DNA from: an uncultured Bacteroidales bacterium
GTDB taxonomy: Bacteria > Bacteroidota > Bacteroidia > Bacteroidales > UBA932
Assembly: GCA_905235535.1 (NCBI GenBank)
Contig: CAJOLS010000007.1
Span: 1-35,872, forward strand
Length of the DNA: 35,872 nt
Reading direction: 5' to 3'
Positions 1-35,872 of the stretch are shown in pieces. The notes under the pieces were generated by a model. The model saw nothing but the letters and a program-made list of their open reading frames with translations, was not told where the DNA came from and did no database searches. The stretch's first letter is position 1. Each line of letters begins with the position of its first letter. The position numbers and the translations under genes are program-made.

Positions 1-200
1 GAATTCTCTACGATATTCTTTATCTGGATATAGGTGCTGTTGTTTGCCATATCACTATGTTTTGCCACAAATTTATGACAAATTTGTGGCAAAACCAAGT
101 TTACAGCTACGGGAACATTGAAGAACTCCTTTATTTCAACGAGTTCAATCTTGGTGGACTCGTCAAGAATCTGTCTGAATGTATAGTCGGGTGTTTTCAT
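1..200 (-). CDS. Unknown protein, 5' part only (runs off left edge)
   Basis: Reading the minus strand from an ATG at 200-198 gives 66 codons without a stop to the window edge, beginning MKTPDYTFRQILDESTKIEL. It starts 8 nt after the yccF stop on the same strand, so it is probably the third gene of an operon with yccF and the deoxyribosyltransferase-like gene. I do not recognise the family. There is no signal peptide or membrane segment in the visible part. A perfect 15-bp inverted repeat (60-94) lies inside the reading frame. The protein is incomplete, so length and function cannot be judged. Confidence 0.5.
   Translation of the reverse strand, partial: MKTPDYTFRQILDESTKIELVEIKEFFNVPVAVNLVLPQICHKFVAKHSDMANNSTYIQIKNIVEN
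60..94. repeat. Perfect 15-bp inverted repeat with 5-nt loop
   Basis: TTTTGCCACAAATTT at 60-74 is the exact reverse complement of 80-94, separated by ATGAC. It lies inside the partial minus-strand gene and has no T-run that would make it a terminator for that gene. It could be a protein-binding palindrome or an inserted palindromic repeat. Confidence 0.7.
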
Positions 201-208
201 TTCTATGT

Positions 209-577
209 CTATCTTATTTCTTTGCCGAATGGGAATACGGAACTGAGGGCCATCTTGAAATGCTGCAGGCCCCAGGGAATTCCCACGATGGTGATACAGA
301 AGACAAGCCCGCACGCGAGGTGGATGAGGGCGATTTCCCACCAGCCAAGCAGGATCCAGATGAGATTCATCACCACCGACAGGCAGCCCGGCTCATTGGG
401 GCCGTTCACCAGTTCGTGGCCAAATGGCCAGAGGGCATAAGTGCCCAGTTTGAAAAGTTGTATGCCGAAGGGAATGCCGATGATGGTGATGCATATCAGC
501 AGGCCGACAATGTAGTATATCAGGGCGATAATGATGCCGCCCAGAATGAGCCAGATGATGTTTCCGAGGAATTTCAT
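209..577 (-). CDS. yccF: YccF family inner-membrane protein
   Basis: This is a 122-residue, very hydrophobic protein made of two copies of the YccF domain: roughly residues 3-52 and 65-115, each with a long membrane segment followed by an (I/V)GIP(F/W)G motif and a (W/F)PFG motif. That internal duplication is the hallmark of the family, whose biochemical role is unknown. The start is set at 577 because the ATG overlaps the TGA of the upstream gene (ATGA). A longer frame from 658 would lie within that gene. It is the middle gene of a tight minus-strand cluster. Family assignment is firm; function is not known. Confidence 0.85.
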   Translation of the reverse strand: MKFLGNIIWLILGGIIIALIYYIVGLLICITIIGIPFGIQLFKLGTYALWPFGHELVNGPNEPGCLSVVMNLIWILLGWWEIALIHLACGLVFCITIVGIPWGLQHFKMALSSVFPFGKEIR

Positions 578-1311
578 AGATTCACAGATAGTTCGTCTCT
601 CACGTATGTTTCCAGACATTTCTGCTTGTAGGCAAACCATTCCTGCCGATAAGGACAACTGTCAATGACCGCCTTGAAACGGGCAAAAGGATGGCTGCGG
701 GAAAGGGCCGATATGAGTTTGTTCCGGAGAGAGGATTCGCTCTCGGGCAGTTCGTCAACAAAGCCCTCCATGTACCTGAAAGACTCGAAAGATTCCGGCG
801 GGTTCAGCGTAATGCGCCGCTCCCACGAATCCACATGCTCCAGATTCTCGGTGTCCACTTCCGATTCTTCATAGTACGGCCAGGAGCCAGGATTCAGGAC
901 AAAGACGGTTTCATTGGTGTCCGGGTTCAAGTAGCAGATGTGACCACAGTCCAGCATTTCAGCTATCTCACGGACCGTTTCCTCCGGGATGACGGGCACG
1001 CTTGCCTCCAGATAGCGGACTTCTTTTCCGTTCTTCTTGGCATACTCAATTTCCGAGCGAGTGCTTTCACCGATATAGCCGCCAACGTTGAGCACGTAGA
1101 TGGCATCAGCCATGTCAATCTTGCGCTTATGCATGTCGTCCAGCATCTCCTTGGTGCCTTCCGTCCAAACCTCGTCGTCTCCGGAATGTCCAAAGAGACC
1201 GACGCTGATAACGATGTTGCCTTCGAGGGTGAGCCGCTTCTGCGCCTCAAGGAATTGTTCTTTAAAGCGTGTGCTGCCGCAGAGGGTTATTACAGGGTAT
1301 TTTCCTATCAT
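574..1311 (-). CDS. Nucleoside 2-deoxyribosyltransferase-like protein with UPF0158-like C-terminal domain
   Basis: A 245-residue protein. Residues 5-102 have a Rossmann-like nucleoside 2-deoxyribosyltransferase fold signature: ITLCGSTRF near 8-16, GDDEVW near 44-49, MADAIYVLNVGGYIGESTRSE near 67-87, and the strand EVRYLE near 97-102. Families of this type act on nucleosides or bind nucleotides, but many are uncharacterised. Residues about 120-240 resemble UPF0158 proteins (GxSWPYYEE..., MEGFVDEL, HPFARFKAVID, EWFAYK). The two domains are therefore fused. It is the first gene of a cluster with yccF. A -7 box, TACCTTTA at 1316-1323, ends only 4 nt before the ATG, which implies a leaderless mRNA. 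Substrate is unknown. Confidence 0.65.
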   Translation of the reverse strand: MIGKYPVITLCGSTRFKEQFLEAQKRLTLEGNIVISVGLFGHSGDDEVWTEGTKEMLDDMHKRKIDMADAIYVLNVGGYIGESTRSEIEYAKKNGKEVRYLEASVPVIPEETVREIAEMLDCGHICYLNPDTNETVFVLNPGSWPYYEESEVDTENLEHVDSWERRITLNPPESFESFRYMEGFVDELPESESSLRNKLISALSRSHPFARFKAVIDSCPYRQEWFAYKQKCLETYVRDELSVNL

Positions 1312-1315
1312 AATG

Positions 1316-1347
1316 TAAAGGTACGATTTTTTACGGAGACTTCACAA
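1316..1347 (-). promoter_or_regulatory. Bacteroidetes-type promoter of the deoxyribosyltransferase-like gene
   Basis: On the minus strand, TACCTTTA (1323-1316) resembles the TAnnTTTG -7 box. ATTG about 21 nt upstream is a weak -33 box. Transcription would begin at or next to the ATG at 1311. Confidence 0.45.
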
Positions 1348-1364
1348 TTTAATTACATAACGAT

Positions 1365-1973
1365 ATGATTATGATTTACGGATATATTCGCGTCAGCAGT
1401 GACAAACAGACTGTTGAAAATCAAAGGTTTGAAATCAATAATTTTTGCAGCAGAGAATCCATGACCATCGACGGGTGGATTGAGGAAACCATCAGCGGCA
1501 CCAAGAACTATAACAAGCGCCAGCTGGGGAAACTCCTCAATCGTGTACAAAAAGATGATCTTATCATTTGCGCAGAACTTTCCCGTTTGGGTAGAAATCT
1601 GTTCATGATTATGGAAATCCTGAATATCTGCATGACAAAGGAATGCCGGGTCTGGACCATCAAGGACAACTACCGACTTGGTGAAGATATCCAGAGCAAG
1701 GTTCTGGCCTTTGCTTTCGGGCTTTCTGCCGAGATCGAGCGCAACCTGATCAGTCAGCGGACGAAGGAGGCGCTTGCTAGAAAAAAGGCAGAGGGAATGG
1801 TCTTGGGGCGCCCAAAGGGTAGCAAGAACAAAAAGAAAAAACTGGATGGGAAAATGGACATAATTGACAGGCTATCAGATAAAGGTTTGCCTAAAACTTT
1901 GATAGCAAAAAAGTTAGGTGTCAGTAGAAACACGTTATACCTTTACCTTTCCCAGCAGTGCCGATGTGAATAA
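1365..1973 (+). CDS. Serine recombinase / DNA invertase (Mpi-like)
   Basis: A 202-residue small serine recombinase. The N-terminal catalytic domain begins YGYIRVSSDKQ with the nucleophilic Ser at about residue 11. It continues with LSRLGRNL, then GLSAEIERNLISQRTKEAL along the long E-helix and the arm motif GRPKG near 150. A C-terminal helix-turn-helix follows (LIAKKLGVSRNTLYLYL). Length and motifs fit Bacteroides Mpi-type invertases, which flip DNA between short inverted repeats. An ATG at 1371 (MIYGYIRVS) is an alternative start. Its stop at 1973 lies a few bases before the inverted RM specificity cassette, so the obvious substrate is the 29-bp inverted repeat at 2092-2120/2793-2821. Like Mpi it may also act on distant sites. 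Confidence 0.9.
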   Translation: MIMIYGYIRVSSDKQTVENQRFEINNFCSRESMTIDGWIEETISGTKNYNKRQLGKLLNRVQKDDLIICAELSRLGRNLFMIMEILNICMTKECRVWTIKDNYRLGEDIQSKVLAFAFGLSAEIERNLISQRTKEALARKKAEGMVLGRPKGSKNKKKKLDGKMDIIDRLSDKGLPKTLIAKKLGVSRNTLYLYLSQQCRCE

Positions 1974-1977
1974 TTAA

Positions 1978-2443
1978 CGCAGGTTTGATAATGACAAATG
2001 GTTTCAGTTTGGGCGCAATCAGGGAATGGGATATGCGAATGTGCCGAAACTTGTTGCACCGGAAATCTCTCTTGGGGGTAATTATTCAATCGATTCTGAC
2101 GGTCGTTATTATAGTACAACCACTGTTTACGGGTATGTGAAAAGAAAAGGCTTTGTTGGAAGCTACTATACTTGGATGGCTATACTGAACTTGGTGGTTC
2201 CTGGTTCAAACAGGAACAGTTTTGGCAAACGGATACTACAGGTTTAAGCCGGCCTACCTAAAGCCGTTTCCTGTACCTGATATTCCTCATGAATATGACA
2301 TTCAATTAACAGAATACGCCAAAAACTTGGTTGGAAATAGTAATGCCCTTGAATGCGAAAATATCATAAGTAATATAAACAAGCTTGTGTACGAGCTATA
2401 TAACCTAAGTGAAAGCGAAGTCAGAATCGTAGAGAACTGCTGA
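1978..2443 (+). pseudogene. Silent, inverted second copy of the type IIG RM target-recognition C-terminus (frameshifted)
   Basis: Read in frame from 1978 this strand gives RRFDNDKWFQFGRNQ, then PKLVAPEISLGGNYSIDSDG, then YYSTTTVYGYVKR. That is the canonical entry into a type IIG C-terminal specificity region and clearly homologous to the minus-strand copy at 2447-2896. There is no start codon or catalytic domain, so it is a promoterless cassette. Homology continues past 2190 but moves to another frame (ANGYYRFKPAYLKPFPVPDI, from about 2216), so a frameshift lies between 2190 and 2216. The cassette ends at 2443, 3 nt from the end of the opposing copy. Inversion at the 29-bp repeats would join its distal part in frame to the RM gene. 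Confidence 0.75.
2092..2120 (+). repeat. Left arm of perfect 29-bp inverted repeat (putative inversion site)
   Basis: This arm begins GATTCTGACGGTCG and ends TAGTACAAC, and encodes DSDGRYYST. It is the exact reverse complement of 2793-2821, while the flanking homologous coding sequence differs at many positions. That island of perfect identity is what repeated recombination at a site would leave. Confidence 0.75.
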
Positions 2444-2446
2444 TTT

Positions 2447-2950
2447 TCAATGAGAAGACGCGGAGGCAATCGCATCGTACTCTACATCGTATAAACGACA
2501 TACCAGTTCATCTATTATTCGCTGAATCTGTTCTGCCTCTATACCATTGGGCTTGCGCTCCAGCATCTCTTGAACGAGAGTTTCAATCCTTGAGACATAT
2601 TCTTTTGGTAAACAATTGAAATCAGGAAAAGGGAACGGAATCACATAGTTGGTCTTAAAGGTATAATATCCTCCACGCAATACATATCCCGTCTTTTGGA
2701 TGAAGAACCAAAACACTATAGAGTTCAAAACACCAAGTAAGAAAGGATAGCTGATGGGGATATCCGTTTTCTTAACATAACCATAGACTTTCGTTGTACT
2801 ATAATAACGACCGTCAGAATCAATTGTGAAGTTCCCTCCTAAAGATATTTCCGGGGCTACGATTTTAACTTGATCAAAAAGAGTTAGATTTATACCAAAA
2901 AATGTCTTTTTCCAACCTGCCTTTTTCGCGAGCACGTAATTCCGGCTCAC
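2447..2950 (-). CDS. C-terminal target-recognition part of the type IIG RM enzyme, out of frame with the main gene
   Basis: From about 2896 downwards this frame encodes GINLTLFDQVKIVAPEISL, then DSDGRYYSTTKVYGYVKK, then LNSIVFWFFIQKTGYVLRGG and YTFKTNYVIPFPFPDF. This is the typical C-terminal specificity segment of Eco57I/type IIG enzymes, followed by a helical tail ending at 2447. It overlaps the end of the main RM frame and is displaced by one frame. The first 18 codons (2950-2897) are only a frame-shifted reading of the RM gene, so the ATG at 2950 is probably not a real start. The intact enzyme would need one frame correction near 2896, where a run of six T lies. The 29-bp repeat sits inside it at 2793-2821. 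Confidence 0.7.
   Translation of the reverse strand: MSRNYVLAKKAGWKKTFFGINLTLFDQVKIVAPEISLGGNFTIDSDGRYYSTTKVYGYVKKTDIPISYPFLLGVLNSIVFWFFIQKTGYVLRGGYYTFKTNYVIPFPFPDFNCLPKEYVSRIETLVQEMLERKPNGIEAEQIQRIIDELVCRLYDVEYDAIASASSH
2793..2821 (-). repeat. Right arm of perfect 29-bp inverted repeat (putative inversion site)
   Basis: Exact reverse complement of 2092-2120, in the same protein position (DSDGRYYST) of the RM gene's own C-terminus. Inversion of 2092-2821 would exchange the two specificity tails while preserving reading frame across the repeat. Confidence 0.75.
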
Positions 2951-5900
2951 AAGCTTTCAGATAATCATAACCAGCTGGGAATAAGTCGCTAATCTCTTTC
3001 TCAGTGTATAGTAAAGCCTTATCGTCGACAAACTTGTATGGAAATAAAACATATCTGTCGCTGTCCAACGGCATATACCTATGAACATCCTCTCCTTTCA
3101 AAAGAGGCTTTACCAGTCCCTTTTCAATACTTACAGTACTGCCCAGATATTTGGAGTAGCCTTCAATCATTTGATTATCCAGTTCTCTGCACTCGTAGAG
3201 AAAATACACATCATCCTTGCTCGTCGCTAATCCCTGGAATATTGATTCAAAGACGTCTCCAAGTCTATAAGGATTCTTCCTCAGTTTCTCCATAATCGCA
3301 TTATCCTCCTTATTGACCAAAGTCCAGGGCGCATCAGTATTATACTCAACTTGTGCGAAATCAGACAATTGAAGGGAATTAAGGAATAAGCTGAAACCTT
3401 CTGTCGTTGTAATGCTGTTGTCCAGTTCAATATAGTGTAGCTTATCGGAAGAGCTGAACCATTGCAATCCAGTGTAGGTTGATGCATCAAAGACTTGGAA
3501 GGCCTTCAAGTTGATAATTCTTGACACGAACTTCTTTTTCGCCAAATATCCGCGTAGACCTTTCCCAAAATCGGAATTCGTCCACTTTACCGGCATTATG
3601 AAATGTACTAATCCGTCGCCCTTAATGAGTTGATGTGCCAATTCAACAAAGAGAACATAAATATCGAATGAGCCCGTTGCTGCTTGATAATGCTTGGAGT
3701 AGAACTCGACAGCCTCCGGATTAGAGTTCTGCAAACTCTGTATCCTCATATACGGCGGGTTGCCAATCACGCAGTCGAAGCCGACAAATCGGCCATCTTC
3801 ATCCAATACTTCCGGGAATTCGATGCGCCATTCAAATGCGCCGATGAAAATCTTATTATCCCGTATTTCGTCCACCTCAGCCTGTAATTTGGCTATCTTT
3901 GCCTGTAGATCCTTGGCCTGTTTGTCGCGCTGGGCCAGCTCCTTCTTGCTGATTTCGAAGAGTTGCGGTGCCAAAAGGTTGTCCAGTTCACCTTTCAGTT
4001 TATTAAGGCCAACCACCTTAGGGTCATTTAGACTAATCTGGGTTCGGAGATTACCCTTGATCTGCCGCAAGTATTCCTCCAGATCTCGTTTCTCCTCCTT
4101 GCTATGGGCGTTTTTATAGTCGCTCACTGCCTTGCGATAGGCGCTGATGGAGATCCTGTTCTTTAGGAGGATTTCTGAGATGTCTTGCCCTAAGTCGAAA
4201 CGGTGCAGAAGGGAGTTGCCCACCTTGATGTTGATGTCGATGTTCGGCAGAGTTTCCAGCTCTGTGTAGTCGCTTTCTTTTGTGTAATAGGCGTTTTTCA
4301 GCAGTTCTATCCACAGACGGAGCCGGCAGATGTTGACGGCATTGGGATTGAGGTCAACACCGAAGAGGCAGTTTTCGATGATTTTGCGTTTCTCGTTGAA
4401 GAGAGTTTCTTGGATGCGCTGGCTTTCCTGATTACCCGGGATGTAGCTGACTGGATTGCCGTCCTCGTCGGATACAAGGAGTTCATCGTTTTCTATATCA
4501 ATGCTGTAGTCCTGCTTCTTGATGCGCTTGCCGGAGCCGTCGATAAGAATGCCAAGATCGTATTTGGTACGGATAACCTCATTGAGGACGGATACCAGGA
4601 AGTGACCGGAACCCACAGCCGGGTCGCAGAATCGGAGAGAATCGACAATAGCATTGGCTTGGGCATAGTCCTCGATGTCTTTGTTTTTTAGGGTCTCGTA
4701 GTCTTTGCAAGACCAGCCCATCTCCTCATTGAAGCGGCGGACAACGGTCTGCCGGATGGCTTCACGACTCATATACATCGTAACGGCTCCTGGCGTGAAG
4801 ACAGAACCATCACGGTGGCCATTGATCTTCTCAAAGATAAGGCCCAGTACGGAGGCGTTAATGAGGGTCTTGGCTTGTTCCTGTACCTCCTCGGAACCTT
4901 CACTGGCGAAGTCATAGGCATCGAGGAATTCCAGAAGATAGCGGAGCGTCGGGAGTTTAGCGTAGCGCGGTTTCTGGCCGTCTTTGAGCACCGTACTGCT
5001 GAACAGAGGTAGTTCGCTATTATCAAGGCTACTAATCCGGATGGTTTGGCGCTCCAGGGGGCTAATCTCAAAGAGGGAGCTGTTGAGGTAAGGGACCTTG
5101 CCGTACTTAGAGTTGATGTTTTCAGGACGGTCAGCGGTACGCTTAGCAAGGACCTGGAAGAAGAGTTTATTGAGTTCGTCGTAATCCGGAATGATGGACG
5201 GACTCATAAAGGCATAAGATTTATCGCCTTTATGGTATTTTACAAGCTGGGCTTCAAGGAGTTTGAGGAAAAGAACCCGATTTATCCAACCGATGGTAAG
5301 CGCAAGAGCGACGCCGAAAAGCTGCTCTTGACGGTCTTTCCCAAAGGAAAAACGCTCTCTCACATTATCCAGCCAGTCTTCGCTGTCAAGAATGGTGATG
5401 GCGTTTTCCAGGATGGATGCCTGGTTACGATCTCCTTCTTTGCGGCGAGTAATGATGTGCTTGTTACTATCCTTCTCGACTACCTCCTCCAAGCCAATTA
5501 TGTAGAGCAGCTCGCTGTAAAACTTGGTGTTGAGGGAGTTGCTATCGTTCTGGAATCGCTTCTTTAGCAAATGCTCCGGGCTTAAAAACTTGAATAGCTC
5601 GATGAGCCGTTTGTCATTGCCGGTATCGAGAAAGGATTTATACTTCCGAATGTCAAACCAGGTATAGGTTATCTGGTCTATCACTTTCGCGATGAAGTCG
5701 GCAGCAATTTCCTTGTAGAAGAAGTCTGTCTTTTCTGATGTTAAGGCGCCATCATTGAATTCTTCGAAACGTTTGATGAGTTTTCTGTTAGAATAGAAAA
5801 GGCGCTCAAACTCCTGGGCGTCGAAGACGAAATACTCATAGACATTGGTGACTACGAGCTGTTTGAGCTGGATGTTTTTCTTGGAATGGCGTTCGCGAAG

Positions 5901-6257
5901 GTAGTAAAGAAGCAGTTCCTGCAATGCTTTTCGGTTGAGGTCTTCCCGCGTAATCATTTCAGATACGTTTCCAGGCATCTTGACTTCAAAGACGACACCG
6001 ACAGGATCTTGAATGTTGTTTCCAAGGTGGATGGCACAGTCAATCTTGCCATTCGGAGAAACCTTGTATGTCTGGCCGTAGAAAGTCAATTTGAGAAGGT
6101 CCATCAAATCGCCCTTAACCTTTTCTTCGGTGTTGATGACTGCAATCTGTTCGTAGAAGTTATGCAGCTGTGTTTTGAACGCATCAAACGCGGCACGGTC
6201 CACGGGGACCTGGCGATATGCCTTATTCAAGGACTTGGCGATATTGAGTTCTGCCAT
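2874..6257 (-). CDS. Type IIG restriction-modification enzyme (Eco57I-like), nuclease and methyltransferase parts
   Basis: An 1127-residue polypeptide that cleaves and N6-adenine-methylates DNA in one chain. The N-terminus holds a PD-(D/E)XK-like nuclease signature: KIDCAIHL with D73 and FEVKMP with E91 and K93. A helical linker follows. The methyltransferase has motif I, DPAVGSGHF from D545, and motif IV, NPPY from N833. A coiled region (KELAQRDKQAKDLQAKIAKL) lies between them. The frame stops at 2874 after DIFWYKSNSF, just where the C-terminal specificity region should begin. That region continues in another frame at 2447-2896, so the gene is interrupted by a frameshift. A -7 box (TAAATTTG, 6289-6282) precedes the ATG. 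The adjacent invertase and inverted second cassette suggest phase-variable specificity. Confidence 0.88.
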   Translation of the reverse strand: MAELNIAKSLNKAYRQVPVDRAAFDAFKTQLHNFYEQIAVINTEEKVKGDLMDLLKLTFYGQTYKVSPNGKIDCAIHLGNNIQDPVGVVFEVKMPGNVSEMITREDLNRKALQELLLYYLRERHSKKNIQLKQLVVTNVYEYFVFDAQEFERLFYSNRKLIKRFEEFNDGALTSEKTDFFYKEIAADFIAKVIDQITYTWFDIRKYKSFLDTGNDKRLIELFKFLSPEHLLKKRFQNDSNSLNTKFYSELLYIIGLEEVVEKDSNKHIITRRKEGDRNQASILENAITILDSEDWLDNVRERFSFGKDRQEQLFGVALALTIGWINRVLFLKLLEAQLVKYHKGDKSYAFMSPSIIPDYDELNKLFFQVLAKRTADRPENINSKYGKVPYLNSSLFEISPLERQTIRISSLDNSELPLFSSTVLKDGQKPRYAKLPTLRYLLEFLDAYDFASEGSEEVQEQAKTLINASVLGLIFEKINGHRDGSVFTPGAVTMYMSREAIRQTVVRRFNEEMGWSCKDYETLKNKDIEDYAQANAIVDSLRFCDPAVGSGHFLVSVLNEVIRTKYDLGILIDGSGKRIKKQDYSIDIENDELLVSDEDGNPVSYIPGNQESQRIQETLFNEKRKIIENCLFGVDLNPNAVNICRLRLWIELLKNAYYTKESDYTELETLPNIDINIKVGNSLLHRFDLGQDISEILLKNRISISAYRKAVSDYKNAHSKEEKRDLEEYLRQIKGNLRTQISLNDPKVVGLNKLKGELDNLLAPQLFEISKKELAQRDKQAKDLQAKIAKLQAEVDEIRDNKIFIGAFEWRIEFPEVLDEDGRFVGFDCVIGNPPYMRIQSLQNSNPEAVEFYSKHYQAATGSFDIYVLFVELAHQLIKGDGLVHFIMPVKWTNSDFGKGLRGYLAKKKFVSRIINLKAFQVFDASTYTGLQWFSSSDKLHYIELDNSITTTEGFSLFLNSLQLSDFAQVEYNTDAPWTLVNKEDNAIMEKLRKNPYRLGDVFESIFQGLATSKDDVYFLYECRELDNQMIEGYSKYLGSTVSIEKGLVKPLLKGEDVHRYMPLDSDRYVLFPYKFVDDKALLYTEKEISDLFPAGYDYLKACEPELRAREKGRLEKDIFWYKSNSF

Positions 6258-6281
6258 AATAATTCACGGAGGATTAATAGA

Positions 6282-6289
6282 CAAATTTA
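6282..6289 (-). promoter_or_regulatory. -7 box of the type IIG RM gene
   Basis: TAAATTTG on the minus strand matches TAnnTTTG and lies 24 nt before the ATG at 6257. I do not see a convincing -33 box. Confidence 0.4.
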
Positions 6290-6446
6290 GTGTTTTTTCA
6301 GCGAAACCATAATAAAAAATGTGCACGATGTAACTCTTTCTGATTCTGAACTATCAGGAGCAGACGATGAGATTATGATTGTTCATATTTTTAACCGTCT
6401 TATTTATTTGTTTACAGTTGATTAACAGGTTAATTTGTATTATTTG

Positions 6447-6454
6447 TATCTTTG
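6447..6454 (+). promoter_or_regulatory. -7 box of the abiE operon
   Basis: TATCTTTG matches TAnnTTTG and ends 4 nt before the ATG at 6459, so the mRNA would be leaderless or nearly so. The -33 box is not clear. Confidence 0.5.
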
Positions 6455-6458
6455 CGTC

Positions 6459-7088
6459 ATGAAGGCGAAGAATCATATAGAGAATGAGTACGCTGCAGGG
6501 TGTGCCAGGGTAAGCGGCGGATGCGTCGCTTATCATGGAGCACTTCAGTACTATGCACTCCAGACACAACAGTTCAACACCATCTACCTGCATTCGGACA
6601 AACGTTTCCGTCCGTTTGTCATTGATGGCGTAGCATACGAGTATCATCCCCTCAAGTTTACCTACAACGTCGTTATCAGCAAAGATCAGGACGGGAATCC
6701 CATTGCGGTAACATCCCTGTCGCAGACCATAGTGGACTGCATTCGTCACATTGACCTTGCAGGAGGGTTGGAAGAACTGCTCTACGCGCTTTCCTCCATT
6801 TCCTATGGCAGGCTAAGCGAAAAGGACATGCTCGTCTGCCTGGAGGCCTACGATAATGCTTCGCTTTGGAGCCGGACGGGATATCTTCTTTCCCTTTTTC
6901 AAAGCAGCATTGGTGTGGACGATAAGTTTCTGAATACCTGCCGCATCAAGGGAAGCGGCGTGAAGAATAAACTCACTGACGGAGACAAGGCTCTGGAGTT
7001 TGTCCCCAGGTGGAATTTATTCGTTCCAAAGGATATGGGTAATATGATAGCTAAAGGAACCGAATATGGAGCAGAAGTCATATACTAA
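6459..7088 (+). CDS. abiEi: AbiEi-like antitoxin of a type IV toxin-antitoxin system
   Basis: A 209-residue protein resembling AbiEi antitoxins. An N-terminal segment has a SGGCVAYHGALQYYAL motif like the family's (S)xxSALxxHGL helix. A beta-rich stretch follows, then SLSQTIVDCIRHIDLAGGLEELLYAL (AbiEi core) and a C-terminal helical domain. In characterised AbiE systems the antitoxin represses its own promoter and counters the nucleotidyltransferase toxin without a stable complex. An upstream in-frame ATG at 6435 lies before the promoter box, so the ATG at 6459 is preferred. It overlaps the next gene by 23 nt, as expected for the pair. The usual N-terminal winged helix seems short. Confidence 0.7.
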   Translation: MKAKNHIENEYAAGCARVSGGCVAYHGALQYYALQTQQFNTIYLHSDKRFRPFVIDGVAYEYHPLKFTYNVVISKDQDGNPIAVTSLSQTIVDCIRHIDLAGGLEELLYALSSISYGRLSEKDMLVCLEAYDNASLWSRTGYLLSLFQSSIGVDDKFLNTCRIKGSGVKNKLTDGDKALEFVPRWNLFVPKDMGNMIAKGTEYGAEVIY

Positions 7089-7683
7089 GAAAAAACTCCG
7101 CGTGCTGATGGAATCCACCGGATACCCAATGGCATCCATCGAGAAAACCATGCGCCTGCTGGATCTCCTGCGGGTCATTAATGAGGACGCCTTTCTTTCA
7201 GAGAACCTGACGCTGAAAGGAGAAACGGCCATCAACATCATTCACTACAGCGAAATTCCCAGGTTGAGCGTTGATCCGGACTTCGACCTTGCCAGGAATA
7301 CACCAAAGGAAGAAATGCTTGCCGTCAAGGATGAAGTATCGACAAAAATCCGTGACCTTGCTGCATCTATGGGGTACTTCTTAAGCGACCCACGCCCCAA
7401 TTATACCATCCACCAGACCGAGTTGTATTATCAAAGCGCCACTGGTAATCGGGATAAAATCAAGCTGGATATCAATTGGCTTTCCCGCTGCCATGTCTAT
7501 GAGACGGTAATCCGGGAAGCGTGCAATCCTTTTATTCCTTCCGAGAAACTCTCTGTCCGTATGCTCTCCGAATATGAGTTGTTCGGAGCAAAGTTCAAGG
7601 CTCTGCTGGAACGGAATACGCCACGTGATATCTTCGGCGCCTATACAATGCAGCAGAAAGGGTTATACAGTCAATCGGAATAA
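7066..7683 (+). CDS. abiEii: AbiEii-like nucleotidyltransferase toxin, probably C-terminally truncated
   Basis: A 205-residue nucleotidyl transferase of the AbiEii family, which in studied systems modifies tRNA or other targets to stop growth during phage infection. Visible signatures are LTLKGETAINI near 48-58 (the family's GG[TS] loop, with E in place of the second G), RLSVDPDFDL near 66-75 carrying the metal-binding D-x-D, and KLDINW near 136-141. The RDIFGAY motif near 185 normally sits well before the C-terminus. Family members are usually about 250-300 residues, so some 60-90 residues appear to be missing. The stop falls where a repeat-rich non-coding stretch begins. The altered loop and short length suggest a decaying or inactive toxin. 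Confidence 0.65.
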   Translation: MEQKSYTKKKLRVLMESTGYPMASIEKTMRLLDLLRVINEDAFLSENLTLKGETAINIIHYSEIPRLSVDPDFDLARNTPKEEMLAVKDEVSTKIRDLAASMGYFLSDPRPNYTIHQTELYYQSATGNRDKIKLDINWLSRCHVYETVIREACNPFIPSEKLSVRMLSEYELFGAKFKALLERNTPRDIFGAYTMQQKGLYSQSE

Positions 7684-7726
7684 CGTCCCAGGTCCAGGAA
7701 AGTAGTATCCCCGGTCTGCATTTTTG

Positions 7727-7834
7727 TCAGGGGCCAGCGACGGCAGAGCGCACACAACGGCGAAAGCCGTCCCCGGTCACCCAGGTATTTGCGGACCAGC
7801 GACGGAACCGTCAGGGACCAGCGACGGCAGAACG
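7727..7834 (+). repeat. Three direct copies of a GGACCAGCGACGG motif
   Basis: A 24-nt unit at 7727-7750 recurs at 7811-7834 with 22 of 24 matches. A 13-nt partial copy lies at 7793-7805, 22 nt before the same core in the last copy. The interval 7684-8187 has no gene I can support; besides these repeats it holds the MITE-like element at 7876-7987. Confidence 0.6.
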
Positions 7835-7875
7835 GATTTTCCTTCAAAGCTGCCGCTTCTTCGTTGTGGCATTTA

Positions 7876-7987
7876 GAGTCTGTTTTGAAATGATTGATAT
7901 TTTTATTCATAGTTTTGTGGAAATTTTTGAGGAAAATTTACCAAAAAGAAACATAAAGAATTTATTGAATCATTTCAAAACAGACTC
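7876..7987. mobile_element. MITE-like element, 112 bp, with 20-bp terminal inverted repeats
   Basis: The left end GAGTCTGTTTTGAAATGATT (7876-7895) is the reverse complement of the right end (7968-7987). Both sides are flanked by TTA (7873-7875 and 7988-7990), consistent with a 3-bp target duplication. The interior is AT-rich and has no transposase. GAG-starting ends and a T-N-A triplet target fit IS5-family (IS1031-group) elements, so a related transposase elsewhere in the genome could mobilise it. That family link is inferred from memory of end types. Confidence 0.6.
7931..7987 (-). repeat. 57-bp inverted repeat, left copy, bracketing the DUF4143 ATPase gene
   Basis: The reverse complement of this segment matches 9423-9479 at 56 of 57 positions and then diverges. 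It is the right half of the MITE-like element. The two copies enclose the ATPase gene in inverted orientation. Confidence 0.75.
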
Positions 7988-8156
7988 TTAAACAGAACCC
8001 AAACAAATGCTTTTACTTACGGACAGATGCGCTGGCCAATGCCGAGGCCTGTGCGGCAACAGCCATCAAGATTCCATAAGTCACGGGTAAGCCAGAAGAA
8101 TTTTATCAGTTATATCTTATATCTTAGGAAATTCAATTATTCGATAAATTTCTTGG

Positions 8157-8183
8157 TTATATAAGAGAATTTCTTTAGATTTG
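8157..8183 (+). promoter_or_regulatory. Promoter of the ATPase gene, leaderless geometry
   Basis: TAGATTTG at 8176-8183 matches TAnnTTTG, with a weak -33 (TTGG) about 19 nt upstream. The box ends 4 nt before the ATG at 8188, so transcription should start at the start codon. Confidence 0.5.
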
Positions 8184-8187
8184 CGCT

Positions 8188-9393
8188 ATGGAAATACTGC
8201 AAAGACCAGAGTACCTTGCGCAGGTACGGCACTACTTAGGGAAAGAAACCATCATTGTCCTTACCGGACAGCGGCGCGTCGGGAAGAGTTACGTCCTGAT
8301 GTCCCTGAGGGACCTGCTCTCAGCATCGGACGGCAATAACGTCATCTACATCAATAAAGAGAAGAAGGAGTGGGACGATATTGTCACCTACAAAGACCTG
8401 AACCAATACATCGGGGAGAAATACGTTCCGGACAAACGGAATTACATCCTGATCGATGAAGTCCAGGAAATCAGGGAGTTTGAAAAGAGTGTCCGTCACT
8501 GGAGGACGGAACCAAACACGGACCTGGTTCTCACCGGCAGCAATGCCGAGACGCTTTCCAGCGACTTGTCCACACTGCTGGCGGCCCGGTATCACGAAGT
8601 TTACATCCAGGCCCTTACGTATAAGGATTTCATCCGCTTCCATAAGTTGGAAGAGGGAGACGATGCCTTGTCATTATTCATCAACGCCGGAGGCCTGCCG
8701 GGGCTTGTCAAGTATGACATCCACGATGAAAACGAGGTGTATTCTTACGCCCAGGACGTCCTGAACACGGCCCTTGTGAAGGACATCATCCTCAAACACA
8801 AAATCAGGAATGTGCCGTTCCTGTACAACCTGGTCCGATTTCTTGCAGACAGTGCGGGCAAGCCGGTATCGGCCACCAGCATTTCCAACTACATGAAGGG
8901 GCAGAAGAGTCCGGTGTCCATCGAACTGGTCCTGAAATACCTGAAATACCTTTGCGACGCATACATCGTAACTGAGATTCCTCGTTTCGATATCCGCGGA
9001 AAGAAGCTTCTGCAGACAAATGGCAAGTATTACTTCGAGGATACCGGCATCCGGAATTCCTGCGTGGAAACCAACCGGGACAAGGACATTGAGAAAGTCA
9101 TCGAGAACATCATCTACCACCAGCTCATCCACGACGGATACAAAGTTAACGTGGGGCAGCTGGTAGCCGGCGAAGTGGATTTCGTTTGCGTCAAAGACAA
9201 GAAGCGCGTGTATATCCAGGCTTCCTACATCATCGGAAACGATGAAACCCGCCGGCGGGAATTTGGAACGCTCAAAGCCATCGCCGACAATTATCCCAAA
9301 TACGTCATCTCCATGACACCCCTGGTTACGAGGACAGACGACGAAGGAATCCAGCACCTAAGCCTGCGCGAATTTTTGAAAAACGGGCTGTAG
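8188..9393 (+). CDS. AAA family ATPase with DUF4143 domain
   Basis: A 401-residue protein of the AAA_14/DUF4143 family. The Walker A motif is GQRRVGKS at 27-34 and the Walker B is YILIDEVQE with D90 and E91. A sensor-like LVLTGSNAE follows near 114-122. The C-terminal part (about 190-370) has the DUF4143 pattern: a winged-helix-like SISNYMKGQKSPVS, then a nuclease-like fold with GEVDFVC. This family is abundant in Bacteroidales, often as solitary genes near mobile elements, and its role is unknown. The gene stands alone between inverted 57-bp MITE-end copies, which suggests it arrived or moved with them. Confidence 0.88.
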   Translation: MEILQRPEYLAQVRHYLGKETIIVLTGQRRVGKSYVLMSLRDLLSASDGNNVIYINKEKKEWDDIVTYKDLNQYIGEKYVPDKRNYILIDEVQEIREFEKSVRHWRTEPNTDLVLTGSNAETLSSDLSTLLAARYHEVYIQALTYKDFIRFHKLEEGDDALSLFINAGGLPGLVKYDIHDENEVYSYAQDVLNTALVKDIILKHKIRNVPFLYNLVRFLADSAGKPVSATSISNYMKGQKSPVSIELVLKYLKYLCDAYIVTEIPRFDIRGKKLLQTNGKYYFEDTGIRNSCVETNRDKDIEKVIENIIYHQLIHDGYKVNVGQLVAGEVDFVCVKDKKRVYIQASYIIGNDETRRREFGTLKAIADNYPKYVISMTPLVTRTDDEGIQHLSLREFLKNGL

Positions 9394-9422
9394 TACATGG
9401 AAACATGGTTCCGGAATATTTA

Positions 9423-9479
9423 GAGTCTGTTTTGAAATGATTCAATAAATTCTTTCTGTTTCTTTTTGGTAAATTTTCC
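9423..9479 (+). repeat. 57-bp inverted repeat, right copy (MITE half)
   Basis: Begins GAGTCTGTTTTGAAATGATT and matches the reverse complement of 7931-7987 with one mismatch. It too is preceded by TTA (9420-9422). No matching second end follows, so this is a solo half-element. It stops about 9 nt before the trp -33 box. Confidence 0.7.
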
Positions 9480-9487
9480 AAAATAAA

Positions 9488-9520
9488 TTTGTACTTTTAA
9501 AAATATTTTATTTACCTTTG
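9488..9520 (+). promoter_or_regulatory. trp operon promoter
   Basis: TTTG at 9488-9491 and TACCTTTG at 9513-9520 are separated by 21 nt, an excellent Bacteroidetes promoter match. The start would fall near 9525, about 20 nt before the leader peptide. Confidence 0.75.
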
Positions 9521-9545
9521 CGAGGACCAAAAAGTACAAGAAGAA

Positions 9546-9599
9546 ATGAAGACCGGTTTTGCATGGTGGTGGCGCAACTCAAGGATTTATAATTCGTGA
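9546..9599 (+). CDS. trpL: trp operon leader peptide
   Basis: A 17-codon frame, MKTGFAWWWRNSRIYNS, with three consecutive Trp codons at 9564-9572. It lies between the trp promoter and an intrinsic terminator that precedes trpB. This arrangement is the signature of transcription attenuation: ribosome stalling at the Trp codons when charged tRNA-Trp is scarce would favour readthrough. I could not identify a clear antiterminator stem pairing with the 5' arm of the terminator, so the exact switching structure remains open. It is too short for routine gene callers. Confidence 0.8.
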   Translation: MKTGFAWWWRNSRIYNS

Positions 9600-9639
9600 G
9601 ACGCTGCAGCCGTGTAAACCAATCAACTTACCATAGAAG

Positions 9640-9669
9640 GCCTGTCGTAATCACGACAGGCTTTTTTTT
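9640..9669 (+). terminator. trp attenuator (intrinsic terminator)
   Basis: A perfect 9-bp stem, GCCTGTCGT (9640-9648) with ACGACAGGC (9653-9661), loop AATC, followed by eight T (9662-9669). It sits immediately upstream of trpB and downstream of the Trp-codon leader. Confidence 0.88.
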
Positions 9670-9696
9670 ATGCTGAAAACAAGTAAAAACACAGAT

Positions 9697-10899
9697 ATGA
9701 ACTACCAAGTGGATGAAAACGGATTTTATGGAGAGTTTGGAGGAGCCTACATCCCCGAAATTCTCTACAAATGCGTGGATGAGCTGAAAAACGCCTATCG
9801 GCCCATTGTGGAAAGCGAGGAATTCCAGAAAGAATTCCGCCAGCTGCTGCGGGACTATGCCGGAAGGCCCTCTCCCCTTTACTATGCACAACGGATGAGC
9901 CGCAAATACGGCTGCCGCCTGTTCCTCAAGCGCGAAGACTGCAACCACACCGGCGCTCACAAGATTAACAACGCCATCGGCCAAATCCTGCTGGCCCGAA
10001 GGATGGGCAAGACGCGCGTGATTGCCGAAACCGGAGCCGGACAGCACGGCGTTGCAACGGCCACCGTCTGCGCCCTCATGGGCATGCAGTGCGAGATTTT
10101 CATGGGGAAGACCGACGTGGAGCGCCAGCACACCAATGTGGAGCGGATGCGCATGCTGGGAGCCACGGTTCATCCGGTCACCACCGGCAACATGACCCTG
10201 AGCGACGCCTGCTCGGCCGCCATCCGGGACTGGTGCTGCCATCCCTCCGACACCTATTACCTGGTGGGTTCCACCATGGGCCCGCACCCCTATCCGGACC
10301 TGGTGGCCAGGCTCCAGAGCGTCATTTCCGAGGAAATCAAAAGCCAGCTGCAGGAGCAGGCGGGCCGGGATTATCCGGACTACCTGGTGGCCTGCATAGG
10401 CGGCGGCAGCAACGCGGCGGGAACCATCTACCATTATATGGACGATGAACGGGTGAAGATTGTCCTGGCCGAAGCCGGGGGCCACGGCGTGGATTCCGGC
10501 TATACCGCCGCCACCATCCACCGCGGACGCACCGGCATCCTGCACGGCTCCAAGATGCTGGTGATGCAGACTCCCGACGGCCAGATTGAAGAGGCCTTCT
10601 CCCTATCGGCCGGCCTGGATTATCCGGGCGTGGGGCCGATGCACTGCAACATGGCCGCGAAGGGACGCACGAAGGTGCTGGCCATCAACGATGACGAGGC
10701 CATCTACGCCGGATACGAACTCACGCGCCTGGAAGGCATCATCCCCGCCATCGAAAGCGCCCATGCGATGGCGGCGCTGGGAAAAATGAGCTTCCGCCCC
10801 GAAGACATCGTGGTCCTCACCGTGAGCGGACGCGGGGACAAGGATGTGGAAACTTATCTCAAGAACAAAGAATACGCAAAAGAATATGGCCAGTTTTAA
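9697..10899 (+). CDS. trpB: Tryptophan synthase beta subunit
   Basis: A 400-residue PLP enzyme that condenses indole with serine in the last step of tryptophan synthesis, acting with TrpA. The PLP lysine is K89 in HTGAHKINN. ETGAGQHG supplies the catalytic Glu, and GGGSNAAGT binds the PLP phosphate. Full length for the family. The ATG at 9697 (MNYQVDENGFYGEFGG) is chosen because homologues begin there. An in-frame ATG at 9670 abuts the terminator T-run and would add nine atypical residues. It is the first gene of the operon, as is usual in Bacteroidetes, and its end overlaps trpE by 14 nt. It is controlled by the attenuator just upstream. Confidence 0.96.
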   Translation: MNYQVDENGFYGEFGGAYIPEILYKCVDELKNAYRPIVESEEFQKEFRQLLRDYAGRPSPLYYAQRMSRKYGCRLFLKREDCNHTGAHKINNAIGQILLARRMGKTRVIAETGAGQHGVATATVCALMGMQCEIFMGKTDVERQHTNVERMRMLGATVHPVTTGNMTLSDACSAAIRDWCCHPSDTYYLVGSTMGPHPYPDLVARLQSVISEEIKSQLQEQAGRDYPDYLVACIGGGSNAAGTIYHYMDDERVKIVLAEAGGHGVDSGYTAATIHRGRTGILHGSKMLVMQTPDGQIEEAFSLSAGLDYPGVGPMHCNMAAKGRTKVLAINDDEAIYAGYELTRLEGIIPAIESAHAMAALGKMSFRPEDIVVLTVSGRGDKDVETYLKNKEYAKEYGQF

Positions 10900-12286
10900 C
10901 TATACCACGGTGGCCCACAAGCGCCTGGCCGACCTTTATACCCCCGTATCCGTCTATATGAGGCTGCGGGACTTGTATCCCCAGTCGGCCCTGATGGAGT
11001 CCAGCGACTACCACGGCGGCGAAAACGCCCGCTCCTTCATTGGGATAGACCCTGTTGGCAGCGTTTCCGTAGAACACGGCGTGGCGGTTCAAAGCTATCC
11101 CGACGGAAACAAGGTGAGAAAGCCTCTCACGCGGGATTTTCCGGCCGATAAAGCCGTCAACGAATTCATCCACAGCTTTAACGTGCAGGGCGAATACAGC
11201 CATCTGTGCGGCCTGTACGGCTACATGACCTTCAACGCCGTCCGCTACCTGGAGAACATTCCCGTCAAGGACGAGACCCAGGCCCGCAACGACGCCCCGG
11301 ACATCCTGTACATCCTGTACAAGTACATCATCATGTTCGACCACTTCAACAACACCCTGGTGCTGGTGGAACTGCTCAGAGACGGGGAGCAGAGCGGCCT
11401 GCCCAGGATTGAGCAGGAGATGAACCGCACCGACGTGAACCCCTACGGCTTCCATCCCGTGGGAGAAACCACGTCCACGCTCACGGACGAGGAGCACAAG
11501 GCCAACATACGAAGGGGCATTGCGCACTGCCTGCGGGGAGACGTCTTCCAGATTGTCCTTTCCCGCCGCTTTGTCCAGAAATATGAGGGGGACGATTTCA
11601 AGCTGTACCGCGCCCTTCGCAGCATCAACCCCAGCCCATACCTGTTCTATTTTGACTTCGGCGGCTTCCGCATCTTCGGGTCCTCGCCCGAGACGCACTG
11701 CCGCATAGAAGGCCGGAGGGCCTATATAGACCCCATCGCCGGCACCACCCAACGCACCGGAAACCGAGAGGAGGACGCCCGCGGGGCCGAATTCCTGAGA
11801 AACGACCCCAAGGAGAATGCCGAGCACGTGATGCTGGTGGACCTGGCCCGCAACGACCTCAGCCGCAACTGCCACGACGTAAAAGTGGACTTTTACAAGG
11901 ACCTCCAGTACTACAGCCACGTCATCCACCTGGTCTCCCGCGTGAGCGGTGAACTGGACCAGGGGGCAGACCCGGTGAAAGCCTTCATGGACACCTTCCC
12001 GGCCGGGACCCTCAGCGGCGCCCCCAAGGTGCGTGCCATGCAGCTTATCAGCGAGTACGAGCCCCACAACAGGGGTGCGTACGGCGGCTGCATAGGCTAT
12101 ATCGGCCTCAACGGCAGCCTGAACCAGGCCATTACCATCCGCACCTTCGTGAGCCGCAACGACGAGCTGTGGTTCCAGGCCGGCGGCGGCATCGTGGCCC
12201 GCAGCAACGAAGAATATGAGCTGCAGGAAGTGAACAATAAACTGAACGCCCTGCGAAGGGCCATCCTCATAGCAGAAGAAATGTGA
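10886..12286 (+). CDS. trpE: Anthranilate synthase component I
   Basis: A 466-residue chorismate-utilising enzyme that makes anthranilate with ammonia supplied by TrpG. The N-terminal domain carries LMESS at 36-40, equivalent to the LLES motif that binds feedback tryptophan. The catalytic C-terminal domain has GDVFQIVLSRRF, PIAGTTQRTG, HVMLVDLARNDL and FPAGTLSGAPKVRAM. The start at 10886 lies inside the trpB end (14-nt overlap) and gives the usual N-terminus; a start at 10844 would overlap more with no support. Its TGA is joined to the trpG ATG (TGATG). Confidence 0.96.
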   Translation: MASFNYTTVAHKRLADLYTPVSVYMRLRDLYPQSALMESSDYHGGENARSFIGIDPVGSVSVEHGVAVQSYPDGNKVRKPLTRDFPADKAVNEFIHSFNVQGEYSHLCGLYGYMTFNAVRYLENIPVKDETQARNDAPDILYILYKYIIMFDHFNNTLVLVELLRDGEQSGLPRIEQEMNRTDVNPYGFHPVGETTSTLTDEEHKANIRRGIAHCLRGDVFQIVLSRRFVQKYEGDDFKLYRALRSINPSPYLFYFDFGGFRIFGSSPETHCRIEGRRAYIDPIAGTTQRTGNREEDARGAEFLRNDPKENAEHVMLVDLARNDLSRNCHDVKVDFYKDLQYYSHVIHLVSRVSGELDQGADPVKAFMDTFPAGTLSGAPKVRAMQLISEYEPHNRGAYGGCIGYIGLNGSLNQAITIRTFVSRNDELWFQAGGGIVARSNEEYELQEVNNKLNALRRAILIAEEM

Positions 12287-12849
12287 TGAAAATAGTTATC
12301 ATTGACAATTACGACAGCTTCACCTACAACCTGGCCCACTTGGTGAAGTCTTTGGGACCGGAGGTGACGGTGCTCAGAAATGACCGTTTCCAGCTTCCGG
12401 ACCTGGAAGCATACGACAAGATAATCCTGTCCCCGGGCCCGGGCATTCCCTCGGAAGCCGGCCTGCTGCTGGATGTCATCCGTACTTATGCCGGCCGCAA
12501 ACCCATGCTGGGCGTATGCCTGGGGCATCAGGCCATAGGGGAAGTCTTCGGCGGGAAGCTGGAAAACCTGAGCGAAGTATTCCACGGCGTGGCCACCGAA
12601 GGCACGCAGCTGGGCAGGGACTACATTTTCCAGGGCCTGCCCCAAAGGCTCATTATGGGCCGATACCACAGCTGGGTCGTGAGCCGGGAATGTTTTCCGG
12701 ACTGCCTGGAAATAACCGCAGAGAGCGACGAGGGGCAGATTATGGCCCTGAGGCACCGGGAGTACGACATCCACGGCATCCAGTTCCATCCCGAGAGCGT
12801 CCTCACCCCCGAAGGTGCCGCCATCCTAAGCAATTGGATAAACAAATAA
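12286..12849 (+). CDS. trpG: Anthranilate synthase component II (glutamine amidotransferase)
   Basis: A 187-residue class I glutamine amidotransferase that hydrolyses glutamine and passes ammonia to TrpE. It begins with the typical IIDNYDSFTYNL. LSPGPGIP follows, then the nucleophile C78 in GVCLGHQ, with H168 and E170 in GIQFHPES completing the triad. The ATG at 12286 overlaps the trpE stop by one base. A GTG at 12283 is an alternative that adds one residue. In Bacteroidetes the same subunit may also serve PabB, but the operon position shows a tryptophan role. Confidence 0.95.
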   Translation: MKIVIIDNYDSFTYNLAHLVKSLGPEVTVLRNDRFQLPDLEAYDKIILSPGPGIPSEAGLLLDVIRTYAGRKPMLGVCLGHQAIGEVFGGKLENLSEVFHGVATEGTQLGRDYIFQGLPQRLIMGRYHSWVVSRECFPDCLEITAESDEGQIMALRHREYDIHGIQFHPESVLTPEGAAILSNWINK

Positions 12850-12860
12850 TAGAACGAACC

Positions 12861-13856
12861 ATGAAAAAGTACCTTGAAGAGATTCTCAACCACGAGTATC
12901 TGTCCCGCGAAGAAACGCGCGAAATCCTTATCAACATTACCCAGGAAAAGTACCCCGGAGAGCAGCTGGCCGCCCTGATGAGCATGCTGCAGCTGCGCGG
13001 CATCACGGTGGACGAACTGCTGGGCTTCCGCGACGGCATCCTGGAAACCGGCGTTTCCGTCAAGCTGGAGGCCGATAAATACGTGGACATTGTGGGCACC
13101 GGAGGGGACATGAAAAACACCTTCAACATCTCCACCTGCGCCTGCGCCGTGGTGGCCGGAGCCGGTTACAACGTGGCCAAACACGGCAACTTTGCCAGCA
13201 CCAGCACCTCCGGCGCCAGCGATGTCATGGCCCAGCACGGCGTCCAGTTCAGCTTTGACGCAGACCGCCTGAACCGTTCCATGGAACAGACCCACCTGGT
13301 GTACCTCCACGCCCAGGTTTACGCCCGGGCCATGAAATTTGTGGGGCCGGTGCGCAAGATTCTCCCCTTCATGACCTTCTTCAACCTGCTGGGGCCGTTG
13401 GTGAACCCTTCCCAGCCCAAGTGCAACGTGATGGGAACCGCCACCCTGGAGCAGATGCGCCTGTACAACAATGTGTTCCAGAAGATGGGCGTGGACTACG
13501 CCATTGTGAACAGCACCGACGGCTACGACGAAATTTCCCTCACCGGCACCTTCAAAATCAACACCAACCAGTACGAGAAGGTGTTCGACCCCTCCGACTT
13601 CCGCCTGCCCCGTACCAACGACTACGACCTCTTCGGAGGCCGCACGGCCCGGGAGGCGGCCGCCATCTTTGACAGCGTGCTGGAAAACAGGGCCACCGAA
13701 GGCCAGAAAAACACTGTGCTGGCCAATGCGGCCGTGGCCATCCAGTGCATGGACCAGAAGCTGGACATCCTGGAAGCCTTGGACATTGCCCGCGAAAGCC
13801 TGGAAAGCGGCAAGGCCCTTGCCAACTTCAAGAAATTCGTAGAGCTGAACAGTTAA
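12861..13856 (+). CDS. trpD: Anthranilate phosphoribosyltransferase
   Basis: A 331-residue enzyme transferring phosphoribose from PRPP to anthranilate. The PRPP-binding loop is VGTGGDMKNTFNIS with GTGGD at 79-83, and KHGN at 107-110 also binds the substrate. SGASDVM and RTNDYDLFGG follow in the expected order. The start at 12861 follows the trpG stop by 11 nt and gives the standard N-terminal helix domain (MKKYLEEILN); the frame is open further upstream only as an overlap with trpG. Its stop overlaps the trpC ATG (TAATG). Confidence 0.96.
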   Translation: MKKYLEEILNHEYLSREETREILINITQEKYPGEQLAALMSMLQLRGITVDELLGFRDGILETGVSVKLEADKYVDIVGTGGDMKNTFNISTCACAVVAGAGYNVAKHGNFASTSTSGASDVMAQHGVQFSFDADRLNRSMEQTHLVYLHAQVYARAMKFVGPVRKILPFMTFFNLLGPLVNPSQPKCNVMGTATLEQMRLYNNVFQKMGVDYAIVNSTDGYDEISLTGTFKINTNQYEKVFDPSDFRLPRTNDYDLFGGRTAREAAAIFDSVLENRATEGQKNTVLANAAVAIQCMDQKLDILEALDIARESLESGKALANFKKFVELNS

Positions 13857-14644
13857 TGGACATCCTGGACCAAATAACCGCCCACAAGCGGACAGAAGTG
13901 GCCCGATGGAAGCGGGAAACACCCCTGAGCGTCCTGCAGGGCCAGGTGGAGTCCCTCCCGGGAGGGCCCCGTACGCCTTCGATGGCCCTCGCCCTCCAGT
14001 CCTCGGAGACCGGCATCATCGCAGAATTCAAGCGAAAATCCCCCTCCAAGGGCTGGATCAAGGAAGAGGGCGATGCCTCCGTCATTCCGCTGGGGTATGA
14101 AAAGAACGGCGCATCGGCCCTTAGCATCCTGGCCGATGAGAAGTTCTTCGGGGGCAGCCCGGAGTTCATTGCGAAGGCCCGGGAGAGCGGCGTGTCCCTT
14201 CCCATCCTATACAAGGAGTTTGTGGTGGATGAGTACCAGCTGTATCTGGCGCGTCTGTGCGGGGCCTCCGCGGTTCTTCTCATTGCCGCCGAGCTAAGCC
14301 TGGAGGAATGCCGCGCCCTTATTGGCAAGGCCCACACCTTAGGCCTGGAGGTCCTTTTGGAAATGCACTCCGAAAAGGAGCTGGAGTACGCTGCCCTGGA
14401 ACCGGACATGTGCGGCATCAACAACCGCAACCTGGGCACCTTCGTGACCGATGTGGAAAACAGTTTCCGCCTGGCCGACAAACTTCCGGCAGCCGCCGTG
14501 AAGGTGAGCGAAAGCGGCATAGGCCGTCCCGAAACGGTGGCGGCCCTGAGGCAGTGCGGCTTCCGGGGCTTTCTCATGGGAGAAAGATTCATGAAAGAAC
14601 CGGACCCGGGGCTGGCCCTGGGCCAATTCCTGGCCAGGCTATGA
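13856..14644 (+). CDS. trpC: Indole-3-glycerol phosphate synthase
   Basis: A 262-residue TIM-barrel enzyme that closes the indole ring. Active-site residues are visible: E57 and K59 in IIAEFKRKSPSKG, K120 in LYKEFVVDEYQ, the INNRNL segment, and SESGI near the phosphate site. The ATG at 13856 overlaps the trpD stop by one base; a longer frame from 13745 would read through trpD. The gene is separate from trpF, as expected outside the enterobacterial fusion, and overlaps trpF by 4 nt (ATGA). Confidence 0.95.
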   Translation: MDILDQITAHKRTEVARWKRETPLSVLQGQVESLPGGPRTPSMALALQSSETGIIAEFKRKSPSKGWIKEEGDASVIPLGYEKNGASALSILADEKFFGGSPEFIAKARESGVSLPILYKEFVVDEYQLYLARLCGASAVLLIAAELSLEECRALIGKAHTLGLEVLLEMHSEKELEYAALEPDMCGINNRNLGTFVTDVENSFRLADKLPAAAVKVSESGIGRPETVAALRQCGFRGFLMGERFMKEPDPGLALGQFLARL

Positions 14645-15267
14645 TTATCAAAGTGTGCGGCATGCGCGAGGCCCAAAACATCCGCGCAGTGGAAGCCCTG
14701 GGCATAGACTGCATGGGATTCATCTTCTGGCCGCCTTCCGGCCGCCATGTAGGGGAAAAACCGTCCTACCTGCCCCGTAGCTGCCAGCGGGCGGGCGTCT
14801 TTGTGGACGCGGCCCTGCAGGATATCCTGGCCGCCATGAAAGACTTCCGGTTAGATGTGCTGCAACTTCACGGCCACGAGACGCCGGAGACCCTTGGGGC
14901 CCTTAGGGAAAGTGCGGCGGCCCTGAACCCGGACATCCGCCTGGTCAAGAGCGTAGCGGTGAAAGAGGCCGGGGATCTGGCGCAGGCATCGGCCTATGAG
15001 GAGGTATGCGACGCCTTCCTCTTTGACGCCAAGGGCCCGCTTCCGGGCGGAAACGGCCACCAGTTTGACTGGAACGTGCTCCGGCAATACAAGGGGCGGC
15101 TCCCCTTCCTTCTGAGCGGAGGGATAGGCCCCGGCGACGAAAGCCGCATCCGGGCATTTGATGTTCCCAAGTGCATCGGCATAGACCTGAACAGCCGCTT
15201 TGAGACCGCCCCCGGGTTCAAGGACGTACAGGCATTGAAAACCTTTATAGAAAACGTAAGACCATGA
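14641..15267 (+). CDS. trpF: Phosphoribosylanthranilate isomerase
   Basis: A 208-residue TIM-barrel isomerase acting between TrpD and TrpC. The catalytic Cys is C6 in IKVCGMRE and the general acid Asp is D129 in LFDAKGP. GFIFWPPSGRHVG, LQLHGHE, LLSGGIGP and GIDLNSRFE (usually GVDVSSGVE) fill the other conserved places. The ATG at 14641 overlaps the trpC stop as ATGA, and the stop overlaps trpA in the same way, so translation is likely coupled. Confidence 0.95.
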   Translation: MIIKVCGMREAQNIRAVEALGIDCMGFIFWPPSGRHVGEKPSYLPRSCQRAGVFVDAALQDILAAMKDFRLDVLQLHGHETPETLGALRESAAALNPDIRLVKSVAVKEAGDLAQASAYEEVCDAFLFDAKGPLPGGNGHQFDWNVLRQYKGRLPFLLSGGIGPGDESRIRAFDVPKCIGIDLNSRFETAPGFKDVQALKTFIENVRP

Positions 15268-16040
15268 ACAAGATAGACAGATTATTTGCCGAACGCGGGG
15301 ACAGGAAGCTGCTCTCCCTTTATTTCTGCGCAGGAACTCCCACCCTGGAAGGGACGGCCGATGTGATCCGAGCCATGGAGCGCCGGGGCATCGCCATGGT
15401 GGAGGTGGGCTTCCCCTTCTCGGACCCTCTGGCCGACGGACCGGTGATTCAGACGGCCGCCACCAGCGCCATCCGGAACGGGATGACCATTTCCAAACTC
15501 TTTGCCCAGCTCAAGGAAATCAAGGACGAAGTGTCCATCCCCTTAGTGCTGATGGGATACTTGAATGTGGTTCTGCAATATGGTCTGGAGGCCTTTTTCC
15601 GCAGCTGCGAAGACAGCGGAGTAAGCGGGGTCATCATCCCGGACCTCCCCTTCAAAGACTATATGGAAGAGGTTAGGCCGACAGCCAGGAAATACGGCAT
15701 CCACGTAATCATGCTCATAACCCCGGAAACGGAGGAGGCGCGCGTCCGCTTTATCGACGAAAACACGGACGGATTCATCTACATGGTGAGCTCGGCCTCC
15801 ATCACCGGCACCCAGAAGAGCTTTGACCGGAAGAAGCAGGAGTACTTCCGCCGGATAGATGCCATGAACCTGCGCCATCCCCGCATGATTGGCTTTGGAG
15901 TCAGCAACCGGCAAACGCTGGAAGCCGCCCAAAACAATGCCGCAGGGGCCATCATAGGCAGCAAATTCGTCACGCTGCTGGAGCAGAGCGCCACCCCGGA
16001 CGAAGCCATAGACAAGCTTTTTGCCGCGCTGTCGGAATAA
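15264..16040 (+). CDS. trpA: Tryptophan synthase alpha subunit
   Basis: A 258-residue TIM-barrel lyase that cleaves indole-3-glycerol phosphate and passes indole to TrpB. The catalytic pair is E47 in VEVGFPFSDP and D58 in LADGP. ITPET, YMVSSASITG and FGVSN appear in the expected order. It starts within the trpF stop (ATGA) and is the last gene of the operon. It converges on hisS with only 3 nt between the stops, and no terminator hairpin is seen between them, so mutual readthrough is possible. Confidence 0.96.
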   Translation: MNKIDRLFAERGDRKLLSLYFCAGTPTLEGTADVIRAMERRGIAMVEVGFPFSDPLADGPVIQTAATSAIRNGMTISKLFAQLKEIKDEVSIPLVLMGYLNVVLQYGLEAFFRSCEDSGVSGVIIPDLPFKDYMEEVRPTARKYGIHVIMLITPETEEARVRFIDENTDGFIYMVSSASITGTQKSFDRKKQEYFRRIDAMNLRHPRMIGFGVSNRQTLEAAQNNAAGAIIGSKFVTLLEQSATPDEAIDKLFAALSE

Positions 16041-16043
16041 ACG

Positions 16044-17417
16044 CTATTTCAGGAAAGAGAGGATATCCTGCAAGGCGGAAACGGCAAAGGCCTTTTGCTC
16101 TCCGCTTTGCAGGTTCTTGATATTCACCGTGCCGGACTCTATCTCGGTGGAACCGTTGATGGAGATGAAGGGTATGGCCTTCTTGTCGGCATAGTCGAAC
16201 TGCTTTTTCAGTTTGGTGGCCTCCGGATACACTTCCACGGAAACGCCGGCCCCGCGGAGGGCCTTGGCCACGGGAAGGACGTAGCGGAGCTCATCGGCCC
16301 CCATCACGGCAAACAGCAGCGTAGTGGCCTGCTCCAGGTTGGACGGATAGAGGTCCAGGCCGGTGAGGACGTCGTAGATGCGGTCTGCGCCGAAGGAGAT
16401 GCCCACGCCGGAAAGGTCCGGAAGGCCGAAGATGCCGGTGAGGTTGTCGTACCGGCCGCCTCCGCAGATGCTGCCAATCTCCCAGTCCAGCGCCTTCACT
16501 TCGAAGATGGCACCGGTATAATAATTAAGGCCACGGGCCAGGGAAAGGTCCATTTCCACCGGGGCCGATACACCCGCGGCGCCCACGAGGCCGAAGAGCT
16601 CTTCCAGCTCCTCCAGGCCTCTCAGGCCGGTCTCGGAGACCACGCCGCTGGCGCTGCCGCCATTGAAGAGGGCCTTCATGGCCAGGAGTTTCTCCTCAAA
16701 GCTGCCGGAAAGGGAAAGAATCTGCTGGATGACGGCGATGCCGCCGGCCTCCAGGCCCTTTTCGGCCATTTCTTCCTTCACTTTTTCAATGCCTATCTTG
16801 TCCAGCTTGTCAATGGCCACGGTGATGTCCACCACCTTGTCCGGGGCGCCGGCAATCTCTGCGAAGCCGGTGAGCACCTTGCGGTTGTTGATGTGGATGC
16901 AGACGCGCACGCCCAGTTTGGCAAAGACGGTGTCCACCATCTGCACCAGTTCCAGTTCGTTCACCTGGGAGCGGCTGCCAATCACATCCACGTCGCACTG
17001 GTAGAATTCACGGTAGCGGCCTTTCTGGGGACGGTCTGCCCTCCAGACCGGCTGAATCTGGAAACGCTTGAAGGGGAAGGAAATCTCGCTCTGGTGCTGC
17101 ACCACGTAACGGGCGAATGGCACCGTAAGGTCGTATCTGAGGCCCTTTTCGCATACCTGGGGCGTAAGGGGCATGTCAAAGTCCACGCTGCCGAAGGCGT
17201 CTCCGGAATTGAGGATGCGGAAAAGGAGCTTGTCCCCTTCCTCGCCGTATTTGCCCAGCAAGGTGGAGAGGTTCTCCTGGGCCGGGGTTTGGATTTCCTG
17301 ATAACCGTAAGTGCGGAAAACGCTGCGGATGGTGTCGAATATATAATTGCGGCGGGCCATTTCCTTCTGGCCGAAATCGCGGGTTCCCTTGGGGATGGAA
17401 GGCTTCTGAAAAGACAT
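16044..17417 (-). CDS. hisS: Histidyl-tRNA synthetase
   Basis: A 457-residue class II aminoacyl-tRNA synthetase that charges tRNA-His. Conserved parts are [17 protein letters not shown] at the N-terminus, motif 2 with [18 protein letters not shown], the histidine-binding [15 protein letters not shown], motif 3 [15 protein letters not shown], and a C-terminal anticodon-binding domain. The ATG at 17417 ([15 protein letters not shown]) is chosen; the frame stays open to 17585 but that extension reads antisense through the tRNA gene. It is divergent from tRNA-Gly, and its own promoter lies at 17433-17464. Confidence 0.95.
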
Positions 17418-17428
17418 TTCAAAAAATT

Positions 17429-17460
17429 TTTCCAAAGTTAACAAAAAAGTGTTAATTTTG
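17429..17460 (+). promoter_or_regulatory. tRNA-Gly promoter
   Basis: TAATTTTG at 17453-17460 matches TAnnTTTG, with TTTC 20 nt upstream (17429-17432). It ends 10 nt before the mature tRNA and overlaps the divergent hisS promoter. Confidence 0.5.
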
Positions 17461-17464
17461 TAAA
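17433..17464 (-). promoter_or_regulatory. hisS promoter
   Basis: On the minus strand TAACTTTG (17440-17433) matches TAnnTTTG. TTTA lies 20 nt upstream as a -33 box. The -7 box is about 15 nt before the hisS ATG. Confidence 0.6.
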
Positions 17465-17470
17465 CCAAAT

Positions 17471-17546
17471 GCGAGATTAGCTCAGTTGGTAGAGCGTTGG
17501 CTTCCCAAGCCGAAGGTCGCGAGTTCGAGACTCGTATCTCGCTCCA
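17471..17546 (+). tRNA. tRNA-Gly (anticodon CCC)
   Basis: A 76-nt cloverleaf: acceptor GCGAGAT/ATCTCGC, D arm GCTC..GAGC, anticodon stem TTGGC/GCCGA with loop TTCCCAA (anticodon CCC, reading GGG), T arm GCGAG-TTCGAGA-CTCGT, discriminator T, and an encoded CCA at 17544-17546. It is a single gene followed by a terminator at 17559-17577. Confidence 0.93.
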
Positions 17547-17558
17547 ACCGGTGGGTCG

Positions 17559-17577
17559 AAAGACCTTCCGGTCTTTT
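17559..17577 (+). terminator. Terminator after tRNA-Gly
   Basis: AAAGACC (17559-17565) pairs with GGTCTTT across a TTCC loop, ending in TTTT and then GTTT. It is placed 13 nt after the tRNA. Confidence 0.7.
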
Positions 17578-17655
17578 GTTTCCATGACACAACAAAACGG
17601 TCCACAACGGGTTCCACTCGCTGCTAATAGGATTTTTTATCCCCATTATACACCT

Positions 17656-17697
17656 AAAAAAATTCACTGGCCGCCCGCATCCCTGCGGACGGCCAGT
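17656..17697 (-). terminator. Intrinsic terminator for candidate sRNA and pcrA
   Basis: On the minus strand ACTGGCCG pairs with CGGCCAGT (8 bp; 17697-17690 with 17673-17666), with an inner 4-bp stem and a 6-nt loop. GAA and seven T (17662-17656) follow. Confidence 0.75.
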
Positions 17698-17730
17698 TAC
17701 TTAACCTAAACTTAAACTATGAAAAACTTC
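17656..17730 (-). ncRNA. Candidate small RNA downstream of pcrA
   Basis: A strong promoter (TTTG, 20 nt, TATTTTTG; 17766-17735) on the minus strand points away from the pcrA stop. It would start transcription near 17730. About 35 nt later comes a GC-rich hairpin (8 bp, mismatch, 4 bp) and a T7 run, giving a transcript of roughly 75 nt. No reading frame with a plausible product lies on the minus strand. The unit could instead be just the pcrA terminator with a chance promoter. I do not recognise a named RNA family. Confidence 0.45.
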
Positions 17731-17734
17731 GTTG

Positions 17735-17766
17735 CAAAAATAGCAATTCGCAAATTAGAAAACAAA
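17735..17766 (-). promoter_or_regulatory. Promoter of candidate small RNA
   Basis: TTTG at 17766-17763 and TATTTTTG at 17742-17735, spaced 20 nt, match the Bacteroidetes promoter consensus. The -33 box starts one base past the pcrA stop codon. Confidence 0.55.
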
Positions 17767-20166
17767 TTATTTGTGACGTATTTTAGCAAATTTCAATAAT
17801 AAAAGTTTTTCACCATACTTTTCAAAGGAAATACGGGCCTTGAGGTCTGGCACATTTCCGGAAATCTCAAGGACTTTTCCTACCCCGAAACGGTTGTGCT
17901 CGATCAGATCCCCCACGCGGAAGCTGGACATGGGGTCCGGAACAAAGTCTGCCATCTCCGGAGGCTTGGGCCGGGAGGAGAGTTCAGCCTTGATTTCGCT
18001 CACCGTCCTGGGGCGCGGCCGCTCCGGTTCCACCGGGCGCTGCGGGGCGGGTCTTTGCCAGCGGAAGCCCCCCTGGAATCCCTTGGGGGCATCTTCATCA
18101 AAATCGGAAGACCGGGACTCGAAGTCTTCCTTGAGGAGGGGTTTGTCCAAATACTGCGGCGCCAGTTCCCTCAGAAAGCGGCTGGGAGAGTTGGATTCGT
18201 GCTTTCCGTTTCGCATGCGCGTCTGGGCAAAACTGAGCGAAACGGCCTCCTTGGCCCGCGTAAGGGCCACATAGAACAGGCGGCGTTCCTCTTCCAGGTC
18301 CTGAGGGGTGAGCATCCAGCCCCCGGAGGGGAACAGGTTTTCCTCCATGCCCGCCACAAACACGTATGGGAACTCCAGGCCCTTGGCCGTATGCACCGTC
18401 ATGAGGGCCACTTTATTATTGGTCTGGTCATCGCTGGTGTCTGCATTGGACAGGAGCGATACATTTTCCAGGTAGTCTGCCAGGGTTACCTGCGGCAGCC
18501 GGGAGGCCGGCACCTCGGAAGCATCGGCCACCAGTCCTTCCTCCACCTGCTCGTTGCGGAAGTCTCCATGCACCTCTTCCACATACGCCTTCACGCTGTT
18601 CAAGAGCTCCTCCACGTTGGCAAAGCGGGACTGCCCCTCCACGGAATTATCAGCCTTGAAAAATAGGTAGAGGCCGCTTTCGGAAGCCAGGGACATGGCC
18701 ACGTCGTACGCGTCTGACTCGCGGGCCTCCTGAGAGGCCTTTTCCATGAGCGTGCAGAAAGTGCGGATTTTGCCGATAGCGGCAGCTTTGAGGCCGAAAC
18801 TCTCCAGGTTGGGCAGGGCGGCAGCCTTGAACAGGGACACCTGCTCCTCGCGGGCCGCCAGAGTGAGGGCATTCAGGGAGGTGTCCCCGATGCCGCGCGC
18901 CGGCTTGTTCACGATGCGGCGGAAGGATTCGTCGTCATTCAGGTTCACCGCCAACTTGAAATAGGCCATCATATCCTTCACCTCGGCCCTCTCGAAGAAG
19001 GAATTGCCGGAGTATATCATATAAGGGATATTGCGGCGCCTCAGCTGCTCTTCCAGGGCACGGGACTGCGAATTGGTGCGGTACAAGATGGCAAAGTTTT
19101 CGTATTCGGCCCCCGCCATGCGCACCCGGCTGATGATGGCCGATGCAATCTGCATGGCCTCCTCCTGCTCGGTGAAAGAGCGTACGATATGGATTTTCTC
19201 CCCCTCCTCACCCATGGAGACGCAGTTTTTGGGAATGCGGCCCTCGTTGTGGGCGATGAGGGAATTGGCGGCGTTCACGATGGTGCGGGTGCTGCGGTAA
19301 TTGCGCTCCAGGCGGAACAGCCGGGCCTCCGGGAAGTCTTTCTGGAAATTCAGTATGTTCTGGATCTGGGCCCCGCGAAAACCGTAGATGGACTGGGAAT
19401 CGTCTCCCACCACACACAGGTTCTTGTGAGAGGCGGCCAGCTTGCGAAGGATGAGGTACTGGGCCATGTTGGTGTCCTGGTACTCGTCCACCAGGATGTG
19501 GCTGAACCGGCCTGCAACGGCCGACAGGGCCTCCGGGCTGCGTTTGAACAGCACGTTCATATACAGGAGGATGTCGTCGAAGTCCATCACGCCCGCCTGG
19601 CGGCAGGTTTGGCAGTAAAGGGCATAGATGCGGTGAATCTCCGGTTTCTTGTGCTTGTTGTCGTCGTCCCTGTAGCCTCCGGCCCCCTGCATGTAGGGCG
19701 TGGGGGTTACGAGGTCGTTCTTGGCCTTGGAAATGCGGGAAAGCACCTCCTTGGGTTTGTACACCTTGTCGTCCAGGTTCAGCTGCCTGATGCAGGTTTT
19801 GATGCAGCTCACGGAATCCGTGGTATCGTAGATGGTAAAGGTGGAGGGAAAGCCGACGGCGTCCGAGAATTCCCGCAGGAAGCGGATGAACACGGAATGG
19901 AACGTACCCATCCACAGCCGGCGGGCCTGGCGCTCCCCTACCATGAGGGCAATCCGCTCTTTCATCTCGCCGGCCGCCTTCTTGGTGAAGGTGAGGGCGA
20001 GAATGCGCTCCGGGGGAATTCCCTGCTGAATCAGATAAGCTATCCGGGAGGTTAATACGCGGGTCTTTCCGGACCCGGCGCCGGCCACAATCAACATCGG
20101 CCCCTCAATACACTCCACCGCTTTTTTCTGTTCGGGATTCAATTCACTCAAAATCCTGTCACTCAT
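17767..20166 (-). CDS. pcrA: ATP-dependent 3'-5' DNA helicase, UvrD/PcrA type
   Basis: A 799-residue superfamily 1A helicase that unwinds DNA in repair and replication. All motifs are present: GAGSGKT at 29-35, LTFTKKAA (Ia), DEYQD (II), GDDSQSIYGFRGA (III), LERNYRST (IV), VHTAKGLEFPYVFV (V) and RLFYVALTRA (VI). The C-terminal 60 residues contain FRVGDLIEHNRFGVGKV, the Tudor-like domain of PcrA that contacts RNA polymerase, preceded by a low-complexity Pro/Arg linker. That tail favours PcrA/UvrD over Rep. The gene is divergent from nqrA, and its 3' end is followed by the candidate sRNA and terminator. Confidence 0.94.
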   Translation of the reverse strand: MSDRILSELNPEQKKAVECIEGPMLIVAGAGSGKTRVLTSRIAYLIQQGIPPERILALTFTKKAAGEMKERIALMVGERQARRLWMGTFHSVFIRFLREFSDAVGFPSTFTIYDTTDSVSCIKTCIRQLNLDDKVYKPKEVLSRISKAKNDLVTPTPYMQGAGGYRDDDNKHKKPEIHRIYALYCQTCRQAGVMDFDDILLYMNVLFKRSPEALSAVAGRFSHILVDEYQDTNMAQYLILRKLAASHKNLCVVGDDSQSIYGFRGAQIQNILNFQKDFPEARLFRLERNYRSTRTIVNAANSLIAHNEGRIPKNCVSMGEEGEKIHIVRSFTEQEEAMQIASAIISRVRMAGAEYENFAILYRTNSQSRALEEQLRRRNIPYMIYSGNSFFERAEVKDMMAYFKLAVNLNDDESFRRIVNKPARGIGDTSLNALTLAAREEQVSLFKAAALPNLESFGLKAAAIGKIRTFCTLMEKASQEARESDAYDVAMSLASESGLYLFFKADNSVEGQSRFANVEELLNSVKAYVEEVHGDFRNEQVEEGLVADASEVPASRLPQVTLADYLENVSLLSNADTSDDQTNNKVALMTVHTAKGLEFPYVFVAGMEENLFPSGGWMLTPQDLEEERRLFYVALTRAKEAVSLSFAQTRMRNGKHESNSPSRFLRELAPQYLDKPLLKEDFESRSSDFDEDAPKGFQGGFRWQRPAPQRPVEPERPRPRTVSEIKAELSSRPKPPEMADFVPDPMSSFRVGDLIEHNRFGVGKVLEISGNVPDLKARISFEKYGEKLLLLKFAKIRHK

Positions 20167-20253
20167 TACATTTCCTCTCGCACTTTAAAAACCTGTGTCA
20201 CCCCCTCCCCAAACCCATTGGGACTTTTTAGGAAAGAGCTCATTTATATGGTG

Positions 20254-20294
20254 CGAAATTAGCAAATTTTTCGTAACTTCGCGACGTATTTTTG
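20254..20294. promoter_or_regulatory. Divergent promoter region between pcrA and nqrA
   Basis: Plus strand: TATTTTTG at 20287-20294, 24 nt before the nqrA ATG, with no good -33 box. Minus strand: TAATTTCG at 20261-20254 is a weaker -7 candidate for pcrA. The 152-nt interval holds no gene. Confidence 0.4.
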
Positions 20295-20318
20295 GAAATA
20301 CACAAAACCTCAAAAATA

Positions 20319-21644
20319 ATGTCAAACCATCTCGCTTTGAAAAAGGGTCTCAACATTCCTCTGAAAGGTGTTGCAGCCCCCGAGGTCATCAAAACCGTGG
20401 TTCCTGACATAGTAGCTGTAAAGCCCACCGACTTCAAGGGTCTGGTGGCCCGTCTTCTTGTGAAGGAAGGCGATACAGTGAAGGCAGGCTCCCCCGTGAT
20501 GGCCGACAAACAGCGTCCCGAGATTCTGTTCACTACGCCGGTGAGCGGCACCGTATGCGGAATCGCCCGGGGCGAAAAGAGAAAATTGCTGGCAATCCTG
20601 GTAAAGGCCGATTCCCAGCAGGAGTTTGTGGACTTCGGCGCCAACGCTCCTGCATCGGCCCGGGAAACCAAAGACCTGCTCCTGAAAACCGGTCTCTGGG
20701 GTTCCCTCATCCAGCGTCCCTACGGCATCATGGCCAACCCGGACATCACGCCCAAGGCAATTTTCATTTCCTCTTTCAGCACGGCTCCCTTAGCGACGGA
20801 CACTGATTTCACCCTGGTGGAAGCCAGGACCGACATTCAGGCCGGCGTGGACGCTTTGGGCAAGATTGCTCCCGTGCACTTCTGTGTAAGAAAGGCGGGG
20901 TCGTCCTTTGGCGGCATCAAGAATGCCAAGCTCCATGCCGTAGGCGGTCCCCATCCGGCCGGCAACGTAGGTGTCCAAATCAGCCACATCTCGCCCATCC
21001 ACAAGGGTGAGACCGTGTGGACGATGTCCCTGCTCAACCTGGCCGCCCTGGGCCACGTAATCAACACCGGCAAGCTGGACCTGACCCGCAAGGTGGCCGT
21101 CACCGGCCCCGCCGCCGCCAAGACCGGCTATGTGGTGGCCCTCCCCGGCACGCCCGTGAAAGACATCACCGACGTCAAGGAAGGCGTACGTGTTGTGGGC
21201 GGAGACGTCCTCACCGGAGAAAACCTGGGTGCCGACGGCTACCTGGGCTTCTTCGAAGACCAGCTCACCCTTCTGGAGGAAGGCGACAAGCGCGAATGGC
21301 TGGGTTGGGCCAAGCCCGTCCGGACCAAGGTGTTCAGCTCTTCCTGGTGCTACTTCTCCTGGCTCGCTCCCCGCAAGAAGTACAACATGGATACCAACTT
21401 GCACGGCGGTGTCCGTGCCTTCGTAGAAACCAAATGCTTCGAGGATGTCACCCCCATGGACATCTTCCCCATCTACCTCATCAAGGCCTGCCTGGCCGGT
21501 GACATCGAGAAGATGGAGAAATTCGGCATCTATGAAGTGCTGCCGGAAGACCTCGCCCTGTGCGACTTCGTTGACCCTTCCAAGAACGAAATCCAGGCCA
21601 TTATCCAAAATGGTATAGACCTCATGATTAAAGAAATGGCTTAG
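20319..21644 (+). CDS. nqrA: Na+-translocating NADH:quinone reductase subunit A
   Basis: A 441-residue cytoplasmic subunit of Na+-NQR, the pump that couples NADH oxidation by quinone to sodium export. It shows the biotinyl-lipoyl-like N-terminal fold (AAPEVIKTVVPDIVAVKPTDFKGLVARLLVKEGD...PEILFTTPVSGTV), the GGPHPAGNVGVQISHI segment and the C-terminal VFSSSWCYFSWLAPRKKYNMDTNLHGG region, all specific for NqrA. The start at 20319 (MSNHLALKKGLNIPL) matches homologues; an earlier ATG at 20292 overlaps the -7 box. It leads a six-gene operon and is 2 nt from nqrB. Confidence 0.95.
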   Translation: MSNHLALKKGLNIPLKGVAAPEVIKTVVPDIVAVKPTDFKGLVARLLVKEGDTVKAGSPVMADKQRPEILFTTPVSGTVCGIARGEKRKLLAILVKADSQQEFVDFGANAPASARETKDLLLKTGLWGSLIQRPYGIMANPDITPKAIFISSFSTAPLATDTDFTLVEARTDIQAGVDALGKIAPVHFCVRKAGSSFGGIKNAKLHAVGGPHPAGNVGVQISHISPIHKGETVWTMSLLNLAALGHVINTGKLDLTRKVAVTGPAAAKTGYVVALPGTPVKDITDVKEGVRVVGGDVLTGENLGADGYLGFFEDQLTLLEEGDKREWLGWAKPVRTKVFSSSWCYFSWLAPRKKYNMDTNLHGGVRAFVETKCFEDVTPMDIFPIYLIKACLAGDIEKMEKFGIYEVLPEDLALCDFVDPSKNEIQAIIQNGIDLMIKEMA

Positions 21645-21646
21645 CT

Positions 21647-22774
21647 ATGGCAGACGAAAAGAAAACTCCCTGGTGGCATTCCACCGCCGACGCTTTCGAC
21701 ACCTTCCTGCGCGTACCCGGCACCGTATCGGCCAAGGGTGCACACGTGCGGGACGGTATAGACCTCAAGCGTGTCATGATCATGGTGGTCATCGCCCTGG
21801 TACCGGCCGCCCTGTTCGGCATGTTCAACGTGGGTCTGCAGACCTCTCTCCACTATAACCTGAATTGGGACTTCTGGCACATGCTCTGGTACGGACTGCT
21901 CCGGATGCTTCCGCTGTTCGTGGTTTCCTACATCGTGGGCCTTGGCATCGAATTCGCATCGGCCCAGATCCGCGGCGAAGAAGTGAACGAGGGATACCTC
22001 GTCACCGGCTTCCTCATTCCCCTGATTGTTCCGGTGGACGTCCCGCTGTGGATGCTCGCCCTGGCCGTCGCCTTCTCCGTCATCCTTGTCAAAGAGGTGT
22101 TTGGCGGCACCGGCATGAACATCTGGAATCCGGCCCTGGTGGCCCGCGCCTTCCTCTTCTTCTCTTATCCGTCCTCCATGTCCGGCTCCTCCGTGTGGGT
22201 GACCAAGACCTGGGTCCCCGCCCTCAAGGGTGTGGACGCCGTGTCTGCCGCCACTCCGCTGGCCATCGCCCATGACGGCGCCTTTGACGCCGCTTCCGGT
22301 ACCGTGGGCCAGTACACCTTCCTGGACATGTTCTACGGCTTAATCCCCGGTTCTACCGGTGAAACCAGCGTGATTGCCATTCTCATCGGCGCCTTCATCC
22401 TCGTTTGGACGGGTGTGGCTTCCTGGAAGATCATGGTCAGTTCCATCGCCGGTGGATTGCTGGTGGGCTGGCTGGGCCAGATTTCCGGCGCCACGGTGGT
22501 TCCCTGCTACTATCAGCTGGTCATGGGCGGTTTCCTCTTCGGTTCCGTCTTCATGGCTACGGACCCCGTCACTTCCGCCCAGACCGAGACCGGCAAATGG
22601 ATTTACGGCTTCCTGGTAGGTGCCCTCGCCATTGTTGTACGACTGTGGAACCCCGGTTACATGGAAGGCATGATGCTGGCCATCCTGCTCATGAACACCA
22701 TGGCCCCGCTCATTGACCACTGCGTGGTATCGGCCCACATCAGCCGCCGTGCCAAAAAAACAATAACCGCCTAA
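21647..22774 (+). CDS. nqrB: Na+-NQR subunit B
   Basis: A 375-residue membrane subunit with about ten hydrophobic segments. The covalent FMN attachment threonine is T203 in VSAATPLAIA, the family's S(A/G)AT site; it matches the NqrB/RnfD family and, beside nqrA and nqrF, is NqrB. The N-terminal cytoplasmic part (residues 1-45) precedes the first helix. It forms the sodium channel together with NqrD and NqrE. It is 12 nt from nqrC. Confidence 0.95.
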   Translation: MADEKKTPWWHSTADAFDTFLRVPGTVSAKGAHVRDGIDLKRVMIMVVIALVPAALFGMFNVGLQTSLHYNLNWDFWHMLWYGLLRMLPLFVVSYIVGLGIEFASAQIRGEEVNEGYLVTGFLIPLIVPVDVPLWMLALAVAFSVILVKEVFGGTGMNIWNPALVARAFLFFSYPSSMSGSSVWVTKTWVPALKGVDAVSAATPLAIAHDGAFDAASGTVGQYTFLDMFYGLIPGSTGETSVIAILIGAFILVWTGVASWKIMVSSIAGGLLVGWLGQISGATVVPCYYQLVMGGFLFGSVFMATDPVTSAQTETGKWIYGFLVGALAIVVRLWNPGYMEGMMLAILLMNTMAPLIDHCVVSAHISRRAKKTITA

Positions 22775-22786
22775 AGGATAAGCGCC

Positions 22787-23599
22787 ATGAATACAAACAA
22801 CAACGTATATACCGTCATCTACACCACTGTCATCGTGGTGGTAGTGGCAGCGCTTCTGGCCTTTGTATCCCAGAGCCTCAAGGCCAAGCAGGATGCAAAT
22901 GAAAAGGCGGAAACCATTTCCCAGATGCTCACCTCCGCCCGGTACGGCACCAAGGCCGAACTGGACAAGCTGGGCAACGCCGCCAAGCTGGACAAGTATG
23001 CACAGGAAATTGAAAAAGCCTTTGTGATTGACCTGAGCGGCAAGGTGCTCCGCGAACTGGATATCACCCGCGGGAACATTGAGGTGTACAGCCCCAAGGC
23101 CCTCAAGCGCCAGAATTACAACATCAAGGGCGGCGCCAACAAGACCGGAGAGCCCGAACTTCCCGTGTTCGTGTTCAAGAACGGCCGTACGGTGGTTCCC
23201 ATCTACGGTGCCGGCCTGTGGGGCCCCATCTGGGGTTACATCTCCTTCGAGAACAACAGCGCCACCATCGCCGGCGCCTATTTCGACCATGAGTCCGAAA
23301 CCGCCGGCCTGGGTGCCAAAATCAAGGACGACCCTTCCTTCCAGCAGGAATTCGTAGGCGAAGTGGCCGATTTCTCCAGCGCCAACGTCTTCAAGATTGT
23401 GAAGGGCGGCGCACCCAAGGACGCCCAGGGCAAGAGCCTTGTGGACAACGAGATAGACGCTATCTCCGGTGCCACCATGACTTCCCAGGGCCTGGATGCC
23501 GCCATCGACGCCTGGCTGGGCGCTTATGCCAAGTATTTCCAGGGCAGCCAGCCCGGCTGCTGCCAGGGGGAAGAAGAACCCAAATCTGAGGAGGAATAA
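22787..23599 (+). CDS. nqrC: Na+-NQR subunit C
   Basis: A 270-residue subunit with one N-terminal membrane helix (about 8-30) and a large periplasmic domain holding a second covalent FMN. The attachment threonine is T230 in ISGATMTS. GLWGPIWGYISF and ETAGLGAKI are conserved. The C-terminus carries an unusual acidic tail with a CC pair (GCCQGEEEPKSEEE), longer than in proteobacterial NqrC. It lies between nqrB and nqrD, with 3 nt to the latter. Confidence 0.95.
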   Translation: MNTNNNVYTVIYTTVIVVVVAALLAFVSQSLKAKQDANEKAETISQMLTSARYGTKAELDKLGNAAKLDKYAQEIEKAFVIDLSGKVLRELDITRGNIEVYSPKALKRQNYNIKGGANKTGEPELPVFVFKNGRTVVPIYGAGLWGPIWGYISFENNSATIAGAYFDHESETAGLGAKIKDDPSFQQEFVGEVADFSSANVFKIVKGGAPKDAQGKSLVDNEIDAISGATMTSQGLDAAIDAWLGAYAKYFQGSQPGCCQGEEEPKSEEE

Positions 23600-23602
23600 G
23601 CC

Positions 23603-24217
23603 ATGGATGCAAAACTGAAAGAAACCATTCTGAACCCCATTTTCAAGGGGAACCCGATTACCGTCCTGGTACTGGGCATCTGCTCTTCCTTGGCGGTAAC
23701 CGTCACCCTGAAGGGTGCGCTGGTCATGGCCCTCTCCGTGATTGTGGTCTGCGGCATCTCCAGCCTCATCCTGTCCCTGCTGCGTAACACCATTCCCGGC
23801 CGCGTGCGTATCATCGTCCAGCTGGTGGTGGTGGCCATGATGGTTATCCTGGTGGACCAGGTGCTCAAGAGCTTCGAAGCCACCTACGCCATCGACAAGC
23901 AGCTGTCCGTCTATATCGGCCTCATCATCACCAACTGTATCGTGATGGGCCGTATCGAGGCTTTCGCCCTGGGCAACAAGCCCTGGCCCAGCTTCCTGGA
24001 CGGTGTGGCCAACGGCGCCGGCTACGGTCTCATCCTCATCATCGTCGCCTTCTTCCGCGAGCTCCTGGGCAGCGGAACCCTCTTCGGCATCGATATCCTG
24101 AACCGCTTCGGCTATGTACCTAACAACCTGGTGATCCTGCCTCCGTTCGCCCTCATCCTGCTGGGATGCATCGTATGGGTGCAGCGCAGTATCCAGAAAG
24201 ATCTCCAGGAAAAATAA
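23603..24217 (+). CDS. nqrD: Na+-NQR subunit D
   Basis: A 204-residue integral membrane protein of the NqrD/RnfE family with six hydrophobic segments. Characteristic stretches are NPITVLVLGICSSLAVT, GLIITNCIVMGRIEAFA (with the Cys that helps bind the intramembrane iron-sulfur centre) and NGAGYGLILIIVAFFRELLG. It pairs with NqrE as an inverted-topology partner. Confidence 0.94.
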   Translation: MDAKLKETILNPIFKGNPITVLVLGICSSLAVTVTLKGALVMALSVIVVCGISSLILSLLRNTIPGRVRIIVQLVVVAMMVILVDQVLKSFEATYAIDKQLSVYIGLIITNCIVMGRIEAFALGNKPWPSFLDGVANGAGYGLILIIVAFFRELLGSGTLFGIDILNRFGYVPNNLVILPPFALILLGCIVWVQRSIQKDLQEK

Positions 24218-24226
24218 TCGCGCCCT

Positions 24227-24823
24227 ATGGAATATCTTAGCTTATTCGTCAAGTCCATCTTCGTGGACAACATGATCTTCGCTTACTTCCTGGGAATGTG
24301 TTCGTTCCTGGCAGTATCGAAGAATGTAAAAACGGCGGCTGGCCTGGGTGTCGCGGTTATCGCCGTGCTCCTGATCACGCTTCCCGTCAACTACCTGCTC
24401 AACACCTATGTGCTGGCTCCCGACGCCCTCATCGAGGGAGTGGACCTGAGTTTCCTCAGCTTCATCGTGTTCATCGCCGTCATCGCCGCCATCGTGCAGA
24501 TTGTGGAAATGCTGGTAGAAAAGTTCTCTCCCGAGCTCTACTCCGCCCTGGGTATCTTCCTGCCTCTGATTGCCGTGAACTGCGCCATCCTGGGCGGTTC
24601 CCTCTTCATGCAGCAGAAAGACTTCCTCAACATCGGCGAAGCCACCGTTTACGCCCTGGGTTCCGGCTTCGGCTGGTTCCTGGCCATCGTATCCCTGGCC
24701 GCCATCCGGGAGAAGATGAGCTACTCCAACGTCCCCGCCGCCCTCAAGGGCCTGGGTATCACCTTCATCACCGTGGGTCTGATGGGCATCGCCTTCATGA
24801 CCTTCATGGGCATTTCACTGTAA
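24227..24823 (+). CDS. nqrE: Na+-NQR subunit E
   Basis: A 198-residue membrane protein of the NqrE/RnfA family with six hydrophobic segments. Visible signatures are [21 protein letters not shown] near the N-terminus and [16 protein letters not shown] in the middle, each with the cysteine expected for the intramembrane iron-sulfur centre shared with NqrD. It lies 9 nt after nqrD and 15 nt before nqrF. Confidence 0.94.
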
Positions 24824-24838
24824 AGGAGGACCAAGATT

Positions 24839-26113
24839 ATGGGAAATACAATTATTTTCTCCATCATCGTCATTACCGTAGTGACTTTGATCCTGGTCGC
24901 CCTCCTGTTGGTGATCAAAGCTGCCGTCACTCCTTCCGGTACCGTTAAGATCAACATCAACGACGGCACCAAGGAGCTGGAAGTCACTCCGGGCGGAGAC
25001 GTTATGCACACCCTGGCCGATCACGGCATCTTCCTTCCCTCCGCCTGCGGCGGCAAGGCCAACTGCGGCCAGTGCAAACTCCAGGTACTGGAAGGCGGCG
25101 GAACCATCCTTCCCACCGAAACGGGCTTCTTCTCCCGCAAGCAGATCAAGGAAGGCTGGCGTCTGGGCTGCCAGGTGAAGGTTAAGGACAACATCCAGAT
25201 TGCTGTTCCGGAGAGCGCCCTCAGCGTGAAGAAACTCGAGTGCGAGGTTATCTCCAACGAGAACGTGGCCACCTTCATCAAGGAATTCACCGTGCGCCTG
25301 CCCGAGGGCGAGCACATCGACTTCAAGTCCGGTGAGTACATCCAGATTGACATTCCAGAGTATGAGGCCGATTTCTCCGACATGGGCGTGGCCGATATCT
25401 ACAAGGGTGACTGGGAAAAGTACGGCATCACTTCCCTGAAGTTCAAGAATACCGTTCCCACCATCCGTGCCTATTCCATGGCCTCGTATCCGGCCGAAAA
25501 GGACCTCATCAAGCTGAACGTGCGTATCGCAACCCCTCCGTTCGACCGCACCCAGCCCAAGGGCGTGTTCAAGTTCGTCCCCGGTGTTCCTCCGGGAATC
25601 GCCTCCACCTACGTGTTCTCCCGCAAGCCGGGTGACAAGGTGATGATTTCCGGCCCTTACGGAGAATTCCTCCTCCCCAAGGAAGACCCGGACAGCCAGG
25701 AATACATCTTCGTGGGCGGTGGCGCCGGTATGGCTCCCCTCCGCAGCCACATCATGCACCTGTTCAAGACCCTCAAGACCAAGAAGGAAGTTCACTTCTT
25801 CTATGGCGCCCGCGCCCTGGTGGAAGCCTTCTACCTGGAAGATTTCGCAGAAATCGAGAAGGACTTCCCGAATTTTCACTTCCACCTGGCCCTGGACCGT
25901 CCGGACCCTGCAGCCGATGCCGCAGGCGTGAAATACACCGCCGGCTTCGTGCACAACGTGATGAACGAGACCTACCTCAAGGACCACGAGGCCCCCGAGG
26001 ACATCAAGTACTTCATGTGCGGCCCGCCTATGATGACCAAGTGCGTTGTGGACCTCCTGGACTCCTTGGGAGTGGCTCCCGAGAGCATCCTGTTCGACAA
26101 CTTCGGCGGTTAA
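24839..26113 (+). CDS. nqrF: Na+-NQR subunit F (NADH dehydrogenase, FAD, 2Fe-2S)
   Basis: A 424-residue subunit that takes electrons from NADH. An N-terminal membrane helix (about 5-27) is followed by a ferredoxin domain with C70, C76, C79 and C111 as 2Fe-2S ligands. Next is an FAD domain with RAYSMASYP, and an NADH-binding domain with GGGAGMAPLRSH and MCGPPMM. Full length. It is the last gene of the operon, followed at 26131-26162 by a strong hairpin. AAAGGAGG just upstream of its ATG is one of the few good Shine-Dalgarno matches in the window. Confidence 0.96.
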   Translation: MGNTIIFSIIVITVVTLILVALLLVIKAAVTPSGTVKININDGTKELEVTPGGDVMHTLADHGIFLPSACGGKANCGQCKLQVLEGGGTILPTETGFFSRKQIKEGWRLGCQVKVKDNIQIAVPESALSVKKLECEVISNENVATFIKEFTVRLPEGEHIDFKSGEYIQIDIPEYEADFSDMGVADIYKGDWEKYGITSLKFKNTVPTIRAYSMASYPAEKDLIKLNVRIATPPFDRTQPKGVFKFVPGVPPGIASTYVFSRKPGDKVMISGPYGEFLLPKEDPDSQEYIFVGGGAGMAPLRSHIMHLFKTLKTKKEVHFFYGARALVEAFYLEDFAEIEKDFPNFHFHLALDRPDPAADAAGVKYTAGFVHNVMNETYLKDHEAPEDIKYFMCGPPMMTKCVVDLLDSLGVAPESILFDNFGG

Positions 26114-26130
26114 CCGTCCTTTCAAGCATC

Positions 26131-26162
26131 AAAAAACCCGGCTCGTTGGAGCCGGGTTTTTT
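26131..26162. terminator. Bidirectional terminator between nqrF and the DUF47 gene
   Basis: AAAAAACCCGGCTC pairs with GAGCCGGGTTTTTT across a GTTG loop: 8 GC-rich pairs flanked by A6/T6, so it can end transcripts from both convergent sides. Confidence 0.92.
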
Positions 26163-26179
26163 GTTATTTGCCGATAAAG

Positions 26180-26821
26180 CTAATTGTCGTAGCGCATCAG
26201 CAGGATACGGATGCAGTCCGAAACGTGTTTTTCCGAATCCGTTGCCTTTTCGTAAAGCTCTGCCAGGTTCTTGTACTTGGTCATTTCCCTCAGATCCGGT
26301 TCTTCAGAAAAGATGTAGCCCACATAAGCCTCGTAGGCCTCGTCGGCATCGTGCTCCAGTTCTGTGACGCGGTCTGCCTGCAGCTGGATGGCCGATGCAT
26401 TCTTCTTGACATCCCTCAGGAGCGGGAAAACCTGCCGGAGGGCGCTGGCCTCGTCCAAAATGATGCGGGCCAAGTCCTGAAGCTGGGGGTCTATCTTGGC
26501 GGGATTATAGATGTTAATGGCGTTGGAGGCGTCTTTGATAACGTCCAGGGCGTCGTCCAGGGCCATGGCAATGGTGCTCAGTTCCCTTCGCACACCGGCA
26601 CGCAGGGGCAACGCCCGCTGCACTTCCCGGAATTCCGTGAGCATGGCGTCTCCCTTGTGCTCGTTATTCCGGATTTCGTAGAACAACTTCCTCCAGTTGG
26701 CCGGATCCAGCGTCTGTTGCATTTCACAAAGGAGCCGGGAACTCTCTTCCAAAAGCCCTGCCTGGCTTTCAAAGATGGGGACAAGCTCCCGCATGGGGTA
26801 GAAAAATCTCGCAAGATTCAT
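26180..26821 (-). CDS. DUF47 family PhoU-like protein
   Basis: A 213-residue, all-helical protein of the DUF47/PhoU-like family, which usually accompanies PiT-type phosphate transporters. Typical parts are FFYPMRELVPIFESQAGLL near the N-terminus, EIRNNEHKGDAML (E/D metal ligands), LDDALDVIKDASNAINIY in the middle and ITELEHDADEA-like VTELEHDADEAY further on. The start at 26821 (MNLARFFYP) fits homologues; the frame is open upstream to 26965 but that part is AT-rich leader. Unlike the common arrangement, no pit gene is next to it on this strand. It shares a terminator with the nqr operon. Confidence 0.85.
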   Translation of the reverse strand: MNLARFFYPMRELVPIFESQAGLLEESSRLLCEMQQTLDPANWRKLFYEIRNNEHKGDAMLTEFREVQRALPLRAGVRRELSTIAMALDDALDVIKDASNAINIYNPAKIDPQLQDLARIILDEASALRQVFPLLRDVKKNASAIQLQADRVTELEHDADEAYEAYVGYIFSEEPDLREMTKYKNLAELYEKATDSEKHVSDCIRILLMRYDN

Positions 26822-26839
26822 AAGAAAAATATTTTTTTC

Positions 26840-26855
26840 AACCGATTTTTCGGTT
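26840..26855. repeat. Small palindrome in the DUF47 leader
   Basis: AACCGA, TTTT, TCGGTT: a 6-bp inverted repeat 18 nt upstream of the DUF47 start. It could be an operator or a weak hairpin in the leader. Confidence 0.4.
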
Positions 26856-26912
26856 AAAACAAAAAAACTTTCGCCACATTCGGTGGAAACAGCAATACTT
26901 TTTTTACGATGC

Positions 26913-26944
26913 TTGCAAGTTTGGTGCTCTCGTGTGTAGCTTTG
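26913..26944 (+). promoter_or_regulatory. Promoter of the fimbrial lipoprotein genes
   Basis: TAGCTTTG at 26937-26944 matches TAnnTTTG, with TTGC 20 nt upstream. It lies 24 nt before the ATG at 26969. Confidence 0.5.
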
Positions 26945-26968
26945 CCCAAGACCAAAAAACCGCAAACC

Positions 26969-28006
26969 ATGTCACGAAGAAACAAAACAGGCCGGACTTC
27001 TACGCTATTACACCCGATTATTCTGCACCAATTCAAAGGCTGCAAGTCTGCAGCCATCCTAACTGCCATCCTGCAGGTTCCGGCCTTTTTTTCTTCGTGC
27101 GAACACGTAACATACAGTACGGAGGCTCACACCAAACCACAAATTTATATACAATGGACAAAAAATACAACAGCGGATGCCATCGATTTATTCTTTTTTG
27201 ACACCCTCGGGGCCCAGAAACTGGACACCTACCAACAGATTCTGGACGTACAGGGCCCCTATCATCCGTACGGGGTATCGGGTGCGGGAGCCAAAAGGCT
27301 GGTGGCCCTGTCCGGCACCGCCGGGCTCACGGACCCCTGGCTGGACATCCTCAATTACGGCAGCCTGTGCAAGAAAACCTACCGGCTGGAAGAGGAAGAC
27401 CTGGGTGCGCCCCGGCTGGTAGCCGAGACCCTTCTGGACCAGGGCGCCTCCCGGGTAACCCTCCTGAACCTGCAGCCCATGCTTTCCCAAATCCGGATCC
27501 GCTCCGTCTCCTGCGACTTCAGCGGCAGACCGTACACCGGCAAGTTCTTTTCCAATAGCAAGCTTTATCTCACCTATGCCGGAACGGAATACAAACCGCT
27601 GGGACCGGGAGGCGGACATCCGGTTTCCTGGATCAATGCCGGGGCGCTGGACAGCCTGGCTACCCTGGCCCTTCCCCGCCCGGAGATGGTGCTGCAAAAG
27701 GGTCTGGGAGACATCGGCCCTTCCAGGCAGTACCCGGACATACGCTTTTATTGCTACGCCAATCCGGGCATAGAGGAGGGAATTCCCCGCACCAGGCTGG
27801 TGCTGGAAGGCACGGTGGACGGACATCTGTGCTATTATCCCATAGAGATTCCCCATCTGGAAGCAGGGAAGGTTTACAGCTACGACATAACCCTCCGGCG
27901 TATGGGTTCCCCGGACCCGGACATTCCCGTCTCCAGCGACGCCGTGCTGGTAGAAACCCTTACCGTTCCCTGGGAAACCCGGGAACCAAGTACCGTAACA
28001 TTCTGA
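26969..28006 (+). CDS. Fimbrial-type lipoprotein, Mfa2/FimB-like
   Basis: A 345-residue exported lipoprotein. A long basic N-terminus leads to a hydrophobic stretch and a lipobox (VPAFFSSC), so the mature Cys is near residue 43. After it, AIDLFFFDTLGAQKLDTYQQ resembles the opening beta strand of the FimB/Mfa2 fimbrial anchor family, followed by beta-rich sequence (YSYDITLRRMG near the C-terminus). Such proteins anchor or regulate fimbriae on the outer membrane in Bacteroidales. It lies 2 nt before a second fimbrial-type gene. The start at 26969 is placed after the promoter; family assignment is by pattern only. Confidence 0.65.
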   Translation: MSRRNKTGRTSTLLHPIILHQFKGCKSAAILTAILQVPAFFSSCEHVTYSTEAHTKPQIYIQWTKNTTADAIDLFFFDTLGAQKLDTYQQILDVQGPYHPYGVSGAGAKRLVALSGTAGLTDPWLDILNYGSLCKKTYRLEEEDLGAPRLVAETLLDQGASRVTLLNLQPMLSQIRIRSVSCDFSGRPYTGKFFSNSKLYLTYAGTEYKPLGPGGGHPVSWINAGALDSLATLALPRPEMVLQKGLGDIGPSRQYPDIRFYCYANPGIEEGIPRTRLVLEGTVDGHLCYYPIEIPHLEAGKVYSYDITLRRMGSPDPDIPVSSDAVLVETLTVPWETREPSTVTF

Positions 28007-28008
28007 TT

Positions 28009-28995
28009 ATGAAAAAGTTTTTTCTTATCCTCGTGGTCGTTCTGGCCGCCTGCTCCCGGGAGCGGGAGCCTTTGGTATCCATCGCACTCATCCTAAACCC
28101 GCAAGGCCTTCCCGCCACCCGCGCAGGCGACCCGGACGACACCCGCATCTCCGACTATAACCTCTACATCTTCAACGCCTTCGGCATTTTGGAAGAGAGG
28201 GTCTATGTCCCCTACCGTTCCCTCAAAACGGTGGGAGGAAAGGTCCAGTACAACACCAGGCTTCTGAGGGATGTCCCCTATACCATCCTGGCCACGGCCA
28301 ACCTGGGATACGAACTCCCCTTCCGCACCCTGGAGGAGGCCCGGGCATACCGCTACCACATGGCCTACCCGGACGAATTCTCGCAGGGCCTTCCCATGGC
28401 CGCCTTCCTGCAGGAAGTGACCGTCGGGGACGACAGTTTCCTGGAAATACCCTTAGAGCGCCTGATGGCCCGCATTGAACTGAGCATAGACCGCAGCCAG
28501 CTGCAGGCCGATGTCCAGTTCCAGGTGACGGACGTGCGGGTGGGCGCCTGCCCTTCCTCGGTGCAGCTGATAGGTCCCAGCAAGGTGAGCGGCCCGCAGG
28601 AAACCTTCAACCGGGGCTATTCCAAGACTGGTTCTGAGGTGAGCGCCCTCAACGAAAGCTCCGGGGCGGGCATGAGCCGGAGCGTGAACGTGTACCTGCT
28701 GGAAAACTGCCAGGGAGACCTCCTGGACAACGTCCTCACAGACAGCGGCAAAGTCTTTGCCGACGGCACCTACCAGAACATCTGCTCCTATATAGAATTA
28801 AAGGCCGAGTACCACTCTCCCGCCCATCATACCCGGGTGGGAGACAGAATCCTCTATCGCTTCTATCTGGGGGAATCCCTGAACAATTTTGACGTATTCC
28901 GGAACACCTGGTACCGGATTACGGTGTGTCCCCGCGGGGACGGCCTGGGAGAGGACGGCTGGAGGGTTAACAAAGAGGCTCTGACAGATTCCTGA
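28009..28995 (+). CDS. Fimbrial-type lipoprotein (DUF4906/Mfa-like)
   Basis: A 328-residue lipoprotein with signal peptide MKKFFLILVVVLAAC (lipobox LAAC, mature Cys at 15). DTRISDYNLYIFNAFGILEE near residue 45 and FRNTWYRITVCPRGDGLGED at the C-terminus match fimbrillin-related lipoproteins of Bacteroidales, in which the latter is the last beta strand region. NVYLLENCQGD is also typical. It probably acts with the preceding gene in a fimbrial assembly; no usher or major fimbrillin is adjacent. Its 3' end overlaps that of rfbD by 29 bp in convergent orientation, with no terminator seen. Confidence 0.7.
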   Translation: MKKFFLILVVVLAACSREREPLVSIALILNPQGLPATRAGDPDDTRISDYNLYIFNAFGILEERVYVPYRSLKTVGGKVQYNTRLLRDVPYTILATANLGYELPFRTLEEARAYRYHMAYPDEFSQGLPMAAFLQEVTVGDDSFLEIPLERLMARIELSIDRSQLQADVQFQVTDVRVGACPSSVQLIGPSKVSGPQETFNRGYSKTGSEVSALNESSGAGMSRSVNVYLLENCQGDLLDNVLTDSGKVFADGTYQNICSYIELKAEYHSPAHHTRVGDRILYRFYLGESLNNFDVFRNTWYRITVCPRGDGLGEDGWRVNKEALTDS

Positions 28996-29914
28996 CGCAC
29001 TTTTTCAGGGAATCCGTCCAATAAGGGATGCGAAGGCCGAAGGCTTCCTTGATTTTGGTTTTGTCCAGGACGGAATAGGCGGGCCGATGGACTTTGGACG
29101 GGAATTCGTCGCTGTGGCAGGGCTGGATGTCGCAGGCCGCATGGCCGGCGTATTCTGCGATCATTTTGGCAAAGTCGTACCAGGAGCAGACGCCTTCGTT
29201 GGAGAAATGATAGATGCCGGTGAAAGATTCTTCGCTTCGCTCAGAATGACAGGAAGCAGAATGACAGAGGATAGCGACAATGGCTTCTGCCAGGTCTCCG
29301 GCATAGGTGGGGGTTCCCACCTGGTCGAAAACTACCTTCAGGGAAGGTTTTTCGGCCGTGAGGCGCAGCATGGTCTTGACGAAGTTCTTGCCGTATTCGC
29401 TGTAGAGCCAGGCCGTACGGATAATCACGTGGCGCACTCCGCTGCGGAGGATGGCTTCTTCCCCGTGCAGCTTGGTGCGGCCATAAGCGCCCGTAGGAGT
29501 GCCCTTCTGATCTTCCCGGCAGGGCATATTATAAGGTTCTGCCCCAAAGACATAATCCGTAGAAATATGCACCAGCAGGCCATCCACCTCATTCATGGCT
29601 ACAGCCAGGTTCTCCACCGCCCTGGCATTCAGGAGCTCCGCCAGAGGCTCGTTGTCCTCGGCCGCATCCACATTGGTATAGGCGGCGCAGTTGATGATGG
29701 TATCTATCTGATGCTCTTCCACAAACGCCTTCACGGCCGATACGTCCGCAATATCCAGGAAGAGCGTGTCCGGTGCTTCTGCCACATCGGTGTAAACAAC
29801 GGAGAGATTCTTCACTCCGTTCAGAATGACAGGGTTGTCATCCTGAGCGTTAGCGAAGGATCTTCTAAGGCACATGCCCAGTTGGCCGCAGCCGCCGGTT
29901 ACCAGGATCTTCAT
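28967..29914 (-). CDS. rfbD: dTDP-4-dehydrorhamnose reductase
   Basis: A 315-residue SDR-family enzyme that makes dTDP-L-rhamnose. Recognisable parts are the NAD(P) loop VTGGCGQLG, INCAAYTNVDAAE, HISTDYVFG, the Y-x3-K pair in AYGRTK, RTAWLYSEYGKNF and GIYHFSNEGVCSWYDFA. Two segments are foreign to the family. Residues about 19-38 (NAQDDNPVILNGVKNLS) and about 220-232 (CHSERSEESFTG) are translated copies of a dispersed palindromic repeat inserted in frame. They replace surface regions, and the frame is intact, so the enzyme may still work. It is the last gene of the operon, overlapping rfbC by 4 nt. Confidence 0.93.
   Translation of the reverse strand: MKILVTGGCGQLGMCLRRSFANAQDDNPVILNGVKNLSVVYTDVAEAPDTLFLDIADVSAVKAFVEEHQIDTIINCAAYTNVDAAEDNEPLAELLNARAVENLAVAMNEVDGLLVHISTDYVFGAEPYNMPCREDQKGTPTGAYGRTKLHGEEAILRSGVRHVIIRTAWLYSEYGKNFVKTMLRLTAEKPSLKVVFDQVGTPTYAGDLAEAIVAILCHSASCHSERSEESFTGIYHFSNEGVCSWYDFAKMIAEYAGHAACDIQPCHSDEFPSKVHRPAYSVLDKTKIKEAFGLRIPYWTDSLKKCVRNLSEPLC
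29223..29268. repeat. Dispersed palindromic repeat inside rfbD (C-terminal copy)
   Basis: Contains AGATTCTTCGCTTCGCTCAG followed by AATGACAGG, read on the coding strand as CHSERSEES. The same core recurs at about 29804-29832 and, inverted, at about 33787-33817. Confidence 0.7.
29804..29864. repeat. Paired palindromic repeats inside rfbD (N-terminal copy)
   Basis: Two facing units, AGATTCTTCACTCCGTTCAG (from 29805) and its degenerate inverted partner ending AGGATCT (to 29864), are joined by a short spacer. They are translated as AQDD and NGVKNLS. The paired arrangement resembles REP/BIME elements. Confidence 0.7.
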
Positions 29915-30492
29915 TCTGCGTAATAGTCTATGTTATAATCGAAGAGGTCTTTTGCATCGGCCAGAAAAGGATGATGCCTGTCCTTCCCGGAAAGAAGGAT
30001 GGCCTCTTCCGGAAGGCCCCACTCAATGCCCAGGGAAGGGTCGTTCCAGGCTATAGCCCCCTCTGCCGAAGGTTCATAGAGGCAGTCGCACTTGTACTGG
30101 AACACGGCCTCCGGGCTAAGGACCGAAAAGCCATGGGCAAAGCCACGGGGAATGAAAAACTGACGGTGGTTCTCTCCGGAAAGTTCGCAGGAGACATACT
30201 TCCCGAACCAGGGGGAACCGCGGCGGATATCCACCGCCACGTCCAGCACCCGGCCGGAAACCACCCTCACCAGCTTGCTCTGGGCAAACCGGCCCTTCTG
30301 GTAATGCAGACCACGCAGCACGCCGTACCGGCTCTTGCTCTCGTTGTCCTGTACAAAGCGGACGGGCCGGCCCACGGCGGCATCGAAATCCCGCTGGTTC
30401 CAGCTTTCCATAAAATAACCCCTCTCATCCCCGAACACCTTGGGTTCCAGGATGAGCAAACCGGGAATGGCTGTTCTGATTACCTCTATCAT
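29911..30492 (-). CDS. rfbC: dTDP-4-dehydrorhamnose 3,5-epimerase
   Basis: A 193-residue cupin enzyme of dTDP-rhamnose synthesis. The catalytic His is H63 in RGLHYQ and the catalytic Tyr is Y133 in VFQYKCD, the same numbering as in characterised RmlC. FGDERGYFMESWN near the start and FFIPRGFAHGF are family signatures. It is complete, overlaps rfbD by ATGA, and is 16 nt downstream of a glycosyltransferase gene. rfbA and rfbB are not in the window, so dTDP-glucose synthesis genes lie elsewhere. Confidence 0.95.
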   Translation of the reverse strand: MIEVIRTAIPGLLILEPKVFGDERGYFMESWNQRDFDAAVGRPVRFVQDNESKSRYGVLRGLHYQKGRFAQSKLVRVVSGRVLDVAVDIRRGSPWFGKYVSCELSGENHRQFFIPRGFAHGFSVLSPEAVFQYKCDCLYEPSAEGAIAWNDPSLGIEWGLPEEAILLSGKDRHHPFLADAKDLFDYNIDYYAE

Positions 30493-30508
30493 ATCCCTGC
30501 AAAGTTAC

Positions 30509-31420
30509 CTAAAAATGATGAGTCGCCAAAAAACACTTCAGGACAAGCTGCTGCACCAGCAGCACGCGCCGCCCAGGCATCCAAGGCAGCCGGTGCGCCT
30601 CTTCATACAGGAAAGGATATTCCTTAAAGAGGTTATGGTCGTAACGGTATGCCATGCAGGAGGCGCGAAGGATGATATCGGCCTTCACCACTTCCACTTC
30701 GGGGCCGCCGTTCACATACAAATCCAGCATGTTCCGGGCAGACTGCAGCCGCCGGAGGGGCCGGGCATCCCGCGTAACGGAAGTGGGATTGTCCCGGCGG
30801 TAATGGATAAGCGGAACGCTCAATTGGGCGATGGAAGCGGCTCTCCAGATAAGCTGCGTGGAATAGACTATATCCTCATGCATGCCAAAACGCGGCACGA
30901 AAATATCCTTATACAGTTCCTTCCGGGCCATCTTGGTCCAGATATAGCCATAAGCCGTATAATTATACAGGCGCAGCATCCACTTCTGCTTGTTTTCCAC
31001 AGAATAGGCCTTTTCCCGCTCCAGTTTGCTGCGATGGCCGTATTCTTTCCAGAAATCACAATACACCAGGTCTGCTCCGGTCTGGACGGCTTTCTCCACC
31101 ATCCGCCCTACGGCGTCCGGTTCCATCCAGTCGTCGGCATCCAAGTGCATGATGAATTCACCCGCAGCCACCTCCAAACCGGATTTCCTTGCCCTGGGAA
31201 GCCCGGCGTTTTCTTTATTGACAATCTTTACTTTACGCTCCGGATATCGTGCCACGACATCGGCCAGCCGTTCCATGGAATGGTCCCGGGTGCCGTCGTT
31301 CACAAAGATGCACTCCAGATTGGGATATGTCTGCCCCAAGAGAGACTCTGCACAGCGGCCGATGTAGTCCTCAACCCCATAGACAGGCACAATCACAGAA
31401 ACCAAAGGATACTGTTTCAT
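30509..31420 (-). CDS. Family 2 glycosyltransferase
   Basis: A 303-residue GT2 (GT-A fold) enzyme, beginning VSVIVPVYGVEDYIGRCAES. The nucleotide-sugar site shows as FVNDGTRDHS and NAGLPRARKSGL, and the metal-binding DXD as LDADDWM at D94-D97. The rest is typical of capsule/O-antigen transferases, with a C-terminal helical tail and no clear membrane segment. It overlaps the preceding gene by one base (TGATG) and precedes rfbC, so it probably adds a sugar to a surface polysaccharide. Acceptor and donor cannot be inferred. Confidence 0.9.
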   Translation of the reverse strand: MKQYPLVSVIVPVYGVEDYIGRCAESLLGQTYPNLECIFVNDGTRDHSMERLADVVARYPERKVKIVNKENAGLPRARKSGLEVAAGEFIMHLDADDWMEPDAVGRMVEKAVQTGADLVYCDFWKEYGHRSKLEREKAYSVENKQKWMLRLYNYTAYGYIWTKMARKELYKDIFVPRFGMHEDIVYSTQLIWRAASIAQLSVPLIHYRRDNPTSVTRDARPLRRLQSARNMLDLYVNGGPEVEVVKADIILRASCMAYRYDHNLFKEYPFLYEEAHRLPWMPGRRVLLVQQLVLKCFLATHHF

Positions 31421-32259
31421 CAGATAATGTTTTGAAAACGGTCCGGAATGCGGACCACAATCTTAAGGCCGAACATACCCGGCTTGTTCCAGGCATAGGG
31501 CGGCCGGGCTATCTTCTGTACAAAACGGGCGAAGGCCGTCCAGGGCTCGAAAGCGCGGGCCTTGAGGTCTGTCACCAGGCGGATGGCGCGGGAACGCTTC
31601 TGCATGTGGCGTCCCCAGCCCTGGGCCAGGCGGTCCTGGTCCTGGAAACGGTCCTGAAGGCGCTTCATGTCAAAATAGCCAAAGTGGAACAGGTACAAAT
31701 CCTTCACAATGTGGAAGTTATGTCCCTTGATGCGATGAAAGCCGCTGCCCCAGGTATAGGGCTCCGCCAGGATGGACGGCTTGGTGTAGCGGGTCCCTAT
31801 CTGGGCGTAATGCCGCTGCTGCAGGAAGGGCCTGTCTTCCGTTACATCGGGTTCCTCTCCCAACTTCTGGCCAAAATCCAGGCCCAGGCCGGAGGCCGAA
31901 CCCTTTACCTTGAGCCCGCCCAGGAACTCCGCCAGCGTTTTTCCCAGCCTGGGATCTACGATGACGAACTCGTCGGCATCCACGCCGATGACCAGGTCGT
32001 ATCCATCGGCCAGCAGGTGCGCCGCCTTCTCCGAAAGGAATTTGAGCCGGCCTTTTTCGGCCGATATCACGTGGGTGCCAATCTTGGCCACTTTCTCTGC
32101 GTGCGTTCCCTCACAGAAAAACGCAATCTCCTGGTCCAGGCCGTCGAAGAAGATGTACAGATGCTCCTTCCCGCCCAGTTCACGGCTGTAATATTCCACC
32201 CACTTGCGCAGGTAGAAGTCATCGTTCCGGACCATGGTTATGGCAGCTATCCTTTTCAT
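31420..32259 (-). CDS. Glycosyltransferase (GT2/GT92-like, DADEF motif)
   Basis: A 279-residue protein beginning [20 protein letters not shown], typical of the Glyco_tranf_2_4/GT92-like group. A DXD-type motif, GVDADEFV, lies at about 92-99. HYAQIGTRYTKPSIL and GHNFHIVKDLYLFHFGYFD are in the positions of the acceptor/donor loops. No membrane segment is seen. It overlaps uvrA by 4 nt upstream (ATGA) and the next glycosyltransferase by one base, so its translation appears coupled to uvrA. Confidence 0.82.
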   Translation of the reverse strand: MKRIAAITMVRNDDFYLRKWVEYYSRELGGKEHLYIFFDGLDQEIAFFCEGTHAEKVAKIGTHVISAEKGRLKFLSEKAAHLLADGYDLVIGVDADEFVIVDPRLGKTLAEFLGGLKVKGSASGLGLDFGQKLGEEPDVTEDRPFLQQRHYAQIGTRYTKPSILAEPYTWGSGFHRIKGHNFHIVKDLYLFHFGYFDMKRLQDRFQDQDRLAQGWGRHMQKRSRAIRLVTDLKARAFEPWTAFARFVQKIARPPYAWNKPGMFGLKIVVRIPDRFQNII

Positions 32260-35135
32260 AAGTATTTAGCTGTAAATGTTTTCCCTTGTTTCTTCAAGTC
32301 TTCCGGCGTTCCGGCAAACACCACTTCCCCGCCGCGGTCCCCGGCGTCCGGGCCCAGGTCTATGACCCAGTCGGCACTGCGGATTACATCCACATTGTGC
32401 TCTACCACTATGACGGTATGTCCCTTGCCGATGAGAACGTCAAAGGCCTTCAACAGCTTCTCCACGTCGTAGAAATGGAGGCCCGTGGTGGGTTCGTCAA
32501 AGATGAAGAGGATCTTTTCCCGCCCGCCGGATGCCAGCGAGAGGAAATATGCCAGCTTGATGCGCTGGCTTTCGCCTCCGGAGAGTGTGCTGGACGGCTG
32601 ACCCAGCTTGATATAGCCCAGCCCCACATCCACCAGCGGCTGCAGTTTGACGGCTATGGTGTGCGCCGCCTCGTCCTTTTGCACGCCAAAGAAGGCGATG
32701 GCCTGCTCCACGCTCATATTCAGGATATCGTCCACATTGAGGCCCTGGTAACGCACCTCCAGGATGTCCGGCTTGAAGCGCTTGCCGCCGCAGCTTTCGC
32801 ACACCATGGTTACATCGGCCATGAACTGCATGCCAATCTTCACAAAACCGTCTCCCTGGCACTCCGGGCACCGGCCGCCCTCCTGGTTGAAGGAGAAGAA
32901 GGACGGCGTGTACCCGTTGATGCGGGCATACTGCTGGTCCGAAAGGAGCTTGCGGATGTCGTCGTACACCTTGAGGTAGGTGACGGCGTTGGAACGGGAG
33001 CTTTTGCCGATGGGATTCTGGTCCACGTACTCCACGCGGGTAATGCGGCTGAGGTCTCCGGAAAGGTCCTTGAAGGTGCCCGGGAGGTCTCCCGTCTCGT
33101 TGATGCGCCGATGAAGGGCCAAATACAGGATGTCCCCCACCAGCGAGCTTTTTCCGCTGCCGGACACGCCGGACACCACGGTAAAGGCGTTCAGCGGGAA
33201 CCGGACGTCAATGTCCTTGAGGTTGTTCTGCATGGCGCCCTCCACCGTGATGGAGTACCGCCAGGGGTTCTTCTCCCGCACGAACGGCTTCCGGATGCCG
33301 GCCAGGTACTGCAAAGTCAGAGATGGCCGATCGGTGTCGGCCATGACGCCCACACCCTCATCCCGGGCTACTCCGTCATCACCGGCCTGATCGGGGATCT
33401 TTCCCATGTACACAATCTCCCCACCGTTCAGACCGGCCTTCGGGCCCAGGTCTATGAGGCAGTCTGCCGCCCGGATAATCTCAGGGTCGTGCTCTACCAC
33501 CACCACGGTGTTGCCAATGTCCCTCAGGCGTCTGAGCACGGCAATAAGCCGCTCCGTATCCCGGGGATGCAGGCCGATGGAAGGTTCGTCCAGAATGTAC
33601 ATACTGCCCACCAGGGAACTGCCCAGGGCCGTTACCAGGTTCACCCGCTGGCTTTCGCCGCCGGAGAGCGTGTTCATGGTACGGCTAAGGGTCAGATACC
33701 CCAGCCCCACGTCTTCAATGCATTGCAGCCGGTAGCATATCTCCTCAATGGCTTTTCCCGCTATCTCTTCCTCATGGGGCGTTATTGTCATTCTGAACCC
33801 GGAGGGTGAAGAATCTGTAAACCACTTCAACAGCTCCTCCACCGTCATGCTCAGAAGGTCATGAATGGTTTTCCCGGCCACCTTCACATACAGGGCTTCC
33901 TTGCGCAGGCGGCTTCCTCCGCAGGCATGGCAGGTGGTGCGGCCGCTGTATCGGCTTAACATATATTTGTACTGGATTTTGTAGCGGTTGCTCTCTACCC
34001 ATTCGAAGAACTGGTCCAGGCCGCAATAGGCATCCGGGTCTTCATAGTCTCCCCGGTGCGTCCAGATAATGTGTTTCTGCTTTTCCGTGAGTTTGGCGTA
34101 AGGCTCGAAAATGGGGATGCCCAGCCTCTCGGAATTCTTGATAAGCTGGTCTTTGAACCAGCTCATCTTCTCTCCCCTCCAGCAGGCGATGGCCCCGTCG
34201 TAGATGCTCCGGGTCTTGTCCGGCACCACCAGGTCCTCGCTTACGCCCACAATCTTCCCCAGGCCGCCGCAAACCGGGCAGGCGCCCAACGGGCTGTTGA
34301 AACTGAACAGATACTCGTCCGGCTGCCGGAACGTAATCCCATCCCTTTCAAACTTAGAAGAAAACCGGCTCAAGGATGAGGGGACAGAGGTCCCTGAATC
34401 CTTGTACCACAAGGCCATGTCTCCGTCTCCTTTGTCAAAGGCCGACTGGATGGAAGCGTTCAGGCGCATGCGCATGTCTTCGTCCAGGGTGCCGGACGTC
34501 TTTACACGGTCCACCAGGAGCATGAGGCCGGCGGGGTATTTCCCGTCCATTTTCATCACGTCCTCTATCTGGAGGACGCCGCCATCGGCCGGCTGGAAAA
34601 GACGGCCGAAGCCCTCCTCCTTGAGGGCCAGCATCAGTTCCACCTTGTCCTGCCGGGCATTCCATTTTACATCGGCCAGGATATAGAGCGCATGGGGGTT
34701 TCCGTCGTCTATGGCCTCCATCACGTCCTTGACCGTATGGGCTTTCACCTCCTCTCCGCTCACAGGGGAATAGGTGCGGCCGATGCGGGCAAACAGCAGG
34801 CGAAGGTAGTCGTATATCTCCGTAGTGGTGGCGACGGTACTGCGGGGGTTCTTGATATTCACCTTCTGCTCTATGGCAATGGCCGGAGGAATGCCGTCAA
34901 TGGCCTCCACATCGGGTTTGGCCATGCGTCCCAGGAACTGGCGCGCATAGGAGGACAGGCTTTCCGCAAAGCGGCGCTGCCCTTCGGCGAACAGGGTGTC
35001 GAAGGCCAGGGAACTTTTTCCGCTGCCGGATACTCCGGTAATCACCACCAGGCGATTGCGGGGAATCTCCACCGTAATGTCCTTGAGGTTGTTCACCCGG
35101 GCGTGCCGGACAACTATGTTTCCTTCGGCTGGCAT
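32256..35135 (-). CDS. uvrA: UvrABC excinuclease subunit A
   Basis: A 959-residue ABC-type damage-recognition protein of nucleotide excision repair. It has two Walker A sites (GVSGSGKSS near the N-terminus and again in the second half), two LSGGESQR signatures, and a zinc module CPECQGDGF...CESCGGKRF. Two surface segments are foreign: [12 protein letters not shown] (33785-33820 region) and [14 protein letters not shown] (33359-33402 region), in-frame dispersed-repeat insertions that make it slightly longer than usual. Its start overlaps the UpxY-like gene by 22 nt, and its stop overlaps a glycosyltransferase gene, so this repair gene sits inside a polysaccharide operon. Confidence 0.94.
33359..33402. 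repeat. Dispersed repeat of a second type inside uvrA
   Basis: The stretch around CTCCGTCATCACCGGCCTGA is translated on the coding strand as [14 protein letters not shown], a signature of common palindromic repeat families (the DPDQVRDDG type) that occur inside bacterial proteins. It lies in a linker between the two halves of UvrA. Confidence 0.5.
33785..33820. repeat. Dispersed palindromic repeat inside uvrA
   Basis: TGTCATTCTGAACCCGGAGG followed by GTGAAGAATCT is the inverse orientation of the element found twice in rfbD. It is read as [11 protein letters not shown] in UvrA. Confidence 0.65.
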
Positions 35136-35779
35136 GGCTCTTCAGTTACTTTTTCCAACAGTTCGGAAGGGATGTAGGAGGTGGCCACAGCTATCACGCC
35201 TTCTATGCACACCAGCAGGCGCTGGTTCTTCTTGATACGTTTGATGTAGCCCTCGGCCCCCTTGAGCGGGCCTCCCAAAACGCGCACACGGTCTCCCGTC
35301 TTGTAACGGGTAATTTCGTCCTCCGCAAAGAACTCCAGGCCGCTCAGGCCCGATTCCGCCACCAGACGGAAAGAGGCCATCTGGGCCTCGGGAATGATGG
35401 CGTATTCCTTGAAATCGGCCTTCCTGTAGATGAATCCCAAGGGTTTGTACCAGAACGCCTCATTCTTCAGGCAAAACTCCACTTCCTTGATCTGCGGGGC
35501 GGTGGCTTTCACAAAGATAAGGGAATTCACCAGGGGCTTTCGCTCATAAATCACCGGCCCTTCCTGGATGTACCGGCTGTCCGGCCTGTGGTAGGGACCT
35601 GCCTGGGCCAGTTTGCGGGCGGCAGCCATGTGGGCGGCACCCTTGAGCTGCACTTTCTGCACGGCCAGGTAGGTTTCCAGGCCCATGTCAGACAGGATGT
35701 CCTCCAGGTTGAACACCTTGTTGAAGAACACCTTGACGGCATACCAATTGCGCTGGATTTCCTGTTGGTCCTTATCCAT
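35114..35779 (-). CDS. NusG-like transcription antitermination factor (UpxY family)
   Basis: A 221-residue NusG paralogue. The N-terminal NGN domain begins [21 protein letters not shown] (residues about 11-31), and the C-terminal KOW domain is at about 155-210 ([24 protein letters not shown]). This two-domain form and its place as first gene ahead of glycosyltransferase and rhamnose genes match UpxY proteins of Bacteroides, which prevent premature termination in their own capsule operon. The start at 35779 ([12 protein letters not shown]) lies downstream of a clear promoter; the ATG at 35812 would be upstream of its -7 box. It overlaps uvrA by 22 nt. Whether it acts on this operon is inference. 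Confidence 0.82.
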
Positions 35780-35801
35780 TCCGCTTCCTACAGATACATA
35801 G

Positions 35802-35833
35802 CAAAGGTACAACTATTTTCGGGAACCCGCAAA
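35802..35833 (-). promoter_or_regulatory. Promoter of the UpxY-uvrA-polysaccharide operon
   Basis: TTTG at 35833-35830 and TACCTTTG at 35809-35802, spaced 20 nt, match the Bacteroidetes consensus perfectly. The -7 box is 22 nt before the ATG at 35779. Confidence 0.75.
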
Positions 35834-35838
35834 TGCGA

Positions 35839-35870
35839 CATTTTGACAGTATTTATTGCCATTTTGACAG
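35839..35870. repeat. Direct repeat CATTTTGACAG x2, 21-bp period
   Basis: CATTTTGACAG at 35839-35849 recurs exactly at 35860-35870, 21 bp apart (two helical turns), just upstream of the -33 box of the operon promoter. It may be a pair of activator sites; the right one is at the window edge. Confidence 0.55.
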
Positions 35871-35872
35871 GA

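What the first reader, a model, noticed from the sequence alone, without database searches (positions are those of the whole stretch)
1365..6257. Invertible specificity switch of a type IIG restriction-modification enzyme, with its own serine invertase
Seen: the RM gene's C-terminal recognition region (minus) and a promoterless homologous copy (plus) lie tail to tail, 3 nt apart. Each contains the same 29 bp at the same protein position as a perfect inverted repeat, while flanking homologous sequence has diverged. A serine invertase gene ends 5 nt before the silent copy. Known: Mpi-type invertases flip DNA between short inverted repeats, and inverting hsdS genes are common for type I systems. 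Inferred: inversion of 2092-2821 swaps the distal recognition half of a single-chain type IIG enzyme, changing both methylation and cleavage specificity. Type IIG examples driven by a dedicated invertase seem much rarer than type I ones; novelty needs a literature search.
Basis: partly seen in the sequence, partly recalled or inferred. Interest (0 to 1): 0.85.

Follow-up and report, generated by a model that had tools for sequence, protein, structure and literature searches.

The report
Four-state switch of restriction-enzyme specificity
In this Bacteroidales genome a gene for a predicted DNA-cutting and DNA-marking (type IIG) enzyme lies beside an inverted spare of its target-reading end and a gene for a DNA-flipping enzyme; near-identical relatives carry the same end pieces in swapped combinations, so the cell would likely flip DNA to change the enzyme's target or switch it off.

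Summary
The anatomy is real: Mpi-family invertase (1365-1973), inverted second copy of the enzyme's recognition C-terminus (1979-2443), type IIG gene (2447-6257), and a perfect 29-bp inverted repeat beyond chance (0 of 2000 synonymous recodings). Both cassettes carry frame-shifting deletions (17 and 11 nt against a same-genus relative), so the proposed flip of 2092-2821 alone changes no protein. And there is a second, outer exchange point (GCAGGTT, 1979 / 2914-2921). Relatives show the exchange: a metagenomic protein with G038's core (1110/1113 residues) carries exactly G038's silent cassette (163/163); in a group of 22 near-identical cores the outer and inner pieces occur in three of four combinations. 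Simulating both inversions on the window, only the doubly inverted state gives a full-length frame (1274 aa). Inverting type I hsdS genes are well known, and inversions in type II systems were, as I recall, reported in 2023; nested, segment-wise exchange within one chain's recognition domain beside a dedicated Mpi-family invertase is a new variant. Inversion by this invertase, and switching in the window's strain, are untested.

The parts
1365..1973 (+). Mpi-family serine DNA invertase (202 aa): Resolvase catalytic domain plus helix-turn-helix
   Evidence: Pfam PF00239 3e-33 and HTH_7; NCBIfam NF009949 340 bits, cutoff 272
1979..2443 (+). Silent recognition-domain cassette (pieces F then T): no in-frame start codon, begins at the outer exchange site; an 11-nt deletion after 2189 shifts its frame
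   Evidence: orthologue of G038's ACTIVE cassette (72.3% DNA identity against 61.9% to G038's silent one)
1979..1996 (+). Outer exchange site, silent side (GCAGGTTTGATAATGACA), 5 nt after the invertase stop
   Evidence: exchange at this point separates G038 and P0001
2903..2921 (-). Outer exchange site, active side (GGCAGGTTGGAAAAAGACA); 15 of 18 positions match the silent side
2092..2120 (+). Inner exchange site, silent side: perfect 29-bp inverted repeat (codes DSDGRYYST)
   Evidence: exchange at this position in relatives; cassette boundary in G524
2793..2821 (-). Inner exchange site, active side: the other arm of the 29-bp repeat
2874..6257 (-). Type IIG RM gene as it reads now (1127 aa): DUF7149 with D73...E91-x-K93, DUF7814, Eco57I-type methyltransferase; frame ends early after a 17-nt deletion (2891/2892)
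2447..2950 (-). ORF with the out-of-frame remainder of the active recognition cassette (pieces L then K), TaqI_C specificity domain

Best explanation
[quoted passage not shown] in near-identical relatives these C-terminal pieces occur exchanged at two nested points, most likely through DNA inversion by the invertase. The predicted switch has four states. The outer exchange (GCAGGTT, at the end of the invertase gene and at codon ~1114 of the enzyme) swaps the whole cassette. The inner exchange (29-bp repeat, codon ~1155) swaps only the last ~115 residues. Together they combine two alleles of a ~40-residue piece (L, F) with two alleles of the C-terminal piece (K, T) on one constant nuclease-methyltransferase core. 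Shown: the anatomy, the swapped arrangements in relatives, and the reading frame of each simulated state. Inferred: that this invertase does the inverting, that each combination has its own DNA target, and that both cutting and methylation follow it. In the window as sequenced the enzyme would be truncated (off or altered); simulated inner inversion leaves 1127 aa, outer 1201 aa, both together 1274 aa, the length of natural F-K enzymes.
For: (1) Same-genus genome G038 has invertase, intact silent cassette and intact RM gene in the same order, with the cassettes swapped relative to the window. (2) Metagenomic protein P0001: identical to G038 at 1110 of 1113 residues up to the outer point, then identical to G038's silent cassette at 163 of 163. 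(3) Group of 22 proteins linked by core identity of at least 98.5%: 2 L-T, 7 F-K, 9 L-K, 4 truncated or odd. (4) In 375 same-core pairs with differing C-termini (of 558 pairs; 139 proteins) transitions pile up at aa ~970, 1035-1065, 1115-1120, 1130-1135 and 1155-1165, and also at ~890 (50 transitions, 3 groups). (5) In G524, another genus, a silent cassette begins exactly at the inner site with a 25-bp inverted repeat, and a serine invertase gene starts ~45 nt beyond it. (7) In 20 of those 31, recognition-domain sequence starts within 700 nt 3' of the invertase. (8) The only one of four simulated states with a full-length frame is F-K.
Against: Neither cassette of the window is intact. No protein of the window's own species in another state was found: best core identity to the window is 91% among P0001-P0120, and the best overall identity in the list is 89%. 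No reads were available. The outer repeat is short and imperfect. The fourth combination (F-T) was not seen in the group of 22, though G038 has it. The inner repeat of the window looks (by eye, GRNCGWWW) like repeats beside invertases whose helix-turn-helix differs from the window's, so a second recombinase or homologous recombination may act there. 7 of the 31 clade invertases have at least 500 nt after them and no recognition-domain match within 700 nt. The tail-to-tail cassette pairs of G465 have no invertase match beside them, and G524's invertase scores just under the Mpi cutoff (268 against 272). The predicted nuclease fold has no significant PDB match (best E 0.056, BpuSI).
Confidence: 0.75

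Rival explanations
1. One reading: a two-state switch by inversion of 2092-2821 alone, which swaps the distal recognition half in this strain.
For: Perfect 29-bp repeat beyond chance; exchange at that position in relatives.
Against: That inversion leaves the window's protein unchanged (1127 aa). G038/P0001 and window/G038 differ by whole-cassette exchange at the outer point.
Confidence: 0.07
2. The mosaic C-termini come from ordinary homologous recombination and gene transfer among strains; the invertase is a bystander or serves other sites.
For: Several groups have three or more alleles per segment, more than one two-cassette locus can supply; 7 of 31 clade invertases with enough sequence after them lack a recognition-domain match there.
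Against: P0001's cassette is identical to the silent cassette of G038's own locus (163/163); cassette ends coincide with the invertase's end and with exact repeats of 19 bp and more in the type-A loci and 25 bp in G524; contigs break on the 3' side of the invertase more than on the 5' side.
Confidence: 0.13
3. In this strain the locus is a decaying remnant: both cassettes are broken and the switch no longer matters, whatever it does in relatives. (Not exclusive of the best explanation, which speaks of the family of loci.)
For: Two frame-shifting deletions, one per cassette; truncated or odd members occur elsewhere (4 of 22 in the window-like group).
Against: Core (1127 codons) and invertase are open; the two intact pieces (F, K) can be joined by two simulated inversions into a 1274-aa frame of a natural type.
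Confidence: 0.35

Closest known systems
Phase-variable type I RM systems with inverting hsdS genes (e.g. Streptococcus pneumoniae, PMC4948785, PMC4190663; survey PMC7394358; seen in search listings)
   Same: Alternative specificity genes beside an active one; DNA inversion changes target specificity
   Different: There the specificity is a separate HsdS subunit; here it is the C-terminus of one chain that also carries nuclease and methyltransferase, and exchange points lie inside the recognition domain. The recombinases named for those systems are tyrosine recombinases (recalled)
Gene-altering programmed inversions in type II RM systems (Milman, Yelin, Kishony, NAR 2023; text not held, title seen in a reference list, content recalled)
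   Same: As I recall, predicted and long-read-validated inversions that alter type II RM genes
   Different: I recall no report there of nested outer and inner sites, of segment-wise combinations, or of this Mpi-family clade; I could not read the paper to check
DOMO, domain movement in H. pylori type I and type IIG S genes (PMC3077401, passages read)
   Same: Recombination at repeats reshuffles recognition domains, also in a type IIG system
   Different: There TRDs move between positions in a separate S subunit, recombination machinery unknown; here alternative pieces are exchanged at the same position with an inverted silent cassette beside an invertase gene
Mpi of Bacteroides fragilis (passages in PMC5903667 and PMC4747536)
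   Same: Same serine-recombinase family (NF009949)
   Different: Mpi inverts 13 scattered regions, seven of them capsule promoters; here most clade members examined sit beside a recognition-domain coding sequence (20 of 31)
Phase-variable type IIG enzyme of Campylobacter jejuni (PMC4889913, search listing)
   Same: Phase-variable type IIG enzyme
   Different: Reported as stochastic switching of expression, by a repeat tract as I recall; no cassette exchange

Membership tests
Type IIG restriction-modification enzyme | One chain with methyltransferase and C-terminal specificity domain | tested here: met
   Eco57I methylase and TaqI_C in the intact relative G038; PADLOC REase_MTase_IIG 773 bits over residues 6-1270. 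In the window TaqI_C is split off by a frameshift
Type IIG restriction-modification enzyme | N-terminal nuclease domain | tested here: inconclusive
   D73, E91 and K93 invariant in 42 sequences, a PD-(D/E)XK-like pattern; predicted fold (pLDDT 87.5) has only weak PDB matches, BpuSI and NucC first
Type IIG restriction-modification enzyme | Cleavage at a fixed distance from the recognition sequence | not testable with these tools
   needs biochemistry
Mpi-family serine invertase | Sequence family with catalytic domain and helix-turn-helix | tested here: met
   NF009949 340 bits, cutoff 272; PF00239 and HTH_7
Mpi-family serine invertase | Master regulator that inverts many distant promoters | not tested
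   the window's genome (82% complete) has one match at E <= 1e-60; other sites were not searched
Inverting type I hsdS system | Separate HsdS subunit with HsdM and HsdR | tested here: not met
   single-chain gene; no hsdM or hsdR among the neighbouring ORFs scanned
BREX (PglX) | PglX above curated cutoff, with the other brx genes | tested here: not met
   BREX_1_MTaseX 62 bits against a cutoff of 500; neighbours scanned are AbiE genes, an ATPase and housekeeping genes
Two-site (four-state) exchangeable cassette | Both exchange points used in nature | tested here: met
   L-T, F-K and L-K on near-identical cores; F-T and L-K on the G038 core; sequences come from different samples
Two-site (four-state) exchangeable cassette | Inversion observed in one clonal population and dependent on the invertase | not testable with these tools
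   no reads, no cultures

The most novel reading that the evidence does not exclude
A recognition-domain shuffler: Mpi-family invertases, each parked beside its own site, cut the single recognition domain of type IIG enzymes into two to four exchangeable pieces and recombine them by nested inversions, so that one locus encodes four or more targets and, as in this window, also states that are off. It would be combinatorial diversification inside one protein domain, with part of the state space used as silence.
Probability: 0.55. Interest if true: 0.78.

Novelty: new variant of a known kind. Interest (0 to 1): 0.62.

Why it matters
If each state has its own target, one gene gives a clonal population several restriction and methylation specificities, useful against phages and able to reset genome-wide methylation. 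Exchange inside one recognition domain also gives natural chimeras that would show which piece reads which bases, a hard problem for engineering type IIG specificity. The window adds a direct test: one of four reachable states would restore a full-length enzyme.

Tried and rejected
The 29-bp repeat as the only exchange point: rejected after comparison with G038 and P0001. Protein conservation alone as the reason for the 29-bp identity: rejected (0 of 2000). BREX membership: rejected by score. A common DNA motif (GRNCGWWW) in the inner and junction repeats: seen by eye after the fact, not tested statistically, kept only as a lead; the Mpi site consensus was not found in the passages read. In my notes I first placed the DEFSKPKI repeat of the type-A loci at the DGRYYST position; the breakpoint map showed two places. 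I first counted G221 among loci with a cassette after the invertase and G288 among those without; a tblastn check corrected both. Structure model of residues 501-1271 was of modest quality (pLDDT 71.7) and was used only to name the nearest folds. Literature: search listings (20 of 32 papers shown; 3 of 3; none found; 16 of 16; 10 of 10; 20 of 59; 15 of 22; 3 of 3) showed no title or abstract start on inversion inside a single-chain type IIG recognition domain by a serine invertase; the library lacks the papers most likely to cover it, so this is no proof of absence. Passages of PMC5608340, PMC10333322, PMC11868660 and PMC3874165 described no such system either.
Full report
What is in the sequence. 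With the active copy's codons redrawn synonymously from the RM gene's own usage, 0 of 2000 trials reach 29 bp (max 28, mean 10.3).

The RM gene is broken: ORF 2874-6257 ends at '...EKDIFWYKSNSF*' and the rest of the recognition domain lies in another frame (2447-2950, Pfam TaqI_C). Against the orthologue in G038, the active copy lacks 17 nt at 2891/2892 and the silent copy 11 nt after 2189. Neither length is a multiple of three and neither is a one-base slip; an assembly error cannot be excluded without reads. As the frame stops before the 29-bp repeat, flipping 2092-2821 alone would not change the protein.

A second arrangement in the genus. Genome G038 (contig of the same length and 100% match: CADAIT010000003.1, MAG RUG13332) has the invertase (86% identical), an intact silent cassette and an intact RM gene. 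Its active cassette is the orthologue of the window's silent one (72.3% DNA identity) and its silent cassette of the window's active one (70.4%), against 61.9-62.7% for the other pairing and 63.3-64.4% between the two copies within a genome. The exchanged unit starts at GCAGGTT, 5 nt after the window's invertase stop (1979) and at 2914-2921 in the RM gene, outside the 29-bp repeat.

Exchange seen in databases. A search with the G038 enzyme (the best 120 listed of 7999 significant among 8000 scored) returned P0001: identical to G038 at 1110 of 1113 residues up to the outer point, then identical to G038's silent cassette at 163 of 163. A search with the window's own ORF (best 120 listed) found no other sequence of the window's species: best overall identity 89%. 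Among the 138 proteins listed by the two searches plus G038, 15 groups of at least two are linked by core identity of at least 98.5%. In the window-like group of 22, two alleles of the ~40-residue piece between outer and inner points (L, F) combine with two alleles of the C-terminal piece (K, T): L-T 2, F-K 7, L-K 9, plus 4 truncated or odd. G038 is F-T and P0001 is L-K. So both points are used in nature. In two other groups, with larger cassettes, 11 labels (9 complete) occur among 19 proteins and 11 among 15; some segments there have three or more alleles, so sources beyond one locus contribute. Over 375 pairs with equal cores and unequal ends, transitions pile up at aa ~970, 1035-1065, 1115-1120, 1130-1135 and 1155-1165; a further heap at ~890 (50 transitions, 3 groups) lies near the start of the stretch examined and was not followed. 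The sequences come from different samples, so cells of one clone are not shown.

The architecture in relatives. Invertase, inverted silent cassette and tail-to-tail IIG gene also occur in G306 (L050), G201 (L051), G431 (L058) and Reindeer_1_mag_206 (L079), and beside more distant IIG genes in G457 (L061), G320 (L156), G301 (L164), G090 (L067) and G335 (L070), the last two with several cassettes that start at the NPPY motif. In the first seven an exact junction repeat (19 to 279 bp, starting GAGCG) lies at or a few bases after the invertase stop and at the matching place in the RM gene; L067 and L070 showed no inverted repeat of 13 bp or more in the stretch examined; 6 of these 9 loci have one or more further inverted repeats of at least 17 bp inside the domain. 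The helix-turn-helix at the end of the invertase differs along with the sequence after its stop: CKVDRNTL mostly with GAGCGWTT...; LKVHRCTLYRYL, LYRYLAYTGIR, and SRNTLYL(Y/F)LS (window, G038) with other sequences (read by eye; the two LYRYLAYTGIR loci have no recognition-domain match). In G524, another genus, the silent cassette starts exactly at the inner (DGRYYST) position with a 25-bp repeat, and a serine invertase gene (52% identical; 268 bits to the Mpi model, just under the cutoff of 272) starts ~45 nt beyond; G465 has tail-to-tail pairs starting at the same motif, without an invertase match in the stretch fetched. So the inner site is a cassette boundary in its own right. Of 398 family genomes searched with the G038 silent cassette, 3 matched at E <= 1e-25, the window's own included.

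Traces in assemblies. 78 of 400 same-genus genomes have an invertase match at E <= 1e-60. Of the best 32 matches 31 have a known contig length (G404:C6 was dropped because its contig length was not fetched). 7 of 31 contigs end within 150 nt on the 3' side (one of them, G382, inside the gene) and 1 on the 5' side, with 0.23 expected per side; within 700 nt 11 and 2, expected 1.08. Three (G047, G236, G005) end within the GAGCG... motif itself. In 20 of 31 recognition-domain sequence starts within 700 nt 3' of the invertase (three short stretches cut by contig ends and a 135-nt remnant in G288 included); in 4 the contig ends within 40 nt; in 7 there is none (G454, G374, G221, G426, G182, G383, G396). 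6 of 16 distinct RM contigs examined end 102-153 nt past aa 926, at or just past the corresponding LSDYVQT motif (L048/L076, L052/L082, L053, L054/L084, L081, L111). Mixed arrangements in a sample would give this pattern; repeats alone could contribute.

The enzyme. The intact relative matches PADLOC's type IIG model over its whole length (773 bits). Nearest solved structures by sequence are M.BseCI and M.TaqI, by fold of residues 501-1271 CamA, M.BseCI with DNA, BrxX/PglX and BpuSI. D73, E91 and K93 in DUF7149 are invariant in 42 sequences, as expected of a PD-(D/E)XK nuclease; fold search gave only weak matches, the first being the type IIG enzyme BpuSI (E 0.056). Cleavage is therefore predicted.

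The window's four states. Inversions simulated on the window DNA without changing a base give: as sequenced 1127 aa; inner 1127; outer 1201; inner plus outer 1274 aa, the same in either order. The last is an F-K enzyme of the length of natural F-K enzymes (P0005-P0012, 1274 aa). Either the locus is decaying, or it is at present off and one state in four would bring the enzyme back.

Comparison with the known. Inverting hsdS genes of type I systems are well known (PMC4948785, PMC4190663, PMC7394358; listings). Domain movement in a type IIG S subunit is known in H. pylori without a known recombinase (PMC3077401, passages). A survey of invertons in a gut community names restriction subunit S genes together with tyrosine recombinases (PMC11892184, passages). 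Type II RM genes as targets of programmed inversions were, as I recall, reported by Milman et al. 2023, which I could not read. I therefore file this as a new variant of a known kind.

Noticed in passing
window 6435-7088 and 7066-7683 (+): AbiEi / AbiEii toxin-antitoxin pair (PADLOC 189 and 182 bits) beside the RM locus: a small defence cluster.
   Followed up: partly
window 7872-7895 / 7968-7991: 24-nt inverted repeat, 96% complementary, 72 nt apart, between AbiEii and an AAA_14/DUF4143 ATPase gene (8188-9393): might be an invertible promoter or a hairpin.
   Followed up: no
L150 (G374) 443-3781 (-), invertase ORF 4060-4707 (+), 4852-8403 (+): An invertase of the same clade lies between two divergent genes of ~1100 and ~1180 aa whose proteins share a nearly identical start (MLKRFILVALACLIGVQVFAQ / MFKRFILVALACLIGVQVFAQ); SusC-like by length and start (not scanned): perhaps a surface-receptor switch.
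   Followed up: no
L067 (G090) and L070 (G335): Several IIG recognition cassettes in both orientations, the full ones starting at the GFDIVIGNPPY motif, next to an invertase with a different helix-turn-helix: a possible multi-cassette shufflon that swaps everything from methyltransferase motif IV on.
   Followed up: partly
L156 (G320) 4567-7887 and 7884-11174 (-): The IIG-type gene with the inverted spare cassette overlaps a gene for an SNF2-type helicase (PADLOC HKD+Snf2 / DrmD): perhaps a two-gene defence operon with an invertible recognition domain.
   Followed up: no
L111 (Bacteroides nordii WAL 11050 = JCM 12987, contig 75): RM contig ends at the junction motif (...FSIDKL), 102 bases past the core, as in the uncultured relatives: a cultured species in which switching could be tested.
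   Followed up: no
P0024, P0026, P0030: Proteins that run normally to DGRYY, DGHYY or DGH and then end within 9-19 unrelated residues: perhaps off-states made by exchange with another partner, or decay.
   Followed up: no
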